From: a virus
Virus record (IMG/VR): IMGVR_UViG_3300048839_001082
Span: 17,523 to 81,522 of that record
Length of the DNA stretch: 64,000 nt
Strand: one strand, 5' to 3'
The notes beneath the pieces are model-generated. The model was not told the DNA's origin. It did no database searches and worked only from the letters and a program-made list of their open reading frames with translations. This document shows, one piece after another, positions 1-64,000 of this stretch. Positions within the stretch are counted from its first letter, which is position 1. Each line of letters begins with the position of its first letter. The position numbers and the translations under genes are program-made.

Positions 1-1
1 C

Positions 2-3000
2 AGATACAATCCTAATTTCCGCTTCAGAACAGACGCTGCCACCAAAGAACTTTTAGATCTCGCTAAGAATGCTGAAGACTCTGTAGTATTCACTAATGAA
101 GCAATAGAAACTGCTTTAGGTGAAGCTCGTATAAAATTAGAAAGAATTGATGCATTAGTGCGTGAGCAAGAAACTACCATGTTTGGTAGTTATAAACCTT
201 TAGAAATGACCGGAAGACAAGGCGAGTACAATCAGACTTTATTGAATGGTTTTAACAGTGCCAGAGATGAAGCACTGCAACGCGTCAGAGAAAAGTTAGC
301 TTTCGATAGAGAAGAAAAGGCTATAAGAAAATTTAATAAACAGCTTAATGAAGTCGAAACCGTTGCTAAGAATATATTAAAGCTTGAGTTTGATGTTGAG
401 GATATATTTGCATTTGATCAACACAGCTTCAACAATATGGTCAGAATAACGACTGAAGTTGATGCATTGGGCAAGGCACTTATTAAGACATCAGATATTG
501 CCAGTAGAAATGCAATAATTTTAAAGATTAAAGAACAACGTGATCAATTTGTATATGAGCAATCTGAAGCAAGACTTGCGGAACCTGTTTATAATCAATC
601 CAGATTGCCTGAGTTCATGTCGGAAGCAGGCATGCAAATGTCACCCGAATTTGCGAATTCACTCAGTGACTTTAATGCAGGAATTATTGCAAAGATAGCT
701 ACAGACTTATCAAATAAAATAAAGAAAAGCAAGTTAAAAGTTCCGGGCAGTCCGGAGTATACAGTTCTTGCGGAAGAAATTAGAGCTGACCAAGACGCGA
801 ATGCAAGGTTCATTGCTGATTTGGCTAAATCCAATCAAGAGACCTTTTTCTATGTAAAAGATCTTGCGGGTAAATATGAAGTAGACTTCCCTGGGCTAAT
901 GAAGAAATACGGACTTTCCGGGGCAAAGACTTTATTATCGAAATTGGCGGATAAAGAACAAGCACGTAGTGATGCCATTGCCAAGGGTGATATAGGTATT
1001 CTACCTGGAATTGATAACGATATTGCCAGATTTAAAGAAACACTTGCTGAAATTCCTTTGGATGTGCAAACAATGCTTTCGACGATTGGAAATGTCGGCG
1101 TTTCGATTGACATCAATGATTTGTTTAATGCGCCTGAGCTTTTAGCAACACTTACAGAAGTTGCTAATAGACTAAGAGAAATTGATAAAGATTTTAAATT
1201 TAAAGGACCGACCCTTACTTCCGAAGGCCTTGATTCAATATTGATTCGTCAACAAGCTCAACAGAGAGCGGCTTTTGCGTCTTCTTTAAAGACGATTGAC
1301 AATACACCTCAAAAATTGGGGACTTTGCTTTCAAATTACGGAGCGGATACTTCTAAAGATATTTCGGCATTAACAGAAAGCACTCGTAATTATATTGTGG
1401 AACTTGAGCGTGTTAAAACCACTATTGAATTTTTGAGAAAGTCTAGACAAAGCCCTGCAGATACCGAAGCACTTTTTCAGATGGACACACTATTTAATCG
1501 ATTGACAGAAAGCTTTAAAAATCGTTTAAAGAAAGTGGGCGAAGTATTCGGTGAAGTGAATTCTACACTTAATTTAGAACTTACGGAATCGCAATTCTTT
1601 GGATTTTCTAAAGCTGCTCGTAAAACATTATCAGATTACGCTAACTATTTTGCCAGAGGAATTGAGGCTATTAGAGACTCATTTGATGGCAAAGACATGT
1701 TCGGTACAAGTGCTGAAGACTTCTATAAGAAATATAAAGCTGTTTTAAAGAAGTTAGAATTCATTAAAGTGGTGGAAACATCGCTGGAATCTATTTCTGA
1801 TGTCGTGACCGACGGTCTGGGTGCACAGTTTTCCAAGTTAAGCTCAGCCATGGGCGATCTTCAAATTGATAAGTCAAGCTTCGCCACATTGCCTTCAGAA
1901 CTTCGTGAAAGTTCGACTAAGAGTGCTCTCGCCGTTAATGCATTATCTGGTTTGAATGATTTATCAGGTTTATCTGAAGAGCAACGTGCTTTGATAAATA
2001 CATTGTCACCGGATGGCTCTAATGCAGAATCTATTTTAAATCAAATTGTTGAAGAATTACGTCGTTCCAATTTGACAGAATTGGATCCTCAGATAGCTGA
2101 ATTTTTGAAGAGTCAGTCTGAATTCCCGCGATCACAATTAGACGCCACCAATAACTTATCGTCCGCAATATGGACATTAAAAGATACTATTGATGCATTG
2201 ATTTTGAAATTTCCGATGGCAGTTCCGAAGTTTGCTTCAGGTGGTTCAATTAAAGGTCCCGGAAGCGGTATTTCAGATTCTATACCGGCATGGCTTTCCA
2301 ATGGTGAGTTTGTCGTAAATGCCAAGCAAACCAAAAAGCATCGCGGTCTTGTCGAAGCAATAAATAAAGATAGACTTCCTAGATTTGCTGATGGTGGGTA
2401 CTTCGGGAATCCCCTTCACATGATCGATAGTCTTGACGATACGATTAATGTGGATGAATTGCTGAAAGTCTATCCTAAGTTTCAAGATATTCTAAATTTA
2501 AAAGAAAATACTTCTGCTGAATTGGTTAAGAGATTTGGAAATAATTTAGATCTTAATAATTTGAATCCAAAAGCGTTTCTTGAGTTTCGAAAGATTTCAG
2601 ACAGTTACGCAGAATCTCTTGCGAATTTGTTAAATTTGGATTTAAATTTAACTGATGATCTAGACGTTTTTAGATTTGAACCTGATTTAAAATTAGGTTC
2701 GGAGCAAGTCAGAAAGTCATTTATAAATTTACCTGAACTTGGTGCAAAATACGCTGACTTTCCAAACAAGACCGCAGCGGAAGCAATCAGATACCATGAG
2801 TTTGGGCATGCAATTGCATTTAAATCTCGCAATCTTCCAATAGATCTCGGGCCTGATGTCGACCCTGGTTTAACAGCCGCAATGTTTAGAAGAGTAAAGG
2901 TTCCAATAACGGAATCTGGAAATCTTGTATTAAAAGATTTTCTCGGAACTCCCTTATCTTCGATAAGCATGGAAGATGCAATTAAACAATTTAATTTGCC

Positions 3001-5140
3001 GGATGCGCTATTAGAAAGGTATAAGAAGACTTCTCCTATTTTATTTGATGAAGTGGAAGCTTGGCGAATAGGTGATTTGATATCTCCTTTAAAATTGAAT
3101 ACAAAACCTTTCGAAAGAGCAGCTTTAGGGACATATTCAAATCCCGGACTTACTCAAACATTTGTTAGAATGCAATATGCGGATGAATTGAAATCATTAT
3201 CTTTTAAAGAAACTCCGACACATTCTGCGTTGGTATTAAAAGAAGCGACAGCAGCATTATCAAACCCCCTGGATGTAGACGCTTATCTTGCTAGAGTGAA
3301 TGCTTTTCCAGACTTTGCAACGCTTAAAGAGAATACGCCAGATGCGCTTCAAAAAGATCTTTTAATTTATAAAAGAATGTTTGATGAAAAGGCTAGCCAA
3401 ACATTAATGGGAAAAGCTACGCTTCCCCAGAAAGCTAAAGCTTTTGCAGAACTTTCCAAGAGTGTTCTAAAGAATGCTGCAAAGAATAGTATTGCTCTCA
3501 TAAAGAATCCTAATTTTGTTCCCAGTTTGATCGGTGGTGTTGCCGTTGAAGAACTATTAAGGAGAACGCTACCTATTGAAGACCATTTCATAGGTCTTGC
3601 AGACCAAATGGAAGGAACCTTACCGATAGAAATGAGAGGTGTGATAGCAGCATACGGCGCATTTGCGCAATCGTTGTTAGGACTCGTGGTAGGAAACTTA
3701 GTCGGTGATAAAATTTTTGGTGCTAAGAGACTCTTTAAAGTGTTTTCCAAAAATACATTTGCGAATGGAGGCTCAGTAAAAGGCCCCGGTGGCCCTGTTG
3801 AAGACAAAATTCCTGCATTTCTCTCCAATGGTGAATTTGTCGTAAACGCGGCCAGTACAAAGAAGCACAGAGCTCTTCTGGAACGTATCAATTCAGCTAA
3901 AGGTTACAAGCTCGGCGGTCCTGTCGGTGACAATCAAGATGTGATTGAACGCGCCCTTAGAGGGATTCAATATGGACAAATTGACGCTCTTCAAGGTGTC
4001 AGAAAGTTGAGAGCGCAAGCTTCTATACTCGATATCAATTTGAATCCATTGCAATTTGAAGTGCTCGATCAAAAGAAACGTGAAGAATTTAGAAGTCTTT
4101 TAGAAAATGCTTTCCGAGCAAGAATCGAAGCTTTAGATGCAAAGACTCCTGAACTTGCGGCTGCCGCTCACAGAGCTTTAACGAATGTCGATGAATTCAT
4201 GGATAAATACATGACACGATTCGCTGATCCTGCAAAAGAAGCTGGAGCTAATTTTGCCAGAGATTCAGAAGAAAACTTCCAATCGGGCTTAGCTGATTTA
4301 CTCAAGGGGAATACCGCAGAAGGTAAGTCAATTGGTAAGACATTTGCTGATAATTTTCTTGATCAATTCACGAATAGCGTTATAAATACATTCGCTAAGG
4401 GAATTACTGATCAACTTTTTGGAAAAGATTCGCCTATAACAGAAGTGTTAAAAGAAGCGGGAACAGGCATTTTTGGTGTGTTGAAAAAGAGTTTTTTCAA
4501 GAATAAAGAAGAAATTCCAACCGGTGCGCCTTTGACCGCGACATCCGGTACACTTTCGCCATTGATAGCCTCTGAAGGTAGTCCTTTATTGTCTGAAACG
4601 ATTAATCCTTTTGAAAGCTTAGAATCGTTAACGGAAGACTTCAAAGTCTGGTTTGATGGTTTCGATGCGACATTAACGGATGGTCTAAAAAGTATCGAAT
4701 CTATTGATCTGAGTACGCCACTGGCAGGATTGGGCAAGTTATTATCAGACAACCTAGATGAAGCTATCAATATGTTCATAAAGTTTACTGGTGGTTTTGC
4801 TTCCGGTGGTTTTGTCAGTGGACCGGGCACGAGTACTTCTGATTCTATTCCCGCAATGTTATCTGCGGGTGAATTTGTTGTAAATGCAGCATCTGTCAAA
4901 AAATTCGGCCCATTACTTGAATCTATTAATTCAGGACGTCCTCGTAATTTTTCTGGAGGCGGTCTTGTGGCACCTTCGCCATTAGCTGAAAGACCTGTTT
5001 CAGTCGGTGGGCAGCAAATCATAAACCTTAATATAACTGGTGATATTAGCCGACAAACAAGAAGTGAGATTTACGCAATGATCCCACAAATAGCCGGCGG
5101 AGTTAATTTACACAACAGAGAGAAAGGTTTAAAGGTATAA
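2..5140 (+). CDS. Tail tape-measure protein, 5' end outside window
   Basis: This reading frame is open to the left edge, so the gene is partial; at least 1712 residues lie here. Its length, helix-rich composition and place ahead of the tail-tip genes identify the tape measure that sets tail length. A Gly-rich module with the core GPG...D.IP..LS.GEFVVNA occurs three times (nt about 2230-2400, 3760-3920 and 4795-4970); this core recurs in phage tape-measure proteins. Between copies 1 and 2 lies HEFGH (nt 2795-2809) with a downstream DEVEAW (from nt 3047), the pattern of a gluzincin metallopeptidase. A hydrophobic stretch around nt 3520-3700 could be membrane-active. A GTG at 158 is an internal codon, not the start. 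Confidence 0.9.
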   Translation, partial: RYNPNFRFRTDAATKELLDLAKNAEDSVVFTNEAIETALGEARIKLERIDALVREQETTMFGSYKPLEMTGRQGEYNQTLLNGFNSARDEALQRVREKLAFDREEKAIRKFNKQLNEVETVAKNILKLEFDVEDIFAFDQHSFNNMVRITTEVDALGKALIKTSDIASRNAIILKIKEQRDQFVYEQSEARLAEPVYNQSRLPEFMSEAGMQMSPEFANSLSDFNAGIIAKIATDLSNKIKKSKLKVPGSPEYTVLAEEIRADQDANARFIADLAKSNQETFFYVKDLAGKYEVDFPGLMKKYGLSGAKTLLSKLADKEQARSDAIAKGDIGILPGIDNDIARFKETLAEIPLDVQTMLSTIGNVGVSIDINDLFNAPELLATLTEVANRLREIDKDFKFKGPTLTSEGLDSILIRQQAQQRAAFASSLKTIDNTPQKLGTLLSNYGADTSKDISALTESTRNYIVELERVKTTIEFLRKSRQSPADTEALFQMDTLFNRLTESFKNRLKKVGEVFGEVNSTLNLELTESQFFGFSKAARKTLSDYANYFARGIEAIRDSFDGKDMFGTSAEDFYKKYKAVLKKLEFIKVVETSLESISDVVTDGLGAQFSKLSSAMGDLQIDKSSFATLPSELRESSTKSALAVNALSGLNDLSGLSEEQRALINTLSPDGSNAESILNQIVEELRRSNLTELDPQIAEFLKSQSEFPRSQLDATNNLSSAIWTLKDTIDALILKFPMAVPKFASGGSIKGPGSGISDSIPAWLSNGEFVVNAKQTKKHRGLVEAINKDRLPRFADGGYFGNPLHMIDSLDDTINVDELLKVYPKFQDILNLKENTSAELVKRFGNNLDLNNLNPKAFLEFRKISDSYAESLANLLNLDLNLTDDLDVFRFEPDLKLGSEQVRKSFINLPELGAKYADFPNKTAAEAIRYHEFGHAIAFKSRNLPIDLGPDVDPGLTAAMFRRVKVPITESGNLVLKDFLGTPLSSISMEDAIKQFNLPDALLERYKKTSPILFDEVEAWRIGDLISPLKLNTKPFERAALGTYSNPGLTQTFVRMQYADELKSLSFKETPTHSALVLKEATAALSNPLDVDAYLARVNAFPDFATLKENTPDALQKDLLIYKRMFDEKASQTLMGKATLPQKAKAFAELSKSVLKNAAKNSIALIKNPNFVPSLIGGVAVEELLRRTLPIEDHFIGLADQMEGTLPIEMRGVIAAYGAFAQSLLGLVVGNLVGDKIFGAKRLFKVFSKNTFANGGSVKGPGGPVEDKIPAFLSNGEFVVNAASTKKHRALLERINSAKGYKLGGPVGDNQDVIERALRGIQYGQIDALQGVRKLRAQASILDINLNPLQFEVLDQKKREEFRSLLENAFRARIEALDAKTPELAAAAHRALTNVDEFMDKYMTRFADPAKEAGANFARDSEENFQSGLADLLKGNTAEGKSIGKTFADNFLDQFTNSVINTFAKGITDQLFGKDSPITEVLKEAGTGIFGVLKKSFFKNKEEIPTGAPLTATSGTLSPLIASEGSPLLSETINPFESLESLTEDFKVWFDGFDATLTDGLKSIESIDLSTPLAGLGKLLSDNLDEAINMFIKFTGGFASGGFVSGPGTSTSDSIPAMLSAGEFVVNAASVKKFGPLLESINSGRPRNFSGGGLVAPSPLAERPVSVGGQQIINLNITGDISRQTRSEIYAMIPQIAGGVNLHNREKGLKV

Positions 5141-5141
5141 T

Positions 5142-5738
5142 ATGTACGGCATCCTCAATGGCACTACAGTCATTGCTAAATTCGTGGCACCTTTGTCAGT
5201 GAAAAGCAATGTACCGGTATTCGTGTCGGATGCCCTTTCATTAAAGAGAACAGTAACTAAAAGAAATGCTCAACGTTGGGAGATCTCAACGAATCTTGAG
5301 CCGTTATCTGTTGGTGCGAATGATTTATTCGCACTACTCGTTAATAAAGGTGCATCTGAAGTATTGACTATTCAAATGCCTCAAAATTATGGGGTTATTA
5401 AGAAAAGAGTATCCACAGCCTCTCCTAATGTTGATGGGCTATTGGGTGCTACAAACGTAAATGTTTCTCTAAACAATGGATTGATCCCTGCAGGTACTTT
5501 TATTAGATTTTCGAATCACAGTAAAATTTATATGGTGACTGCTGATTTCAATCAAACCGCAGGAATAATGAGTATTTTTCCTGGACTACTGATTGCTGTG
5601 CCGCCGGGTCAAATATTTAAACATCAGGACGATGTTGAAATGTTGTGCAGATTTGATACCGATGTTGTTATTGGCATGCAATACACAGACGGCATTCTAA
5701 TGGATGTCGGCACAGTGAATTTAATAGAGGCACTATGA
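5142..5738 (+). CDS. Putative tail protein downstream of tape measure
   Basis: A 198-aa beta-rich protein with no signal peptide or membrane segment, starting one base after the tape-measure stop. Its position matches the small tail-completion or distal-tail genes between tape measure and tail tip in lambda-like tails. The next gene overlaps it by 4 nt, which suggests translational coupling. I do not recognise a specific family; the tail role rests on context. Confidence 0.7.
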   Translation: MYGILNGTTVIAKFVAPLSVKSNVPVFVSDALSLKRTVTKRNAQRWEISTNLEPLSVGANDLFALLVNKGASEVLTIQMPQNYGVIKKRVSTASPNVDGLLGATNVNVSLNNGLIPAGTFIRFSNHSKIYMVTADFNQTAGIMSIFPGLLIAVPPGQIFKHQDDVEMLCRFDTDVVIGMQYTDGILMDVGTVNLIEAL

Positions 5739-6304
5739 TTAAAATATCTACAGGGCTTTCTGATTTACTGTTAGAGCAAACTGTTGAGTCTTTCTTTCTT
5801 GTGGATCTGAATAATGGTTTTAGAAAGACATCAAATGCATTTAATATAACCTATAACGGTAATTTATATATTGCTGATGGAACTCTTTTGACTGTGGAAC
5901 CTCCTCAAATGTCTTCGATCGTTGATCGTCAAGCTTTTAAAATTGTTATGTCCGATGTGAATATGGAAATGGGTGTGTTGGCGGAAGCCGGAATGTTAGG
6001 TACGCCTGTAAATGTATATATGGGTTTTATCAACATTGGAACAGATCAACCCCATACTGAGCTTGATAAATTTTTAACGATTTATAGCGGTCATATCGAT
6101 GGTGTTAGTTATCGCTATGATACTTCACTAATCGGAGAAAGAGCCTTTATATTGACATGCACAACACCAATGAGTGATTTAGATCTAAAGAAACCGATAT
6201 ATACCAGTCAAGACTATCTTGACAAAAATTATCCCGGCGATACCTCGTATCAACAGATATACGAGGGTTCCGGCCCGATTGAATTAAGATGGGGTAAGAT
6301 ATAA
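5735..6304 (+). CDS. Putative minor tail/hub protein
   Basis: A 189-aa protein that starts inside the ATGA overlap with the previous gene and ends in a 1-nt overlap with the next. It is predicted beta-rich, and its C-terminus has a Tyr-rich run followed by WGK, as seen in proteins of the tail-tip assembly block (DUF2163-like arrangement). It lies between tape measure and tail tip, so a hub or tip-complex role is likely. The family assignment is tentative. Confidence 0.6.
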   Translation: MIKISTGLSDLLLEQTVESFFLVDLNNGFRKTSNAFNITYNGNLYIADGTLLTVEPPQMSSIVDRQAFKIVMSDVNMEMGVLAEAGMLGTPVNVYMGFINIGTDQPHTELDKFLTIYSGHIDGVSYRYDTSLIGERAFILTCTTPMSDLDLKKPIYTSQDYLDKNYPGDTSYQQIYEGSGPIELRWGKI

Positions 6305-6675
6305 TGGTAGCTCCAGTAGTATTGTTTTGGATTAATGTAGCAGTTACAGCAGCTTCAATGGCTTATCAAGCAGATAAGGCACACAAGGCCAGAAAGAAAG
6401 CCAGAGAAGCAGCTGAAGCTCGTAAAGGTTTTGATGTGGTGGTTGAAGGTGAAGTGATGCGTCTTCCTATTGTATATGGAAGAGCTAAAGTAGGTGGTGT
6501 TCGCGTATTCCATGGCACTAAAAATAGTTTTGAATATGTAGAGCCTAATAGTGATCCTGCTTCGCGATTTCTAACTGGAACTCCTGATACTACTGCTCAG
6601 CAATGGACAGGATGGTCTGATAATGGCGGGAGTCCTGGTAATGGCGGTGGTATCGGTGACACCGGTGGTGGATAA
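6304..6675 (+). CDS. Tail-tip protein, separated N-terminal part
   Basis: A 123-aa protein with a short hydrophobic N-terminus, a basic helical stretch (KARKKAREAAEARK) and then LPIVYGRAKVGG, which resembles the N-terminal region of lambda gpJ/T5-type tail-tip proteins. In those proteins this part is continuous with what here is the N-terminus of the next gene. The frame closes after a Gly-rich tail (NGGGIGDTGGG), and the next gene begins 16 nt later in another frame with its own ribosome-binding site. It therefore looks like a naturally split tail-tip protein. Confidence 0.65.
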   Translation: MVAPVVLFWINVAVTAASMAYQADKAHKARKKAREAAEARKGFDVVVEGEVMRLPIVYGRAKVGGVRVFHGTKNSFEYVEPNSDPASRFLTGTPDTTAQQWTGWSDNGGSPGNGGGIGDTGGG

Positions 6676-6691
6676 TTTATAAGGAACAATC

Positions 6692-9600
6692 ATGCCCGGT
6701 GGAAATCCATATGAAGATTATGCAGCATCAGTTGATGCACAATCCGCTGCCGAAGCTGCGGTAGTCCCTGAACAATATAATACAGTAACAATTCCCGGAA
6801 CGGTTTTAAATAAAACTGTTGAAGGTGAAAAGAATGAGTTTTTATTTATTCAACAAGCATTATGTGTAGGACCAATTCAAGGTGTTTATGATGTGTTAAT
6901 TGATGATGGTTTAGGGCTTACTGAACCTTCACTAGGTGCTGCAGGTTATGAAGATTTAGATGCAAAACCACTTTACCAAAGTGCGGCAATGCGTTTTGAT
7001 ATTCATAATGGAAATGGTGAAGAAGCTGATAATATCTTAGTAAAGAATTTTCCATCTAGATACTCAGCTAAATTTCCAAATACTGCGAATGCTTCTATCT
7101 GTGTTAAGCTAGATAGAGAAAATCCGCAATTCAATGGCGTGCCCAATGCGCAATTTTTCATCGAAGGTAAATTAGTAAGAGATATTACAAGGTCAGGCTC
7201 AGTTGGTGCTTATACTTACGCACTCACTGGTTTTGTTTACAGTAACAATTCCGCACTTTGTTTATTAGATTATCTTTTGTTATCGGAAGGTGGAAAAGGA
7301 CTTTCAGCTTCACAGATTGATCTTGAAAGTTTTTATGATGCCAGAATTTTATGTGACACACCCGTATTAGATAATGCTTTAATTGGTGGACGTATTTGGA
7401 GACCTGAATCTGGCAGAAGAAGTGTTTCACAACGAAACCTTCCACTCTATGAATGTAATATTGTAATAGACACTGAAAAGACAATCCGTGAAAATGTCGA
7501 AGCAATTCTTAACACAATGGGAGACGCTCGACTCGTGTGGAGTCAGTCTAAATATAAACTGGTAGTGGCCTACCCTGATTCAAATGCAGCGATTCCATAC
7601 AGCGGTGAAATCACGGATGATGAATTGGTGCTCGGAGAGCCTATTGATATTTCTTGGCCAACTTCCTCAGAACGCCTTAATTTTTGTACAGTTCGGTTCA
7701 GAAATGAATCGATGGATTTTAAAGAGGATTCTGTTTCATGGCCTCCGAAACAATCAGGTACGTACCTCAGAGGAATTGGAGCATATTCTTACCCGATAGT
7801 TACAGGTTGGCCTTTGGGTGAAACTACCAGTGTGTTCATGAATGCGAATGCTGTTTGGACGGGCGGGACAGATAATACATTTGTTTGGAAGTTCGCAGTA
7901 AAGAATTCAGGTGCGCATACTTTAGACATTGCAGTTGATGATGATGGTTTACTCAATGTCAGAAGGAATGGTATTTTAGAAAGCAACGCCACGAATGTCG
8001 GTACTGGTAATAACTGGCGAAACTTCGTAACTCGCAGTTTTAATTGGGTTGAAGATGATATTATTGAAGTTACGATTCTCGCTAACAATTACCAAGGGCG
8101 TATTGCCGGTGTCGCTGGTAGAGTTCTGAATGTTGCCCTTCAAGCTCAGATATGGACCACGAGGTCACCTGCTTATACTGATTTTGTTACAGTTAACCAA
8201 GATAAAACAGTTTATGATGAATTTTTAACTGAAGATAATAATATTCTTCTTGAAGCAGATATCTTCGCGGACGGTATTTCAGATTATTACCATGCTTTGG
8301 CGAAAGCTGAGGAAATGGTTAGAACAAGCAGAAGCGCATTTATTATTGAATTCACTTACAAAATTAAAGATAGATATTACGAACCGGGTGACTTCGTTAA
8401 ATTGACCAGTTCTACTTTGAATTTTGATGAATTGCCTTTAAAGACCGATGAGATTAAATCAAAAGACGATTTCACGGCTACTGTGAAGGCTACCAGATTT
8501 GACTATACTCAGTTAGCTTGGAATGTAAATGATAATGAATACATTGCTCCGAAAGCTGCCTACGATTTTCTTTTAAATGCTCCGAGTGAAGTCGTTTTGG
8601 ATCGTGAAATAATCTCTAACTTACAATCTTCAGGAACAGTTCGGTGGAAATCAACAGGTGATTCTAAGATAATTGGGTATATTGTTTATGTAAATAAAGG
8701 TGGTGATAACGATGCAAATGGTTATCCTTTGTTTACTGAAGTGGGCAGAACTGGAATAAGTGAAGAATTCGAACTTCCAACCCTAGGCTATATGTATGGC
8801 GGTGTGGGTGTTAAAGCAATTTCTAATACATCCAGTTCAAAAATGACGGTTAACGCACAAGTCATTTTTAATAATCGTAAAATTGCATTGACAAGCAGCG
8901 ATACACAGTTTATTAGAAGAGGTCCTGTTGATGAACCTAGTACAATAACACTGACAGCACACATTGCCGGATATGTGAATCCAGTGATCCATTGGTACAA
9001 GAACGATGTGCTTTTGCCTGACTCTTCAACAACACTTGTTATTTCTTCAGATCCTGATGGTCTAAGTGTTGTTTATAGATTAACAGTTGAAGAATCAGAA
9101 TTTGTTTGGAATGGTGAACACAGAACAGCTCTCTATAGTACAATTACCATAGCCACACTGTCTGTCGGAAATGCGGCATTTACGGACTACATATTTAGAC
9201 GTGCTTTAACTATGCCGGCAACACCTACAGAACAAGGGATGCCGGCAGGGTGGTACGACACGCCTCCCACACCAAATGGAAATCCATTATGGGTAACGTG
9301 GGCTGAAAAAGATTCTGATGGTTTCCTGATCACATCTTGGGTCACTCCCGTGAATATTGAATCGGGTGATATTCATGTTCAATATAGTAAAGATGGTATT
9401 GCTGATTGGCATGATGTATTTGCTCCCGGCGATCTTTTCATTCATTACAATGTGAATGGAGGGGCTTGGTCAGCAGCGATACAAATTTCTTTTGAAGGTA
9501 TTGATTATTTAACAACTCATTTCATATTCACACGTTCCTTACTTGACCCTCCAGCTCTTGATAATACCGCAGATGAGCCTGTCGGATGGCTTGATGCGCC

Positions 9601-12600
9601 TCCAACAAACACGTTATTAGGTCCGCTGTGGTTTAGCACCGGCCAACGTTATAAAAATGGTCAGCTGAATAATGTGTGGAGTCCTCCCGTCAAATTAGAA
9701 GGCGAGGGTGTTATAGCTGAATACAGTGTTACTGGATTACCTGGCACATGGCACTCTGTATTTGCTGAAGGTGATCTTTATGGTCGTTACAAAGTTGGTG
9801 ATGGTGACTGGTCAATTGCGGCAAGAATCGTTGCGGAAAATGGAACTTATGTTAGCTATATCTTTAAAAGATCAGCTACAGATATAAGTGGAACACGACC
9901 CACGGGAAATGATCCCACATCAAATCAGGGATGGTTTGATGCGCCTCCAGCGGCTAATGTTAATGGTGATCCACTCTGGGCAAGTTTTGCTAATAAAACA
10001 CTTGATGATGTTGTGATTGGGCTTTGGAGTTTCCCGGTACAGCTTGAAGGTGGTGCTTTTAAGATAGAATATAGTGATGATGGTTTGGGAGATTGGAATG
10101 CTACTTTCAATGGGACCACACATAAATGGGCTCGCGTAAGTCAAGATAATGGTGCTCACTGGTCACCTTCATATAAAATAGTTGGTGAAGATGGAACATC
10201 TTTTGTACTCAAAGGTACAAAGGCAACTGTGGGTGATCTGCCAGCTTCCGGAAATGCAGTGGGTGATATTTGGATTGTGACCGCGGACGGGAATGGTTAT
10301 GCATGGGATGGTGATTCTTGGAATAATGTAGGCTCAATTCAAGGACCTGAGGGGGCTGCCGGTAAATATTCCACATTTGTGTTTAAACGAGCACCGGCAA
10401 CACCGGTACCGACAACACCTACAGGGAACGATCCGACCGCACAAGGCTGGCTTGATTCCCCTCCAGCTGCGGATAACGGAAAGCCATTATGGGTCTCAAC
10501 GACTTACAAAACAGCCGCGGGTGTATTGATCTCTCCGGGCTGGACCACTCCGGTACAATTGGAAGGTTCCGCCGTAAAGGTTCAATATAGTGATGATGCT
10601 GCTGGTACCAATGGATGGTTTGATACTTTCAATGGCACTACTCACAAATGGGCACACTACTCAACGGATGGTGGTTTCAATTGGTCGGCTTCAATAAAGA
10701 TTGTCGGTGAGGACGGTGCTGACGCTATTTACGTTGATTTGACATCTGAATCGGATGTTACTGCAGCGGAGGCTGACGGCACCGGGTACGTACTCCCTTC
10801 AAGCAATCAATTAAAATTGTATGTTGGCGGTGTACATACAACAGTTGGTGTTACTTACGGTGGTAATGGGACTGTATCGGGCCTTACGGCAAGCATTAAT
10901 ACTTCAGGTGTGATCACATTCTCAGGTGCAAGTTGGACTTCAGATACGGTGGAATTCACGTTCACCGCGACACTCAATTCTATCAGTTATTCAGCCAAAT
11001 ACACTTACGCAAAATCAAGAAAAGGTTCCGATAGTATTTTTCCGGATCTTTTATCTGAAGCGGATGTCATTTCAGCAAATTTATCGGGAGTTTTGACAGC
11101 TTCTTTGCCGACGGGAAATAAATTCAATTTGCATAAGGGTGGTTTTATAATCCCATCAGCGCAAGTTGTCTTCGGCGGTAGTACTACGAGAAATGGATTG
11201 ACATTAAATATTGGTGCTTCAACTGGAGTTATTACACTCACTCAAAATCCCACTTGGACAAGTCTTTCTGAATCCTTTGTGTTAACTGCTACATATGGCC
11301 CTCCAGGTTCTGAAGTTGTGTACAGTAAAATTTACACCATATCTAAAGCACAACAAGGTGCGACGGGTGATGCCGGATCGAAAGGTGATACCGGTGAGCA
11401 GGGTGCACCGACCTATACATGGGTTGCTTATGCTAATGACGCTAATGGCACTACGCTCTTTTCGACGACAGACCCCGTCGGTCGTGCATATATTGGTCTA
11501 GCTTTCAATCAGTTAACACCGACACCTGAAGCATGGCCTGGATATTATACATGGTCTTTAATCAAAGGCGAACAAGGTATTCCGGGTGTCGGTATTCAAG
11601 GACCTCCTAGCTATACTTGGATAGCTTATGCAAATAACGCTACAGGCTTAAATTTCAATACAGGAGCTTGGACTAACGAAACTTATATCGGTATTGCTGT
11701 AAACAAATCAACTGCGGATGAATCCGGAAGTGTTTGGTCGGATTATGTGTGGTCAAAAATTCAAGGTTCGAAAGGTGATACTGGGAATCCTGGTCAACGC
11801 ACCATAATTTTGACCTGTTATAAATGGTATATGAGCGCACCCGCAGTCAATGATTATACACAGGTTGTGACTTATACATGGGCAGGCGGGCCTATAAGCT
11901 ATCCAGGTGGTACTATTGCATGGGCGACAGCTGCTCCCGCAAATACCTTGGGGGAAGGCGCATCATTATATCAATTAGAATTACATATAACAGACTTAAC
12001 GGGTATTTCGACTCAAACAGTTTCCAATTGGTCCGCGGCAAAACTAAATGTAATTGGATATACACCCGCAGGTATTGTTGGTGCCAATGGGCAATCCGCA
12101 AGAAAAGCCTACAAAGTTACTACCATACTTTCTCCAGCGCCAAGCGTTACTGCAGGAGTGGGAGATGCAGCTCCGACGGGAGGATGGTCGTTTATTGCCA
12201 CAACAACACTTGCTTCGTATGAATATCAATTCACTGTGGATGGCATTCTAACTCCCGGTGGTAATATTACATGGGGAAATCCTTATTTAGCTTCATGGAA
12301 AGTTGGTAATTTACAAGCTATAGCCGTCGATACAGGTGCTCTTAATGTTTCATTAGGGATGACGATTTCTGATACAGGGAGCATTGCGTCATCAGGTGCT
12401 ACTGCTTTTGGAACAGGTGTTGGTATCTGGCAAGGTTATGAAGCAGGTCAATACAAAGCCAGATGGGGAAATCCCACAGGCGCTAGAGTGCAATGGACAG
12501 GTACCAACTTTCAAGTTTATAATACAAACAATCAACTTGTGTTGAGTGCGGGTGGAGCGGTGTGGGATTATGTTACAGGGACGGGCAAACCCGCGAACAA

Positions 12601-13603
12601 TGCGGGGACGGTAATTGATGGTTCAAGAACCACAAACCCGCAACCTCAAGAATTTCCGCCTCATGAAACATTTTATCTTAAAGATGCAGCATCTATCCAG
12701 CACCCTACGACGTATGGTTCCCTTGGTATATTAAGAACTGTTCGTCCTTACGGACCAGCTGATGATCCAGATCTTACAGGTGGTGCTGTTAATCAATGGT
12801 TTGAAATTAACGGAATGGTGGGATTCCGAAAATCCACAAATGCAACTACGTGGGGCAGTTGGGAGTATGTTCCTAATGGCAAAATTAAAAGTAGCAATGT
12901 CACCACATTTATTGACTCCGCGGCTATTGGTTGGGCACAAATCGGTAATCTAGATATAAATGCCAATGGTTATTTACGATCTGTCAAACCAAGCTATGGC
13001 AGTGCCACTGCCGGTATTTATCTTGCTTATAATAATGGTGTCCCTCATTTAGACATTGGTGATTCAACAAAGTATTTTCGTTGGAGTGGAACTGATTTAT
13101 TGGTCGGTGGAGACATCATTGCCACCGGGAATATCAAGGCGAGGAATGTTACTAACTCTATATCCAATTCTCTTCAAAATTTTCAATTGCCAGTAACAGG
13201 AGGAAATGGTGCTTATCAAAGACTTATTGTCGGTGATTTTACTAAAGAACATGCAGGTTCAAAAGTTTTTTTATACTTAACACTTGTTTTAAATATAAAT
13301 ATAGTGAGTGGAGTTAATGGAGGTCTTGCTTCTTTAGTAGTTCCAGTGGCAGTTATAGGTGGTAAAGGAGCTGAGTCTTACATTTTTAGATATCCTGTTT
13401 CATCTTATTATACATCAAGTCCTATTAATATTCCTATATCGTTTTCAATGGACATTACCCCTTATGTATACGATGGATCTCCCAATCCTATAAATATTGA
13501 TATTAATTATATACAGTTGGTAAATGCTAATCAAGTTTCATTTAATTGGATTAGTACTGCTTTCTTATCAGGATCGTGCATTGTAACAGAATTGAAAGTA
13601 TAG
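6692..13603 (+). CDS. Central tail-tip/host-attachment protein (gpJ-like)
   Basis: A 2303-aa protein, the largest in the window. It starts at ATG behind AAGGAA. The N-terminal third resembles gpJ-type tip proteins (FLFIQQALCVGPIQGV, then hub-like beta domains). Residues about 830-1340 hold four divergent copies of a module of about 110 residues (F.F.R...GW.D.PP....PLW...VQLEG..YS.D...W). Then come Ig-like repeats and short collagen-like Gly-X-Y stretches (GATGDAGSKGDTGEQG, GEQGIPG, GSKGDTGNPGQ) alternating with YTW.AYAN modules. The C-terminus is fibre-like and probably contacts the receptor. It should form the distal tail tip with the preceding split part. Confidence 0.88.
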   Translation: MPGGNPYEDYAASVDAQSAAEAAVVPEQYNTVTIPGTVLNKTVEGEKNEFLFIQQALCVGPIQGVYDVLIDDGLGLTEPSLGAAGYEDLDAKPLYQSAAMRFDIHNGNGEEADNILVKNFPSRYSAKFPNTANASICVKLDRENPQFNGVPNAQFFIEGKLVRDITRSGSVGAYTYALTGFVYSNNSALCLLDYLLLSEGGKGLSASQIDLESFYDARILCDTPVLDNALIGGRIWRPESGRRSVSQRNLPLYECNIVIDTEKTIRENVEAILNTMGDARLVWSQSKYKLVVAYPDSNAAIPYSGEITDDELVLGEPIDISWPTSSERLNFCTVRFRNESMDFKEDSVSWPPKQSGTYLRGIGAYSYPIVTGWPLGETTSVFMNANAVWTGGTDNTFVWKFAVKNSGAHTLDIAVDDDGLLNVRRNGILESNATNVGTGNNWRNFVTRSFNWVEDDIIEVTILANNYQGRIAGVAGRVLNVALQAQIWTTRSPAYTDFVTVNQDKTVYDEFLTEDNNILLEADIFADGISDYYHALAKAEEMVRTSRSAFIIEFTYKIKDRYYEPGDFVKLTSSTLNFDELPLKTDEIKSKDDFTATVKATRFDYTQLAWNVNDNEYIAPKAAYDFLLNAPSEVVLDREIISNLQSSGTVRWKSTGDSKIIGYIVYVNKGGDNDANGYPLFTEVGRTGISEEFELPTLGYMYGGVGVKAISNTSSSKMTVNAQVIFNNRKIALTSSDTQFIRRGPVDEPSTITLTAHIAGYVNPVIHWYKNDVLLPDSSTTLVISSDPDGLSVVYRLTVEESEFVWNGEHRTALYSTITIATLSVGNAAFTDYIFRRALTMPATPTEQGMPAGWYDTPPTPNGNPLWVTWAEKDSDGFLITSWVTPVNIESGDIHVQYSKDGIADWHDVFAPGDLFIHYNVNGGAWSAAIQISFEGIDYLTTHFIFTRSLLDPPALDNTADEPVGWLDAPPTNTLLGPLWFSTGQRYKNGQLNNVWSPPVKLEGEGVIAEYSVTGLPGTWHSVFAEGDLYGRYKVGDGDWSIAARIVAENGTYVSYIFKRSATDISGTRPTGNDPTSNQGWFDAPPAANVNGDPLWASFANKTLDDVVIGLWSFPVQLEGGAFKIEYSDDGLGDWNATFNGTTHKWARVSQDNGAHWSPSYKIVGEDGTSFVLKGTKATVGDLPASGNAVGDIWIVTADGNGYAWDGDSWNNVGSIQGPEGAAGKYSTFVFKRAPATPVPTTPTGNDPTAQGWLDSPPAADNGKPLWVSTTYKTAAGVLISPGWTTPVQLEGSAVKVQYSDDAAGTNGWFDTFNGTTHKWAHYSTDGGFNWSASIKIVGEDGADAIYVDLTSESDVTAAEADGTGYVLPSSNQLKLYVGGVHTTVGVTYGGNGTVSGLTASINTSGVITFSGASWTSDTVEFTFTATLNSISYSAKYTYAKSRKGSDSIFPDLLSEADVISANLSGVLTASLPTGNKFNLHKGGFIIPSAQVVFGGSTTRNGLTLNIGASTGVITLTQNPTWTSLSESFVLTATYGPPGSEVVYSKIYTISKAQQGATGDAGSKGDTGEQGAPTYTWVAYANDANGTTLFSTTDPVGRAYIGLAFNQLTPTPEAWPGYYTWSLIKGEQGIPGVGIQGPPSYTWIAYANNATGLNFNTGAWTNETYIGIAVNKSTADESGSVWSDYVWSKIQGSKGDTGNPGQRTIILTCYKWYMSAPAVNDYTQVVTYTWAGGPISYPGGTIAWATAAPANTLGEGASLYQLELHITDLTGISTQTVSNWSAAKLNVIGYTPAGIVGANGQSARKAYKVTTILSPAPSVTAGVGDAAPTGGWSFIATTTLASYEYQFTVDGILTPGGNITWGNPYLASWKVGNLQAIAVDTGALNVSLGMTISDTGSIASSGATAFGTGVGIWQGYEAGQYKARWGNPTGARVQWTGTNFQVYNTNNQLVLSAGGAVWDYVTGTGKPANNAGTVIDGSRTTNPQPQEFPPHETFYLKDAASIQHPTTYGSLGILRTVRPYGPADDPDLTGGAVNQWFEINGMVGFRKSTNATTWGSWEYVPNGKIKSSNVTTFIDSAAIGWAQIGNLDINANGYLRSVKPSYGSATAGIYLAYNNGVPHLDIGDSTKYFRWSGTDLLVGGDIIATGNIKARNVTNSISNSLQNFQLPVTGGNGAYQRLIVGDFTKEHAGSKVFLYLTLVLNINIVSGVNGGLASLVVPVAVIGGKGAESYIFRYPVSSYYTSSPINIPISFSMDITPYVYDGSPNPINIDINYIQLVNANQVSFNWISTAFLSGSCIVTELKV

Positions 13604-13604
13604 T

Positions 13605-14195
13605 ATGCAATATTTTAAATCGGATGAATATGGAAATATTATTCAAATATTACAATCAGACCACGGAATTAACGATATTTCTTTTATACAATATGAGAAT
13701 GATCTTTCAAAACACTGGTATAACATAAGCACGCAGACCGTTATTCAATATACTGATCTACAACAGACAAACAAACGTAATTATAAAATTGGTGCTACGC
13801 ATTGGTCTAATGCAACAATGGAATGGGTGATTCCTGATGCACTCAATAACGCAAAACGCCTAGCCAATTCAAAGATAACATATGCACGTTCTCTCGCGAC
13901 ATTATCTAGCTTTACCTATGACGGAAAAGAAATTGCCACGGATTCATTATCAAGATCAGATATTGATGGAATTTCTAGTTATGTTGCGTTATTTGGAGCA
14001 TTGCCGTCCAACTTTCCGAACGCATGGAAAGCGATGGATAATACATATGTTTCAATTCCCGATGTCGCGACTTGGAAATTATTCATAACTGCGATGGTCG
14101 CTAAAGGCACGACAAATTTTCTCAATTCAGAAACAAAAAAATCATCAATTGCGTCAGCGCTCACGGTGGAGGAAGTTGAGGCCATCCAATGGTAA
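13605..14195 (+). CDS. Tail fibre assembly-like protein, DUF4376 type
   Basis: A 196-aa protein that starts one base after the tail-tip stop. Its C-terminal half (about residues 80-195) has the pattern of DUF4376, with a YDGKE..ATDS element and a helix-rich W-containing end, found in tail-fibre-associated proteins of Gram-negative phages. The N-terminal part reads like a short fibre-contact domain (YFKSDEYGNI). It is either a fibre chaperone or a small tip component. Confidence 0.65.
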   Translation: MQYFKSDEYGNIIQILQSDHGINDISFIQYENDLSKHWYNISTQTVIQYTDLQQTNKRNYKIGATHWSNATMEWVIPDALNNAKRLANSKITYARSLATLSSFTYDGKEIATDSLSRSDIDGISSYVALFGALPSNFPNAWKAMDNTYVSIPDVATWKLFITAMVAKGTTNFLNSETKKSSIASALTVEEVEAIQW

Positions 14196-14380
14196 TCCCT
14201 TTGCATGAAATCGGAGAAGATATCGCTAGATTGATTATTGAGGTACATCAAACGGCGGCTCAATTGGAGAATCTTGCAGTATCTAAAAGATTACGTAAAC
14301 TAGCCGATGAGTTAGATGAATGTAGAAAAGTTGTTTTAGCATCAGACGAATATTTGAATTCAAAATGGGGAGATTTGTGA
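14189..14380 (+). CDS. Hypothetical small helical protein
   Basis: A 63-aa acidic protein with heptad-like Leu spacing (LENLAVSKRLRKLADEL), so a short coiled coil is likely. It overlaps the preceding gene by 7 nt and ends immediately before the next ATG, which fits co-translation in the late tail/lysis operon. No family is recognised. Confidence 0.6.
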   Translation: MVIPLHEIGEDIARLIIEVHQTAAQLENLAVSKRLRKLADELDECRKVVLASDEYLNSKWGDL

Positions 14381-14812
14381 ATGATTCGTGTCGCATTTCG
14401 CTATAAAGATCCCAGATTTTTTTCAAGAGCGGTTTGCTTGTTGCAAGGCGGTGATAGCGCACATTGTGAAATTGCTTGGAAATGGGAAAATGATACGCAC
14501 ATTTGCGTGAGTGCCTCTTTTCTTGATGGAGGTGTTCGTACTAAAAGTATTAATATGTCTAAAGAAAAATGGCGTATTTACGAGATGCAAGGCTCACCTG
14601 AATTGGTACGTGCTTGGCTTTTCAGAAATAAGGGCGCTCCCTATGATGTCTTAGGTCTAATGGGGTTCATCTTTAGAAGAATTAAAGGCTGGCGAAATGC
14701 TTGGTTTTGTTCTGAAGTGGCCGCTGAAGTTTTAGGATTGCCTGACCCTTGGAGATATGATTTAAATTTACTTGAAAGCATATGTATCAGATATGGTACT
14801 CGTGTTAATTAA
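14381..14812 (+). CDS. Permuted papain-like amidase/peptidase (NlpC/P60-type)
   Basis: A 143-aa protein with the permuted NlpC/P60 (YiiX-like) order: an early His in DSAHCEIAW (about residue 28) and a later catalytic Cys in WFCSEV (about residue 107). In this superfamily the Cys and His cleave amide bonds of cell-wall peptides or lipids. Its place just ahead of the lysis genes fits a tail-associated or lysis-associated enzyme. No signal peptide is visible. The fold call rests on the paired motifs. Confidence 0.6.
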   Translation: MIRVAFRYKDPRFFSRAVCLLQGGDSAHCEIAWKWENDTHICVSASFLDGGVRTKSINMSKEKWRIYEMQGSPELVRAWLFRNKGAPYDVLGLMGFIFRRIKGWRNAWFCSEVAAEVLGLPDPWRYDLNLLESICIRYGTRVN

Positions 14813-15144
14813 AATGTATCAATGAAGCTCGTCGAATGAGGTTCGGGAACTCTGACCGGGTGACGCTCCAGGTTGCCCCAAGTCGGCCCGAAACGCGTCG
14901 AAGGCGAGCCGAACGCCGCCACCCCCTGACCACCCCCATGCGGGGCGGGTCGCGGGGCAAGGTGGGCGTTTTTAGGTCACGTATTTTCAGTGCGGATTTT
15001 TTCCACGGGAGCGCGATTTCGATTGAAAAAGCTGTTAAATTAACCCATTCCGACGTGCCCCCTATATTAATTCCTTAGAGTTCCCCAAGGAGTTACCGTT
15101 AATATCCGCTGTTTCTAATTGATAAAGATTAGTAAAGGATAGTA
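14813..15144 (+). other. Non-coding gap with GC-rich island
   Basis: No convincing gene lies in these 332 bases. Bases 14836-14965 are far richer in G and C than the flanking genes and contain a GCCGCC...CCCCCATG arrangement that also occurs near 44812-44830. A GATTGAAAAAGCTGTTAA motif at 15021-15038 recurs at 51906-51922. A promoter candidate follows at 15040-15068. The 80-codon frame through the island has an implausible Arg/Pro-rich composition. Confidence 0.5.
15040..15068 (+). promoter_or_regulatory. Candidate sigma70-type promoter for lysis genes
   Basis: TTAACC and TATATT are separated by 17 bases, matching the bacterial -35/-10 consensus at 4 of 6 and 5 of 6 positions. It lies about 75 bases upstream of the membrane protein and endolysin genes. 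A host-polymerase promoter is plausible, but no experiment supports it. Confidence 0.35.
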
Positions 15145-15690
15145 ATGGAATTAATAGCTGCAGTATTCGGTTTCTTTGCTCCATTTCTGACTGAAGCGTT
15201 TAAGATATTTCAGAAGAAACAAGATAATGCTCATGAGCTCTCCATGATGAGAATTCAGATTGAAGCTAAAGCACAAGAACATGTTTATAGAATGGAAGAG
15301 ATTAATGCTAATGCTGATATCGCTGAAATGAGCACTCTCAGAGCTGCTCCTACATCTTTCGGTGTACAGTTGATCGATGCAGCTGCTAATAAGAATTTTA
15401 GCAAGTGGATGATTGGCCCGGTATTTTATCTATTTGCCATTCTTGATTTTATATCCAGTCTCGTGAGACCCACGATCACTTACGCGGCTTTCACGTTTTA
15501 CGCGGCAGTGAAGTGGGCTCAGTTTGAGCATGCTCGTACATATCTTGGAAGCAATTATAGCGCGCTTTTGCAGATATGGACGACTTCAGATATGTCCATT
15601 GTTATTTTAGTGCTATCCTATTGGTTTGGACAAAGAGCAGCTAAGGCAGCCTTTGGTGGCTCAGCTAATACAATAACCAAAGGTGGCTAA
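15145..15690 (+). CDS. Membrane protein upstream of endolysin, possible holin
   Basis: A 181-aa protein with an N-terminal hydrophobic segment (about residues 3-20), a charged helical middle, and two or three hydrophobic segments in the C-terminal half (about 90-125 and 150-165). It starts at ATG behind AAAGGATAGTA, and its stop overlaps the endolysin start by 1 nt. Direct coupling to an endolysin suggests a holin or lysis-regulating membrane protein, though it is larger than typical holins and a structural membrane protein is possible. Confidence 0.6.
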   Translation: MELIAAVFGFFAPFLTEAFKIFQKKQDNAHELSMMRIQIEAKAQEHVYRMEEINANADIAEMSTLRAAPTSFGVQLIDAAANKNFSKWMIGPVFYLFAILDFISSLVRPTITYAAFTFYAAVKWAQFEHARTYLGSNYSALLQIWTTSDMSIVILVLSYWFGQRAAKAAFGGSANTITKGG

Positions 15691-16190
15691 TGGACAAAGA
15701 AGTCTTAGAATTGGTGAAAACAATTGCAATGCCATTCGAAAGACTTTATTTAGATGCGTATTGGGACCCTCATCCTCACGGTCTTCCGACACAAGGATGG
15801 GGTCGTCTCCTCTCTCGCTACAGTCGGAAAATGCATCTAGATGAAGGTAAAACTTTAGAGCAAGCTAATGAATGGCTTCGCACCACATATCCACGAATAA
15901 CCAGAGACACGGCTGATGAATGGCTTGAAGAAGATATTGAAAAGGCTAATAAAGCGGTTAAACGATTGGTCAAGGTCTCACTCACTCCGGGACAAGAAGC
16001 TGCCTTAACTGATTTTGCCTATAACGTAGGACCGGGCAATTTACAAATTAGCACACTTCTTAGAATGATAAATCGAGGTGACTTCCCGGATGCCGTTGAA
16101 GAATTTGAGAAGTGGAATAAATCAGGGGGTGTTGTTCTTAAAGGTCTAGTTCGCCGTAGAGCGGCTGAAGTTTTGATGTTTATGCTTTGA
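15690..16190 (+). CDS. Endolysin, GH24 lysozyme
   Basis: A 166-aa T4/lambda-type muramidase that would cleave peptidoglycan glycan strands at lysis. The N-terminus shows the E-x8-D...T catalytic pattern: E17, D26 and T34 (PTQGWG). The C-terminal half carries the family signature around ALTDFAYNVGPGNL and the RRRAAE element near the end. Length is normal for the family. There is no signal peptide, so export would depend on a holin, likely the coupled upstream membrane protein. Confidence 0.93.
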   Translation: MDKEVLELVKTIAMPFERLYLDAYWDPHPHGLPTQGWGRLLSRYSRKMHLDEGKTLEQANEWLRTTYPRITRDTADEWLEEDIEKANKAVKRLVKVSLTPGQEAALTDFAYNVGPGNLQISTLLRMINRGDFPDAVEEFEKWNKSGGVVLKGLVRRRAAEVLMFML

Positions 16191-16191
16191 T

Positions 16192-16413
16192 ATGGAAATC
16201 ATACATTTGGTCGCTGTTACCCATATCAATAATACGACTTTGAGAACAGTTGAGATGGAAGATAAAACTTTTAGAACCATTGAATTTCCATTTAAAGGAG
16301 AACCGACCGTACTTGAAAGTTATTCGAAAGTATTCGAATCGACCATTGGTCATGTAAATTGGGCGCATGTAATAAAGACGCGCAGAGATTCAAACAATCA
16401 ACTTGAGGAATAA
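16192..16413 (+). CDS. Hypothetical protein, 73 aa
   Basis: A small protein starting 1 nt after the endolysin stop and ending just before the next gene. It is rich in Thr, Glu and Lys with a predicted beta-hairpin N-terminus. No family or spanin-like features (signal peptide or lipobox) are visible, so a lysis role is not supported beyond position. Confidence 0.55.
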   Translation: MEIIHLVAVTHINNTTLRTVEMEDKTFRTIEFPFKGEPTVLESYSKVFESTIGHVNWAHVIKTRRDSNNQLEE

Positions 16414-16414
16414 T

Positions 16415-16804
16415 ATGTTTAGTGTAACCGCAACTTTTTCTTTTCTGAACGCGAATGGCTCTCCCGCTAAAGATCCTGTGATCGAAAAGTGGAACGGTCT
16501 CGAGAAGATGAAAGTCGTCGATCAACTTGAAGATCGTTTTTTAGAATTTTTATTGAAGTTAAATCAAGTCGCCACTGATGTTGGACATGGTAGAGTTGAA
16601 AAGCCCTCCACCACGAATCCTGTGGAAGTTCAATTGGAAGTTTTGGTTACTGAAGATGGAAAGAAGTGGACCAGAGCCGTTTTCGAATGGCCTAATATGG
16701 GCGAAGAGCAACAGGCAGTGATGTTAGGCTTATTCTACGGTGAAATGGCCACTCTCGATAAAGATACTGCTGATAAGAAAGAAAGCAAGAGCAAACAAAG
16801 ATGA
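16415..16804 (+). CDS. Hypothetical protein, 129 aa
   Basis: An ATG at 16415 preceded by GAGGAATA is the best start. The protein has a beta-strand N-terminus (MFSVTATFSF), a helical middle and a Lys/Glu-rich C-terminus (DKKESKSKQR). It is soluble, with no motif I recognise. Its stop overlaps the next small gene by 4 nt. Confidence 0.6.
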   Translation: MFSVTATFSFLNANGSPAKDPVIEKWNGLEKMKVVDQLEDRFLEFLLKLNQVATDVGHGRVEKPSTTNPVEVQLEVLVTEDGKKWTRAVFEWPNMGEEQQAVMLGLFYGEMATLDKDTADKKESKSKQR

Positions 16805-16893
16805 ATTTCCTATTTCGTATTAAACTCAGACTTCTGTATTGGGTGGGATACGCAGAAGGTCGCTTCGATTTACTCACTAAATTGTTAAAATAA
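16801..16893 (+). CDS. Micro-protein, 30 aa
   Basis: A 30-codon frame starts in an ATGA overlap with the previous stop and encodes an amphipathic, basic peptide (IKLRLLYWVGYAEGRF). Coupling by overlap is the main support. It could be a real late micro-gene or a chance frame. Confidence 0.35.
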   Translation: MNFLFRIKLRLLYWVGYAEGRFDLLTKLLK

Positions 16894-16916
16894 CCTTCTG
16901 AAAAATTGCGGAAAAA

Positions 16917-16948
16917 GGGGTATCTTATATGAGAAGTAGAGATACCCC
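16917..16948 (+). promoter_or_regulatory. Promoter-like motif inside inverted repeat
   Basis: GGGGTATC (16917-16924) pairs with GATACCCC (16941-16948). The loop side contains GTATCTTATATGA (16920-16932), a 13-nt motif repeated exactly at 20692-20704, in both cases a short distance ahead of a gene with a good ribosome-binding site. No proper -35 box is present, so a promoter for the phage's own RNA polymerase is possible. Confidence 0.4.
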
Positions 16949-16968
16949 TTAACCCAATAGGAGATCAA

Positions 16969-17163
16969 ATGCTAGACTTCCATGCCCATGCTCGTAGAGA
17001 GCTTGATGCAACAGCATTACGTTGCAGATTAGAAGCGAATGTACTCGAAGCGAAGCGGACATTTAAAAATGATCCTCCAGAGCTTCAGATGGAGATTGAT
17101 TATCTCCGTCACAAGGCCTCTAAGCTTGATGCTGAAAGAGAACGACTGGAATTTCGAGATTAA
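16969..17163 (+). CDS. Hypothetical charged coiled-coil protein
   Basis: A 64-aa highly charged helical protein (DAERERLEFRD at the end) with ATG behind AGGAGATCAA. It is probably the first gene behind the promoter-like element at 16917. No family is recognised. Confidence 0.6.
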   Translation: MLDFHAHARRELDATALRCRLEANVLEAKRTFKNDPPELQMEIDYLRHKASKLDAERERLEFRD

Positions 17164-17448
17164 GTTCTGTGGGTAACTCCTACGGCGTGGTGGTCACCAC
17201 GAAATAAGTGACGCCTTCGACAGGTATGTCGACCCAGTCTTACAAAGGGGTATTAATACTAGTGAGGGCGGCTAGCACCGTCTCAATTGCGATGAGTAAC
17301 CATGCTAGTGGTCTCATGTCGGATTCGTAACCGACACAGCTGGTAGGCTATCCCTTCTACCGCCGGCTAATGAAATGAAGGAACCCATCTGAAATATGGT
17401 GGGACCACTTAAGCATCTTCGAAAGAGGGTGGTTTACAGGAGAAAACC
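17164..17448 (+). other. Structured non-coding region
   Basis: No gene is supported in these 285 bases, but many inverted repeats are. Around 17190 CGTGGT pairs with ACCACG inside a wider GGCGT/ACGCC pairing. A two-hairpin unit sits at 17292-17335. A further GGTAG...CTACC hairpin lies near 17341-17361. The region leads into the gene at 17449 and probably forms a folded leader or small RNAs. Confidence 0.45.
17292..17335 (+). repeat. Two-hairpin RNA element, copy C (divergent)
   Basis: ATGAG (17292-17296) pairs with CTCAT (17313-17317). Immediately after, GTCGG (17318-17322) and CCGAC (17331-17335) enclose the loop ATTCGTAA. The second hairpin matches those of the copies at 17741 and 19615 in size and in the GTAA loop end, with a compensatory change in the stem (GUCGG/CCGAC against GCCGG/CCGGC). 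Its first hairpin is different, so it is the most distant member. Confidence 0.4.
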
Positions 17449-17673
17449 ATGTGCGAGCTTTGTGTTCTCGGGGGTTGGCCAGAAGGTGAATGCTTCTGGA
17501 GTGAAAAGAACAAGAACGAGGAATCAATCATGATTGACTCGATCATGATTCACGACGACGCGGCCGCGAATGATCTTCTCGCGAGTGAGCGTCTCGATCT
17601 GTTGTGGGAATACGTCTGTGATTTCTACAGTACACCCAGGCAGACTTACGCGCGTTTTGTTTTCGGGGTTTGA
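17449..17673 (+). CDS. Hypothetical protein, 74 aa
   Basis: ATG is preceded by CAGGAGAAAACC, a strong ribosome-binding site. The N-terminus has CELC, and the rest is acidic and helical. G+C content is higher than in the flanking tail genes, as in most genes from 17.4 to 21.3 kb. No family is recognised. Confidence 0.55.
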   Translation: MCELCVLGGWPEGECFWSEKNKNEESIMIDSIMIHDDAAANDLLASERLDLLWEYVCDFYSTPRQTYARFVFGV

Positions 17674-17740
17674 ATACATGCATGGTGCTGACCCTGTGCA
17701 TGCTAAGCCTCCGACGAGGCGGAGTCAGCTAGGAAAAACT

Positions 17741-17776
17741 GTGTCACCGAATTGACACGCCGGATCAGTAACCGGC
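17741..17776 (+). repeat. Two-hairpin RNA element, copy A
   Basis: Hairpin 1 is GTGTCA/TGACAC with loop CCGAAT; hairpin 2 is GCCGG/CCGGC with loop ATCAGTAA, directly adjacent. The copy at 19615 has the same architecture with a completely different but complementary first stem. This copy lies 34 bases ahead of the AcrIII-1-like gene. Confidence 0.55.
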
Positions 17777-17792
17777 ATTAATTTTTTTTTTT
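17759..17792 (+). terminator. Rho-independent terminator or attenuator
   Basis: The second hairpin of the repeat (GCCGG, 8-nt loop, CCGGC) is followed after ATTAA by a run of 11 T (17782-17792). That is the pattern of an intrinsic terminator, placed just upstream of the ring nuclease gene, so it may act as an attenuator. Confidence 0.6.
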
Positions 17793-17809
17793 CGACCAAA
17801 GGAGTCAAA

Positions 17810-18106
17810 ATGACGAAGTACATCGGAAATGCGTTTTCTCTGGCGATGGTCCGCGATGAGGATCTAAATAAGGTCTTCATGGTCCCTTGCATGGAGCCTG
17901 ATAGTCGTGAGTGTGTGTCCGTGGTTGGACACGCGGATACGGCGGCCATGCTGGGTGTTGCCTTCAATCGGGTCAGTCTTCAACTCGAGCCTGGCGACGA
18001 ACTTTATGTTGCCCAGTATCAAGGAGGACGGCTTCCTGAGGGTGCCACAACGTTGCCGGAGGGTAGTAGTTTCCGGTGGATCCTTGTTAGTGTTAGAGAT
18101 TTTTAA
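17810..18106 (+). CDS. DUF1874/AcrIII-1-like ring nuclease, predicted anti-CRISPR
   Basis: A 98-aa protein matching the DUF1874 pattern of viral AcrIII-1 (SIRV1 gp29-type): a short N-terminal strand region, VVGH..TA.ML at residues 38-48, NR at 53-54, GD at 62-63 and GRLPEG at 73-78. AcrIII-1 enzymes degrade cyclic tetra-adenylate, the alarm signal of type III CRISPR systems; their conserved catalytic His corresponds to H41, and the Arg/Glu of RLPEG to R74 and E77. ATG follows AAAGGAGTC. The terminator-like RNA upstream may regulate it. The assignment is by motif order and length; activity is inferred. Confidence 0.78.
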   Translation: MTKYIGNAFSLAMVRDEDLNKVFMVPCMEPDSRECVSVVGHADTAAMLGVAFNRVSLQLEPGDELYVAQYQGGRLPEGATTLPEGSSFRWILVSVRDF

Positions 18107-18115
18107 GGAGAGCAC

Positions 18116-18292
18116 ATGCAAATGCACATCGGGCAAATGTCCAAGCCGAAAGGCACAATGAAATCTCCCGCTCAAATGCGAGAGATGTCCGAGGCTCTGA
18201 ATAAGAGTATTAGGAAACATGCGATGGACAATCATTGGGGAAGCCAACCAACGACATTTCCTGAAACAACCCGTAACCAACGAAAGGACTGA
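18116..18292 (+). CDS. Hypothetical Met-rich micro-protein, 58 aa
   Basis: ATG at 18116 follows AAGGAGAGCAC, an excellent ribosome-binding site. The protein is basic and Met-rich (eight Met) with a helical centre (QMREMSEALNKS). It sits 9 nt after the ring nuclease gene and touches the next start, so the three form an operon. No family is recognised. Confidence 0.55.
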   Translation: MQMHIGQMSKPKGTMKSPAQMREMSEALNKSIRKHAMDNHWGSQPTTFPETTRNQRKD

Positions 18293-18294
18293 TG

Positions 18295-18561
18295 ATGTCA
18301 AACGACAAGAACCTCGGTAAGTTCATGGCCAAGATCGCCATGTCTGCCGATGAGGCGACCAAGGAAAGCATTCGTGCTTTCCAGGAAGAGCTCAAGCAGC
18401 GCAATCAGGAGATGATCCTGAACAAGCTGAGGGAGGTCCACACGTTGATTGAACGTCAGGTGCAGAACTTGCGTGCGTTGCGTGCACGCGAAAAGACTCA
18501 TCTGGCTGAGATTCGTCGTCTGGAGGACTTGGCGAACAGCATCGTCTCCGGTAAGGAGTGA
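18295..18561 (+). CDS. Hypothetical coiled-coil protein, 88 aa
   Basis: Nearly the whole protein is one charged helix with heptad periodicity (LRALRAREKTHLAEIRRLEDL). The ATG at 18295 has the better spacing from AAGGA; an ATG 3 nt upstream overlaps the previous stop. It is the last gene of the ring nuclease operon. No family is recognised. Confidence 0.6.
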   Translation: MSNDKNLGKFMAKIAMSADEATKESIRAFQEELKQRNQEMILNKLREVHTLIERQVQNLRALRAREKTHLAEIRRLEDLANSIVSGKE

Positions 18562-18884
18562 TGTTGCGCGGGGCATACCGATGATCGGCACCGCGTTATA
18601 AATAAGTCGTGAAACGGTACGTAACGGTTCTCACGGACCGTTCGTCTATGCTATATTAAATTAAACTTTATAGGGTATAGCTTGAGTCTTGATGACCAAA
18701 AAGCCGCCCCTCGCCTTGTGCAAAATCTCAATCCGTCCTCGTGACGGAGGCAGCCACCCCGTACAATCTTTATGGTCCTTTATCAGAACTATAATAGATG
18801 AAAAGGTGGAACCACTGCCTTAAGCGTCCCAAGTGGATTCTTAAGGCAGTGCAATTGTGCTCTGCAACGACCAATGGAGTCGAT
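18562..18884 (+). other. Structured non-coding region
   Basis: This is intergenic sequence with several hairpins: CGCGG/CCGCG (18567-18595), AACGGT/ACCGTT (near 18616-18635), an inverted repeat GCTATA/TATAGC flanking an AT-rich core (18650-18682), and a 12-bp stem at 18813-18851. A TATAAT-like sequence occurs near 18789 without a good -35 box. No gene is seen. Confidence 0.4.
18813..18851 (+). ncRNA. Strong hairpin, 12-bp stem
   Basis: CACTGCCTTAAG (18813-18824) pairs perfectly with CTTAAGGCAGTG (18840-18851) around a 15-nt loop. No T tract follows, so it is not a simple terminator. It could stabilise or process the transcript. Confidence 0.4.
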
Positions 18885-18977
18885 ATGCTCGTACGTCTGA
18901 AGAGTGACCGGAGTGTTGTAACCTGGATGTCCATTGAGCATTTGGAACATCTGTGGCATCGGTGGGAACCTGCGTAA
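18885..18977 (+). CDS. Possible micro-ORF, 30 aa
   Basis: ATG follows GGAG with 6-nt spacing, and the frame runs 30 codons with several Trp and His residues. Its end overlaps the hairpin CCTGCGT/ACGCAGG (18969-18987). It may be a leader peptide or chance; support is weak. Confidence 0.25.
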   Translation: MLVRLKSDRSVVTWMSIEHLEHLWHRWEPA

Positions 18978-19001
18978 TTAACGCAGGAAGCTGATAGTTA
19001 G

Positions 19002-19024
19002 GGCATCGATCAAAAGTCGGTGCC
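19002..19024 (+). terminator. Hairpin upstream of 19052 gene, possible terminator
   Basis: GGCATCGA (19002-19009) pairs with TCGGTGCC (19017-19024), 8 bp including one G-U, and is followed by TTAAAATC. The following T content is weak, so it may be a processing site rather than a terminator. Confidence 0.3.
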
Positions 19025-19051
19025 TTAAAATCAGTTTAACAAGGAGACTGT

Positions 19052-19285
19052 ATGGATTCAAGAGAGACTGCCCATTTTGTGGAAGGTGCGATGATGGAGT
19101 ACTATCGTCGCAACGAATGGAATCCTGAAGACTATACTCGGTATACTCAGGAAACGATCAATAAGGTCTGGAGGTATCTGACTCAACCGAGTCAAACCAT
19201 TGATGCGTCTTACACGGATATTCAAGCGCACATCGCGCTCGAAGCAGGTAAGATTCATTTTCCGCAAAGTCTCAAGCGCCGCTAG
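19052..19285 (+). CDS. Hypothetical protein, 77 aa
   Basis: ATG follows AAGGAGACTGT. The protein is soluble, acidic and aromatic-rich at its N-terminus, with a basic end (SLKRR). Its stop TAG lies inside the tRNA-Arg gene: the last 10 bases of the CDS are the first 10 of the tRNA. No family is recognised. Confidence 0.55.
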   Translation: MDSRETAHFVEGAMMEYYRRNEWNPEDYTRYTQETINKVWRYLTQPSQTIDASYTDIQAHIALEAGKIHFPQSLKRR

Positions 19286-19351
19286 CTCAGGGGATAGAGC
19301 AACGGCCTTCTAAGCCGTAGGCCGCTGGTTCGAATCCAGCGCGGTGCGCCA
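19276..19351 (+). tRNA. tRNA-Arg (anticodon UCU)
   Basis: A full cloverleaf is visible: 7-bp acceptor stem GCGCCGC/GCGGTGC, D arm, anticodon stem ACGGC/GCCGT with loop CTTCTAA (anticodon TCT), T arm GCTGG/CCAGC with TTCGAAT, and an encoded CCA. It reads AGA codons, common in AT-rich phage genes. It overlaps the end of the preceding CDS by 10 nt. Confidence 0.95.
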
Positions 19352-19353
19352 GT

Positions 19354-19445
19354 TAACGAACGATGAGATGACGGGTTAGCGCCGTCATTGGTCAGAAGAC
19401 TCCTTTCTCCGTAAACGCTGCTTCATGCGAGCTCATCGTTCGTTA
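19354..19445 (+). ncRNA. Long-stem structured RNA after tRNA-Arg
   Basis: TAACGAACGATGAG (19354-19367) and CTCATCGTTCGTTA (19432-19445) are perfectly complementary over 14 bp. The enclosed sequence begins with a 7-bp hairpin, ATGACGG/CCGTCAT (19368-19388). The element starts 2 nt after the tRNA CCA end, so it may be co-transcribed and released by tRNA processing. No known RNA family is recognised. Confidence 0.5.
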
Positions 19446-19614
19446 TTCTAACTGTCCTGCTCGGATACGTCCCTGAGAGTATTGGACGAAAGGCATTAAA
19501 AGCAGCTGAGACTTGGTTGCAACTCATGAGGCAGCTGTGCTATAAGTCGATCGAAATCTGGGAAGAGCCGGGATGTCTGTGTCCCGTAGTAAGAAAACAG
19601 AATAGGTTGAGACT

Positions 19615-19653
19615 GTACTGCCGAACCAGTACGCCGGAAGGACAGTAACCGGC
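19615..19653 (+). repeat. Two-hairpin RNA element, copy B
   Basis: Hairpin 1 is GTACTG/CAGTAC with loop CCGAAC; hairpin 2 is GCCGG/CCGGC with an 11-nt loop ending CAGTAA, then CAT. Relative to copy A the first stem is replaced by a different complementary pair, while loop, linker and second stem are kept, which is strong evidence for a selected RNA structure. It ends 25 nt before the proposed start of the next gene. Confidence 0.55.
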
Positions 19654-19678
19654 ATCCTACAATTGCATGGAGAATGAT

Positions 19679-19987
19679 GTGACAGATTTCAGTAAACCTT
19701 TTGTTGTAAATTCGAATCCGTTCGGCTCTTTCGGAAGGGACTTTGAGAAGCTCGTTCCGAGACTCGAAGACATTCCTGAAGATTTCGATAATAAGCGTAA
19801 GTGGGAGGAGTGGCAGTCTGAATGGTTTTTCTCAGGTCTGACACCGACTCCGACACCTCGCCCTGGAATTGATGTCGATTTGGCATTGCGACATCTCGCC
19901 GCAATTCAGCGTTCGTGGGAACCAAAGCACGAGCACAAGCAGATCTACGTAGCCTATCTTGCCAGTCTCTGGTTTGAACATCCTTGA
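19679..19987 (+). CDS. Hypothetical protein, 102 aa
   Basis: The GTG at 19679 is preceded by GGAGAA at good spacing; an in-frame ATG at 19667 lacks a ribosome-binding site. The protein is acidic with a Pro/Thr-rich stretch (LTPTPTPRPG) and a His/Lys/Trp-containing C-terminal helix. It follows RNA element copy B. No family is recognised. Confidence 0.55.
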   Translation: MTDFSKPFVVNSNPFGSFGRDFEKLVPRLEDIPEDFDNKRKWEEWQSEWFFSGLTPTPTPRPGIDVDLALRHLAAIQRSWEPKHEHKQIYVAYLASLWFEHP

Positions 19988-19998
19988 AAGGAATTATT

Positions 19999-20334
19999 AT
20001 GATGAACACTGAAATGTTGGCCGCTTTTGAATCCGCCAAAAATGAAATTCAGAGAATTCTGGAAGACTGTGAAAAGACGAGAGGTAAGAAATTCCGGGTG
20101 TATGTCGAACTGATGCAAACGCTGACACTGCTCTTTCAGTCCGGTGGAGTTGGGACCGGAATTCTCACCGCAAAAACGGCTGAAGTTTGCGGAGCAATCA
20201 GCGTGGAACTCGGCCTCAGTGATGCGGACAGCCGAGAAGCATTGAATATCGTGAGATCTCTCGAAAAGATCGGCAAAGAATTGGGAGATAAATTGTCACT
20301 TGCCCGAGCGGACGGTGTGTCCAATTTGAACTAA
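19999..20334 (+). CDS. Hypothetical protein, 111 aa
   Basis: ATG at 19999 (or 20002) follows AAGGAATTATT. The protein is helical, with a charged N-terminus, a Gly/Thr-rich middle (FQSGGVGTGIL) and a leucine-rich C-terminus. It shows no signal peptide. It precedes the prepilin-like micro-gene by 11 nt. No family is recognised. Confidence 0.55.
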   Translation: MMNTEMLAAFESAKNEIQRILEDCEKTRGKKFRVYVELMQTLTLLFQSGGVGTGILTAKTAEVCGAISVELGLSDADSREALNIVRSLEKIGKELGDKLSLARADGVSNLN

Positions 20335-20345
20335 AGAAGGCAATC

Positions 20346-20459
20346 ATGAACAAACAAAAAGGTTTCACGATTTTTGAGTTGATCGCAGCACTCGCCACTG
20401 TGGGTATTTTCAGTGTTGTAGCTTACGTGTTATTTCATTTCATCAGCAAGTTCTGGTGA
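20346..20459 (+). CDS. Type IV prepilin-like peptide, 37 aa
   Basis: ATG follows GAAGGCAATC. The peptide begins MNKQKGFTIFELIAAL and then has a single hydrophobic helix to about residue 32, ending KFW. This is the class III signal of type IV prepilins and pseudopilins: a short basic leader, Gly6 as the cleavage point, Phe at +1, Glu at +5 and a hydrophobic N-terminal helix. There is no globular pilin domain, so it cannot build a normal pilus. It could enter the host pilus or type II secretion machinery and block it; that function is inference. It lies between a helical protein gene and tRNA-Met. Confidence 0.6.
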   Translation: MNKQKGFTIFELIAALATVGIFSVVAYVLFHFISKFW

Positions 20460-20464
20460 TTCGA

Positions 20465-20541
20465 GGGCCGTTAGCTCAGTCGGTAAGAGCAGCGGACTCA
20501 TAATCCGTTGGTCGTTGGTTCAAGTCCAACACGGCCTACCA
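20465..20541 (+). tRNA. tRNA with CAU anticodon (Met or Ile2)
   Basis: The acceptor stem GGGCCGT/ACGGCCT pairs over 7 bp including a G-U at position 1-72. The anticodon stem CGGA/TCCG encloses CTCATAA (anticodon CAT), the T arm GTTGG/CCAAC has TTCAAGT, and CCA is encoded. The sequence alone does not decide between elongator Met and lysidine-modified Ile. Confidence 0.92.
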
Positions 20542-20556
20542 ATAAGGAGATAGTTC

Positions 20557-20676
20557 TTGAAAGAGCTCTACAAACCCTTAACCGAAAAGGAAGAAAAACT
20601 CGGTGTGATACTAAGGGCCATCACTGTTGTTGGGCTCACGGTTTTTTGGGCTTTTGTAATTGCATATCAATTTTAA
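20557..20676 (+). CDS. Single-span membrane micro-protein, 39 aa
   Basis: TTG start behind AAGGAGATAGTTC. The N-terminal half is charged (KELYKPLTEKEEK) and the C-terminal half forms one membrane helix. It belongs to a run of tiny membrane proteins from 20.3 to 22.0 kb. No family is recognised. Confidence 0.5.
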   Translation: MKELYKPLTEKEEKLGVILRAITVVGLTVFWAFVIAYQF

Positions 20677-20691
20677 ACAGCGCGTAAATCA

Positions 20692-20718
20692 GTATCTTAT
20701 ATGAAGAGATCCCTCTTC
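20692..20718 (+). promoter_or_regulatory. Promoter-like motif plus hairpin
   Basis: GTATCTTATATGA (20692-20704) repeats the motif at 16920 exactly and is followed by a GAAGAG/CTCTTC hairpin (20703-20718). The membrane-protein gene starts 18 nt later behind TTTGGAG. It is a candidate for a phage polymerase promoter with a structured 5' leader. Confidence 0.4.
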
Positions 20719-20735
20719 TAACTTTGGAGTAAAAG

Positions 20736-21035
20736 ATGACCTCTTTCCAATGGATCAGTTTGTTGGTGACATTCACGATCAGTTACATTTACGGATTTGT
20801 GTTGAGCATTTTCTTCATGAGTCTGTTCCTGAGCATTGGTGTGGAAGCATTGGCGGCGGTGCTTTTGGCGACCGGCGCGACCTTCCTTGTCACTCTCGGA
20901 ACGATCAACCCACTCATGACAGTTTGTGAGAATGCTTCGACACTCGCTTACAGTGCATACGATAACATCCGAAAGGGTGTGAAGAGTCTTCGGAAGTCTC
21001 CGAAGAAGGATAACGTATTTATTCTCAACTTTTGA
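20736..21035 (+). CDS. Small membrane protein, 99 aa
   Basis: ATG follows TTTGGAGTAAAAG. The first 65 residues are hydrophobic and probably form two membrane helices; the C-terminal third is basic and cytoplasmic in style (KSLRKSPKK). It is the first gene after the promoter-like element at 20692. No family is recognised. Confidence 0.6.
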   Translation: MTSFQWISLLVTFTISYIYGFVLSIFFMSLFLSIGVEALAAVLLATGATFLVTLGTINPLMTVCENASTLAYSAYDNIRKGVKSLRKSPKKDNVFILNF

Positions 21036-21045
21036 AGGAGATGTC

Positions 21046-21291
21046 ATGTTCAAGACTATTGTTAATTTTCTCTTCAGTGGCCTGAGTTTCGCATGGTTCG
21101 TTCTGCTTCTCGGTGGGCTGATCACCATGTTGACCGCGCCTTCGCTGTTCGGTTTCGTGCTCGTCACGGCGGGTGCGTTGGCCACCCTCAAACTGGCCGT
21201 GGCAATCGCGTTCGGTGTCGGCGGCTTGCTCGGCGCCGGTGCGCATTATCTACGGCGGCGTTTGACAGGGCATAAGTTCGAGCAAGTATGA
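21046..21291 (+). CDS. Small membrane protein, 81 aa (paralogue of next)
   Basis: Two hydrophobic helices are separated by a TAPSLFGF...TAGALAT turn, and a basic end follows (YLRRRLTGHK). The next gene has the same layout with SAPVFLGF...TASVVAT, so the pair looks like an old tandem duplication. ATG follows AAGGAGATGTC. G+C is high relative to the phage average. Confidence 0.6.
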   Translation: MFKTIVNFLFSGLSFAWFVLLLGGLITMLTAPSLFGFVLVTAGALATLKLAVAIAFGVGGLLGAGAHYLRRRLTGHKFEQV

Positions 21292-21515
21292 TCGCATCTT
21301 TAAAACGTGCGGTGCTGGCCATGACAGTAGTGCTGTTTATCGGAATGCTTTTAGCGTTCTTTAGTGCACCTGTTTTCTTAGGGTTCACTATCATAACAGC
21401 CTCTGTCGTGGCCACAGTGACCACATATGCTCTGCTGGCATTTACAGTTACCTTCCTTTGGGAATGGTTGAGGAAAAAGAATGCAAAACATTCAAACAAT
21501 CAATCGACCGCCTGA
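21288..21515 (+). CDS. Small membrane protein, 75 aa (paralogue of previous)
   Basis: It starts in an ATGA overlap with the previous gene. It has two hydrophobic helices and a basic tail (EWLRKKNAKH). The match to its upstream neighbour around SAP.F.GF.I.TA and the following helix supports common ancestry. A phage membrane-modifying role is possible but unproven. Confidence 0.6.
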   Translation: MIASLKRAVLAMTVVLFIGMLLAFFSAPVFLGFTIITASVVATVTTYALLAFTVTFLWEWLRKKNAKHSNNQSTA

Positions 21516-21780
21516 AATACTGGTAGAAGGATTCTTTGCAACGCGCAAAGATTATCCAGATATCAGTAAGCAATTTTTGGATGAGCAATCGTTCAAACAG
21601 AGTGTGAGAAGATTTACTGCTGATGATCTATACATTACAGACATAGAAAAACTAAAAGGAAATCTTTTGAATGCAATCGAGGTAGTAGGTGTTATACAGC
21701 TGTCAGGGTCGCTCATCCCATTCTTCGTCACGAAGGAAAAAGCAAAACAATTGCGAATGTTGATTGGTAGACGGAGTTGA
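21481..21780 (+). CDS. Hypothetical protein, 99 aa
   Basis: A soluble alpha/beta protein that overlaps the end of the membrane gene by 35 nt; AGGAAAAAGA precedes the ATG. It ends 9 nt before a strong terminator, so it is the last gene of this operon. No family is recognised. Confidence 0.55.
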   Translation: MQNIQTINRPPEILVEGFFATRKDYPDISKQFLDEQSFKQSVRRFTADDLYITDIEKLKGNLLNAIEVVGVIQLSGSLIPFFVTKEKAKQLRMLIGRRS

Positions 21781-21789
21781 TAAAATAAA

Positions 21790-21840
21790 CTACCAAGCAC
21801 CTTAAAAAGGTGCTTGGTAGAGTTCCCTATTTTTTTTTTT
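21790..21840 (+). terminator. Strong Rho-independent terminator
   Basis: CTACCAAGCACCTT (21790-21803) pairs perfectly with AAGGTGCTTGGTAG (21807-21820). A run of 11 T follows after a 9-nt spacer. It closes the membrane-protein operon before the RNA polymerase gene. Confidence 0.85.
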
Positions 21841-21852
21841 CGAAAGGGCAAT

Positions 21853-21990
21853 GTGAGCGAGAATGAAATCAAGGGCGTGCATTTTTTGATGATTGTGATT
21901 ACCTTGATTGTTCTTTCTCCTTTGTCATTTGAAATGTCGGTATTAGTGTCGATTTTAATCTATATGTATCAGAAAGAAATGACCAAATGA
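21853..21990 (+). CDS. Single-span membrane micro-protein, 45 aa
   Basis: GTG start preceded by AAAGGGCAAT. Most of the peptide is hydrophobic with one or two short membrane segments, ending YQKEMTK. It lies between the terminator and the RNA polymerase gene. No family is recognised. Confidence 0.45.
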   Translation: MSENEIKGVHFLMIVITLIVLSPLSFEMSVLVSILIYMYQKEMTK

Positions 21991-22052
21991 AAATTTTGAT
22001 CTTGCTGTTTTTATTGTATGTAATTCCAAAAATTGTCAGTAAACTTAAATAA
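21987..22052 (+). CDS. Possible hydrophobic micro-ORF, 21 aa
   Basis: A 21-codon frame starts in an ATGA overlap with the previous micro-gene and encodes one hydrophobic segment with a basic end. The coupling and composition match neighbouring tiny membrane proteins, but the length gives little statistical support. Confidence 0.25.
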   Translation: MKILILLFLLYVIPKIVSKLK

Positions 22053-22072
22053 ATTGTAAATCAGGAGTCGTC

Positions 22073-23639
22073 TTGAAATCGAGAGTAGTGGCTTCATTGA
22101 CTCGGAGAATTACCACTGAAGCTGTTCTGCAAGCTCAGTTACGATTCTTAAAAGAGCATGATGTGAACTCTTATGTAAATACTGTAATTTCTACATTATA
22201 CTTGTACACAAGACCTAAAAAGGGTTACGAAACAACTTCTGTTTACATGGCTGAATTGATTTCTGCCTTGGGTCATGGTGTGCGAACAAAACTTAAGCTC
22301 AAAAGAGACTCCAATGCCGCTGCTAAACTAGGTGCATTTTTATTATATACATTCGAAGAACTTGGTTATATAAAAGTGATATTGGGTGTGGGAACGAGAC
22401 ACGCCACTTATATCGTGACTGTAACCAATGACAATGCAATAGTATCGATGTGGAGTGCGATGGAAGCTTCTCATATTGAGAAATTACCGTCCGGAACTCC
22501 ATATGCTCCTTGGACCAGCACAAAACATAATGCTGGAATTCGAATGGTGAAGACTAATGATAAAGGAGTACTTGATAAAATCGCTCCTGAAACTCATCCA
22601 ATTTTATTCAATGTACTTAACAAAGCTCAAGCCGTCGGTTGGAGAATTCATAAAGAGATTTACGACCTTCATGCATGGGCGCTAAGGAATAAAACGGATG
22701 CATTTGCCGATATTTGGGAACAACAAAATCCCGAAGCGAAGGCTACGAAAATAAGAGAAGTTAAAGCCATCGGCGAAATGGCAAAGAAGTTTCTTAACAG
22801 TCCAATATATCATCTCTATTATTATGATTTTCGTGGTAGGAAATACACGAATACAGCTTATTTACATGAACAGGGTAATGATCTGGCCAGAGCTTTACTC
22901 CAAAGAATTGACGAGAAGAAAATAGGCAGAGCAGGTTATTGGTGGATGCTGGTATCAATTGCGTCAAATTGGGGTGGTGATTCTGGCAGACTTGATGGAC
23001 TAAAAACTGATAAGATTCCCCTTCAAGAACGTTATTTATGGGCGTTAGATAATGAAGATATTTTATTGGCATATGCTGAAAAGCCTAAGGTACATCAAGG
23101 TTGGATGAAGGCTGACAAACCTTGGCAGTTTCTCGCAGGATGCATTGAGCTAAAAAGACTCAGAGAATGGCAGTATCAATACGGCAGTGTTAAAAACCCA
23201 TTTGAAGATTATAATTATGAATCTCACATGGAAGCCTACATTGATGGTAGCAATAATGGTTCTCAACATCTGGCTGCTTTGACGCTGGATGAAGTCACGG
23301 CGCCTCACGTAAATTTGGTTCCGTTAGAACTTCCAGGAGATCTCTATTCTTATGTGGCCGGACATGTATGGGACCATCTGCATGAGCTCTTGAAAGATTA
23401 TCCAGAAGAAGAACGTGAAGACTGTGAAATCTTTATCGATAACTTGATAGAATTGAAGAAGAAGATAACTGCGGCCGAGCCTAAAAGCGATGTGAGAAGA
23501 GAATTAATAGCTTCGATTCAAACTTTTAAAGAGGCTAATCAATATATTCTAGATAAATCTGCCGCGGTGTATTGGTACAGGATCGAAGATAATAAGCACA
23601 AAAGAAAGATCGTGAAGAGAAACGCGATGACAATTCCGT
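22073..23639 (+). CDS. T7-like RNA polymerase, exon 1
   Basis: Exon 1 encodes 522 residues and the first base of a split Tyr codon. It shows the single-subunit RNA polymerase order: an N-terminal domain, YYDFRGRKYTN, motif A YIDGSNNGSQH (catalytic Asp, T7 D537), and the start of motif B, KRNAMTIP (T7 K631 region). The start is TTG behind AGGAGTCGTC. The frame stops at 23644 only by reading into a group I intron. Spliced to 24150, the enzyme is 748 residues, shorter than T7's 883 mainly at the N-terminus. It should transcribe phage genes from its own promoters. Confidence 0.92.
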
Positions 23640-24149
23640 TGTAAAGGCGGAAGTAAAAGAGGGTGAATTCAGTGGACATCCATTCGCTGTGGACAATACT
23701 GAGCCGAGCCGTTTAAACGGAAGGTGCAACGACTATCATGTAGGGCAGAAGTCTGCTCGAAGCCCCCTCCACTCCTTGAGTGATGATATAGTCTGGTCTG
23801 CATAGTAATATGCAGCTGTATTAAGCAATTGGTATGAATATGAATTGGAACGAAATCTTTATCTACAACGCAGATGGCAGTTTAACGAGGCGTTATTCAA
23901 ATAATCAGCATAATACTGTTGGCTGGATAAATAGTTCAGGTTACAGAGGTGTTGTTAGAACTAAAAATAATAAATTTCAAGCACGTTTAACGCTAGAAGG
24001 TAAAAAGCTTTACTTAGGCTTGTTCGATACGCCCAAGGAAGCTTTTGATTGTGTTGAAACTACACGTAAAGAGTTGTACGGCGAATTTGCAACTCTTAGA
24101 TAAATTGCTTAATACGGGTGAAGATTAACGAACTTCATTGAACACAACG
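23640..24149 (+). mobile_element. Group I intron in RNA polymerase gene
   Basis: The 5' exon ends in T (CCG-T) and the intron ends in G (CACAACG), as group I splicing requires. The R-type core GGTGCAACGACTAT (23723-23736) and S-type core GATATAGTCTG (23785-23795) form P7. Joining 23639 to 24150 restores motif B as KRNAMTIP-Y-GGTSYG, as in T7 (KRSVMTLAYGS). An AP2-type ORF lies in the 3' part. Confidence 0.9.
23834..24103 (+). CDS. Intron ORF: AP2 DNA-binding domain, homing endonuclease remnant
   Basis: An 89-aa protein whose second half is an AP2/ERF-like DNA-binding domain (SGYRGVVRTKNNKF, then LYLGLFDTPKEA and ELYGEFA). In phage introns this domain is normally the C-terminal part of HNH-AP2 endonucleases. 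Here the N-terminal 30 residues keep only an ADGSLTRR-like start and lack the HNH nuclease residues. It is probably a decayed homing endonuclease, or now a DNA-binding protein only. Confidence 0.7.
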   Translation: MNMNWNEIFIYNADGSLTRRYSNNQHNTVGWINSSGYRGVVRTKNNKFQARLTLEGKKLYLGLFDTPKEAFDCVETTRKELYGEFATLR

Positions 24150-24829
24150 ATGGTGGAACAAGTTATGGAATGGGGCAGCAGATAATTGATGATTCTAGAA
24201 AACACGGTATTGACCAGTTACTCTATTTAGAACATAAATGGGGTGCCTTCTTGGGTAGAGCCGTCTTTAATGATTGTCGATTATCTTTAAAACGCCCTAT
24301 GAAGCTGTTATCAATTTTTGAAGAAGCCGGAAAGAAAGCCGAGAAACAAGGTAGATTTCTGTCTTGGACAGTGCCTATAACAAATTTCCCAGTAGTTCAA
24401 CACTACACAGAAGGTGTGGTGAAGAAGGTCTGGTGTCAATATGGTCCTCCTAGGGGTCCTCGACTCAGTACAAATTACTTCGAAAACACTTACCAAATTT
24501 CTATTTCTTTCATCGAAGAACGTGTGCCTTCCCGAAATAAACAATCTCAAGGTGCGAGTCCCAATGCCATTCATAGCTTAGATGCAGCTCATTTGGCGTT
24601 GACCGTTGAAAGATGTGATTTCCCAGTAACTACCATTCATGATAGTTTCGGGTGTTTATTAGCTGACATGCCTGTTTTGTTCAGGACGGTTAGAGAGACT
24701 TTTGTTGAACTTTATAATGCCAATCCGTTAGAGCATTTAATGAAAGACTTAGGCTGCAATATCAATGATGTGGATAGAGGTACGCTAGATATTTCACTAA
24801 TACTCGAATCTGAGTATGCATTTTCATAG
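24150..24829 (+). CDS. T7-like RNA polymerase, exon 2
   Basis: Exon 2 supplies two bases of the split Tyr codon and 225 further residues. It completes motif B (YGGTSYGMGQQ), then has SPNAIHSLDAAH and motif C TIHDSFG (T7 D812), and ends ESEYAFS, matching the T7 C-terminal 'foot' (ESDFAFA). An ATG at 24170 is internal and not a real start if splicing occurs. Confidence 0.92.
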
Positions 24830-24836
24830 GATCAAA

Positions 24837-25265
24837 ATGAGATTTATTACTGACGTTTCTCAAGTGTACCGTATGGCTGGTTTAGAACATGAGTGTCCAG
24901 TTACCTTCTCTGCGACTTCATTCCCACCATATGAGTACAATCTCAAAATCCCCAAAGCTGTTGGTAAACGCTTGATTGAAAGCTTTGAAGGAGTAACACT
25001 CTATCCTGGTCGAGATTTTTTGAATGATGATGGTGGATTTGCAATAATTCTCGATTCTAAAAAGGACCTTTCAGATTCGAGATTTGGATTGCCGGATCTT
25101 AATGTCGCTGAAGCTGTTCGATTGATAAATACCGAAAATAAAGAAAGATGGGCAAGTGTACTATTTATCACGAACAATGAAACAGGCATTGAGTATGTCT
25201 TTAATATTGATCTCTTGAATGAAGAGCAATTGGTCCAGCTTCTTCATATGCACCAGGAAGATTGA
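24837..25265 (+). CDS. Hypothetical protein, 142 aa
   Basis: The ATG at 24837 is preceded by AGGATCAAA; an ATG at 24816 lies inside the polymerase end without such a site. The protein is soluble, with mixed alpha/beta prediction and no known motif. It follows the RNA polymerase directly and overlaps the next start by 1 nt. Confidence 0.6.
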   Translation: MRFITDVSQVYRMAGLEHECPVTFSATSFPPYEYNLKIPKAVGKRLIESFEGVTLYPGRDFLNDDGGFAIILDSKKDLSDSRFGLPDLNVAEAVRLINTENKERWASVLFITNNETGIEYVFNIDLLNEEQLVQLLHMHQED

Positions 25266-25498
25266 TGAACAAACTCAACATCTTGTTTGAAGGATCTCAA
25301 GGCGTCCTCTTTTCAGTTTCTCCCGAACAATTGCCGGGGTTGTTATTGAATTGTCAATTCGTGAAGAAAGAATACGATTATGAGTTACATAAATACGTAT
25401 TCACGAAAGTTGATAAAGATACATCAATAAGCATTGTTCGTGAAGAGGATATGCCTTCTTCACCCCCAACGGAGATTCCCGTTGAATCTCCTTTTTAG
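25265..25498 (+). CDS. Hypothetical protein, 77 aa
   Basis: ATG overlaps the upstream TGA (TGATG) and follows AGGAAG. The C-terminal codons (PPTEIPVESPF) are encoded by a perfect terminator hairpin, so this protein end is partly shaped by the transcription signal. No family is recognised. Confidence 0.55.
   Translation: MNKLNILFEGSQGVLFSVSPEQLPGLLLNCQFVKKEYDYELHKYVFTKVDKDTSISIVREEDMPSSPPTEIPVESPF
25471..25496 (+). terminator. Terminator embedded in the end of a CDS
   Basis: GGAGATT (25471-25477) pairs with AATCTCC (25485-25491) around CCCGTTG and is followed directly by TTTTT. It overlaps the last codons of the gene ending at 25498 and separates it from the replication operon that follows. 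Confidence 0.7.
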
Positions 25499-25529
25499 AT
25501 CGTCAAAACAATTTCAGTTAAAATTGCTG

Positions 25530-25558
25530 TTGACTAAACCCTAAAGGGGACTTTCTAT
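25530..25558 (+). promoter_or_regulatory. Candidate promoter for the replication operon
   Basis: TTGACT and TTCTAT are separated by 17 bases. The -35 box is strong (5 of 6) and the -10 box weak (3 of 6). It lies between the terminator at 25471 and the single-stranded DNA-binding protein gene, where a promoter is expected. Confidence 0.35.
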
Positions 25559-25579
25559 TTCAACATTTTAAGGTAAATA

Positions 25580-26107
25580 ATGACAATTCTGAAAGACTGC
25601 CAATTGTGGTTCGTGAAGGCAAACCCTAAGTACCCTAATGATAAGTTTAATAAAAAGAATCCGACATGGGAATGTCAGATTCGTACAGAAAGTAAAGAAC
25701 AGAAGAAGCTTTGGGAAGATCTAAAGCTCGGCGTGAAGGCAGTCGTACCCGATGAAGGTGCTCCTTTCTACCGTGTTAATTTACGTAAGAAGTCTATTAA
25801 AGAAGATGGAACACCTGCTTCTACAGTGATCACCGTCAGTGGAAAAATGGTTGACGGAAAGCTAGAGGAAGTCAATCCTGATTCTATTGGAAACGGCTCT
25901 ATTGGTAATGTTAGAATCTTCCAATATGAGTATGAGAAGGAAGTAGGTGGTAAGGGTGTTGCTACAGTACTGATGGGTATTCAAGTCACTAAGCACATTG
26001 TGTATAAGCCTAAGAAGAGAAGCGATGATTTCGGTGAAGCAGATACTGAGACCATCGGCGAATTCGATGAAGAGGCTGTGCCTGAAGATGACGACGTAAA
26101 ATATTAA
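25580..26107 (+). CDS. Single-stranded DNA-binding protein, gp2.5-like
   Basis: A 175-aa protein with an OB-fold-like N-terminal domain (FVKANPKYPNDKF, PTWECQIR) and a strongly acidic C-terminal tail (DEEAVPEDDDVKY). This arrangement is typical of T7 gp2.5-type proteins, whose acidic tail recruits polymerase and helicase. ATG follows AAGGTAAATA. It opens the replication operon, upstream of polymerase, exonuclease and primase-helicase. Confidence 0.8.
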   Translation: MTILKDCQLWFVKANPKYPNDKFNKKNPTWECQIRTESKEQKKLWEDLKLGVKAVVPDEGAPFYRVNLRKKSIKEDGTPASTVITVSGKMVDGKLEEVNPDSIGNGSIGNVRIFQYEYEKEVGGKGVATVLMGIQVTKHIVYKPKKRSDDFGEADTETIGEFDEEAVPEDDDVKY

Positions 26108-26111
26108 AAAG

Positions 26112-26129
26112 AGGGGACTTCGGTCCCCT
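26112..26129 (+). terminator. UUCG-loop hairpin
   Basis: AGGGGAC and GTCCCCT enclose a TTCG tetraloop, a very stable RNA hairpin. It is followed by TAAAATTC, a weak T context, so it may act as a partial terminator or mRNA stabiliser. The same GGGGAC-TTCG-GTCCCC core occurs at 38751. Confidence 0.5.
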
Positions 26130-26149
26130 TAAAATTCAAAAGGATAATT

Positions 26150-26689
26150 ATGACTGTTCCGTTGCAGAAAAAAGATCCATTCGAGCGCTTTCGTGATCTT
26201 GAGAAATTTCCTGATGATAAAAAGAAAGATCCTACTGATAGATTTACTGATCATTACACAGACCATCTCGCGAAAGATTATAGAACACAAGCGCCTATCG
26301 AAATGACTTCTGTTGATTTGGGAAATTGGGCAGCTGAAGACGATGCCGATAAACGTTTCAGCAATGCTCTGGCCCGTGATAACAACGAAATGATCGAAAA
26401 AGACCTAATCGCGGCCGCCGTTAACCCTTCACACCACAAAGGATTTATTGATGACCTTCAATGGATTGATGTGATGTCACGCATACCACGATATCGAAAC
26501 AATCCTGAGGCTTTTAAAGGTGCCGTAGAACTTCAAATTCGAAAGTATCTGGATAGAAATGGTCGTAAAGATAACGAACTCCAAGAGCTCCTCAAAGGGC
26601 TTTGGTACTACAAGTATCTTTGCGCTTATATAAAGAATGGCTGCAAACCCATTCGAGGTGATGACGTGGAGAGGATTCTAGCGAAATGA
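26150..26689 (+). CDS. DUF3310 protein
   Basis: A 179-aa protein. The C-terminal half carries the DUF3310 pattern: NPSHHKG near residue 92, then WIDVMSRIPRY, a KYLDRNGRKDN element and LLKGLWYYKYL. The domain is frequent next to phage DNA metabolism genes and is sometimes annotated as nucleotide-kinase-like, but its function is not established. The charged N-terminal half is probably disordered. It overlaps the polymerase start by 4 nt. Confidence 0.75.
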   Translation: MTVPLQKKDPFERFRDLEKFPDDKKKDPTDRFTDHYTDHLAKDYRTQAPIEMTSVDLGNWAAEDDADKRFSNALARDNNEMIEKDLIAAAVNPSHHKGFIDDLQWIDVMSRIPRYRNNPEAFKGAVELQIRKYLDRNGRKDNELQELLKGLWYYKYLCAYIKNGCKPIRGDDVERILAK

Positions 26690-28638
26690 GCTTCGAGAAG
26701 ATTCTGTTTGACATAGAAACGGATGGATTGCTTGACACTTGCACACGTATGTGGATACTTCATGCCGTAGATCTGAAAACGGGTGAAATGAAAGAGTATC
26801 TTGAAGGTGACCTGGGTTGGCAGGATCTTCTCAGCAATGCCAAGCATGTCATCGGCCATAATGTTATCGGGTTTGATTTACAGGCCTTAAAGAAACTATT
26901 CGATTTCGACTTAAAGAGTGATTGTCAAATTACCGACACGATGATCTTATCATTGGTCTTAAATTACAGAAGATTTGGTGATGACGGTCATAGTCTTGAG
27001 GCTTGGGGCAAGTTTCTAAAACAACCTAAACAAGAGCATGAAGATTGGACACAATTCTCAGAAGAAATGAGAACAAGATGCCGTTCAGACGTTCAATTGA
27101 ATATTAAGGTTTATGAAATTGTCAGAAAAGAGTTGGTTGCATTATCAACTAAAGCCCCTCAGATAATTCATTATTTAGATGCCGAACATTACACAGCTGA
27201 ATGGTGCGCTCAAGCCGAAAGAGAGGGTTGGCCGTTCGATATGGAAAAGGCATCCATTCTTCAGCCAAAGCTTGAAGCTTCAGTACAATTAGCATATGAA
27301 GCACTATCCGCAAAACTGGGAACTAAAACAGTCGCCATCGATAAGAAGAATGGAGAAGTACTTCCTAAAAAACCAAAGTGGACTAAAGACGGTTTCTATG
27401 ATGCGCATACTTGTCGATGGTTTGATATAGAACCACCTTCAGGTTTTGAAGGTGAAGAAAGAATGGTTTTAGGGCCATACTCTCGTATTAAGTTTGAACC
27501 GTTGTCTCTAGATTCTGTTACCGATGTAAAAATCTTTCTTAATAGAAATGGATGGAAGCCTACTCAATGGAATTACAAAACTGAATTCGATGATGAAACC
27601 GGAAGATACAAGAGAATAAAGACATCTCCCAAAATCACTGAGGATTCTTTGGAGTTTCTTGGTGGTGATGGTAAACTCTATTCGGATTTTGCGGTAGCAA
27701 GATCCAGATTGAGTATTTTAAAAACATGGATTGAAGCGGCTAAAAAAGATGGAAAAGTACATGGTGGCGCTTTCCCCATTGGGACTCCTAGTTTCCGTGC
27801 AAGGCATAGCATTATCGTTAATGTTACTAGTGTTGATAGCGCGTGGGGAAAAGAAATGCGCGAACTCTTCACTTGTAAACCCGGCTGGAGACTTGTGGGT
27901 TGTGACAGCTCAGGTAACCAAGCTCGAGGACTTGCGCATTATCTTAAAGATGCTGCGTACATTGACACTTTACTCCATGGCGATGTTCATCGTGTTAACG
28001 CTAGGATTCTTGATTCAGTTCTTTTGGGAATGGGTATTGCCTGGGATGAATGGCTAGTCGAGCAGGGAATGACTGCCGATGAAAAGCATACTCTCGAAGA
28101 GAATATCCTGGCAAGACAAAGAAGTAATGCCAAAAGAATTCTATATGCTTTCTTATTTGGAGCTTCCGGTGAAAAACTGTGGAGTTACGTCTTCGGTGTA
28201 TTTAATAAGAGAAAAGGAAGTGAATTAAAAACAGGATTCATGAAAGCTGTTCCTGGATTTGAAGCACTAATCACCAAACTAAACGATATCTTCAATAAGA
28301 CTAAAAGAACGGGAGATGGCTACATACCGTCCATCACCGGTGCCAGAATATATGTGGATTCCCCACACAAGCTTTTAGTGTATTTATTGCAAGCCACTGA
28401 AAAAGCCACTTGCGCAGCTGCCTTAATGCTCACGGTCAAAGAGCTCAGAAAAAGAAATATTCCTTATACTCCTTGTATTTTTATGCATGATGAAATTCAA
28501 TTCCAAGTGCCTGAAGAGTATGCGGAAGAAGTGGGTAAGATCGGTAAGTTGGCCTTTAAAGAAGGTCCCAAGTTGTTCAACATTCAGATAATGGATGGTG
28601 AATATAAGATCGGTAATAATTGGTTTGAGACACATTGA
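26686..28638 (+). CDS. DNA polymerase, family A with 3'-5' exonuclease (T7 gp5-like)
   Basis: A 650-aa replicative polymerase. The exonuclease domain has FDIETDGL (Exo I), GHNVIGFDL (Exo II) and RCRSDVQLN (Exo III). The polymerase domain has motif A VGCDSSGNQARGL (about residue 405), motif B AKRILYAFLFGASGEK (about 483) and motif C FMHDEIQF (about 602). Length is close to T7 gp5 (704 aa). It starts in a 4-nt overlap with the DUF3310 gene. No interruption is seen in it, unlike the other core enzymes. Confidence 0.95.
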   Translation: MSFEKILFDIETDGLLDTCTRMWILHAVDLKTGEMKEYLEGDLGWQDLLSNAKHVIGHNVIGFDLQALKKLFDFDLKSDCQITDTMILSLVLNYRRFGDDGHSLEAWGKFLKQPKQEHEDWTQFSEEMRTRCRSDVQLNIKVYEIVRKELVALSTKAPQIIHYLDAEHYTAEWCAQAEREGWPFDMEKASILQPKLEASVQLAYEALSAKLGTKTVAIDKKNGEVLPKKPKWTKDGFYDAHTCRWFDIEPPSGFEGEERMVLGPYSRIKFEPLSLDSVTDVKIFLNRNGWKPTQWNYKTEFDDETGRYKRIKTSPKITEDSLEFLGGDGKLYSDFAVARSRLSILKTWIEAAKKDGKVHGGAFPIGTPSFRARHSIIVNVTSVDSAWGKEMRELFTCKPGWRLVGCDSSGNQARGLAHYLKDAAYIDTLLHGDVHRVNARILDSVLLGMGIAWDEWLVEQGMTADEKHTLEENILARQRSNAKRILYAFLFGASGEKLWSYVFGVFNKRKGSELKTGFMKAVPGFEALITKLNDIFNKTKRTGDGYIPSITGARIYVDSPHKLLVYLLQATEKATCAAALMLTVKELRKRNIPYTPCIFMHDEIQFQVPEEYAEEVGKIGKLAFKEGPKLFNIQIMDGEYKIGNNWFETH

Positions 28639-28640
28639 CC

Positions 28641-28820
28641 ATGCCTATTGAAATTAAAATTTTTATTACATGTTTGATTGTTTGGGTAGGCTCAATGATC
28701 ACAATCATTGAAATTAGACCGGACTCTTATACTTTCATAGATATTATTTTGAAAATTTGTTTTAGTGGAAGTTTATTTATTATGGCAGCTACAATATTAT
28801 ACAGTATTTGGAGATTTTAA
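28641..28820 (+). CDS. Two-span membrane protein, 59 aa
   Basis: ATG at 28641 lies just after the polymerase stop. Two hydrophobic helices (about residues 5-22 and 33-56) are separated by a short polar loop. The stop overlaps the next ATG. No family is recognised. Confidence 0.5.
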   Translation: MPIEIKIFITCLIVWVGSMITIIEIRPDSYTFIDIILKICFSGSLFIMAATILYSIWRF

Positions 28821-29044
28821 TGGCTGAAATGAAACAATATGGAATTACGGTTAAGTTCAATGAAAGAGGTTATTGGTCGAAACCTTATACATACAAGTCC
28901 ATTGTCACATATGAAAAGAACGATATCGTAGTGGTTCCCACAGGTACATTTTATTCAGTGGGCAAAGTTCTTTCATGTGAAGAGAACTATCAATTCGATC
29001 CTAAGATTAACTATAAACACATTCATTCAAAGGTAATCCTGTGA
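28820..29044 (+). CDS. Hypothetical protein, 74 aa
   Basis: ATG at 28820 overlaps the previous stop and has GGAG at correct spacing. The protein is beta-rich, basic and Tyr-rich with no known motif. It overlaps the next gene by 4 nt. Confidence 0.55.
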   Translation: MAEMKQYGITVKFNERGYWSKPYTYKSIVTYEKNDIVVVPTGTFYSVGKVLSCEENYQFDPKINYKHIHSKVIL

Positions 29045-29256
29045 AAACATTCGCTATCTCCTGGTTGCGATTTGTTGATGGTGAAATCCACATGGCCGAG
29101 TTCGAAGCGCATTCTTTATATGAAGCTATTTGTGAAGCTTTCTTCAGAGCGACGGATACGAAGTATGAAGGCATTCCAACAGCTGAAGATGTGATAGATG
29201 CAGGATATGACGATCATGAAACTGCTCTCGGAGCTATTCAAATAGGTGGAATTTAA
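29041..29256 (+). CDS. Hypothetical acidic protein, 71 aa
   Basis: GTG start in a GTGA overlap with the previous gene. It is acidic and mostly helical (EAHSLYEAICEAFF). No family is recognised. It ends in a 1-nt overlap with the next start. Confidence 0.55.
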   Translation: MKTFAISWLRFVDGEIHMAEFEAHSLYEAICEAFFRATDTKYEGIPTAEDVIDAGYDDHETALGAIQIGGI

Positions 29257-29513
29257 TGACTATCAATTTTGGTGAGCTGTTAATCGAAGCAGTCGGTGAT
29301 ATTGAAGCTCATTATGATAAGCCTGAAATTCTTCCGGTTTCTATAATTGATATAGAACGCACTGATCAAACATTTGACATGAATCACCATATGTCAGACC
29401 CTTGTCCTGAATGTGGAGGTTTTAATATGCTATTAGGGGATTGGGTTTGCTACGGCACATGCCACGTATGTTTTGAAAAACGTATGGATGAAGATGACAT
29501 TAGCAATTATTGA
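29256..29513 (+). CDS. Putative zinc-ribbon protein, 85 aa
   Basis: The C-terminal third has CPECGG and, 16 residues on, CYGTCHVC, a spacing that could bind zinc. The N-terminal part is acidic. It overlaps the exonuclease gene by 20 nt. It may be a nucleic-acid-binding accessory protein; that is inference. Confidence 0.5.
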   Translation: MTINFGELLIEAVGDIEAHYDKPEILPVSIIDIERTDQTFDMNHHMSDPCPECGGFNMLLGDWVCYGTCHVCFEKRMDEDDISNY

Positions 29514-30324
29514 TGGCGATGTCCTCGCATATCAGGCCTGCTACTCTATATGGGAAGACCGTCTCAAGGCCGCAGGTCGAATTCGCGATGAAATGATTTT
29601 AATCGCGTTGGATGAAGATGGCCATAAAGCACCAATAGAGTTCACTAAAGAAGAAGAAAGAAAAGCGCTTGAAAAAGCTTGGAAGTATTTTGTTTTTCTT
29701 CATCAAAATTTAATGGATAAACTTTATTGTGAAGATTATCTCATGGCCGTGAAGGGTCCTAACAACTTTCGTAATTTACTTTATCCTGATTATAAGCTCA
29801 ATCGCCATTCTGATCCTACTAAACGTAATATCTTTGTCCCTATCATTAGATCTCTTGCAGTGGCTGAAGGATTCGCCGTTGATTCCGATGGTCGTGAAGC
29901 GGATGATTTAATGCGAATTTGGGCCGAGCAAGCCATGGAATCTGGTGATGATTTTATTATCGCAACGATTGATAAAGACTTAAAGTGTATTCCAGGTAAA
30001 CACTACTTGATGAATAAAGAAATATTTTTTGAAGTTTCTAAAGAAGAGGCTCGAAAACATTATTATGAACAATTGCTTAAAGGGGATCCTACAGATCACA
30101 TTCCAGGTGTACCTAAAATTGGAAATGTTAAAGCAGAGAAATTAATCAAGCCTTGCAAGAATGAAGAAGAAATGCAAGAAGTAGTCGTGAATGCATATAT
30201 TGAAGCATATGGAGAAGAATGGTATAGTTACTTTTTATCTAATGCCAAAATGATTCATTTACAAAAAGACCCTAATGATTATTTTAAGGCTTCTGATTGG
30301 CCTGTCTTATTGGAGTTGAGATGA
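29494..30324 (+). CDS. 5'-3' exonuclease (T7 gp6/flap-like)
   Basis: A 276-aa nuclease. ATG at 29494 behind GGATGAAG gives the N-terminus MTLAIIDGDVLAYQ, where the Asp residues begin the metal site. Further acidic residues occur in GREADDLM and IATIDKDLK, and a helix-hairpin-helix-like DHIPGVPKIGNVKAEKLI follows, the classic order of the 5'-nuclease family. It removes RNA primers and degrades DNA ends in T7-like replication. Confidence 0.88.
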   Translation: MTLAIIDGDVLAYQACYSIWEDRLKAAGRIRDEMILIALDEDGHKAPIEFTKEEERKALEKAWKYFVFLHQNLMDKLYCEDYLMAVKGPNNFRNLLYPDYKLNRHSDPTKRNIFVPIIRSLAVAEGFAVDSDGREADDLMRIWAEQAMESGDDFIIATIDKDLKCIPGKHYLMNKEIFFEVSKEEARKHYYEQLLKGDPTDHIPGVPKIGNVKAEKLIKPCKNEEEMQEVVVNAYIEAYGEEWYSYFLSNAKMIHLQKDPNDYFKASDWPVLLELR

Positions 30325-30968
30325 AATTAGAATGGCAAAATGCGCCCGTGAAAACGCAGTGGGGTGACTGTATGAGAGAATGTCTTGTTGAATTAGACAA
30401 AGATTCAACATTGCGACTTTTCGCGGATGTTGATGATTTGCACAAAGTGGAAAGTGCGCTCTTACGCGAACTGCTGGACGAGCCGGTGCAGGAGTCAAGC
30501 CCACTCGCGGGCACGATGGCAGAGCAATTCCTGCAAGTCGTCGCCAGCATCTGGCACGATCACCCGGACTATTCGATCCGGCAGACGCTGGACGCGCTCA
30601 ATGCGAAGTTTCCTGCAGAGCCGGTGCAGGACACGCCGCCGCAGCGTCCACCCACACCTGTAGGCTGGAGTGATACGGACTGGCTGGCTCACCTATCGAC
30701 CATGCCGCCGATTGCATACGCGCTACGCGACACCCTATACGGCACCAGCAAAGCCGGCGTGCTGCGTTTCTGCGCCGCCAACGAGCCGGGTGCGTTTGCT
30801 GTCTACACCCACCCACCGCAGCAGCGCAAGCCGCTGACGGATGACGAAGCACTCGCGCTTATCCGCGCCACGCCGCAAGAGGACGTTACTCAAGAAGGAT
30901 GGATTCGCAGGCAGCGTCTTTCCTGGGTTCGCGCCATCGAGCGTGCCATCACAGGAGAGCCAACATGA
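30321..30968 (+). CDS. Hypothetical protein, 215 aa, N-terminus AT-rich and body GC-rich
   Basis: ATG at 30321 overlaps the exonuclease stop and has GGAG upstream. The first 35 codons match phage composition, but from about 30430 the gene is strongly GC-rich. The end, LTDDEALALIR...RAIERAITGEPT, resembles accessory proteins of betaproteobacterial phages. The GGAGAGCC encoding Gly-Glu-Pro is also the ribosome-binding site of the next gene. It looks like a fusion of a native start to imported sequence. Confidence 0.6.
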   Translation: MKLEWQNAPVKTQWGDCMRECLVELDKDSTLRLFADVDDLHKVESALLRELLDEPVQESSPLAGTMAEQFLQVVASIWHDHPDYSIRQTLDALNAKFPAEPVQDTPPQRPPTPVGWSDTDWLAHLSTMPPIAYALRDTLYGTSKAGVLRFCAANEPGAFAVYTHPPQQRKPLTDDEALALIRATPQEDVTQEGWIRRQRLSWVRAIERAITGEPT

Positions 30969-31327
30969 ACGACCTCATCAGCAGACTGCGAGCCCTGTCG
31001 CGCCACGAGCACGACGACCTCACGATTGGGGATGAGGCGGTGGATGAAATCAAGCGGCTGCGGGTCGATCATGCCGCTGCGATGGCGGCAATGTGGAAGC
31101 GAGTCGCTGAGCTGAAGCAACTGTCGAACGATCGCTGGCGCGAGAACGAACGCTTGCAGGCCCTCAACAGCAGCCTCACCCGTAAGGCGAACGCTTACCT
31201 CATCGAGAACGCACGGCTGGCAGAAGAGAACACACGCATGCGTAGTGTGCTTGGCGAGATCGAGTGGAGCAACGACACCACATGGCAGTCCGAGGCCGCA
31301 CGCGCAGCCCTGAAGGAGACGCCATGA
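30965..31327 (+). CDS. Hypothetical coiled-coil protein, 120 aa
   Basis: ATG at 30965 overlaps the preceding stop (ATGA). The protein is nearly all charged helix (RENERLQALNSSLTRKANAY) and GC-rich. It is part of the imported four-gene cassette at 30.4-32.2 kb. Confidence 0.6.
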   Translation: MNDLISRLRALSRHEHDDLTIGDEAVDEIKRLRVDHAAAMAAMWKRVAELKQLSNDRWRENERLQALNSSLTRKANAYLIENARLAEENTRMRSVLGEIEWSNDTTWQSEAARAALKETP

Positions 31328-31986
31328 CCCCCACCCAACGCGCCGCCGCGAAGCGGCTGGCAAAAGAACTTGCCAGTGTTCACCCACTGCACCCTTACGC
31401 GCAGATGTGTGGAAGTGCCGCCGCCCTCCTGCGCGAACTGGCCGCAGAGCCGGATGACGTACCTGAGTTAGTGAAGGTACGCCGTCAACTATTTGCCGCA
31501 GAGCCGGTGGTGACTGAATGCGCTGACAACGACTCACCGTGGCTGGTCTGCAAGACGTGCGCAGCGGCGGGGAAGTGCGTGAAGGAAGCAGAGCAGGTGC
31601 AGAAGCCGGTGGCGTGGGGGGTTTTTGTAGATGACGAGTTGTTCAAGCCGTTTAACTGCAAAGACGAGGCTGTGGACTGGTTCCAAGCACAATACAACCA
31701 CGGATCGCGGTACGATTATTTGGTTCTTCCGCTCTACGCCGCACCGCAGCAGCCCATGCACTGCCCAAAGGACGGCGGAGAGTGCGGTGCCGGAGGGTAC
31801 TGCCGGCCGGAGCCGGTGCAGCGCAAGCCGTCGATTGAACCATTTGTTGTGAGGCATTACGCTTTTGACGAACGGTCAAGCATCAAGGGCAACGGTTTCG
31901 ACGGCCTAGCGATTGGCGAAGACCGCGAGGAGGCTGAATGCTTTATCAAGTTTGTGAATGCCGCAATCAAGGGAGAGCCGACATGA
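31324..31986 (+). CDS. Hypothetical Cys-rich accessory protein, 220 aa
   Basis: ATG at 31324 overlaps the previous stop. It contains PVAWGVF and a PLYAAPQQ element typical of accessory proteins in proteobacterial phages, plus several Cys clusters (CKTCAAAGKC, CPKDGGECGAGGYC) that may bind metal. It ends GEPT, and the coding GGAGAGCC serves as the next ribosome-binding site. Composition is GC-rich. Confidence 0.6.
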   Translation: MTPTQRAAAKRLAKELASVHPLHPYAQMCGSAAALLRELAAEPDDVPELVKVRRQLFAAEPVVTECADNDSPWLVCKTCAAAGKCVKEAEQVQKPVAWGVFVDDELFKPFNCKDEAVDWFQAQYNHGSRYDYLVLPLYAAPQQPMHCPKDGGECGAGGYCRPEPVQRKPSIEPFVVRHYAFDERSSIKGNGFDGLAIGEDREEAECFIKFVNAAIKGEPT

Positions 31987-32186
31987 GTGATTACTTTGAG
32001 GGATTGAAACTGGCGCAGCGCATTGGCGTGCCATGCAGAAACTGCGCAACCTCAAGCATCTGGTGCGAGCGATGCGCTCAAAAGTGGCGCAAGGCGTGTG
32101 AAGACACAGCAAGACAAGTGTCTCCACCAAACGCGGCCCACATGCCTGACGCCATCGAGCGCGCCATCACAGGAGAGCCGACATGA
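31983..32186 (+). CDS. Hypothetical protein with CxxC pairs, 67 aa
   Basis: ATG at 31983 overlaps the upstream stop. CRNC and CERC, eleven residues apart, could form a small zinc site. The C-terminus, AIERAITGEPT, is nearly identical to that of the gene ending at 30968, pointing to shared cassette ancestry. GC-rich. Confidence 0.55.
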   Translation: MSDYFEGLKLAQRIGVPCRNCATSSIWCERCAQKWRKACEDTARQVSPPNAAHMPDAIERAITGEPT

Positions 32187-32434
32187 AATTTAATGCGTTA
32201 TTTGGTTTAGGCGAAATCGTCTGTACGCATCAGCGTGAGACAGTTAATGGTGTGTACCCCGACATGATACTGAAGGTGGTCGCCATTCAATTTGAGTTAA
32301 ATGGATCGGTGATGTATTTGTGTCGCAATGCAATATCTGGTAATATTATCGTGTGTGGAGAGAATGAGCTGATCGGCGATCCGGCATTTGACCAAGAGGC
32401 TGGCAAGTATCCACAGGAAACAAATGAAATTTGA
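32183..32434 (+). CDS. Hypothetical protein, 83 aa
   Basis: ATG overlaps the GEPT-type stop of the previous gene and uses its GGAG. Composition returns to the AT-rich phage style here, marking the right edge of the imported cassette. Beta-rich, with no known motif. Confidence 0.55.
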   Translation: MKFNALFGLGEIVCTHQRETVNGVYPDMILKVVAIQFELNGSVMYLCRNAISGNIIVCGENELIGDPAFDQEAGKYPQETNEI

Positions 32435-32978
32435 AGGCAAATTACCGAAAGACTTCGAATCCGTGAAAGAGGCCAAGAAAGTCGCGATTCATCAATTATC
32501 GTATTACAACAAAATGATGAATCAAAAAATAATGGGGAGTTCCATAGCTTCAAATGGCCATTGGCAATTTCCTGAAGAAATGGGGCCACCATTCGTGGGC
32601 TTTATTTATGCGCTTTATGACCCTGTTTTGCATCGCGCCTATTTAGGAAAGAAGGCCTATTTAGGTACAGGTGTTAAAAATCGCGGCAAAGACAGTGGGT
32701 GGCGTAATTATGTATCTTCTTCAAATCTATTAAAAGAATTATTTCAGCATCGACCGGTGAGTGAATTTGAATTTATATGTATTGAGCAATACAAAACCAA
32801 AGGTACCTTATCATACGCTGAAACATGGTCGTTGTGCATGGCTGAGGCACCAACAAGTAAACTTTTCTACAATACACGAATAGAGTCAGTTTCTTGGTCA
32901 GTTAAAGAGCCGATATCTGAAAGACATAAAGAAAGATTATCAATGATAATAAAGATAGTGAAAGAAAATAATGAGTAA
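32424..32978 (+). CDS. GIY-YIG-like endonuclease, probable free-standing homing nuclease
   Basis: A 184-aa protein starting at ATG behind AGGAAACAA. It shows GFIYALYD...RAYLGKKAYLG, then GWRNYVSSS, EFEFICIEQYKTKGTLSYAETW and FYNTRIE. This order is seen in GIY-YIG-superfamily nucleases of phages annotated as homing endonucleases. It sits immediately upstream of the intein-bearing primase-helicase, a typical position for a mobile nuclease. Confidence 0.6.
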   Translation: MKFEGKLPKDFESVKEAKKVAIHQLSYYNKMMNQKIMGSSIASNGHWQFPEEMGPPFVGFIYALYDPVLHRAYLGKKAYLGTGVKNRGKDSGWRNYVSSSNLLKELFQHRPVSEFEFICIEQYKTKGTLSYAETWSLCMAEAPTSKLFYNTRIESVSWSVKEPISERHKERLSMIIKIVKENNE

Positions 32979-33195
32979 AATTTTAGCCGCATTGTCGGTG
33001 TTATCCGCATTTTCCGCATTGCTTTACGGTAGTTTCATTTTGATATCTAAGACGGTCCCTTTGGAAAGTGTTGATTATATCTTACTAGGGATTACATTTA
33101 TGATCGGAGGCAAGGTTTTTATCAGCTTCACTGAAACCTCCAAGGACAAATCCAGCGATGGGAACGATAGTAGCCAAGAACAGACCTTGCCTTGA
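32971..33195 (+). CDS. Two-span membrane protein, 74 aa
   Basis: ATG overlaps the previous stop by 8 nt. Two hydrophobic segments (residues 5-26 and 36-52) are followed by a polar Ser/Asp/Lys-rich tail. Its end overlaps the primase-helicase start by 38 nt. No family is recognised. Confidence 0.5.
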   Translation: MSKILAALSVLSAFSALLYGSFILISKTVPLESVDYILLGITFMIGGKVFISFTETSKDKSSDGNDSSQEQTLP

Positions 33196-35794
33196 TAGTG
33201 CTTGTGGCTCTTCAGACGCGAGGCAAATATATGAAGATGGCACAAGCTTCTGTTTCTCTTGCATGAAGTTCTTTCCTAAAAATGCAGAAGATATCGTGCC
33301 AGATAAAGAAGAACATAACTATTTACCGAAAGTGGTAAGAACAGTGGAAGATATCGAAAAGAAGCTTAAAGAAATTTCCACCCTCCCAGTGAGAGGGTTT
33401 AAAGAGAGAAAAGTCTCAAAAGAAGTTTGTGAATTCTTCGATGTTAAGGTTTCTTATAATGCAGATAGTGGTGAAATCGCTGCTCACTATTATCCTTATG
33501 AAAATGGAAAAGCCTATAAAGTCCGAGAGCTTCCTAAACAATTCAAATGGATTTCGAAATCAGAAGATCTCTTTGGTAAAGACAAATTCAGCAGTGGCGG
33601 AAAGCGAATTTTCATTGTAGAAGGTGAAGTTGATACGTTGAGTGTTGCACAGACCCTTCACGACAAGTATGGAAAAATTTATCCTGTTGTGGGTCTCTCA
33701 TCAGCCACGATCGCTGGAAAGACACTTTTAAAAAATCGAGAGTGGTTACGAAGCTTTAAAGAAATTATTCTGTGTCTCGATAATGATGATGCTGGCAAGG
33801 TGGCCACAGAAACAGCCATCAAGATACTAGGTATTGATAAAATTAAAGTTGTCAAACTGGCCGGAAAAGATCCTAATGAAGTATATTTAAAGCAAGGCTC
33901 TTCTGTCTTAATGCAGAATCTATTTGATGCTGCTCCATATATTCCTTCCGGTATCATTACCAAAGAAGCACTATGGGAAGCACTGGTTAACTATAACAAT
34001 ACACCTTCGATTCCATATCCTGCTTGTGTGCATCGTTTAAATGAAAAAGTCAAAGGGATGCGTAAAGGGGAAATTACTCTCTTTGTGTCTGGCACTTCCT
34101 GCGGCAAGAGCACATTGTTGCGAGAAATCATGCTCAGTAATCAAGAATTGACCACAAGTAAAATTGGTGTTGTCAGTCTTGAGGAATCTCCCGCGGAAAC
34201 TGCGCGTAAGTTGTCGGGAATGAAAATTAATAAAAATCCTGCTAAAGAGGAGATACCACTTGAAGAGCTCAAAGTCGGTTTTGACGCTGTGTTCGGAGAT
34301 GATCGCTACATTGTATTGGACCATCAAGGATCACTTAAAGACGAAACGATTTTGGACAAGCTTGAGTATATGGCTCTTAGTGGTTGTGAGTATATATTTA
34401 TTGATCATATCACGATTTTAGTATCTGAAGGTGCCGGTGAATTGACGGGCAATGAAGCCGTTGATAAGATCATGAACGATCTATTAAGATTCGTTAAAAG
34501 ACATAATGTCTGGATTGGGTTAGTTTCACATCTTCGAAAAACCACGAACACAGGTAAGTCATTCGAAGAAGGCAGAATGCCCAATCTAGATGATATCAAG
34601 GGATGTTTAGCATACAATACTGAAGTGTTGCTCTCAAATGGTCATTCTACTGCAGTTCAAAATATTAAGATTGGAGATTGTTTGATAGGGGATAATGGGA
34701 TACGTCGTGTGCTCTCATTAAGGAGGGGTGAGCAACAGATGTATAAGGTTACCACTAAGACCACGAATGACAGTTTTATATGTAATGAAGATCATGTTTT
34801 AACAGTATCTCATAATGATATTTTATTAGACATCTCAATCAAAGATTTTCTTAAAAAGAGTAGCAGTTTTCAGGAAAGATGTAAACAGCATTACTCAAAG
34901 GGATATGAATTGCCTGAAAAAACTTTATTGATCCCACCATATGCTCTTGGTGCTTGGTTAGGAGATGGTTCTAAATCGGCATTTAGAATAATGGATGCTA
35001 GCGAACTCGGCATCGCTGAGAGAGTTGCAAGGGAACTTAATGCGGAATTGAAACAACCCTCAAATAAAAGAAGAGAGTATTTCAACTTTGATACAGGTGT
35101 TCAGGGCGACATGCTCACGCGATTGAAAGAATTAGATCTCCTTTGTAACAAACATATTCCTGAAGAGTATATATTTAACACAAAAGAAAACAGACTTCTT
35201 TTGTTAGCAGGTTTAATTGATACTGATGGAACATACAGCTATAAAGATAATGCTTACTATTTTTACCAAAAAGATGAAGTATTGGCAGAGAATGTAAAAA
35301 AGATAGCAAGATCATTGGGTTTCTATAGCAATGTTAGATCACAAATCATCAATGGTAAATATTCGTCCAATGGTAGTTTAATTTTTGTAGTGACAATTTC
35401 TGGTGATATTGAACAAATTCCTGCTCAGAAAAATATTAAATTAACTCTTAATGAAAGACACACAGATCCATTAAAACGTGGCATTATTATAGAAAAATTA
35501 GGTATTCAACCTTATTACGGATTTACATTAGATGGAAATGGCAGATTTCTATTAGGAAATCATACAATCACTCACAATTCAGGCTCAATCAAGCAAATAT
35601 CATTCGACATTGTTGCTTTCGCGCGTAACCTTCAAGAGCCAGATCCAATCAAATGTAATACCATCTCCATGTCAGTATTGAAATGTCGTTTCTCAGGATT
35701 GACTGGAGAAATTGGCGGTTCTTATTATGACTATGATACCGGTAGGTTCAGACCGGAAGAGGAAATTCCACAAGAAGATTTCACTTCGTTATGA
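33158..35794 (+). CDS. DNA primase-helicase (T7 gp4-like) with intein
   Basis: An 878-aa precursor. An N-terminal zinc motif (C-x4-C...CFSC, residues 11-35) is followed by TOPRIM (VEGEVDTL near 155, CLDNDDAG near 207) and a RecA-type helicase with Walker A GTSCGKST near 312, SLEESP and FIDHITIL. Residues 483-807 are an intein inserted after DDIKG; ligating G482 to S808 gives DDIKG-SGSIKQISFD, matching T7 gp4 (LRGSGALRQLS). The mature product would be 553 aa, close to T7 gp4 (566 aa). Confidence 0.93.
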   Translation: MGTIVAKNRPCLDSACGSSDARQIYEDGTSFCFSCMKFFPKNAEDIVPDKEEHNYLPKVVRTVEDIEKKLKEISTLPVRGFKERKVSKEVCEFFDVKVSYNADSGEIAAHYYPYENGKAYKVRELPKQFKWISKSEDLFGKDKFSSGGKRIFIVEGEVDTLSVAQTLHDKYGKIYPVVGLSSATIAGKTLLKNREWLRSFKEIILCLDNDDAGKVATETAIKILGIDKIKVVKLAGKDPNEVYLKQGSSVLMQNLFDAAPYIPSGIITKEALWEALVNYNNTPSIPYPACVHRLNEKVKGMRKGEITLFVSGTSCGKSTLLREIMLSNQELTTSKIGVVSLEESPAETARKLSGMKINKNPAKEEIPLEELKVGFDAVFGDDRYIVLDHQGSLKDETILDKLEYMALSGCEYIFIDHITILVSEGAGELTGNEAVDKIMNDLLRFVKRHNVWIGLVSHLRKTTNTGKSFEEGRMPNLDDIKGCLAYNTEVLLSNGHSTAVQNIKIGDCLIGDNGIRRVLSLRRGEQQMYKVTTKTTNDSFICNEDHVLTVSHNDILLDISIKDFLKKSSSFQERCKQHYSKGYELPEKTLLIPPYALGAWLGDGSKSAFRIMDASELGIAERVARELNAELKQPSNKRREYFNFDTGVQGDMLTRLKELDLLCNKHIPEEYIFNTKENRLLLLAGLIDTDGTYSYKDNAYYFYQKDEVLAENVKKIARSLGFYSNVRSQIINGKYSSNGSLIFVVTISGDIEQIPAQKNIKLTLNERHTDPLKRGIIIEKLGIQPYYGFTLDGNGRFLLGNHTITHNSGSIKQISFDIVAFARNLQEPDPIKCNTISMSVLKCRFSGLTGEIGGSYYDYDTGRFRPEEEIPQEDFTSL
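34604..35578 (+). mobile_element. LAGLIDADG intein in primase-helicase
   Basis: The 325-residue intein starts with Cys (CLAYNTEVLL), has a block B-like CNEDHVLTVSH, and ends in THN with Ser as the next extein residue. The nuclease part has two LAGLIDADG motifs, LGAWLGDGS and LLAGLIDTDGTY, so it should be homing-competent. The insertion point is the conserved helicase loop just before SGS.KQ.S. Confidence 0.93.
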
Positions 35795-35802
35795 AAGGTA
35801 TA

Positions 35803-36820
35803 ATGAGCAGTATTCAAACACCTTGGAGCTCAGTCGGCTACCTAACTTATAAAAGAACGTATGCCAGAGAAATCACTCCAGGGGTTACCGAAGAATTTCC
35901 ACAAACAATTGAACGTGTTTTAGATGCTTGTCAAACTCAGTTGCATTGTGGATTTATCGGGGAAGAGTTAGATCGTCTTAGAGAATACTTTCTTAAGCTT
36001 AAAGCGTCAGTTGCTGGAAGATTTCTTTGGCAATTGGGCACTCAGACCGTAGATCGTTTTGGTCTTGCCAGTCTTCAAAATTGTGCATTTACTGTTGTAG
36101 ATAGTCCGGTAAGACCTTTCTGTTGGGCTATGGATATGTTGGCATTAGGCTCTGGAGTAGGCTACAATATCCAACATCGACATATAGATAAATTGCCCAC
36201 AGTTAAGGAGTGGTTTAGAGCACCTACCAGAATGGACAATGGTGGAGCTGACTTTATTATTCCAGATTCAAGAGAGGGATGGGTTAAATTTCTTGGCAAA
36301 ACACTCAAAGCTGCGTTCCTCAGCGAGACGCCGGAAAAGGGCACTTTCACATATTCAACACAAGTTATCCGAGGGAAGGGCTCGCCGATTAAAGGATTTG
36401 GCGGAGTTGCTTCAGGCCCCGAAGATCTCTGTTGGGGGATTGGAAAAATATCTGAAATATTATCGAAGCGTCACGGGAAGAAAATTAGGCCAATCGATGC
36501 ATTGGACATAATGAATATTATAGGTTATATTATTGTGGCCGGTAATGTTCGTCGAAGTGCTCAAATTGCCATCGGCGATCCTGATGACGTTGAATTCCTT
36601 TTGGCTAAGCGTTGGGATATGGGCAATATTCCTTCTTGGCGTGCCATGTCAAATAACAGTGTAGCTGTTGATGACATTGAAGACCTTCACGATTATTTCT
36701 GGGAAGGATATGAAGGCAAAGGGGAAGCATATGGTCTTATTAACTTAAGACTTGCTCGCAAAGTTGGACGTTTGGGTGAAACACAATATCCAGATCCCGG
36801 TGTTGAAGGAATGAATCCGT
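35803..36820 (+). CDS. nrdJ: Class II (B12-dependent) ribonucleotide reductase, exon 1
   Basis: ATG at 35803 follows AAAGGTATA (an ATG at 35791 overlaps the previous stop). The protein matches the monomeric adenosylcobalamin-dependent triphosphate reductase of Lactobacillus leichmannii: GYLTYKRTYAR, PDSREGWV, GFGGVASGP, VAGNVRRSA and SNNSVAVD. Exon 1 ends after EGMNP plus the T of the next codon. Joined to 37637, it gives NPCAEQ, restoring the thiyl-radical Cys. The complete enzyme is 633 residues from this start, against 739 in L. leichmannii. It makes deoxynucleotides from ribonucleotides and needs no oxygen. Confidence 0.9.
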
Positions 36821-37636
36821 TAATCGCTAGCGGCATACATTAGAAATTCTGTATGAAAATTTATCTAAAAACGGTGGATCTCCCGATGGGACAATACCGT
36901 GCCAATCCGTTATGGAAGGTGTAACGACTATGAGTAAAGATCTGAACAAACGTTTGTATGCTTATGCGATGTTTGATGGCCACCTAATGTTTACTGGTAG
37001 TTCTTTAAACGCGTGTTTAGTAGTCAATATGCTTGAAAAACATAATGATTACATAGACAAAGTTATACAAACTCTGGAAGAACTTCCTGTAGGCTATAAA
37101 AGAAGTTTACCGGAAATTTATACAAAAGACGGTTATGAGCGACAGCAGCAAATAAGACTGCAATCACGCAACCATCCGATATTTACGAAAATTCACAGTA
37201 GAATATATATTGACAAGCAAAAGACAATAGATCCACATATGTTAACAATGATGGATGAAGAACTGTTGGCAATAGCCTTCATGGCTGATGGTAGCAGAGA
37301 TATAGATAAGCGCTGGGCAAACGCCAAGCCTTGTTATAGACTTCATTTTAACAATTTAACGTACGGTGATTTGATGTTGTTTAAGAAAAGCTTGAAAGAT
37401 GTATTCAATTTGGAAATAAATACTAGGAAAAAAGGATCTAGATACGATCTTGCAATTCCTACCTTTCATTCCGAATTTTTCGAAGAAATTGTCGGGCCTT
37501 TTATTCTTCCATCGTTTCAGTACAAACTTGGACGATGAACCCCCGAAAGGGGTGGTGATATAGTCTGTTCTATACGGTAACGTATAGAGATTGACAGAAA
37601 TGATCAATCAACGTTGTAAAACGTTTAACAACAAAG
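36821..37636 (+). mobile_element. Group I intron in ribonucleotide reductase gene
   Basis: The 5' exon ends CCG-T and the intron ends in G (ACAAAG), as group I introns do. Core elements are GGTGTAACGACTATGAG (from 36918) and GATATAGTCTG (37557-37567). A CCCC-gaaa-GGGG hairpin lies at 37540-37551 and CTATACG/CGTATAG follows at 37570-37587. An 816-nt element with a LAGLIDADG gene between the two halves of P7. Confidence 0.9.
36930..37538 (+). CDS. LAGLIDADG homing endonuclease, intron-encoded
   Basis: A 202-aa protein starting at ATG 36930, which overlaps the intron core; an ATG at 36912 has no ribosome-binding site. The key motif is ELLAIAFMADGSRD, a LAGLIDADG variant, followed by a YRLHFNNL...FKKSLKDVF pattern seen in single-motif or degenerate two-motif enzymes. 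It should cut intronless copies of the reductase gene and so spread the intron. Confidence 0.8.
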   Translation: MSKDLNKRLYAYAMFDGHLMFTGSSLNACLVVNMLEKHNDYIDKVIQTLEELPVGYKRSLPEIYTKDGYERQQQIRLQSRNHPIFTKIHSRIYIDKQKTIDPHMLTMMDEELLAIAFMADGSRDIDKRWANAKPCYRLHFNNLTYGDLMLFKKSLKDVFNLEINTRKKGSRYDLAIPTFHSEFFEEIVGPFILPSFQYKLGR

Positions 37637-38520
37637 GTGCTGAGCAATCTTTGTACCCGTATGAGACTTGCTGTTTAGCGGAAGTATTCCTACCAAACGT
37701 CGACAGTAAAGAAGAATTCTTCGATATTCTTGAATTGCTTTATCGAATTAATAAACATAGCCTTTTGTTACCATCTCACCATCCTGAAACAGAAAAAGTT
37801 GTTCATCAAAACATGAGGATGGGTATTGGTTTGACTGGACTTCTTCAAGTCTCTGATGAAAAGAACGGATGGTTGAGTGAAGGTTATGAGTATCTCAGAG
37901 AATTTGATGTTGCATATTCTGAAGAAAATGATATTCCCATTTCTATTAAACTAACAACGGTCAAGCCAAGTGGAACTTTATCACTACTTCCAGGTGTTAC
38001 TCCAGGGATTCACCCTGGTTATGCTCAGTATATGTTTCGTAGGATTCGTATCGGCGCTAGCAATCCGCTCGTGGAAACTTGCAGGAGTCATGGTTATCCT
38101 GTGGAGTATGTTCGTAATTTTGACGGAACTGAAGACTACAATACAGTGGTTGTGACATTTCCTTTCAGTTATCCTAAAGGGACAATTCTCGCGTCAGACA
38201 TGACCGCCATTGATCAACTAAAGGAGATACAAAGGTTACAAAATGACTGGTCGGATAACTCTGTATCGTGTACTATCTACTATCGCAAAGAAGAGTTACC
38301 GAGCATTCGAGATTTTCTTAAGAAGCACTACAGAAACGGATTCAAGAGTCTCTCCTTCCTTCTCCACAAAGACCATGGATTCGATCAAGCTCCCTATGAA
38401 GAAATTACAGAGACCGAATTCAGACTACTCTCCAACCGAACTACAATTATTGGAAACCTTGAAAATGCCGAATTCGAATCAAGCGACGAATGTGCCACTG
38501 GAGCCTGCCCCATTAAATAA
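37637..38520 (+). CDS. nrdJ: Class II ribonucleotide reductase, exon 2
   Basis: Exon 2 begins with GT, completing the Cys codon, then AEQSLYPYETCCLAEVFLP. It continues with TTVKPSGTLSLLPG, the YWSDN-like NDWSDNSVSCTIYY, and ends with the redox-shuttle Cys pair CATGACPIK, almost identical to the L. leichmannii end CEGGACPIK. An in-frame upstream ATG at 37591 is intronic. Confidence 0.9.
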
Positions 38521-38746
38521 AATCAAGGGTGAAATCATTCTTAATGATGGTCGATTCGTGACTATTTATAATGTTACCGTGAATCATGTTAGACTATCGT
38601 ATTCTAACAATTCAAGTGACCTTGATAATGCTATTCGATTGGTTAATGCAGCCACACTGATTGATGGGAAACCATTCGCATTAAATGAAATAGCTAGTCT
38701 GAAAATGTCAGAATTCGATAAAATTATCAAAGCACTTTTTAAGTGA
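38465..38746 (+). CDS. Hypothetical protein, 93 aa
   Basis: The frame is open well into the reductase gene, so the start is uncertain; ATG at 38465 gives the shortest overlap (56 nt) with GGAAACC upstream. The protein is beta-rich at first (GEIILNDGRFVTIYNVTV) and helical at the end. No family is recognised. Confidence 0.45.
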   Translation: MPNSNQATNVPLEPAPLNKIKGEIILNDGRFVTIYNVTVNHVRLSYSNNSSDLDNAIRLVNAATLIDGKPFALNEIASLKMSEFDKIIKALFK

Positions 38747-38750
38747 TTCT

Positions 38751-38766
38751 GGGGACTTCGGTCCCC
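38751..38766 (+). terminator. UUCG-loop hairpin
   Basis: GGGGAC-TTCG-GTCCCC, the same core as at 26112, is followed by ATTTAATT. It separates the reductase block from the small-gene block and may act as a weak terminator or stabiliser. Confidence 0.5.
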
Positions 38767-38783
38767 ATTTAATTGGAGATAAC

Positions 38784-38993
38784 ATGGTTAGACCCGCAAA
38801 AGGTTGGCTATCTTCAGATGGTTTATTTTTTGAAGATAAAGAAGCAGCCGAAAAGCACGAATTGCGTCAAACAATTATTGATGTGCTCGAATCTGTCTAT
38901 GGGGATGAACATATGTCGATTGGCAAGTTCGTAGATCATCTTCTTAAAAGCCCAAAACTATATATTTCACGTATTGATCCACTGGCACTATAA
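38784..38993 (+). CDS. Hypothetical protein, 69 aa
   Basis: ATG follows GGAGATAAC. It begins RPAKGWLSSDGLFFEDKEAAEKHE, then a helical part. The opening resembles small phage proteins that start with an 'input..FE...A..HE' pattern, but I cannot name the family. It overlaps the next start by 1 nt. Confidence 0.6.
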   Translation: MVRPAKGWLSSDGLFFEDKEAAEKHELRQTIIDVLESVYGDEHMSIGKFVDHLLKSPKLYISRIDPLAL

Positions 38994-39355
38994 TGTCAAT
39001 TACATTTTCAGTTGGTACGCCAATTTTGGCAAAACTTACTAATGAATATTATGATTTCAATTCATTGGAAGATGCCGTGTTCAACACTAAAGAGCATCTT
39101 GTAGAGTTAACTCCAAATCTTAATATGGCAAATGGCAACGCATTTGAATTCATGCGAATGTTGGCGTTGCCTCAAGAATATTCAGGGATCATCCAACCAG
39201 GCGATATATATGCATTTCATAGCATGGTAGTCACATTGCACCGAAAGGCAAGATATTCAAGAACAGTGGAAGAACGCATTTTGAGATATTATCTAGAAAT
39301 GGAGCGTATTTCAGCCTATGCATTAGCGACCGAAGATTCAATTATTTGGGGATAA
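38993..39355 (+). CDS. Hypothetical protein, 120 aa
   Basis: ATG overlaps the previous TAA. The protein is soluble with mixed alpha/beta character and an Arg-rich helix near the end (RKARYSRTVEERILRYY). No motif is recognised. The next gene follows after 1 nt. Confidence 0.55.
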   Translation: MSITFSVGTPILAKLTNEYYDFNSLEDAVFNTKEHLVELTPNLNMANGNAFEFMRMLALPQEYSGIIQPGDIYAFHSMVVTLHRKARYSRTVEERILRYYLEMERISAYALATEDSIIWG

Positions 39356-39356
39356 T

Positions 39357-39638
39357 ATGTTTATAGACCTTGATGATCAAAAGCGAGAAAAATGTTTTCA
39401 AGAATTAGTTCATTGGATTAATACTAATTCATTAGAAAACGGAAGTAACACCCCCGATTTTATTTTAGCTGATTTTTTGCTGGAATCTTTAATCCTTTTT
39501 GAAAAAATAAACCAAGACAAAAAAGAATGGGGACAGGTTCCTGATCCCGGTGAAATGGACGGCGATGCTCAAAGCGCTTTATCGTCCGCGGGAATGGGGA
39601 CTGATGAAGATTACGGGGGCACTGATGAGCGTATCTGA
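39357..39638 (+). CDS. Hypothetical acidic protein, 93 aa
   Basis: A helical protein with an acidic, Gly-rich tail (TDEDYGGTDERI). It follows the previous gene directly and overlaps the next by about 35 nt. No family is recognised. Confidence 0.5.
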   Translation: MFIDLDDQKREKCFQELVHWINTNSLENGSNTPDFILADFLLESLILFEKINQDKKEWGQVPDPGEMDGDAQSALSSAGMGTDEDYGGTDERI

Positions 39639-39813
39639 AGGACTCTCTTCACAATCTGATGTTACTGTATCTGATTGGAAACTTCGAATGGTCTATTTTG
39701 ATGCAGACGGTTATCCTATGTTACATAAGGAACCCGATCCTGAAGATATACGTGAAGCATTCTTGAAAACTTTTAAGGTAGAAGAAAAAACCGAGGTGAT
39801 AAAGAATGTTTAA
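39604..39813 (+). CDS. Hypothetical protein, 69 aa
   Basis: ATG at 39604 is the likely start, since upstream ATGs lie deep in the previous gene. The part W.LRMVYFDADGYPM resembles CIVHFDEDGEPM in the gene at 40696, so the two may share a small fold that flanks the ligase gene. It overlaps the ligase start by 8 nt. Confidence 0.45.
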   Translation: MKITGALMSVSEGLSSQSDVTVSDWKLRMVYFDADGYPMLHKEPDPEDIREAFLKTFKVEEKTEVIKNV

Positions 39814-40696
39814 GCCAATGCTCAGCCCTCGGGAAGACCCTCTTTCATATCCGGACTATTTTAGAAAGCTTCAATATCCTCTGTTAGCCTCACCGAAGCT
39901 GGACGGTATTCGTGCGATCATCAAAGATGGTATAGCCTTTTCAAGGACTTTTAAAGCGTTGCCCAGTGGTCAGGTTCAAGATCAATTCACGTTGATTAAT
40001 CATTTTGATGGCGAAATTCTTGAAGGAAACCCTTCAGACACAGATGTGTATAATCGTACTCAAAGTCATGTAATGTCTTTTGACAAGCCGGGTGAGCTTT
40101 CATATCATGTATTTGACTGGTGTCATGAAGATTGGCTGCACAGACCTTTTTATGAAAGGTTGGAGATGGCACGCAAAATGTTACCTTCAACGCCTTCTTA
40201 TAAATTTGTGGATCATATTTCTATTGAAACTGAAAAAGAATTATTGGAGTATGAGGAATACGTTTTGAAGCAAGGCTATGAGGGCATTATGATGCGTAGT
40301 CCGGTTGGATATTACAAGACCGGTAGAGGCACATTTAAGGAAGGTTTAATTTATAAGCTCAAGAGATTCGAAGATGTGGAGTGCCCGATTTGGGACTTTA
40401 TTGAGAAACAGATTAACACCAGTCCCAAGGAACGTGATGAGTTGGGTTATGTGAAAAGGGTTGATAAAAAAGACTTTAAGGAAGGCGCGGGGATGGTCGG
40501 TGCCTTCGTAGTTTCATTTGAAGAACAGAAGCTCATTGTGGCACCGGGCGCGTTCAGTCATGACGAATTAATCACCATGTGGGAAAATCAAGAACTTTAT
40601 CGCGGTGCACCTTTGAAATTTCGATTTATGCGTCACGGCATGAAAGATAAACCGAGATTCCCGAGAGCTGTGGGACTCAGAACAAAAGGTACATAA
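39806..40696 (+). CDS. ATP-dependent DNA ligase
   Basis: A 296-aa ligase of the small T7-like class (T7 gp1.3 is 359 aa). The nucleotidyl-accepting lysine is K31 in SPKLDGIRA. Other nucleotidyltransferase motifs follow: FDGEIL, YHVFDW, EGIMMRSP and YKLKRF. The C-terminal OB-like domain includes KFRFMRHG. It seals nicks after exonuclease and polymerase action. It lies in an overlapping chain of small genes. Confidence 0.92.
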   Translation: MFKPMLSPREDPLSYPDYFRKLQYPLLASPKLDGIRAIIKDGIAFSRTFKALPSGQVQDQFTLINHFDGEILEGNPSDTDVYNRTQSHVMSFDKPGELSYHVFDWCHEDWLHRPFYERLEMARKMLPSTPSYKFVDHISIETEKELLEYEEYVLKQGYEGIMMRSPVGYYKTGRGTFKEGLIYKLKRFEDVECPIWDFIEKQINTSPKERDELGYVKRVDKKDFKEGAGMVGAFVVSFEEQKLIVAPGAFSHDELITMWENQELYRGAPLKFRFMRHGMKDKPRFPRAVGLRTKGT

Positions 40697-40905
40697 TGAA
40701 ATCAAGACTTTGTATTGTGCATTTTGATGAGGACGGTGAGCCGATGTCATACGAAGCACCTGATGAGCCTGTAGTTTTTCGTTGGAAGAGAGATTACTGG
40801 TCTGATTGGAATCCCTTGCCTTATGAGAAGCAACTTCATGCTAGTATTAAAGAGCACGGCTATCCTATTGAATATGCATACAGTGAAAAGGTAAAACAAC
40901 GATGA
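40696..40905 (+). CDS. Hypothetical protein, 69 aa
   Basis: It starts on the last base of the ligase gene. CIVHFDEDGEPM near the N-terminus parallels RMVYFDADGYPM in the gene upstream of the ligase. Aromatic-rich middle, no known family. Confidence 0.5.
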   Translation: MKSRLCIVHFDEDGEPMSYEAPDEPVVFRWKRDYWSDWNPLPYEKQLHASIKEHGYPIEYAYSEKVKQR

Positions 40906-41243
40906 AAGCGGTTCTGTATTTTGGTAACAATCCATTTGTACTCGTGGACATTACTAAGAACGCAAAAGGCGAAATCACAAGCGGATGGGTGGTAAACGGT
41001 GAATGGATGCTTGAAATGGATGATCAACGTATTTATGTAAAGAAAGGCAATAATATCGTTGATACGTATTTTAAAGAACCATTTCTTTACATTGAGGTTC
41101 CCGAAGAAATGCGCTGTAATTCCACTACCTATAACAAAGTCATTGATTGGGCAAATAAAGAACTCTTAAAATACCGCAAAGCGCAAGATGAGCAAAAATC
41201 TTCTTCACAAGAAAAGATTAATGGAGTTCGCCACTTGGTGTAG
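40902..41243 (+). CDS. Hypothetical protein, 113 aa
   Basis: It starts in an ATGA overlap. The N-terminal 70 residues are beta-rich (VLYFGNNPFVLVDIT, GWVVNGEWML), and the C-terminus is helical and polar. No family is recognised. Confidence 0.55.
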   Translation: MKAVLYFGNNPFVLVDITKNAKGEITSGWVVNGEWMLEMDDQRIYVKKGNNIVDTYFKEPFLYIEVPEEMRCNSTTYNKVIDWANKELLKYRKAQDEQKSSSQEKINGVRHLV

Positions 41244-41430
41244 AAAAGAAGGGTTTGTGGTATCTGATGCACAAATTGATTATATTGTCCTACGAGTGCA
41301 AAACCCCAGCAAGCCCACAAATCCTATGATGGGTGTGTGGTATCGAGAGCATATGCCCGAACATCTAACAGTCGATTATAGATTAATACCCATAGTTCGA
41401 AGATTTATTAAGGAAACTAAAGATGCCTAG
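41188..41430 (+). CDS. Hypothetical protein, 80 aa
   Basis: Two starts are possible, ATG 41188 (56-nt overlap with the previous gene) and ATG 41221. The product is basic and mainly helical with WCRKEGFVV near the start. It overlaps the next gene by 8 nt. No family is recognised. Confidence 0.45.
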   Translation: MSKNLLHKKRLMEFATWCRKEGFVVSDAQIDYIVLRVQNPSKPTNPMMGVWYREHMPEHLTVDYRLIPIVRRFIKETKDA

Positions 41431-41755
41431 CCTAGGTGTGGGTGATGTATTCTTGCTTAAAGAAGGCCAGAAAGTATTCTTCACTGGTTATAGAAAACAA
41501 GGTTTGGATGTTACACTGGAAAGAACCGAACGTTATGTTGTGTATAAAACAACGCATGACGGAGGCGGCACGGGACATGGTATGCACGATATTTATCCAG
41601 ATGGACATCATGTTTGGTGTGAACAATTGGACGTGATCAAACCTTTGCGAGTAAATTTTTATCAATCGGGCTGTTTCAGAAATATGTATCCTGATTTGGA
41701 GATTATTGGAACAGCCAAAAAGATGTGGGTATTCACCCCTAAGAAAGGAACTTAA
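41423..41755 (+). CDS. Hypothetical protein, 110 aa
   Basis: A beta-rich soluble protein with a His/Gly-rich centre (THDGGGTGHGMHDIYPDGHH) that might bind metal. It ends directly before the nucleotidyltransferase-like gene. No family is recognised. Confidence 0.55.
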   Translation: MPSLGVGDVFLLKEGQKVFFTGYRKQGLDVTLERTERYVVYKTTHDGGGTGHGMHDIYPDGHHVWCEQLDVIKPLRVNFYQSGCFRNMYPDLEIIGTAKKMWVFTPKKGT

Positions 41756-42898
41756 ATGACCGGAATGAAGAGCTCCACGATCAAGTCAGTCTTGAGGGAT
41801 CAACTCAACTCTTGGATCTCCACAATCAATGAACCTGAGGTTAGAGAGCTCACGGAAAAGAATGCGTTCGTGACAGGCGGCGCAATCTCATCGATGTTGC
41901 TCGGTGAAATGCCTAATGATTTTGATATTTATTTCAAGACTAAGGAGGCCGCACTCGCGATCGCGACGTATTATGTTCAAGATTTTAATCGACGTGTCAA
42001 TAATCAATATAAAACAGACTTGAAGTTATACAAGCAACATGAAGATTATGTAAAACAGCTCGCCGGTTATTATGAAAGTGAAGGGAAAGAATTCGTAGAT
42101 ACCAGCAAATGGCCGCCCAAGCCGGTGAAACCGATGCATGAAACATTGGTGAAATTGGAAGATCGCGTGAATTGTAAAGGAGTGATCGAGAATCGAATCA
42201 TTGTATATGCGAAGAGTGCCGGAGTAGTTTCCGAAACTCAGAGTGAATACAAGTATTTCGAACAACACGGAGAGTTTGAAGCGGACGATTTTATGCGATC
42301 GTTGAAGGCCGATGAAGGTGTTCAATCTGAGATTGAGTATCAACAGTTTAGAGAAGATCCAATCGGTTATACAGCCACGCTCGCAAATGAAGTCAAAAGA
42401 CCGCCGGGTAAACCTCCTGGAGAAATTGTCGGAAAATTTAGACCTGTCTTTCTCTCAGAGAATGCCATCACATTGTCTCACAAGATGCAATTGGTGGTGA
42501 GGTTCTTCGGCACACCTGGAGAAATTCATGAAAATTATGATTTTGCTCATTGCATGTGTTGGTATGATCTTGAAAAAGATCATTTGGAACTTCCTTCAGA
42601 AGCTATGCAGTGTGTACTGTCTAAGACACTAATCTATAAAGGCTCACTGTATCCGATCGCATCTATCTTCAGAATTCGCAAGTTTATTGAAAGAGGATGG
42701 AGGATCACCGCCGGACAACTTCTCAAAATCATCTGGCAAATTTCGAGTCTTGATTTGAAAGATTCTAGGATCTTGCGAGAGCAGCTTATCGGCGTGGACC
42801 AAGCTTATATGAAGCAATTGCTCCTGGCGTTGGAAAAGAAAGACGTCAAGATCGACGCCATTTATATTGTCAAGCTCATTGATGAGATTTTCGAATGA
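41756..42898 (+). CDS. Nucleotidyltransferase-like protein (poly(A) polymerase head type)
   Basis: A 380-aa protein. FVTGGAISSMLLGEMPNDFDIYF near residues 38-60 has the GG...D.D signature of the polymerase-beta/tRNA nucleotidyltransferase head, with the two metal-binding Asp in NDFDIY. The rest contains a charged insertion and a C-terminal helical domain. The substrate is unknown: tRNA end repair is one option in a phage that carries tRNAs, but that is inference. Confidence 0.6.
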   Translation: MTGMKSSTIKSVLRDQLNSWISTINEPEVRELTEKNAFVTGGAISSMLLGEMPNDFDIYFKTKEAALAIATYYVQDFNRRVNNQYKTDLKLYKQHEDYVKQLAGYYESEGKEFVDTSKWPPKPVKPMHETLVKLEDRVNCKGVIENRIIVYAKSAGVVSETQSEYKYFEQHGEFEADDFMRSLKADEGVQSEIEYQQFREDPIGYTATLANEVKRPPGKPPGEIVGKFRPVFLSENAITLSHKMQLVVRFFGTPGEIHENYDFAHCMCWYDLEKDHLELPSEAMQCVLSKTLIYKGSLYPIASIFRIRKFIERGWRITAGQLLKIIWQISSLDLKDSRILREQLIGVDQAYMKQLLLALEKKDVKIDAIYIVKLIDEIFE

Positions 42899-43236
42899 GA
42901 AAAATCTTTGTGTTTGGGAGTAATCTCGCGGGCAGACACGGCGCAGGGGCGGCTCTATTCGCGAGAAACAACTATGGTGCAATTTACGGTCAAGGAAAAG
43001 GACTTCAAGGAAATAGTTATGCCATTCCCACGAAGAATGGTGACTTGAGTGTTAGAACGTTGGATGAAATTTTTAAAGACGTGATGGAGTTTCTCAATTT
43101 CGCGGAAGACCACCCTGAGATGACATTTGATGTCACTCCGATCGGTTGCGGATTGGCTGGTTATCAACCGGAACAAATCAAACCTTTCTTTGTGGATGTT
43201 CCTAAGAATGTGAACTTACCGGATGTGTTTAAATGA
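42895..43236 (+). CDS. Macrodomain-like protein
   Basis: A 113-aa protein starting in an ATGA overlap. KIFVFGSNLAGRHGAGAA, then GNSYAIPTK and VTPIGCGLAGY match a short family common in phages with macrodomain-like signatures (ADP-ribose-type pocket). Such proteins could bind or hydrolyse ADP-ribose derivatives. The function here is not shown. Confidence 0.55.
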   Translation: MRKIFVFGSNLAGRHGAGAALFARNNYGAIYGQGKGLQGNSYAIPTKNGDLSVRTLDEIFKDVMEFLNFAEDHPEMTFDVTPIGCGLAGYQPEQIKPFFVDVPKNVNLPDVFK

Positions 43237-43457
43237 CATTCTATGATATTAAATCCTTTTTGACATTTCGATGGCATCATTTTATTAAACCCAGAAGTCT
43301 TGAAGATATTATTAAGGAGGAACTCTATGATGCACAACGAAATCTGCTTTTAGATGAAAGAAACTTAGAATATTCACAACAAATGGTAAAGTTTAGAAAA
43401 TTTCAGATCGCACGCTTGGCCAAAAGATTGGAAACACTAAATGACAGAATTTTCTGA
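43233..43457 (+). CDS. Hypothetical coiled-coil protein, 74 aa
   Basis: It overlaps the previous stop by 4 nt. After a basic aromatic N-terminus (FRWHHFIKPR) the rest is one long charged helix. No family is recognised. Confidence 0.5.
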   Translation: MTFYDIKSFLTFRWHHFIKPRSLEDIIKEELYDAQRNLLLDERNLEYSQQMVKFRKFQIARLAKRLETLNDRIF

Positions 43458-43701
43458 GTTTCGAACACCGAAAGAGATGTCTAATGAGGAATTCTTTGAG
43501 TACATTTTTAACTATTCTAAAGCAGGGCCATTCGTATAGGTAATCGCTGTTCAGGCAATAATGTCTTTCTTAGAAAATGAGGTATCACAACCTCGACCTG
43601 AGAAAGATTTGGGTTGGTCAATTATCAATAGACAAGCTTGGTACGATGCTTGTGTAATCCTCTATAAAGAGTTTCAGGAAAAATATGGCAAAGAATCTTG
43701 A
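43441..43701 (+). pseudogene. Small gene interrupted by an in-frame amber codon
   Basis: From ATG 43441 the frame encodes 32 residues (MTEFSEFRTPKEM...) and stops at TAG 43537-43539. The same frame then continues without another stop for 53 codons (VIAVQAI, then LENEVSQPRPEKDLGW, then QAWYDACVILYKEF) to TGA 43699-43701. The downstream part reads like the natural continuation of one protein of about 86 residues. Either the gene is broken by a nonsense mutation, the TAG is read through, or an ATG at 43561 gives a separate 46-aa product. Confidence 0.5.
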
Positions 43702-43930
43702 TGATTTTGTGAAAGCTTTGAGCGTACTTCAGAGCATACCTTTTGAAAAAGCATTGGGGCTAATGGTTGAAAATTTTAAAGTGTACGGCAATTGGAATCA
43801 AAACGCCTACACACTGGGCTTGCACAATGGGCTCGAAGTCGCTCTCGCATTGTTCCAAAAAAGAGATCCCGCTTTGAAGCAAATTCCAGAAGAGGGGTAT
43901 ATTGACGATTTCATGGATAAGGATGATTGA
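43685..43930 (+). CDS. Hypothetical acidic protein, 81 aa
   Basis: A helical protein with AYTLGLHNGLEVALALF, a pattern seen in small phage proteins that follow the KDLGW-type gene upstream. ATG follows AGGAAAAAT. It ends in a 1-nt overlap with the DHH gene. Confidence 0.55.
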   Translation: MAKNLDDFVKALSVLQSIPFEKALGLMVENFKVYGNWNQNAYTLGLHNGLEVALALFQKRDPALKQIPEEGYIDDFMDKDD

Positions 43931-44763
43931 TGAGCAAACCCATAGTCATTTATCACGCCAATTGTGCGGACGGCTTCTCGGCTGCCTGGGTCTTCTGGCA
44001 TAAATACAAAGATGCCCTGGAGTACTTCCCCGGTATTTACGGTAAACCACCCCCGAACGTTCAAAATCGTATTGTATACATAGTAGACTTTAGCTATACT
44101 CTTGATGTGATGATCGAGATTATTAAAGATGCGATTCAAGTGACCTTACTTGATCATCATCAAACTGCTATGCAAGCGTTAGATGGCCTTCACGCAAATA
44201 ATTATTTTCCACATTTTGATATTAATCGAAGCGGTGCTTCAATTGCTTGGGACTTTGTATTCCCTCATGAGAAACGACCTTTGTTGTTGAATCACGTGGA
44301 AGATAGAGATTTGTGGCGATTTAAACTAGATGGCACACGTGAGTATTCAGCGGCATTGTTCAGTCACAAGTATGATTTCGAAACTTGGGAAAAATTGATG
44401 GCGATGGATGAGATCGCCATGGTTGATTTCAGAATCGCCGGAATGCATATTGAAAGAAAGCATTTCAAAGATATTGAAGAATTGTTGAAGGTCGGTACTC
44501 GTGAGATTGTCATTGATAAGATCCTGGTGCCTTGCTGTAATCTGCCTTGTACAATGTGCAGCGATGGTGGCGATATCCTTTCAAAATCAGCACCATTTGC
44601 GGCCACATATTACGACACGGCCACATATCGAGTCTTCAGCCTTCGTTCTCAAAAGGAAGGTGGAATGGACGTGGCGAGAATTGCCGAGAAATATGGAGGA
44701 GGTGGGCACAAGAATGCCGCCGGTTTTCGGGTGAAGAGAGATACTTTTCTAGCACAAATTTAA
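43930..44763 (+). CDS. DHH-family phosphoesterase
   Basis: A 277-aa enzyme; ATG overlaps the upstream TGA. DHH motifs are HANCADGFSAAW (I), VDFSY (II) and LLDHHQTA (III), and the DHHA1 end is YGGGGHKNAAGF. Family members hydrolyse short RNA oligonucleotides, cyclic dinucleotide products or pAp using Mn ions. In a phage it may recycle nanoRNA or remove signalling nucleotides; the substrate is unknown. Confidence 0.85.
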   Translation: MSKPIVIYHANCADGFSAAWVFWHKYKDALEYFPGIYGKPPPNVQNRIVYIVDFSYTLDVMIEIIKDAIQVTLLDHHQTAMQALDGLHANNYFPHFDINRSGASIAWDFVFPHEKRPLLLNHVEDRDLWRFKLDGTREYSAALFSHKYDFETWEKLMAMDEIAMVDFRIAGMHIERKHFKDIEELLKVGTREIVIDKILVPCCNLPCTMCSDGGDILSKSAPFAATYYDTATYRVFSLRSQKEGGMDVARIAEKYGGGGHKNAAGFRVKRDTFLAQI

Positions 44764-45046
44764 CTCTAAAAATAAGTGCGTTAAAAACTGCGATCCTGAC
44801 ACGCGTTTCGCCGCCCTTCCCTCCCCCATGACTTTCGAAAACGGTGGCGACTCGGGTCAGTTCTGGCCCACGGTGTGGCATCCTCGATGTGTAGGTATTG
44901 CACCGAGATTTCCTGTTGGCTTAACCCTATGGGCAATCCTGGATGATCATTAATAAGTATTAAGGTTCTGGATTAGAAACATACTCTCTTCGGAGAGCCG
45001 TTATCTGGTCGCGGTTCGGCCAGAATTTTTATTAGGAAACTTTCTC
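44764..45046 (+). other. Non-coding gap with GC-rich island and hairpins
   Basis: No gene is seen. Bases 44798-44890 are GC-rich and share the GCCGCC...CCCCCATG arrangement with 14920-14942. Two hairpins precede the next gene: CTCTC-TTCG-GAGAG (44984-44997), and TCTGG/CCAGA (45004-45024) followed by ATTTTTATT, which may attenuate transcription. Confidence 0.45.
45004..45031 (+). terminator. Possible attenuator ahead of 45047 gene
   Basis: TCTGG (45004-45008) pairs with CCAGA (45020-45024), then ATTTTTA. The stem is short, and the element sits only about 16 nt before the ATG, so it may regulate the downstream gene. Confidence 0.35.
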
Positions 45047-45694
45047 ATGAGTCAAGAACTCCGTCAAGTATATGTTATCGGTGACAAGGAATTCACCACG
45101 AAGGCCGAAGCTCTGACATTCCTGCGTCGCCCTAAGATCGAAGCGGAAATGGTCAAGGTCACCGGTGGTAATAAAGACTTGACTACATGGCTTCTGGATA
45201 ATCAGGAGTCGGTGGAAGTTGCGTTTGAAGTTGGCACGATTCGTCGCGTCACTAAGTCTGAGCACAATAAGTTGTCCAAGGCCGTCGAAGCGCTGAAGGC
45301 CATTGAAGGCAATCCGAAGATTGCTTTCTTGCAAGAGAATGCCGGTGCGATCCTGGATTCTTTCCGTTGGCCCGCTGTTAAGCGTATGGATGAAGCTGAG
45401 AAGAATGCCGCGGCTCGTAATTCGCTCGTCGCCGCTAGCGAAGGTAATGAGGAATTGGCGGAGTGGATCGTCAGCAATAAGGATGCAGTCCTGGCCGCTT
45501 ATGACGCCGGTAAGGAGAAGCGTGAAGTCTCTACCAAGGCTACCGAAGGTCTGGCCGCTTATCGCGCCAAGAAGGCTGCTGAGAAGGCAGAAGCGGAAGC
45601 CCTTGAAATGGCGGAAGCTGAAAAGAAGGGACCTGAAGCGGTCGCTGCTCTTATTCAGAAGCGTGAAGCTGCAGCTGCTAAGAACGCTAAGTAA
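45047..45694 (+). CDS. Hypothetical protein with Ala/Glu/Lys-rich helical C-terminus
   Basis: A 215-aa protein behind AGGAAACTTTCTC. Two related-looking segments, NKDLTTWLLDNQESVEVAFEVG and NEELAEWIVSNKDAVLAAYDAG (about residues 43-64 and 143-164), suggest an internal duplication. The end is a long charged helix. Codons are GC-richer than in neighbouring genes. Flanked by a GC-rich leader and a strong terminator, it is a single-gene unit and may be highly expressed. No family is recognised. Confidence 0.7.
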   Translation: MSQELRQVYVIGDKEFTTKAEALTFLRRPKIEAEMVKVTGGNKDLTTWLLDNQESVEVAFEVGTIRRVTKSEHNKLSKAVEALKAIEGNPKIAFLQENAGAILDSFRWPAVKRMDEAEKNAAARNSLVAASEGNEELAEWIVSNKDAVLAAYDAGKEKREVSTKATEGLAAYRAKKAAEKAEAEALEMAEAEKKGPEAVAALIQKREAAAAKNAK

Positions 45695-45702
45695 ATAATG
45701 TG

Positions 45703-45746
45703 AAGCCCCATTTTGAAGCACCCTGAGGTGTTTTGAGATGGGGCTT
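45703..45746 (+). terminator. Rho-independent-type terminator hairpin
   Basis: AAGCCCCAT (45703-45711) pairs with ATGGGGCTT (45738-45746), with an inner GCACC/GGTG pairing. It is followed by AAAAATGG, so on the + strand the T tract is weak. A near-direct repeat GAGATGGG(G)CTTAAAAATG runs over 45735-45771. Confidence 0.6.
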
Positions 45747-45780
45747 AAAAATGGAGATGGGCTTAAAAATGGAGATTAAT

Positions 45781-45912
45781 ATGCTTACTTTGATAAATAT
45801 CGGACTTGCTTTGCTTTTCGCGGCCAATTTAACACTTTTTGTTACGCCTCATGGTTCTTGGTTCAATCTTTTCGCAGCTTCTTTCATTGGTCTTCTTTCA
45901 ATTATCAAATAA
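45781..45912 (+). CDS. Membrane micro-protein, 43 aa
   Basis: ATG follows GGAGATTAAT. Nearly the whole peptide is hydrophobic, with one or two membrane segments separated by TPHGSW. No family is recognised. Confidence 0.5.
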   Translation: MLTLINIGLALLFAANLTLFVTPHGSWFNLFAASFIGLLSIIK

Positions 45913-45918
45913 ATAATC

Positions 45919-46197
45919 ATGACCGCAAAACGTACATGTCTGACCGTTCGCCAGAACTGGCTTCTCTGCAACTATCTCGCGGAGAATTACACAAGTTCAA
46001 AGATGAACGATACGCAATTCGCGAAGAAGGCTTCCGAAGAACTGGGATTTGATGTCTCAGTACCTCAACTCGGACAGCGTCGTCGAGAGATGGAAATTCC
46101 TTCTTTCATGGAAACGTCCAAAGAACCTGAGACAGTGATTGAACGTGTGCGGGAACTCGAGAAACGTGTTGACGCACTGGAACAAATGTTCAAATGA
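45919..46197 (+). CDS. Hypothetical protein with C-terminal coiled coil, 92 aa
   Basis: The N-terminal 60 residues look like a small helical DNA-binding domain (DTQFAKKASEELGFDVSVPQLGQRRREM), and the end is a classical coiled coil (VRELEKRVDALEQMF). It may be a small regulator; no family is recognised. It ends just before tRNA-Ser. Confidence 0.55.
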   Translation: MTAKRTCLTVRQNWLLCNYLAENYTSSKMNDTQFAKKASEELGFDVSVPQLGQRRREMEIPSFMETSKEPETVIERVRELEKRVDALEQMFK

Positions 46198-46203
46198 TTA
46201 ACA

Positions 46204-46293
46204 GGACAGTTGGCTGAGAGGCTTAAAGCGCCGGTCTTGAAAACCGGAGTTGGCGAAAGTCGACCGTGAGTTCGAATCTCACACTGTCCGCCA
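46204..46293 (+). tRNA. tRNA-Ser (anticodon UGA)
   Basis: A class II tRNA of 90 nt: acceptor GGACAGT/ACTGTCC, anticodon stem CCGGT/ACCGG with loop CTTGAAA (anticodon TGA), a long variable arm, T arm GTGAG/CTCAC with TTCGAAT, discriminator G and encoded CCA. Confidence 0.95.
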
Positions 46294-46319
46294 TTTAAAA
46301 TATAAGAGGATTAAATAGA

Positions 46320-46661
46320 ATGATTACAGAATCAAGACCAATTAGCGTACTCCGACGTGTTTTAATATGGGGAGGTGTTACAATTTTATCTAAACATGTA
46401 CGACAGTTTCCTGTTATTGAAATGCTCAATGCTGATGACATTGGGATTGGTTGGGTCATGACAAACACAGAATGGATGTTATTTGAACGTGATGATGCTT
46501 TAGTAAAGATCAAACGTAAATTGACAGTTGAGAGAATAGATTACGACGCATACACAAATAAGCAATTTAAAGAAAAGTATGGCTTTTATAAAGAGGCGCA
46601 TTTTGATCATTATCATAAATTTCATAAGGCATTGAAGACATTGCAACAATATTATGTTTAA
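46320..46661 (+). CDS. Hypothetical protein, 113 aa
   Basis: ATG follows AAGAGGATTAAATAGA. The N-terminal half is beta-rich with a hydrophobic stretch (VLIWGGVTIL), and the C-terminal half is basic and Tyr/His-rich. No family is recognised. Confidence 0.55.
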   Translation: MITESRPISVLRRVLIWGGVTILSKHVRQFPVIEMLNADDIGIGWVMTNTEWMLFERDDALVKIKRKLTVERIDYDAYTNKQFKEKYGFYKEAHFDHYHKFHKALKTLQQYYV

Positions 46662-46669
46662 GAACTAAA

Positions 46670-46849
46670 ATGACACTCCCATTTCCCAGAGACATTGACC
46701 TCAAAACTATCATTTCAGACCTTAAAATCTCTCAGAGAGGACTTGAATTGCTGATAAATCGAACACCGACGAGCGAGTCTCGCAATGATTTGACGGAAGC
46801 AAATATCCATCTCATGGAAGCAATTGACGTTTTAAAGAAACAACTATGA
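46670..46849 (+). CDS. Hypothetical helical protein, 59 aa
   Basis: A 59-codon gene with ATG behind AAGAACTAAA. It is helical with Leu/Ile periodicity (LKTIISDLKISQRGLELL). The stop overlaps the next ATG (ATGA), supporting coupled translation. No family is recognised. Confidence 0.5.
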   Translation: MTLPFPRDIDLKTIISDLKISQRGLELLINRTPTSESRNDLTEANIHLMEAIDVLKKQL

Positions 46850-47055
46850 GCACTGTTAGTAAAAAAATCGCTGATGAAGTGATCGCTCAGAACGGTCGCT
46901 ATGAAGGAGATCCCCAAGTTTATTCTATTTGGAAATACACATCTAAGTGGAATACGGAGGGTTACAAGTTGTTTTATAAGCCGAATATGTATCTATCTGA
47001 TTCGAAATTTACGATCGATCCAAGGATTTATTGGAGTTATGATGAGCAATTCTAA
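46846..47055 (+). CDS. Hypothetical protein, 69 aa
   Basis: It starts in an ATGA overlap. The C-terminal half is Tyr/Lys-rich (YTSKWNTEGYKLFYKPNMY). Its end overlaps the next gene by 14 nt. No family is recognised. Confidence 0.5.
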   Translation: MSTVSKKIADEVIAQNGRYEGDPQVYSIWKYTSKWNTEGYKLFYKPNMYLSDSKFTIDPRIYWSYDEQF

Positions 47056-47296
47056 ATCAGGCACTGTGGTATTTGATGATCTTTGTATCAGTTACTTTTC
47101 TGATAAGGCTGGTCAAATCAATTACAAGATCACACGATTTGATCATTGCATAGCTCAGGATTTCACGGTTGATGATCAAAGCTTTTTTAGAGCATTGTCA
47201 ATTGCATTGCATCCCACTAACTTTCCGGATTACGACCGTGACTTTATGTGGGCAGAAGCAATTATGCCGAAAGGAGAGTTTAGATGGATTCCATGA
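47042..47296 (+). CDS. Hypothetical protein, 84 aa
   Basis: The ATG at 47042 has GGAG at workable spacing inside the end of the previous gene. The protein is acidic and aromatic with mixed secondary structure. No family is recognised. Confidence 0.5.
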   Translation: MSNSKSGTVVFDDLCISYFSDKAGQINYKITRFDHCIAQDFTVDDQSFFRALSIALHPTNFPDYDRDFMWAEAIMPKGEFRWIP

Positions 47297-47315
47297 GTAT
47301 CGATGTTTCTCTTTT

Positions 47316-47501
47316 ATGCGCAAAGATGTCAAAAAGGCTTTAGAGCCTTATCTTGAAAAAGGATGGGAGATCTCTAAAAGTTCTAAACATTATCAAATGA
47401 AACATCGAGAGTACGGGACTGTTGTGATGTCTTCAACAGCTTCCTGCCCCTTCTCAATCAAACACATTCTCGGTGATCTTAAAAGAGCTGAAAAGAAATA
47501 A
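47316..47501 (+). CDS. HicA-like small protein, 61 aa
   Basis: ATG at 47316 is the only clear start, though no good ribosome-binding site precedes it. The order helix - KGWEISKSSKHYQMKHREYGTVV - SSTASCPFSIKHILGDLKRA resembles the dsRBD-like fold of HicA mRNA interferases, with His in SKHYQM at the catalytic position. No HicB antitoxin is next to it. It may be a domesticated RNA-binding protein or an orphan toxin-like protein; the call is tentative. Confidence 0.45.
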   Translation: MRKDVKKALEPYLEKGWEISKSSKHYQMKHREYGTVVMSSTASCPFSIKHILGDLKRAEKK

Positions 47502-47507
47502 TCGTTT

Positions 47508-47581
47508 GCCCTCATAGTTAAATGGTATAACAGGTCACTTGTAATGATCAATTCACTGTTCGATTCAGTGTGAGGGCACCA
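47508..47581 (+). tRNA. tRNA-Thr (anticodon UGU)
   Basis: Acceptor GCCCTCA/TGAGGGC, anticodon stem GGTCA/TGATC (one G-U) with loop CTTGTAA (anticodon TGT), T arm CACTG/CAGTG with TTCGATT, discriminator A and encoded CCA. 74 nt. Confidence 0.93.
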
Positions 47582-47585
47582 TTAA

Positions 47586-47617
47586 GGTCGTCGGTTCGAT
47601 TCCGACTGGCGGCACCA
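47586..47617 (+). pseudogene. 3' fragment of a lost tRNA gene
   Basis: Directly after tRNA-Thr lie a T arm (GTCGG-TTCGATT-CCGAC), a 3' acceptor strand TGGCGGC, A and CCA, with no 5' half. The missing tRNA would have begun GCCGCCA. This is a tRNA relic, probably left by recombination between tandem tRNA genes. Confidence 0.75.
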
Positions 47618-47633
47618 TTTTAAGGAAATCACA

Positions 47634-48026
47634 ATGAAGACTATTGGTATTGTTCTTTTGTCAGTGGTTTTGGCGTCGTGTGGTGGAGGCGGAGATGACT
47701 CGCCTTACGTCTCTAAATATGCTCGTTACAACGGGAGCTATACATGCAAAGTCGAAATGACGACACCCATGTATTTTCAGGTTAAAGGCGAATTTGAGGA
47801 TACACGGGCCACGCTCACGATGGGAGGCGCTAAGTACGTGTATGACGATGTATTCGCCGAAGTACGCGGTGGACATCCTCGTTACTCTGAAAAGTTCGGT
47901 GACTATGACAAGTATGAGACCGTGACATTTGGATATAAAGATGAAATGGTCATTTATCGAGGACCCTCCAGTAATTTGGATTATTATTACACGGATGAAT
48001 TCTTTCTTTGCACTAAGGATCGTTAA
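47634..48026 (+). CDS. Phage lipoprotein
   Basis: A 130-aa protein with a lipoprotein signal peptide: MKTIG, a hydrophobic core and lipobox LASC, with Cys16 as the lipidated residue, followed by GGGGDD. No Asp at +2, so outer-membrane sorting is expected. The mature part is beta-rich with two Cys (about residues 38 and 127) that could form a disulfide. ATG follows AAGGAAATCACA. Phage lipoproteins of this size can mask receptors (as T5 Llp does) or block DNA entry; that role is inference. Confidence 0.75.
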   Translation: MKTIGIVLLSVVLASCGGGGDDSPYVSKYARYNGSYTCKVEMTTPMYFQVKGEFEDTRATLTMGGAKYVYDDVFAEVRGGHPRYSEKFGDYDKYETVTFGYKDEMVIYRGPSSNLDYYYTDEFFLCTKDR

Positions 48027-48262
48027 TGGTGATCACTAAATTGAATACTTTGCCTGAAGAAGGTAAGGAAGACATGTTGGAAATTCTCGAATTGATGAAG
48101 AAATCAGTAACAGAGGGTGAGATCATTTCCTTCATCTCCGTTGGGATTGCACCCAATGATGAAACACTTATATGGATAGGTTCTCAAAAAAGAGTCACCA
48201 GGCTGCGCATGATGGGTGCGATCGCTAATCTTCAACATCATTTTAATTCAGAACAAGTATGA
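48026..48262 (+). CDS. Hypothetical protein, 78 aa
   Basis: ATG overlaps the lipoprotein stop by 1 nt. The protein is helical at the start and has a GIAPNDETLIWIGS beta part. Predicted soluble. It overlaps the next gene by 4 nt. No family is recognised. Confidence 0.55.
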   Translation: MVITKLNTLPEEGKEDMLEILELMKKSVTEGEIISFISVGIAPNDETLIWIGSQKRVTRLRMMGAIANLQHHFNSEQV

Positions 48263-48483
48263 TTACAGATGCCGATCGTTTAGACTTCTTAGATACTCTG
48301 ATCAATCGCACAGAGTTTCAAAACACTAGACGTCCCAAAGAATATGTCGCGTCAGATATGCATTTAGGGCAAGGTTGGTGTTCACTATATGTCAGAAACT
48401 TATTTGGAAACATCGTGAAATCTTCCAGTCAAAGTTCAGTTAGAGAAACAATTGATGCTGTCATGAATGGCGCAAAGGAATAA
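48259..48483 (+). CDS. Hypothetical protein, DADRLDFL type, 74 aa
   Basis: It begins MITDADRLDFLDTL, a start shared by many small proteins of proteobacterial phages with unknown function, and ends with VRETIDAVMNGAKE. ATGA overlap with the upstream gene. Confidence 0.6.
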   Translation: MITDADRLDFLDTLINRTEFQNTRRPKEYVASDMHLGQGWCSLYVRNLFGNIVKSSSQSSVRETIDAVMNGAKE

Positions 48484-48485
48484 AT

Positions 48486-48770
48486 ATGGAACGCGTCACG
48501 TTGCACGGAGAAACATTTTTCGTGGTTCATCCGGTCGATCGACTAATGTCAAGTCATATGGTTCGTGAAGTGGTCGAATCTGGCGCTCGATTCGTGGTCA
48601 ATGCTAGAACAAGTGAATTGACCATTGACCGATCGGCCGTGAAGCAAAATGCTTCAATTTCTGTCACTGAAGATATTTATAAACGACTTGAGGTACTCAC
48701 GAAACAATTTCAATCAGCACTCAATGAATTAGCCGAGATTCGCAAAGAAATTTCCCTTCTTAAGAGGTGA
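48486..48770 (+). CDS. Hypothetical protein with C-terminal coiled coil, 94 aa
   Basis: A beta-rich first half and a coiled-coil end (LNELAEIRKEISLLKR). The start follows GGAATAAAT. No family is recognised. Confidence 0.55.
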   Translation: MERVTLHGETFFVVHPVDRLMSSHMVREVVESGARFVVNARTSELTIDRSAVKQNASISVTEDIYKRLEVLTKQFQSALNELAEIRKEISLLKR

Positions 48771-48772
48771 TT

Positions 48773-49015
48773 ATGAAACGAGCTGATGTAATTGAAAATC
48801 TTTTGTTGAGTCGGAAAGCCGCACTTCATTTGTTCTATATTACTCAACAGTTCGGCATTCAGATCACCACCGATAATTTTGATATTGTGACAGTAGTTGA
48901 AGATGAGCCAGAAGTTCTTCGAGAAATTGAATTGTGGGCTGATGATGTAGGTTTGCTATCAAGAAAGCATCCTGAAGAAGCCAAGTTACTTTTCTTAGAA
49001 GTGCCTAAGAAATGA
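48773..49015 (+). CDS. Hypothetical acidic protein, 80 aa
   Basis: The ATG at 48773 has AAGAGGTGATT in front and is preferred over an upstream GTG at 48767. It is an acidic, mostly helical protein that overlaps the next gene by 4 nt. No family is recognised. Confidence 0.55.
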   Translation: MKRADVIENLLLSRKAALHLFYITQQFGIQITTDNFDIVTVVEDEPEVLREIELWADDVGLLSRKHPEEAKLLFLEVPKK

Positions 49016-49296
49016 CTAAAACAAGAGTAATTAATCAATGGATGGACAGAGACCCTAATTGGGTCTTTGTTCCCGTTGAACACGGTAAATATATGAGAGT
49101 CGAAGTGGCGGTGGTCAGAGCACCATGCATCGCTTGCGGAGCGCAATTGGGAGTACCTTGTAAACGTCTTAAAACAAATGGGATGGATTATAGCTCTTTC
49201 GTGCATGATGTAAGAAAGACACACGCGAAAGCAGGGCATCTTCATGATATTTATCATGATGTAATTTCAGAGGAAGTCGAATCACCACTTAAATAA
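49012..49296 (+). CDS. Putative zinc-finger protein, 94 aa
   Basis: APCIACGAQLGVPCKR followed by FVHDVRKTHA gives a C-x2-C...C...H pattern seen in small zinc-binding phage proteins. It probably binds nucleic acid or modifies host machinery; that is inference. It ends 4 nt before the disrupted tRNA-Leu gene. Confidence 0.55.
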   Translation: MTKTRVINQWMDRDPNWVFVPVEHGKYMRVEVAVVRAPCIACGAQLGVPCKRLKTNGMDYSSFVHDVRKTHAKAGHLHDIYHDVISEEVESPLK

Positions 49297-49300
49297 CAAT

Positions 49301-49325
49301 GCGGGGTTGGTGGAATTGGTAGACG
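49301..49325 (+). pseudogene. 5' half of disrupted tRNA-Leu
   Basis: GCGGGGT is a 5' acceptor strand, followed by a typical leucine D arm (GGTGGAATTGGTAGACG). The anticodon arm is missing; instead TAAGGGGG and the ATG of an HNH gene follow. The matching 3' half is at 49952-49992, and the two acceptor strands pair 7 of 7. Confidence 0.8.
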
Positions 49326-49336
49326 TAAGGGGGCAT

Positions 49337-49858
49337 ATGTTACCTTCGATAGAAAATGATAAATTTTTTCTAGAATTAATTGAAAAAGAAGAGCTATTTG
49401 TATCAAATTTAGGCGATGTCTTAGACCTAAATACTGGTAAACAAATAGGGTTTATCACAGGCGGTTATAAGAGAATTAATATGTACGGCAAGACGATGGC
49501 AGTGCATCGTTTAGTTTATTTAGTACATATTTCTGAAAACATACCTGAATTTCTAGCAATTGATCATTTAGATGGGAATAAGCTCAATAACAAGGTTGAA
49601 AATTTAGAAGCGGTCTCATATTCTGAAAATAATAAAAGAGCTGTTTCAAAAGGTCTGCACAAAATCGATATAGCGCGTTTAAAAGAAATTTCAAAAGGGT
49701 CTAAAAATGGAATGGCTAAATTGAATTGTGAAGAAGTAAAAGAAATACGCGCATTACGTGAAAAAGGATTTAAGGTAAAAGATATTGCAGAATTGTATCA
49801 TGTGTTGCCAAAAGCAATTTCACAATTGCTCAATGGCGTGACATATAAAGACTGTTAA
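49337..49858 (+). CDS. HNH homing endonuclease inserted in tRNA-Leu
   Basis: A 173-aa protein; ATG at 49337 follows AAGGGGG. It shows the phage HNH pattern: an NUMOD-like LFVSNLGDVLDL...YKRINMYGKTMAVHRLVY, then AIDHLDGNKLNNKVENLEAVSYSENN with the HNH residues, and a C-terminal helix-turn-helix-like repeat (VKEIRALREKGFKVKDIAELY). Only 5 nt separate its stop from a complete tRNA-Leu, so there is no room for an intron core. Confidence 0.85.
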   Translation: MLPSIENDKFFLELIEKEELFVSNLGDVLDLNTGKQIGFITGGYKRINMYGKTMAVHRLVYLVHISENIPEFLAIDHLDGNKLNNKVENLEAVSYSENNKRAVSKGLHKIDIARLKEISKGSKNGMAKLNCEEVKEIRALREKGFKVKDIAELYHVLPKAISQLLNGVTYKDC

Positions 49859-49863
49859 ATTCA

Positions 49864-49948
49864 GGCCGTGTGGCGAAATTGCTAAACGCAGTAGATTTAA
49901 AATCTACCACCGAAAGGTTTACGGGTTGGAGTCCCGTCACGGCCACCA
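49864..49948 (+). tRNA. tRNA-Leu (anticodon UAA)
   Basis: Acceptor GGCCGTG/CACGGCC (7 of 7), anticodon stem GTAGA/TCTAC with loop TTTAAAA (anticodon TAA), a class II variable arm, T arm CGGGT-TGGAGTC-CCG type and encoded CCA. 85 nt. The T loop reads TTGGAGT rather than the usual TTCGA, a small oddity. It lies inside the two halves of another tRNA-Leu. Confidence 0.9.
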
Positions 49949-49951
49949 TTT

Positions 49952-49992
49952 CTATTGCGGTCATACCGGTTCGATTCCGGTACCCCGCACCA
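49952..49992 (+). pseudogene. 3' half of disrupted tRNA-Leu
   Basis: After a remnant variable arm (near TTGCGGTCAT) come a T arm ACCGG-TTCGATT-CCGGT, acceptor strand ACCCCGC, A and CCA. It is complementary to the 5' half at 49301-49307. About 40 central nucleotides including the anticodon are absent. Confidence 0.8.
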
Positions 49993-50000
49993 TAAACATA

Positions 50001-50213
50001 ATGAAAATCAAATTTCCAATTTTAGATAAGAATTTTAACTTCTTGGGACATGTAGATGCCATCACTCCTGAAGAAGCATTGATGAAAGCTAAGAAGAAGT
50101 TTCATGAACCGGCAATGATGGTTGATCTTCTGGCGGTACCTCAGGGTAAATATATAATGTACTCAAAACTTCAAACTGTTGAAAGGTGGTCTGAATATGG
50201 TGTCACGCATTGA
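50001..50213 (+). CDS. Hypothetical protein, 70 aa
   Basis: ATG at 50001 lies just after the tRNA fragment, without a clear ribosome-binding site. It reads IKFPILDKNFNFLGHVDAITPEEALMKAKKKF, a fold-like pattern common in small phage proteins, but the function is unknown. It overlaps the next gene by 17 nt. Confidence 0.5.
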   Translation: MKIKFPILDKNFNFLGHVDAITPEEALMKAKKKFHEPAMMVDLLAVPQGKYIMYSKLQTVERWSEYGVTH

Positions 50214-50448
50214 TCGAAGAGAATATTATGAATATGTATTTTGGTATCAGGGTCGCCCTGAAGGTAATTGGGAAACTTTAGAAGAATTTACTGCATGCCC
50301 TCGTTATGAGTTGACTAAAGCCTTTTCTAATTTTGACAATAAACAAGAATTGATTTTTGATTATGAGGATAGTGAGACTTGCAAAAGAGCTGTTGAAGAA
50401 CACAATATGAGGCTCTATAGAAGAATTCCTTTCGTCATAAAGGATTGA
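50197..50448 (+). CDS. Hypothetical protein, 83 aa
   Basis: The ATG at 50197 has AAAGGTGG upstream. The protein is acidic and Tyr-rich (RREYYEYVFWYQGRPEG). No family is recognised. Confidence 0.5.
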   Translation: MVSRIDRREYYEYVFWYQGRPEGNWETLEEFTACPRYELTKAFSNFDNKQELIFDYEDSETCKRAVEEHNMRLYRRIPFVIKD

Positions 50449-50449
50449 T

Positions 50450-51127
50450 ATGTTGTTATACTCAGCTGATAAATTGGTGAAGCAGTCATGTTCTCAAATG
50501 AATTATTTGGATTGGCAAAGAAACCCTTCAGATGGCAACGTAATGACAGATTGGGATCAATTCAAAGGATCCACTGAAAGCCAACTCAAAGGAAATGAAT
50601 TCGCTGAGGAAGCCTCTAAATCTGATTACAAAGAGATGAGAGGTAGTTTCATTTTTGACTCTAAGACTTTGGGTGACACAATTCAAATCAATTATTGCTT
50701 TGATGAAGTTCGTTCCTTGCCTTCCAAAAACATTGTGATTGAACATAAGAGCGTCATATTGCGAGATGATGAGGATGTCACCACGAAAGAGTATTTAACT
50801 GATTGTGTTACTCAAGTCGGATTTTACAAAGCACTTCATGAGTTTTCAAACAAACAATATCGAACAGCTCGATTTTATGAAGAAGCGGGATGGCCTGTTC
50901 ATACATTAAATCTTTCATTCAAACCAATTGAATTTCTTCTTCATATTGGTGATAAATGGTATAAAATAAATACTAAAGATCCTTCTGAGATTCTTCGGTA
51001 TTACATCACTAAAATCAAAGCTTCAAAAGATTTTCAGAAATCGAGGGCATTTGATCTCAAATATCATAATAAATCTTGGAATTATTTTAAGAAGTTTATC
51101 ACTCGACGTGTAACTAAGGCGCTTTAA
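50450..51127 (+). CDS. Hypothetical protein, 225 aa, possible nuclease fold
   Basis: A soluble protein whose middle has CFDEVRSLPSKNIVIEHKSV followed by a helix with TDCVTQVGFYKALHEF. A D...IEHK arrangement with a downstream helix is reminiscent of PD-(D/E)xK nucleases such as RecB/Cas4-type domains, but Cys ligands and other motifs are missing. I treat this as a suggestion only. Confidence 0.45.
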   Translation: MLLYSADKLVKQSCSQMNYLDWQRNPSDGNVMTDWDQFKGSTESQLKGNEFAEEASKSDYKEMRGSFIFDSKTLGDTIQINYCFDEVRSLPSKNIVIEHKSVILRDDEDVTTKEYLTDCVTQVGFYKALHEFSNKQYRTARFYEEAGWPVHTLNLSFKPIEFLLHIGDKWYKINTKDPSEILRYYITKIKASKDFQKSRAFDLKYHNKSWNYFKKFITRRVTKAL

Positions 51128-51336
51128 TGAACTATACTTCTGACATCGTCAAAGAACAACAACTGAGGTTCGATCATTCACCCAAGATGAGGCAATTATT
51201 GAGGCATGAACTCATTTGTGAGAATCCTGATTCATCAACATTGAAGAGATATAAACTGGTGTTTCATTATGATGATGGAACCAAAATTGAGACTGATTAC
51301 AATGGCAGAATGATCAATGGAAACACTCAAGCTTGA
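51127..51336 (+). CDS. Hypothetical protein, 69 aa
   Basis: It starts on the last base of the previous stop. Basic in the middle (LKRYKLVFHYDDGTKIE) with a predicted beta hairpin. No family is recognised. It overlaps the next gene by 20 nt. Confidence 0.5.
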   Translation: MNYTSDIVKEQQLRFDHSPKMRQLLRHELICENPDSSTLKRYKLVFHYDDGTKIETDYNGRMINGNTQA

Positions 51337-51748
51337 GAATGGTAAATATGAGCTTCGATATGATTCAAAAGAGCACACTCTGAAGGCATATCGACATGGC
51401 GAAATGTGGCAGGACTTCACCGGTAATAAATTCATTTATTTGTTGTTTATCAAAGCAATGGAATCTGATTATTATACTTCCAATTTCTTTCAGCAACCTT
51501 ATCAACTATCGGAGAAGGACATTAAGCTTCGAGAATTTGCTGAGAGATATAGTAAAGAAACTGAAGCATACGATCGAATGGTTTGTACCGGGCCAATTAT
51601 TGAAGGTTCAATTCGACCCATGAATGCTCGAGAAACAGCATTGATTTCAAGGAATGCTTCAAGGGCCTTTAATGAGATTGCTCATATGGCGATTCAATAC
51701 GGAATAACTGGGAAAGAACTCAGAAGCGAAATACTTTCAATCCCATAA
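51317..51748 (+). CDS. Hypothetical protein, 143 aa
   Basis: A soluble protein, beta-rich at the N-terminus (LENGKYELRYDSKEHTLKAY) and helical later. It is the last gene before the terminator and palindromic region. No family is recognised. Confidence 0.55.
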   Translation: METLKLENGKYELRYDSKEHTLKAYRHGEMWQDFTGNKFIYLLFIKAMESDYYTSNFFQQPYQLSEKDIKLREFAERYSKETEAYDRMVCTGPIIEGSIRPMNARETALISRNASRAFNEIAHMAIQYGITGKELRSEILSIP

Positions 51749-51751
51749 TCA

Positions 51752-51807
51752 CACCCTCCCCGGCTCACCTTAATTGGTGGGTTGGGGGGGGGTATAATTT
51801 TTTTTTG
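51752..51807 (+). terminator. Strong terminator before the packaging block
   Basis: A C-rich strand (ACCCTCCCC) pairs with a G-rich strand (GGGGGGGGGT) around an inner CACC/GGTG stem, and the run TATAATTTTTTTTT follows. It closes the accessory-gene operon. Confidence 0.75.
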
Positions 51808-52345
51808 ATTTTATTATACATAAATAAAGAATGAAATTTTCAATTTATCGATCCTTCAGGGACCAAAAAGGGAAAATTCGGAGTTTCAATCTTTGTGTGA
51901 GTTGAGATTGAAAAGCTGTTAACTAAATGAAAGAGGTGCTTTGAGAAAGACACTCATCAGAATATCAAGAATAATGATTAACGATTAATGATACGTCTTT
52001 AATGACATTAGAGCACTCGAGCGAGAAGGTGAAATGAGACGTCATTAGTATAGATAATCGTTAATCTTATCGAACTCAATGGACGTGTTTAGAAGAACGT
52101 CCATAATAAGAACGTCCTATAAAGACGTGAGCGACACACGTCAGGTGCTATGCCTGGATCGCTCAGAGATCATTAAAGATGTATAAGTAGATAATAGCTA
52201 ACCTAAAAGATTATTAGTTAATTAGCGATACTCTATACTCTCTAAGAACGTTCTTAAAGATTATTATGGATTACACTCGGTGATGTACTTATGTCACTGA
52301 AAATTGGGTCGATTTTGGGCAGTTATTTGATTTTAAAGGAGAAAA
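51808..52345 (+). other. Palindrome-rich non-coding region upstream of terminase
   Basis: No gene is seen in about 540 bases, but the inverted repeats are dense. GATTAACGATTA (51976-51987) pairs with TAATCGTTAATC (52055-52066), enclosing a second imperfect stem around ACGTCT/AGACGT. GGACGT (52081-52086) can pair with either of two ACGTCC copies (52097 or about 52112). GAGCGA/TCGCTC (52129-52164) encloses CAGG/CCTG. TAAGAACGTTCTTA (52243-52256) is a perfect 14-nt palindrome. A packaging site, replication origin or structured RNA are the main candidates. Confidence 0.6.
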
Positions 52346-52849
52346 ATGGAACATCAAGATGATGTTTTTAATGTCATAGATGTGTATGAAAACAAGGAGT
52401 ACATAGTTCCAACCCCTAAACCTAGTGCTCCTGATTTTCCTGTGACCAACCAACCACAATACACGAATGCAGGGCGAACTATTAATAGGGCTCCATCACC
52501 GAAGTCAGTAAGACGTTTGGAGATGTTAAATTTTGACCCTATCACTAAATTAGTGGAAAGGCATTCAGCTTTAACTAAAGAATTAGAATATCAGGAAAAG
52601 AGAAGGAAAAATGAGATTGTGGAACTAACAGGTTCCGGTAAGGCCAGAGCCTTTATGATGGACCATCTATTGATGATTCATAGTCAACTCTTCACAATCG
52701 AAAAAGAATTACTTCGTTATGGTTATGGTCGTGTACCTGAACAAGGGATGGTCGAAAATACCAGGACTGCTCCGTTAGTCATTAATTTGACTAAGAAAGG
52801 GGAACAATATATCGTGAATGATTATGGTCCTTCTTCGGGGGAAGAATGA
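52346..52849 (+). CDS. Putative terminase small subunit
   Basis: A 167-aa protein behind AAAGGAGAAAA. The first 60 residues are Pro-rich and probably disordered; then comes VRRLEMLNFDPITKLVERHSALTKELEYQE, a helical pattern seen in small terminase or adaptor proteins. Position two genes ahead of the large terminase supports the call. A helix-turn-helix is not evident, so confidence is moderate. Confidence 0.5.
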   Translation: MEHQDDVFNVIDVYENKEYIVPTPKPSAPDFPVTNQPQYTNAGRTINRAPSPKSVRRLEMLNFDPITKLVERHSALTKELEYQEKRRKNEIVELTGSGKARAFMMDHLLMIHSQLFTIEKELLRYGYGRVPEQGMVENTRTAPLVINLTKKGEQYIVNDYGPSSGEE

Positions 52850-53091
52850 GTATTTCGATAGGTATTAAAATCTTTAAAATTATGTTAAGAGAGCCTTCTA
52901 CTGAAGTAGATCTAATTGATGAGACTGGTGCTTCAAGACATGCAATATCCGCTTGGATTAAAGAAATGTCTAATCAAAATTTAATTGTGTTGTGTGGTGA
53001 ACGAAAGCTGGGCGACAAGACTGTTTCTGTATGGAAACTAAATGATGCTCTTAAAGTATGTTGGATGGACATTAAATCATTGGCCAAATGA
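52846..53091 (+). CDS. Winged-helix DNA-binding protein, 81 aa
   Basis: Residues 5-70 look like a small winged helix: EVDLIDETGASRHAISAWIKEMSNQNLI as the helix-turn-helix and GDKTVSVWKL as the wing. Placed between the putative small and large terminase genes, with 4-nt overlaps on both sides, it could itself be the DNA-recognition part of the terminase. Confidence 0.6.
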   Translation: MSISIGIKIFKIMLREPSTEVDLIDETGASRHAISAWIKEMSNQNLIVLCGERKLGDKTVSVWKLNDALKVCWMDIKSLAK

Positions 53092-54431
53092 TAAATCTAC
53101 ATGAAGGCCAATCAGAAGTATATGAAGACTTGTTCATAAAACGATTGTGTGATTATTCTGTTGTTAATTGCTCACGTGGATGGGGTAAGTCTTATTTAGC
53201 CGGCACAGCGGCAATGACAGGTATATTTGAACTCTTAGAGTTAGCTGATAATGTGCCTAATAAATTTGTGTATATAATTGCTCCCACATATGATCAAGTT
53301 ACTGACATTTATTATCCTTTATTAAACTTCGACCTTGGCCTTGAAAGATATGCCATCAGCAGCTCTCGAGATCTTGGCAGGTTTATCTTTCCGGGTAATG
53401 TCGAATTAAGGCTGTTGTCTTATGAAGCTGTAGAGCGCATGCGCGGTAAAGGTGCATACTTAGTCATATGGGATGAAATCTCATCGTGTAAGAAAGGGAT
53501 TAGCCCGAAAGAAGCTTGGAACTCAGTTATTAAGCCTTGTATTAATACTCGATGGTCAGCCAAAAGAGCGCGTATCTATGGTGCTAAGAATCCGGGTAGA
53601 GCATTGTTCATTGGAACACCCAAAGGTTTTAATTTCTTTTATGATGCTTACAACTATCGAGAAGTAGATACCCAGTGGCGTTCTTACACATTCGATTATA
53701 AAACATCACCCCTATTAGATCCTGAAGAAATCGATCGCAATCGTTCAATGATGGATCCGATTGAATTCGCTTCTGAATATCTTGCATCCTTTAAAGAGTC
53801 AGGTAATTCTGTGTTCTATTGTTTCGACAGAAGTAAACACGTCAGAAAGGATTTGCCTTACTTCGAACCTGCGAGAGATGGTGATATGGGTGAAGATGTT
53901 CATTTGACTATTGACTTTAACGTGGGTCTTCAGTGCACTGGAGCATTTGCTCTCAGAGGACATCAGATGCACTTCTTAGATGAGTTCAAAGGACATCCAG
54001 ACACTGAGACCTTAGCGCAAGTTCTCAAACAGAAATATAAAGGACATAAGTTGTATGCCTATCCTGATCCTTCAGGGCGTGCTCGTAAAGCTTCTGCTCC
54101 TGTGGGTCGTACTGACTTTAGCATCTTGGCTGCAGCGGGTATTAATTGTCTAGCTCGAAACAAAGCACCTCCGATTGTTGATAGTGTTCAAGCAGTGAAC
54201 AGAAAGTTATTGACAGCCAAGGGTGATATAAACATGTTCTTCAGTCCTAATGTGCCTGGAATAGTCACTTCAATGGAGAGAACTAAATGGGTGGATAACA
54301 ATCCTGATATCGCAGTTATTGATAAGTCTGAAAGTATCGAACACTATTCTGACGGTATCAGATACGGTACTGAGTTTTTATTCCCTGTGGAGGCCGGTGT
54401 TCGCAAGACGGCCAGAGGCTTTAATTTCTGA
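53088..54431 (+). CDS. Terminase large subunit
   Basis: A 447-aa packaging motor. The N-terminal ATPase has Walker A-like NCSRGWGKSYLAG (residues 27-39), a conserved IIAPTYDQV, and Walker B YLVIWDEIS (about 122-131). The C-terminal nuclease has LTIDFNVG (about 268) and further acidic residues in YPDPSGRARK. It cuts and translocates DNA into proheads. It lies directly downstream of the palindromic region, which may hold its recognition site. Confidence 0.93.
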   Translation: MINLHEGQSEVYEDLFIKRLCDYSVVNCSRGWGKSYLAGTAAMTGIFELLELADNVPNKFVYIIAPTYDQVTDIYYPLLNFDLGLERYAISSSRDLGRFIFPGNVELRLLSYEAVERMRGKGAYLVIWDEISSCKKGISPKEAWNSVIKPCINTRWSAKRARIYGAKNPGRALFIGTPKGFNFFYDAYNYREVDTQWRSYTFDYKTSPLLDPEEIDRNRSMMDPIEFASEYLASFKESGNSVFYCFDRSKHVRKDLPYFEPARDGDMGEDVHLTIDFNVGLQCTGAFALRGHQMHFLDEFKGHPDTETLAQVLKQKYKGHKLYAYPDPSGRARKASAPVGRTDFSILAAAGINCLARNKAPPIVDSVQAVNRKLLTAKGDINMFFSPNVPGIVTSMERTKWVDNNPDIAVIDKSESIEHYSDGIRYGTEFLFPVEAGVRKTARGFNF

Positions 54432-54439
54432 GGATCATA

Positions 54440-54676
54440 ATGAAAATAAGCGCAATATTCGGTAGTCTCTATTATCGTCCGGATTATTATCGTTTTAAGG
54501 TAAGACTGAACGGCGATTTTAAAGATCACGTATTCTTCGCCGATGAAGAAGCCGGTTATGTTGAAGTGTATAGAACCCATAAAGGGGGTGTTGTCACGAT
54601 CAACGACAGGCCGCTCGTCGACAGATTGTTCGGTCAGGTCCAAATTGAAGAGGAAGGAAATCTCCTTCTACTTTGA
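54440..54676 (+). CDS. Hypothetical protein, 78 aa
   Basis: A beta-rich basic protein starting 8 nt after the terminase with AGGATCATA ahead of the ATG. No family is recognised. A hairpin follows its stop. Confidence 0.5.
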   Translation: MKISAIFGSLYYRPDYYRFKVRLNGDFKDHVFFADEEAGYVEVYRTHKGGVVTINDRPLVDRLFGQVQIEEEGNLLLL

Positions 54677-54678
54677 AG

Positions 54679-54707
54679 CCTCGAGTTTTGAAGTTTAAAC
54701 TTCGAGG
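54679..54707 (+). terminator. Hairpin after 54440 gene
   Basis: CCTCGAGTTT pairs with AAACTTCGAGG with one bulged base. The following ATTTAATG is only a weak T context, so partial termination or processing is likely. Confidence 0.4.
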
Positions 54708-54712
54708 ATTTA

Positions 54713-55006
54713 ATGAATGATGAGCAAGTACACAAAATCGAGAAAGATATTGAAGCGCTGCATGAAGCTATTTCTCGATTAACAATCGCAGTGAATGCAC
54801 TTTCGGGTAATCTAAAGAGTATCACGAAAGAAGCCGCTCACGAATTGAGAGACGATAAAGAATTTGTCGGTCCTGCGTGGAGAAGCGGTGCGGATCATAT
54901 GCTGGATCATTGGTTGACGAAATCGGGAAGAAGTATCGTCAAATGGCTATTGGGCATAGCCCTAGCCGCCGGTTTGGTATTGGCCGGTAAGTTGGGGGTA
55001 TTATAG
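54713..55006 (+). CDS. Coiled-coil protein with C-terminal membrane anchor
   Basis: A 97-aa protein: an N-terminal coiled coil (HKIEKDIEALHEAISRLTIAV), a charged centre, and one C-terminal membrane helix (LLGIALAAGLVLAGKLGVL). The layout resembles DUF1515/holin-type or DUF2730-type membrane-associated phage proteins, but I cannot assign a role. It overlaps the next gene by 1 nt. Confidence 0.55.
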   Translation: MNDEQVHKIEKDIEALHEAISRLTIAVNALSGNLKSITKEAAHELRDDKEFVGPAWRSGADHMLDHWLTKSGRSIVKWLLGIALAAGLVLAGKLGVL

Positions 55007-55179
55007 TGAAACAGTTTAAATCTTATATATCGCCAGTAATCGTGGGTCTTTCATTGGGTTGGTTATTAGATCCCGGCATCATTCGGGAAAAGCTTTATGA
55101 CTTTCATGATTGGCTAAATCCAGTGGCCGAAACATATGCGACGTCTGTGCCTTCCCTGATCGTTCTCTTCGATTTCTGA
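55006..55179 (+). CDS. Small membrane-associated protein, 57 aa
   Basis: GTG start in a TAGTG overlap. A hydrophobic N-terminal segment (residues 8-21) is followed by an amphipathic part, and the end is hydrophobic again (SLIVLFDF). Overlap with the next ATG (TGATG) supports translation. No family is recognised. Confidence 0.5.
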   Translation: MKQFKSYISPVIVGLSLGWLLDPGIIREKLYDFHDWLNPVAETYATSVPSLIVLFDF

Positions 55180-55430
55180 TGTACGGCACCAAATTCCGGG
55201 ATTGTGAGTTAGAGTCTGTTTTGGCGTATGACGTTAATGCAATACCTATTGAACGTATTCGATTAACGGTCACTCGTGTCGACGGCTCTCACAGCACTCA
55301 GCACGATATTGGACCTTTTAAAGGAACTATCCCATGGATCATAACACCACCAGCTCTCGGCAAATTAGAATTATATTCACGCCACATGTGCGATGATCGC
55401 CATGTGATCACCCCGATAATAATTAAATAG
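55179..55430 (+). CDS. Hypothetical structural protein, 83 aa
   Basis: ATG at 55179 overlaps the previous stop; longer frames would run back into that gene. It is beta-rich and Pro/Ile-rich near the end (IPWIITPPALGKLEL), consistent with a small virion protein. No family is recognised. Confidence 0.5.
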   Translation: MYGTKFRDCELESVLAYDVNAIPIERIRLTVTRVDGSHSTQHDIGPFKGTIPWIITPPALGKLELYSRHMCDDRHVITPIIIK

Positions 55431-55436
55431 GACATT

Positions 55437-56018
55437 ATGGCCAGATCAAAATTGACCTCCACCACAGACGATCTGGTCAGTGATGGAGGTAGCGTACTCT
55501 TTTCTTTTGTTCAGGGTGAACAGTTAGAACATCCAATAACACTGAACTTTATTGATGATGCTAATAATTATGAATATGAAGCTGTTATTGTTGAAGCTTT
55601 GAATGTAGCTGATCAAACATCTAATCCTTTGTTGATAAAAGTGGGCGGTGTCCAAACCACACTTTATGTACGGGTTCCTTTGTACAGGGGTGCGTGGTCA
55701 TCTGTAGCTGCATATAATGCTGGCGAACTTATTTTGTATCAGAACATATACTACATACTTCTTGATGGAAGTAATAGAACAAATAGCACACTCCCCACTT
55801 CCGATCCGTATTGGCAAGTCACCACAAAGAATAAAGTATATGTTCAGTTTCCCAAAACAATGAGCTTAAATTGGGAAATACAGCCCAAGGTTAATTACTC
55901 AGTCTATGGATTTTTTGAATTGCGTGTGACTGAACTATCAGGCGTGTTTCCCCGGACATGGAAGCCCGTTCGAGGTCTCGTTGAGGTTCTCTTCAGCCCA
56001 ACTGAATTGGTGGTCTAA
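55437..56018 (+). CDS. Virion protein with carbohydrate-binding-like motif
   Basis: A 193-aa beta-rich protein. RGAWSSVAAYNAGELILYQNIYYILLDG and YWQV (residues about 83-130) follow the carbohydrate-binding-module pattern W....Y..GD.V.Y....Y.......P......W seen in phage tail and chitinase proteins. It probably belongs to the tail or fibre network. It overlaps the next gene by 1 nt. Confidence 0.6.
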   Translation: MARSKLTSTTDDLVSDGGSVLFSFVQGEQLEHPITLNFIDDANNYEYEAVIVEALNVADQTSNPLLIKVGGVQTTLYVRVPLYRGAWSSVAAYNAGELILYQNIYYILLDGSNRTNSTLPTSDPYWQVTTKNKVYVQFPKTMSLNWEIQPKVNYSVYGFFELRVTELSGVFPRTWKPVRGLVEVLFSPTELVV

Positions 56019-57205
56019 TGACCAAGGTAGTCAACATCACTTTAAAAGATGTTGAAGCCAACCTATCGGTGTCCGAAACAATATCGAATGTCGATAATGA
56101 TCATACGGTCATTCCGAGAACGCCTAAAGGATATGATACAGCCTTCGAGCTAAAATCTACATTATCCTCTTCGCGTTTCGATAGCTTGGTGGTCAATACA
56201 CCACGACAGATTCGTTTGCCCGGCTGGTCCAAATTAATACAGGAATATGTTACCTCGATTGATTTATTGGATATTCCGGGCTTTGAAAGTCAACAAGACT
56301 ACTTTCTTGAAGACTACGTTGATCTTTCTTATATTCAAGCCACGGGAGGTCAAGCAGCTCCTGATGAAGCTTCCGGTATTTTTGAAACGTTTTCAACTAG
56401 TTTTTCAAAAGTTCTTTCTGAATCGATTAATATCTTCGAAAATCTGGAGAAACCAAGTTCAAGCGAACAATCTGAACACAGCAGTATTACAGAATCTTAT
56501 CAAATAGCCTTTGATAAGACGCTCAATGAATCAGTCGAAGCTTCAGAAACACTATCGTATGCACTGGGCATAAACTTCTCAGAGAGTAGTATAGTAATTG
56601 ATTCTGATTATTCAGCGAACACGGACATATTGTCCAATTCTTTAGAATTGAACAACACCTCTGAAGTTGTTTCAGGACACCTCCAAAGCTATTGGGCAGA
56701 TTTTGTTGAACTTGATTATGTTGGTAGTACTTTCGTAATAGTCTCTAGTTTCTTAATACCCAATTTCTTAAATGAAACTAGCTCGATATATGAAACATTG
56801 CTCTTTGAATCAGGTATATTCCCGAATGAAACCAGTTCAGCATCAGAAACGTTACTATTCGAAACAGGAACTTTCTCAGAAGAGTCTAATTCCATAAGTG
56901 AATCGTTAATATTCGAATTTCAGTTCGGTGTTCTTCCGGATGAAGTCGGTACATTGCATGAGAATTTGTTATTTGAAACCGGTCTCTTCCCAAGTGAGGT
57001 TAGTACTGCGCATGAAGTATTATTATTTGAAAGAGGAATTTCTTTAGATGAAGTCGGTACGGTACATGAAGTCTTGTTATTTGAAAGAGGAATCTTCCCA
57101 AGTGAGTCGGGAAATGCTTTTGAAAATATTTCTCTTCATAAGCAAAGCTATATACTGACCGATGCATGGAATCAGAGTTACACTGGAACAACACAATCAA
57201 TTTAA
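56018..57205 (+). CDS. Repeat-containing structural protein
   Basis: A 395-aa protein. The C-terminal third has about seven tandem units of roughly 20-22 residues, with core E...E.LLFE.G.FP, encoded at about 56765-57115. Related E..SE.L..S spacing occurs in the N-terminal half (nt 56380-56600), so most of the protein may derive from one repeat. It is acidic and likely elongated, as in fibre or linker proteins. No family is recognised. Confidence 0.6.
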   Translation: MTKVVNITLKDVEANLSVSETISNVDNDHTVIPRTPKGYDTAFELKSTLSSSRFDSLVVNTPRQIRLPGWSKLIQEYVTSIDLLDIPGFESQQDYFLEDYVDLSYIQATGGQAAPDEASGIFETFSTSFSKVLSESINIFENLEKPSSSEQSEHSSITESYQIAFDKTLNESVEASETLSYALGINFSESSIVIDSDYSANTDILSNSLELNNTSEVVSGHLQSYWADFVELDYVGSTFVIVSSFLIPNFLNETSSIYETLLFESGIFPNETSSASETLLFETGTFSEESNSISESLIFEFQFGVLPDEVGTLHENLLFETGLFPSEVSTAHEVLLFERGISLDEVGTVHEVLLFERGIFPSESGNAFENISLHKQSYILTDAWNQSYTGTTQSI

Positions 57206-57213
57206 GGGGAAAT

Positions 57214-57684
57214 ATGCAGGACACTGCCGTTAATGCTGTTGGCGACGTACACATTCTGTTAGATGACGGAATGGGTGATGTGCGTAACTATCATTTTAAA
57301 AATCTCGTTGTCACTTTAGGTCTTCAGTTCATTGCCCAATCACTCATTAAAACTACCAATAGTCCTGTGGCAATGACCCATATGGGTATTGGTAGCGATG
57401 CCACTGCTGCGGCCACTGCACAAAGTGCCCTATTGAATCAATTAATCCGCAAATCACTTACTAGTGCAACCAATGTGGCCGGTACTTTGGGCAATGATAC
57501 TGTTCAATATCAGGCAACATTCGCTCCCGGTGAAGGCACAAGCACACAAGTTCAAGAAGCTGGTCTTTTCAATGCAAGTACTGCGGGTACAATGCTCTCT
57601 CGGGTTGTGTTCGGCGCAATCAATAAGCAAGCAGCTGACTCAATGACGATCACTTGGAAGATTCGCTTCGCGGCTGGGGTTTAA
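57214..57684 (+). CDS. Putative tail/fibre structural protein, 156 aa
   Basis: ATG at 57214 follows AAGGGGAAAT. The protein is Ala/Thr-rich and beta-rich, with LVVTLGLQFIAQSL, MTHMGIGS and QEAGLFNA motifs that recur in phage structural proteins of unknown role found among fibre genes. It precedes the two spike genes. Confidence 0.6.
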   Translation: MQDTAVNAVGDVHILLDDGMGDVRNYHFKNLVVTLGLQFIAQSLIKTTNSPVAMTHMGIGSDATAAATAQSALLNQLIRKSLTSATNVAGTLGNDTVQYQATFAPGEGTSTQVQEAGLFNASTAGTMLSRVVFGAINKQAADSMTITWKIRFAAGV

Positions 57685-57686
57685 CT

Positions 57687-59144
57687 ATGCCGACGATAGT
57701 GACGCGAGAAACGGGCGTTACTTCCAAAGACGCTCCTCTGACTAATGCTGAAGTTGACGCTAACTTTATTAACCTTAACAATGCCATTAATGCTCTATCA
57801 AAGCTGAGCCAACCTTCCGGACAACTTATTGTTGCGCTGGGCGATAGTTTGCAAGGGAATGCAGTAGGTATGGGCAGCTATGGATTTGCAACTTATTCAA
57901 AATCTGGCTTAAATTGGGGTTGCGCTTTATTAAAACAGGCAATATGGATGCCGGTTGGGATTACACCTGCTTATACATCAGGTCCCCCTGATTTAATTAA
58001 TTATTGTTTGGCAGTATCAGGTGCAACCTCTCAAGACGTTATCGATAACCAAATACCATTAGCTCAAGCATTAAAAGCAAGTTGGTGGTCTGTACAATGT
58101 GGTACAAATGATTTGACACTATTAGCCGGGTCGACCGTTGCGCAAGTTACGGCCCGCCTACAAACGATATGTGAGACCGGCCTTTTGTCTGGGTTAAAAA
58201 TCGCACTATGGACCATTGTTCCCCGTAATGATGCACAATGGACAGCGTTTGAATCTAGTATCACCAGCGCTGGATCTACTATTGCCAAGCAAAAACTAAA
58301 GCAAATGGCTATCAACAATTGGATTAGACGGTATGCACAAGAGACACCGAATATCGTCTTAATCGATCCTTATGAAGAATTGGTAAATCCCGCTAGTTCT
58401 ACGGGTAATTGGTTGGCCGCGTATTCATCTGATGGCGTTCATTGGAATAACACAGGTGCATTTGTTGCTGGGCAAATATTCGCTTCTGCAATGCGCCCAT
58501 TCATCAAACCTATTAACGTAAGCAGTGTAAGTCAATTAGATATTTATAATGCAACTGATAATGTAACCGGTGATTTTGCTATTAACAAGGGAATGCAAGG
58601 TTCTGTTTCCGCATCCGGGCTTGGGATGAGTGGAACATGGCCTACGAATTGGACTGTAGATAATGATGGAACAGCTGATTGTGTCGCCACAACACAAGCC
58701 AGATCTGATACACTCTCGGCCGGGGTTCCTGCAAATGGTCGTGAATTGGAAATTGCAATTTCATCGGTAATTGGCAATTCGACAATTCGTGCATATCAAG
58801 CGTCTACTGGTGCTATTATCCCTGCAAATACTCCTTTTTATGCAGAAATAGAAATTTCTGTAATTTCAAATTCAGCAGCATGGAAAGGTCCATGGATACA
58901 GCTTTTTTCGAACGAAGGTTCAGCGGTGTATGCTGCAAGTATGGAAACTGATTCAAATCTTCCATTAGGTGCATTGTTTGATGCGGTCATTCGTACACCG
59001 GTAATGATAAGTACCGGTGTAACAGGCGGATTGATAATCGCTAATCTAAGTTGTATTACTAGCAGCAATGTAACTGTAAAAATCAAGCGCGTTAGTATTC
59101 GTGCTATTAATGTTAATTTGCCAGGTTTAATCATGAGTGTATAA
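57687..59144 (+). CDS. Tail fibre with SGNH/GDSL esterase domain
   Basis: A 485-aa protein. The N-terminus, GVTSKDAPLTNAEVDANFINLN, is a virion-anchor module shared with the next gene. Residues about 45-275 are an SGNH hydrolase: ALGDSLQG (block I, Ser nucleophile), CGTNDL (block III) and SDGVHWNNTG (block V, Asp-His). The C-terminal part is beta-rich. It probably removes acetyl groups from surface polysaccharide during attachment. Confidence 0.85.
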   Translation: MPTIVTRETGVTSKDAPLTNAEVDANFINLNNAINALSKLSQPSGQLIVALGDSLQGNAVGMGSYGFATYSKSGLNWGCALLKQAIWMPVGITPAYTSGPPDLINYCLAVSGATSQDVIDNQIPLAQALKASWWSVQCGTNDLTLLAGSTVAQVTARLQTICETGLLSGLKIALWTIVPRNDAQWTAFESSITSAGSTIAKQKLKQMAINNWIRRYAQETPNIVLIDPYEELVNPASSTGNWLAAYSSDGVHWNNTGAFVAGQIFASAMRPFIKPINVSSVSQLDIYNATDNVTGDFAINKGMQGSVSASGLGMSGTWPTNWTVDNDGTADCVATTQARSDTLSAGVPANGRELEIAISSVIGNSTIRAYQASTGAIIPANTPFYAEIEISVISNSAAWKGPWIQLFSNEGSAVYAASMETDSNLPLGALFDAVIRTPVMISTGVTGGLIIANLSCITSSNVTVKIKRVSIRAINVNLPGLIMSV

Positions 59145-59147
59145 ATT

Positions 59148-61088
59148 ATGGTGAATATTATAACAAGATCAGTCGGTACGACTGCTAAAGGTAGCCCACT
59201 CACAAATGTTGAGCTTGATAATAACTTTATCAATCTGAAAAATGCTATTGAGTCTGGATTAAGTACAACTCAAATAAATGCTGCTGTAGCACTATTGAAT
59301 GGTAATTTCTCTGGTATTACTCCAGCAGATTTGGAATTCTCTAATTCAAAACTACGTGGAATGAGCGTTGATGATGTCGGTGCTGTTCCTCGTGATCAGA
59401 ATTATTGGGATTTGTTTAGTCGTTTTAATGCAAATGTGGTGCGTACATTTATAAGACCGAATGCAGTTTCTTTTGGTTCAGCTTATACGCTGTTAAGTTC
59501 GCACTATGCCAGTATGGACACGGATATTGCGGCCGCTTGGGCCATTGGGATTAAAACCATTATTGCCGTTCAATCAACAACGGCTTCCAGTATTCTGGAT
59601 GCTCAAAGCCACGACTTCCTGACGAGTGCCGCTGCCAAAACACAATATGCAAATTTTATAGGCAGTCTTGGCCAGCGTTATGCAGGGGATGAGCGTATCG
59701 CGGCTATTGACATAATTAATGAACCTTTTGATGCAACAGTGGGTGTTACTCAAATCGGTTCCGACAATATTATGGCCTTGCAAGAGGAATGCATTGCCGC
59801 AATTCGTTTGCACGATCTAAATAGAATATGTATTGTTGAGTGTACGGGTCATGATTCACCAGTCGGGTTTACTTTCTTAAAACCGGTTGCTGACAAAAAT
59901 GTGGTGTATTCTGTTCATGTGTATCAACCATTTGGTGTCACGCACAGTAATGTGACAGCTCCTCTTTATACAGGATTATGGCCCACAGCAACACCTGTTG
60001 ATGGTGGTTTTTCTTGGCTGAATGCTCAAATAGGAAATCGTGAACGCTTAAAACAAGAATTGAAGCCAGTTATTGATTTTCAGAACAGATATGGCGTGAA
60101 TATTTTTGTTGGAGAGTTTTCATGCTCTCGCATGACGCATCATACGGTTGCTCCCGCTTATGTCGAAGATGCTATTAATGTATTTGAAGAATTGGGTTGG
60201 AGTTGGAACTATCATTCATTTGGATTTCCATCAGTGCCTTGGGGACCCTTTGAAATGCCCTTTAGTAGTGCTTTAATTTCTTATAATAATACAGTTACAT
60301 CAGGCACTGTGGCGTTAAATACGACGACAGGTAATCCAGGAAATAGCTCCAGAACTCCGATTGCTCCTATCTCTTCAGCATTTTCCAAAAACAAGTTGCA
60401 CAGAAATGCACCGGTACCGCCACAGGTGGCATTTTTCGCCGGCGAAGATTTTGAGTTAGCTTCATCAGGCCGTTCTTGGACAAGTCTTAATGGCGTTACT
60501 GGCGCTGGTGTTGTCAATACTGCTGCCACCTCTTTCCCGAAAAGCGGTACGAAGCACGCGCTGTTCACTCACGCAGATACGGGAGATGCCGCAGCGGCTT
60601 CTATCCTGATGTCTGATCAAGTAGGTGCTCAAGGTGAAGGTGAATTATTCTTAAGTTTTGATGTCCGTTTGGGAGCCACCATCACATCCAGTAAAACACT
60701 TCAACTACTTCAGGCTTTCGGAGAAGGCGGCTCAAACCCTTACCTTACGCTTGCCAATGTGCCCGGTACTAACACGTGGCAATTGGACGTTTGGAAAGGT
60801 AGTGGAGACTATGGTGCTAGACAATTTTATCTAGTAAATGGATTGAGTCTTCCTGTGGGTGTTTACACACGACTTAAGCTGGCATGGATTGCAGATCAAT
60901 ACATAGGCAGAATACGTGTGTGGCAAGATAACATTCTTCTGGTTGATATAAATACCACACCAACGATCACCAATAACGCCACTGATGGCTTGTGGCGTCC
61001 TCAATTGGGTTTATTAAACAGTAATCAACGCTTACAGAATTTGGCGTTTGATAATATTTTGTTCAGTCGTGGTAGCGACATTTGTTAA
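59148..61088 (+). CDS. Tail spike with GH5-like glycoside hydrolase domain
   Basis: A 646-aa protein. The N-terminal anchor (GTTAKGSPLTNVELDNNFINLK) matches that of the upstream fibre. Residues about 70-380 are a cellulase-like TIM barrel: DIINEPFD holds the acid/base Glu and FVGEFSCSR the nucleophile Glu, with VYSVHVYQP between. A C-terminal LamG/jelly-roll-like domain follows (about 435-640). It should degrade a host capsule or exopolysaccharide and so act as a depolymerase. Confidence 0.85.
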   Translation: MVNIITRSVGTTAKGSPLTNVELDNNFINLKNAIESGLSTTQINAAVALLNGNFSGITPADLEFSNSKLRGMSVDDVGAVPRDQNYWDLFSRFNANVVRTFIRPNAVSFGSAYTLLSSHYASMDTDIAAAWAIGIKTIIAVQSTTASSILDAQSHDFLTSAAAKTQYANFIGSLGQRYAGDERIAAIDIINEPFDATVGVTQIGSDNIMALQEECIAAIRLHDLNRICIVECTGHDSPVGFTFLKPVADKNVVYSVHVYQPFGVTHSNVTAPLYTGLWPTATPVDGGFSWLNAQIGNRERLKQELKPVIDFQNRYGVNIFVGEFSCSRMTHHTVAPAYVEDAINVFEELGWSWNYHSFGFPSVPWGPFEMPFSSALISYNNTVTSGTVALNTTTGNPGNSSRTPIAPISSAFSKNKLHRNAPVPPQVAFFAGEDFELASSGRSWTSLNGVTGAGVVNTAATSFPKSGTKHALFTHADTGDAAAASILMSDQVGAQGEGELFLSFDVRLGATITSSKTLQLLQAFGEGGSNPYLTLANVPGTNTWQLDVWKGSGDYGARQFYLVNGLSLPVGVYTRLKLAWIADQYIGRIRVWQDNILLVDINTTPTITNNATDGLWRPQLGLLNSNQRLQNLAFDNILFSRGSDIC

Positions 61089-61097
61089 GGAATAAAA

Positions 61098-61304
61098 ATG
61101 GATATTAAAATCAATGAAGTAACAATTACCCCGACTTCTAATATAATTTCCGCTATTACAAACCCTGCAGATCAAATCCCCGAGAATTGGGACATTGTGC
61201 CCAGTGATAAAAATGAAATGTGGTTCGTATATAATAATAAAGCCACGGGTTCTCATTTCGAAGGACCAAAGAGAGAATTTATGTCCATTTACATGAAAGG
61301 TTAA
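61098..61304 (+). CDS. Hypothetical protein, 68 aa
   Basis: ATG follows AAGGAATAAAA. The protein is small and soluble with Asn/Lys/Ile-rich composition. It sits between the spike and another structural gene and could be a small chaperone or fibre cap. No family is recognised. Confidence 0.55.
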   Translation: MDIKINEVTITPTSNIISAITNPADQIPENWDIVPSDKNEMWFVYNNKATGSHFEGPKREFMSIYMKG

Positions 61305-61307
61305 CAC

Positions 61308-61706
61308 GTGGCTAACGTAAAATATCCGAAGTACGCTGAGGCACTGCTTCAGGCGGGCGTCAATTTGAGTTCAGGCACCGTTAAAGCTGCCCTAATCGAT
61401 ACGGGAACTGTTACTTATAACGCCACACATCAATATTACAGTAGTGTTTCCACAGGTGTCATCGGCACACCGGTGGCACTTGCAAGTAAAACATTTACCA
61501 ATGGACTGTTTGATGCAGCCGATTTAGCGTTTTCAGCGGTGACCAGTAATACGGCAGAAGCCTTGATTCTTTATGTTGACACAGGTACTGCGGGCACTTC
61601 TCCATTATTGGTTTGGATGGATACAGGCGTTAGTGGTTTTCCAGTCACTCCGAATGGTGGCGATATTAATCTTACTTGGAATGCTTCAGGCATTTTTCAG
61701 ATTTAA
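61308..61706 (+). CDS. Putative structural protein, 132 aa
   Basis: GTG start 3 nt after the previous gene. MANVKYPKYAEALLQAGVNLSSGTVKAALID and LILYVDTGTAGTSPLLVWMDTG are patterns found in small virion proteins near fibre genes in many proteobacterial phages. Function is unknown. Confidence 0.65.
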   Translation: MANVKYPKYAEALLQAGVNLSSGTVKAALIDTGTVTYNATHQYYSSVSTGVIGTPVALASKTFTNGLFDAADLAFSAVTSNTAEALILYVDTGTAGTSPLLVWMDTGVSGFPVTPNGGDINLTWNASGIFQI

Positions 61707-61755
61707 TTATGATAAGCATCAACGAAACGCGGCCCGCGCCGCTGGGAGATTGAGC

Positions 61756-62229
61756 ATGACACCGGAACAACTGACGACGCTGAAGGCGGCGATTCTGGCG
61801 GAGACGAATGCTGGATTTGTTGAGCTACGCACGCAGGGCGCTACGGGCGCGATGGCGGCGTTCTACAACGAACAAGCGGCGCCAGTTTTCTACATCTGGC
61901 GCAAGAACTACACGCCAGACCTAATCGCAGATGCCATCGACATTGGCATCACGCAGCTTGACGGGTTGACGGCTAGCAAGCGCGATTCGCTGTTGTGGTG
62001 GGCAAATCGTCAGCACGACGCATCGCTGGCAGCGACTCAGGCCGCGATCAATGATCTGTGCGGCAGTCAGAACACGCTCAAGAATGCTGTGCTTGATGGC
62101 GGAAAACGCAAGGTGACGCGCGGAGAAAAGCTGTACTCCACCGGCACCGGCTCGCTGGCTTCACCGGGGGCCACCGGCTTTGAGGGCGCGATCAACAACG
62201 GCGACATCGTGGCCGCGCTGGAGGCTTAA
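61756..62229 (+). CDS. Hypothetical GC-rich protein, 157 aa
   Basis: ATG at 61756 is chosen because the G+C content rises sharply just before it. The start TPEQLTTLKAAILAE and GAMAAFYN...FYIWR are typical of proteins encoded near tail genes in betaproteobacterial phages. It begins an imported block of three genes ending near 63530. Structural or chaperone role unknown. Confidence 0.65.
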   Translation: MTPEQLTTLKAAILAETNAGFVELRTQGATGAMAAFYNEQAAPVFYIWRKNYTPDLIADAIDIGITQLDGLTASKRDSLLWWANRQHDASLAATQAAINDLCGSQNTLKNAVLDGGKRKVTRGEKLYSTGTGSLASPGATGFEGAINNGDIVAALEA

Positions 62230-62670
62230 ATGGCAACCACAGCAACCTATGCACAAGGCACACGAAGCTCTGCCGTTCTCGCGTTGGGAACGCTTGCAAG
62301 CGCGACCTATGTGACCAGCAGCGCCATTGACCTCGGGGCCACTATCCCGATGGACGTGACTTTCGAGATGGAAGCAAACGCCAACGGCTCGCCAAGCGGA
62401 AACAAGCAGCTGGTGCTGTTCTGCAAGTTCAGCCTTGACGGCACGAACTACGGCAGCGGCCCGGAGAGCGGCACAACGGCGACGGAAGAAGGCGACCTGC
62501 ATTTCATCGGCGCCATGCCGACCGTTGACACGAACGATCACCGCAAGTTCTTTTCGCTGGCTGGGCTGCCGATTGCGCGCTACCTGAAGCTGGTTGTGAA
62601 GAACGACCTGGGCGTTGCACTCACCAGCGGCAACGTCTACAAGTCTGACATCACCATTGTCTCGACATAA
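62230..62670 (+). CDS. Putative virion protein, 146 aa, GC-rich
   Basis: It starts immediately after the previous stop. The protein is beta-rich and Ala/Ser/Thr-rich (ALGTLASATYVTSSAIDLGA), with a pattern seen in small structural proteins of proteobacterial phages. High G+C groups it with its two neighbours. Confidence 0.65.
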   Translation: MATTATYAQGTRSSAVLALGTLASATYVTSSAIDLGATIPMDVTFEMEANANGSPSGNKQLVLFCKFSLDGTNYGSGPESGTTATEEGDLHFIGAMPTVDTNDHRKFFSLAGLPIARYLKLVVKNDLGVALTSGNVYKSDITIVST

Positions 62671-62679
62671 GGCCCCGCC

Positions 62680-63528
62680 GTGCTGATTCTCGAAAGGCCG
62701 TGGACGCGGCAGCCGCAGTTTGCTGCTATCCCGTCTCGGAAATGGCTTGGCAGCGGCATGCGAGCATTATTCCTGCCGCTACCCAATGGCATGATTTATG
62801 AGGCTGTAACGAGGCGCATCCCAGATGCTTTCGTTGCAACCCCTGTAACTCGTCCTAGAGGCACTTATAGCAGGCTGAGTTCATCTGCTGCGACTGCACA
62901 ATTCAATACAGTATTCGGCATGCCGCAAAACGGCATTACGATAGTAGTATTCTGCCGGAACACATCAACATCAGGATTTGATGCCGGCGCAATTCTTAAA
63001 GTTGGCAGTCCAACAACCGGCTACGGAATTGGCGTTGGGTCTGGAGTTGTTGACTCATGGGACACGCCGGCATCAGCGCAGCGCCTGACTGGGCTGTACG
63101 AGGCGGTGGCTTGGAAGTACCCTGGTTCTGTAGTAACAGTTCCATCGACGGGCATTGAATATTACTGCGCCGCGATGCGCATTAGCGCCAACAATACTGG
63201 CGGCATTTACGCCCCTGGCTTGGGTGAAGGAACCTGGGCCGCAAGCACGCCAGTCGCTCCGGCATCCAACACATACATCGGCGGCTACCAATCGGGACGC
63301 TACCCTGAAGAGCATGAATTGCTGGCTGCGGCTTTGTTCTCATCGATCCTGACAAATGCCGACGTGCTTTCGCTTTATAACGATCCCTGGCAGCTATTCC
63401 AGCCCAGCCGCATCTACATCCCGCAAGCCACCGCAGCCGGCTACACCCACCCCACCCTGAGCGTCGCGACCGCGCTCGAAATCAGCGCGACGAGCTTCAA
63501 GCCGAGCGTGACGTACACGTTTTCATAA
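62680..63528 (+). CDS. Putative fibre/LamG-like virion protein, 282 aa
   Basis: GTG start 9 nt after the previous gene, giving MLILERPWTRQPQ, a common N-terminus in such cassettes. The body looks like a LamG-type beta sandwich ending with LLAAALFSSILTNADVLSLYNDPWQLFQP. The C-terminal 35 residues (YTHPTLSVATALEISA) resemble a linker to a further domain. GC-rich, likely imported receptor-binding material. Confidence 0.65.
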   Translation: MLILERPWTRQPQFAAIPSRKWLGSGMRALFLPLPNGMIYEAVTRRIPDAFVATPVTRPRGTYSRLSSSAATAQFNTVFGMPQNGITIVVFCRNTSTSGFDAGAILKVGSPTTGYGIGVGSGVVDSWDTPASAQRLTGLYEAVAWKYPGSVVTVPSTGIEYYCAAMRISANNTGGIYAPGLGEGTWAASTPVAPASNTYIGGYQSGRYPEEHELLAAALFSSILTNADVLSLYNDPWQLFQPSRIYIPQATAAGYTHPTLSVATALEISATSFKPSVTYTFS

Positions 63529-63537
63529 GGATGACAT

Positions 63538-64000
63538 ATGAGTCGTACTGCCTACTGGATCGCGCATCCGACAAGTACTTGGGTGGCTGGTACTTTAACC
63601 GGCGAACATGTTCGTTTACGTAAACTTTCAAATGGTACTACGGACGCTAATTTCTTCGGAGATGAGCCGTTCATCGCGACCATCGGCAGTGATACGCTCA
63701 CCGAAAGTGTAGCTGCATCGCCGGCCACAGAAGGTATTGAATATACTGTTGCGTGGGTCATTTATGATCCTGAAGCGACTCCGCAATACAGTAACGTTGA
63801 AATTGGCACCTTCAATACTATTTCAAATACCATAACAGCTTCGTATATTGAATCTAGTTTATTAATTTATGCGCCTTCATTATCATTAGGGGCTGTATCT
63901 TTAACTGCTCCTTTAATTGATTCCACATTTACTATCAATGCTCCTTCATTATCATTAGGGGCTGTATCTTTAACTGCTCCTTTAATTGATTCCACATTTA
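63538..64000 (+). CDS. Virion protein with tandem repeats, 3' end outside window
   Basis: ATG follows AAGGATGACAT. At least 154 codons lie in the window. The first 110 residues are beta-rich (AHPTSTWVAGTLTGEHVRLRKL), and then a 23-residue unit begins to repeat (APSLSLGAVSLTAPLIDST). The A+T content returns to the phage average. Likely an elongated fibre or surface protein. Confidence 0.65.
   Translation, partial: MSRTAYWIAHPTSTWVAGTLTGEHVRLRKLSNGTTDANFFGDEPFIATIGSDTLTESVAASPATEGIEYTVAWVIYDPEATPQYSNVEIGTFNTISNTITASYIESSLLIYAPSLSLGAVSLTAPLIDSTFTINAPSLSLGAVSLTAPLIDSTF
63871..64000 (+). repeat. 69-nt coding tandem repeat, running off the window
   Basis: The unit beginning at 63871 repeats from 63940 with a 69-nt period. 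Over the visible 61 bases the two copies differ only at one position (GCGCC against GCTCC), so the duplication is recent or kept identical by recombination. It encodes 23-residue repeats. Confidence 0.85.

Follow-up and report, generated by a model that had tools for sequence, protein, structure and literature searches.

A covarying two-hairpin RNA module of phages, found ahead of a candidate ring nuclease gene and at the 3' end of RNAs in phage tRNA arrays

Hairpin copies in the window and their genes

The stretch of DNA analysed here (the window, 64 kb) comprises bases 17523–81522 of an IMG/VR virus record of 81,522 bases. It contains a T7-like RNA polymerase gene, with Naomviridae phage DSS3_VP1 (31% identity) among the best annotated relatives, a group I intron match at 23619–23815 and five tRNAs, of which a tRNA-Arg lies upstream of copy B. 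Two copies, A and B, of a pair of adjacent hairpins (H1 and H2) both precede ORFs and do not lie directly upstream of a tRNA gene. Their features are as follows, where R1 and R2 are the covariance models described below.

17735–17740, + strand: linker of copy A, AAAACT, ending in CU directly 5' of H1 (R2 alignment; subfamily comparison)
17741–17758, + strand: H1 of copy A, GTGTCA-CCGAAT-TGACAC (sequence; R1 and R2 matches)
17759–17776, + strand: H2 of copy A, GCCGG-ATCAGTAA-CCGGC (sequence; R1 and R2 matches)
17782–17792, + strand: T11 run, separated by five bases from H2 of copy A and by 17 bases from the start codon of the ORF that follows (sequence)
17810–18106, + strand: gene after copy A, DUF1874/STIV-B116/Csx16-like (Pfam, PADLOC, tblastn)
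19609–19614, + strand: linker of copy B, GAGACT, ending in CU directly 5' of H1 (R2 alignment)
19615–19632, + strand: H1 of copy B, GTACTG-CCGAAC-CAGTAC (sequence; second-best window match with both models)
19633–19653, + strand: H2 of copy B, GCCGG-AAGGACAGTAA-CCGGC (sequence; R1 and R2 matches)
19667–19987, + strand: gene after copy B, phrog_36680, function not annotated (PHROG, E 8.6e-20)

Both copies consist of a 6-bp hairpin followed directly by a 5-bp hairpin ending CAGTAA-CCGGC, and inspection of the sequence confirmed this order at 17741 and 19615, where the original prediction had placed it. Comparison of the two H1 stems likewise bore out the predicted compensation, with four of the six pairs changed on both sides and pairing kept. 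The linker is also homologous between the copies (TAGGAAAAACT in A and TAGGTTGAGACT in B). Within the window, GCCGG..AGTAACCGGC was detected at copies A and B only and in none of 100 shuffles, and the CAGTAACCGGC core was restricted to the same two sites across the whole 81.5-kb record. Copy A had also been described as ending in a T run; the run is present, but not directly after the stem, as ATTAA sits between H2 and T11. Although copy A is listed as terminator-like, these five bases would make it a poor intrinsic terminator, and inspection of the sequence at copy B found no T run after H2.

The small gene after copy A had been predicted to encode a ring nuclease, and analysis of the ORF agreed with such a likeness. 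The Pfam match was under the cut-off (E 1e-3), PADLOC gave Csx16 (E 4e-4) and tblastn gave 45% identity to the DUF1874 protein of phage THSA-485A (E 3e-16). Its product is therefore a candidate CRISPR type III ring nuclease.

Relatives in phage tRNA arrays and ahead of protein genes

The first exact scan of IMG/VR used the H2 core, GCCGG..CAGTAACCGGC, with matches inside ORFs set aside. Its matches were mostly due to chance, while a few were non-coding and lay just ahead of tRNA genes; several of the chance matches lay at apparent ORF ends, where CAG TAA reads Gln-stop. A scan combining the H1 loop with the H2 core returned 49 stretches, of which the majority lay within phage tRNA arrays. Here an RNA of ~155 nt is fitted between two tRNA genes, with H1 and directly following H2 forming its 3' end. 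Counted back from the end of the CAGTAACC core, the preceding tRNA usually ends ~155 nt away; the following tRNA begins ~13 nt past this core, which is 10 nt after H2. The gap from H2 to the next tRNA is usually 4–13 nt. Some array members also precede ORFs, and most array members have no T run after H2.

Further upstream, the ~155-nt RNA forms a P1 hairpin, the loop of which pairs with sequence downstream of it (P2), together with a second pairing between a loop and downstream sequence. In the full-length set (26 sequences, pseudoknots included) the named helices were 94.9% paired and 16 of 19 pairs were compensated, while control alignments slid by 1–3 columns reached at most 43% pairing. 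The 3' domain of the tRNA-array RNAs (the R1 set) was 99.3% paired, with compensation at six of 11 pairs. When relatives were folded one sequence at a time, the pseudoknots did not appear and the folding energies were unexceptional. The original description of a two-hairpin leader was too narrow, since in tRNA arrays the module closes a ~155-nt pseudoknotted RNA. This RNA had no match in Rfam 15, and blastn of the family RNAs against annotated phages gave no full-length relative. The exact tRNA-array motif was also absent from 84,980 species genomes, in a search that would miss more divergent copies.

Scanning with a different H2 stem identified a second subfamily, which is non-coding and lies ahead of an Hsp20 gene. 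At the locus tested, a RegA-family gene upstream of the hsp20 leader suggests that this subfamily comes from T4-like phages. A hairpin and a T-rich stretch follow H2 in the hsp20 leaders. In one leader this hairpin, which lies after H2 and ahead of the ribosome-binding site of hsp20, resembled the ROSE_3 thermometer (E 3e-4, under the gathering score), and its reading as a terminator was dropped in favour of a ROSE-like element. The module stands ahead of hsp20 in two groups, the second being an AT-rich contig (L172), and it also precedes a gp44-like clamp loader gene recognised from sequence (L044), a tRNA-Leu (L260), a 238-aa ORF (L052), a ParB-like gene and other ORFs.

In members ahead of protein genes the module lies ~10–60 nt 5' of the start codon, as at hsp20, gp44 and other genes, and in many members the adjoining feature is a ribosome-binding site and not a tRNA. 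L082-type members have 334–345 nt between the module and the next ORF found. The leaders used for R2 were 99.4% paired and seven of 11 pairs were compensated. We had considered that the L044/L065/L082 group might be ORF ends, but these were kept as members since their stems covary; no open frame of at least 60 aa ran over the motif on its strand in L044, L082, L160 and L176.

The core of the family is CU, H1 and a directly adjacent H2 (GGAU..CAGUAACC), and it recurs just 5' of other genes. Copies A and B have both the CU directly 5' of H1 and the H2 loop ending CAGUAA, with CC directly after it, as is common to the other subfamilies. An H1 with a 1–2 nt 5' bulge, a C-G pair and a pentaloop is the mark of the tRNA-array and T4-like subfamilies, the tRNA-array members having a GAAAA pentaloop and a C-G closing pair. 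H1 in the window copies has none of these three features, being a simple hairpin of 6 bp capped by a CCGAAY hexaloop, and the copies are therefore a variant of the family. A scan for the CCGAAY loop itself gave no convincing relative.

Membership of the window copies

We built R1 from 27 tRNA-array RNAs, with the window excluded, and searched the window with filters off. R2 was built from 16 leaders of the hsp20, gp44 and L082 groups, without the window or the tRNA-array RNAs, so that the two models derive from disjoint sequence sets; the E-values of both are rough. R2 also recovered tRNA-array RNAs (best E 8e-9). In the window, R1 ranked copy A first (17723–17776, 23.4 bits, E 8.7e-6) and copy B second (16.6 bits, E 1.5e-3). 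Likewise, R2 placed copy A first (17735–17776, 25.1 bits, E 1e-4), followed by copy B (18.7 bits, E 4.7e-3). In control searches of 20 records with R1 the best non-family site scored 17.0 bits, in record L190; in a further R1 control, coding sites chosen for an exact H2 core reached up to 18.7 bits. The L190 site had appeared to be an orthologue in a relative and was rejected as a false positive, as it lies in a coding region. Copy A is above the noise of the models, whereas copy B, taken by itself, scores no higher than chance sites can and rests on its paralogy with copy A. We consider it very probable from these sequence comparisons that copy A belongs to the H1-H2 phage RNA family, and copy B probably does as well.

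We next applied a descriptor of the tRNA-array pseudoknot to the 110 nt before H1 and scored P1, P2 and P3 together against dinucleotide shuffles. At copy A the descriptor gave the following layout.

17677–17702, + strand: P1 hairpin, in which CATGCATGG (17677–17685) pairs with CTGTGCATG (17694–17702), 9 bp
17687–17729, + strand: P2 pseudoknot, in which GCTGAC of the P1 loop (17687–17692) pairs with GTCAGC (17724–17729)
17707–17720, + strand: P3 hairpin, GCCTC-CGAC-GAGGC, between P1 and the 3' strand of P2

The score of this layout was reached in five of 3000 shuffles and was matched by one other of 1568 tiled windows of real sequence (ending at 48700). P1, P2 and P3 stand in the order seen in the family, and P2 is laid out as in the tRNA-array RNAs, where it covaries. 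The modelled layout supports the membership of copy A without being decisive. Copy A would appear to close a larger structure at its 3' end, with P1, P2 and P3 predicted at 17677–17729. No significant equivalent was detected upstream of copy B, where 447 of 1500 shuffles scored as high.

A third copy had been proposed at 17292. The doubtful region, copy C, is as follows.

17301–17367, + strand: H2-like hairpin, followed by AGCT-GGTAG..CTACC-GCCGGC (models not significant)

An H2-like TGTCGG-ATTCGTAA-CCGACA is present at 17317–17336. However, this region was not significant with R1 (E 2.8) or with R2 (E 1.3 for 17301–17335 and E 0.33 for 17336–17367), and its membership is not supported.

No Rfam 15 family matched the copies in the window at or above its curated threshold, in agreement with the original prediction, whose author knew of no RNA family of this kind. 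A limited literature search did not find a description of the family, and annotated phages gave no convincing match. The structured RNA family is real, extends well beyond the window phage to other environmental phages and has no Rfam entry, and the pairing percentages given above uphold the claim of a covarying phage RNA. As to its being a phage-specific regulatory RNA, an unregistered family is what stands, and regulation is a proposal only.

The five nearest relatives found for the window phage were chosen by RNA polymerase (47–61% identity). The element was absent near the polymerase gene and from the rest of their records, some of which may be fragments. Since these relatives are without it, the element looks accessory in this phage lineage; the check on related phages that the original prediction had called for neither supports nor refutes it.

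Possible roles of the module

A cis-acting intercistronic leader would fit the repeated position of the module, a few to tens of bases 5' of a gene that shares its strand. It would fold in the nascent transcript and change the fate of the downstream gene, which at copy A would be the ring-nuclease-like ORF. The likeliest ways would be that RNA polymerase is kept from stopping, as by HK022 put RNA (PMC9378689), or that a processed 5' end is set or protected. Action in cis has, in our estimate, slightly less than an even chance of being correct, and a put-like action in particular is quite unlikely; such antitermination would suit long untranslated tRNA arrays. As a whole explanation, membership of copies A and B in the phage RNA family combined with a cis-acting leader is evenly balanced between right and wrong. 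Against a cis role, the tight spacing may only reflect compact phage genomes, the next ORF is far away in L082-type members, and the ~155-nt fit between tRNAs suggests an RNA that is cut out and works in trans.

This last observation touches on a different role, in which the module would be the 3' domain of a stable trans-acting small RNA, freed by processing of the flanking genes. We regard this, the main rival of the cis-acting leader, as possible but doubtful. The tRNA-array RNA takes up the space from one tRNA to the next and its fold is elaborate, with pseudoknots, and T4 offers a precedent with two stable RNAs (139 and 119 nt) annotated beside its tRNA genes; the T4 stable RNAs C and D are likewise structured RNAs in a phage tRNA cluster. 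However, many family members adjoin a ribosome-binding site instead of a tRNA, and no fold or conserved sequence was common to the family and RNAs C and D. In T4, R1 gave only a match of E 0.1 elsewhere and R2 gave nothing, and homology to RNA C was dropped for want of common structure or sequence. A transcription attenuator or riboswitch governing an intrinsic terminator before the next gene is improbable. The T11 after copy A and the hairpin with T-rich stretch in hsp20 leaders are in its favour, but in one such leader that hairpin looks like a ROSE thermometer and not a terminator. Attenuation is also made less likely by the five bases that part the T run of copy A from its stem and by the lack of a T run at copy B, which is shared by most tRNA-array members. 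It is just as improbable that the copies in the window merely resemble the family by chance. Copies B and C do not rise above model noise and the nearest relatives have no copies, but copy A scores highest in the window with two models built on non-overlapping sets and is preceded by the pseudoknot layout. Its paralogue, 1.9 kb away, differs from it by compensated changes in the stem, and the H2 match did not occur in the shuffles.

It is uncommon for a structured RNA to recur in several phage groups, to covary strongly and yet to have no Rfam family, and this one offers a clear consensus and a testable fold. Its neighbours include tRNA arrays, gp44, a candidate ring nuclease and an hsp20 gene preceded by a ROSE-like thermometer. 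Should the cis-acting leader be correct, many phages would be using one portable control element, while an excised stable RNA would add to the long-standing puzzle posed by T4 RNAs C and D. A broader proposal, which we consider unlikely, is a widespread unregistered phage RNA class that acts by itself on RNA polymerase or RNA processing and is common to unrelated tailed phages, ahead of array tRNAs and of hsp20, clamp-loader and candidate anti-CRISPR genes.

GOLLD and ROOL are structured phage RNAs of several hundred nt, often near tRNA genes, and are in Rfam, whereas the module has no Rfam match. H1 of the tRNA-array members, with its pentaloop and closing pair, would resemble the lambda-type nut boxB hairpin. 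Unlike boxB, H1 of the window copies has a hexaloop, H1 of other members carries a 5' bulge, and the module joins H1 to H2, with no boxA noticed by eye. HK022 put RNA consists of two adjacent stem-loops acting in antitermination, is ~70 nt long and has long interrupted stems (PMC9378689). Both put and the module are phage RNAs of two adjacent stem-loops ahead of phage genes, although put is much larger than H1 plus H2 and is likened to them by layout and not by sequence. The ROSE-like element, which has no match in the window, is a neighbour separate from the module and follows it directly in one hsp20 leader.

Hairpins flanking the second hairpin of the module

In four stretches from other environmental phages (L121, L083, L023 and L125), the second hairpin of the module, H2, has a further hairpin, TTCCCGCGCC-AAAA-AGCGCGGATAAACC, on its 5' side. 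We take this hairpin to resemble a type I-E CRISPR repeat, and it is possible either that it acts as an RNA anti-CRISPR or that the likeness is due to chance. In four others (L149, L151, L152 and L185), an extra long hairpin, for example TGTTATAAAACGGCTAATA...TATTAGTAGCCGTTTCATAACA, lies between H2 and the next tRNA, and the distance from the conserved H2 core to that tRNA is 58 nt compared with about 13.

Non-coding DNA and the RNA polymerase gene

The window contains three long non-coding stretches with several hairpins, at 17164-17440, 18562-18800 and 19352-19660 (fold z-scores of -2.4, -2.0 and -1.5, respectively), which are possibly further structured RNAs. In a phage related to that of the window, the pairings CCAGACT/AGTCTGG and GACGGC/GCCGTC within intergenic sequence (L190:7130-7300) are suggestive of another pseudoknotted RNA. 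The first RNA polymerase ORF (22073-23644) has a group I intron match (63.6 bits; window 23619-23815) at its 3' end, and the polymerase gene may therefore be split by an intron.

Matches to known RNA families in other phages

A large phage tRNA array includes a COG2908 RNA (RF02939; L057:8322-8366), and two module-bearing contigs have matches to permuted and to alphaproteobacterial tmRNA (L065:4027-4455 and L082:6519-6878). A phage hsp20 gene is preceded by a ROSE-like RNA thermometer (L226:9430-9493), which scored below the Rfam gathering score, and ~15 related loci have similar hairpins in the same place.
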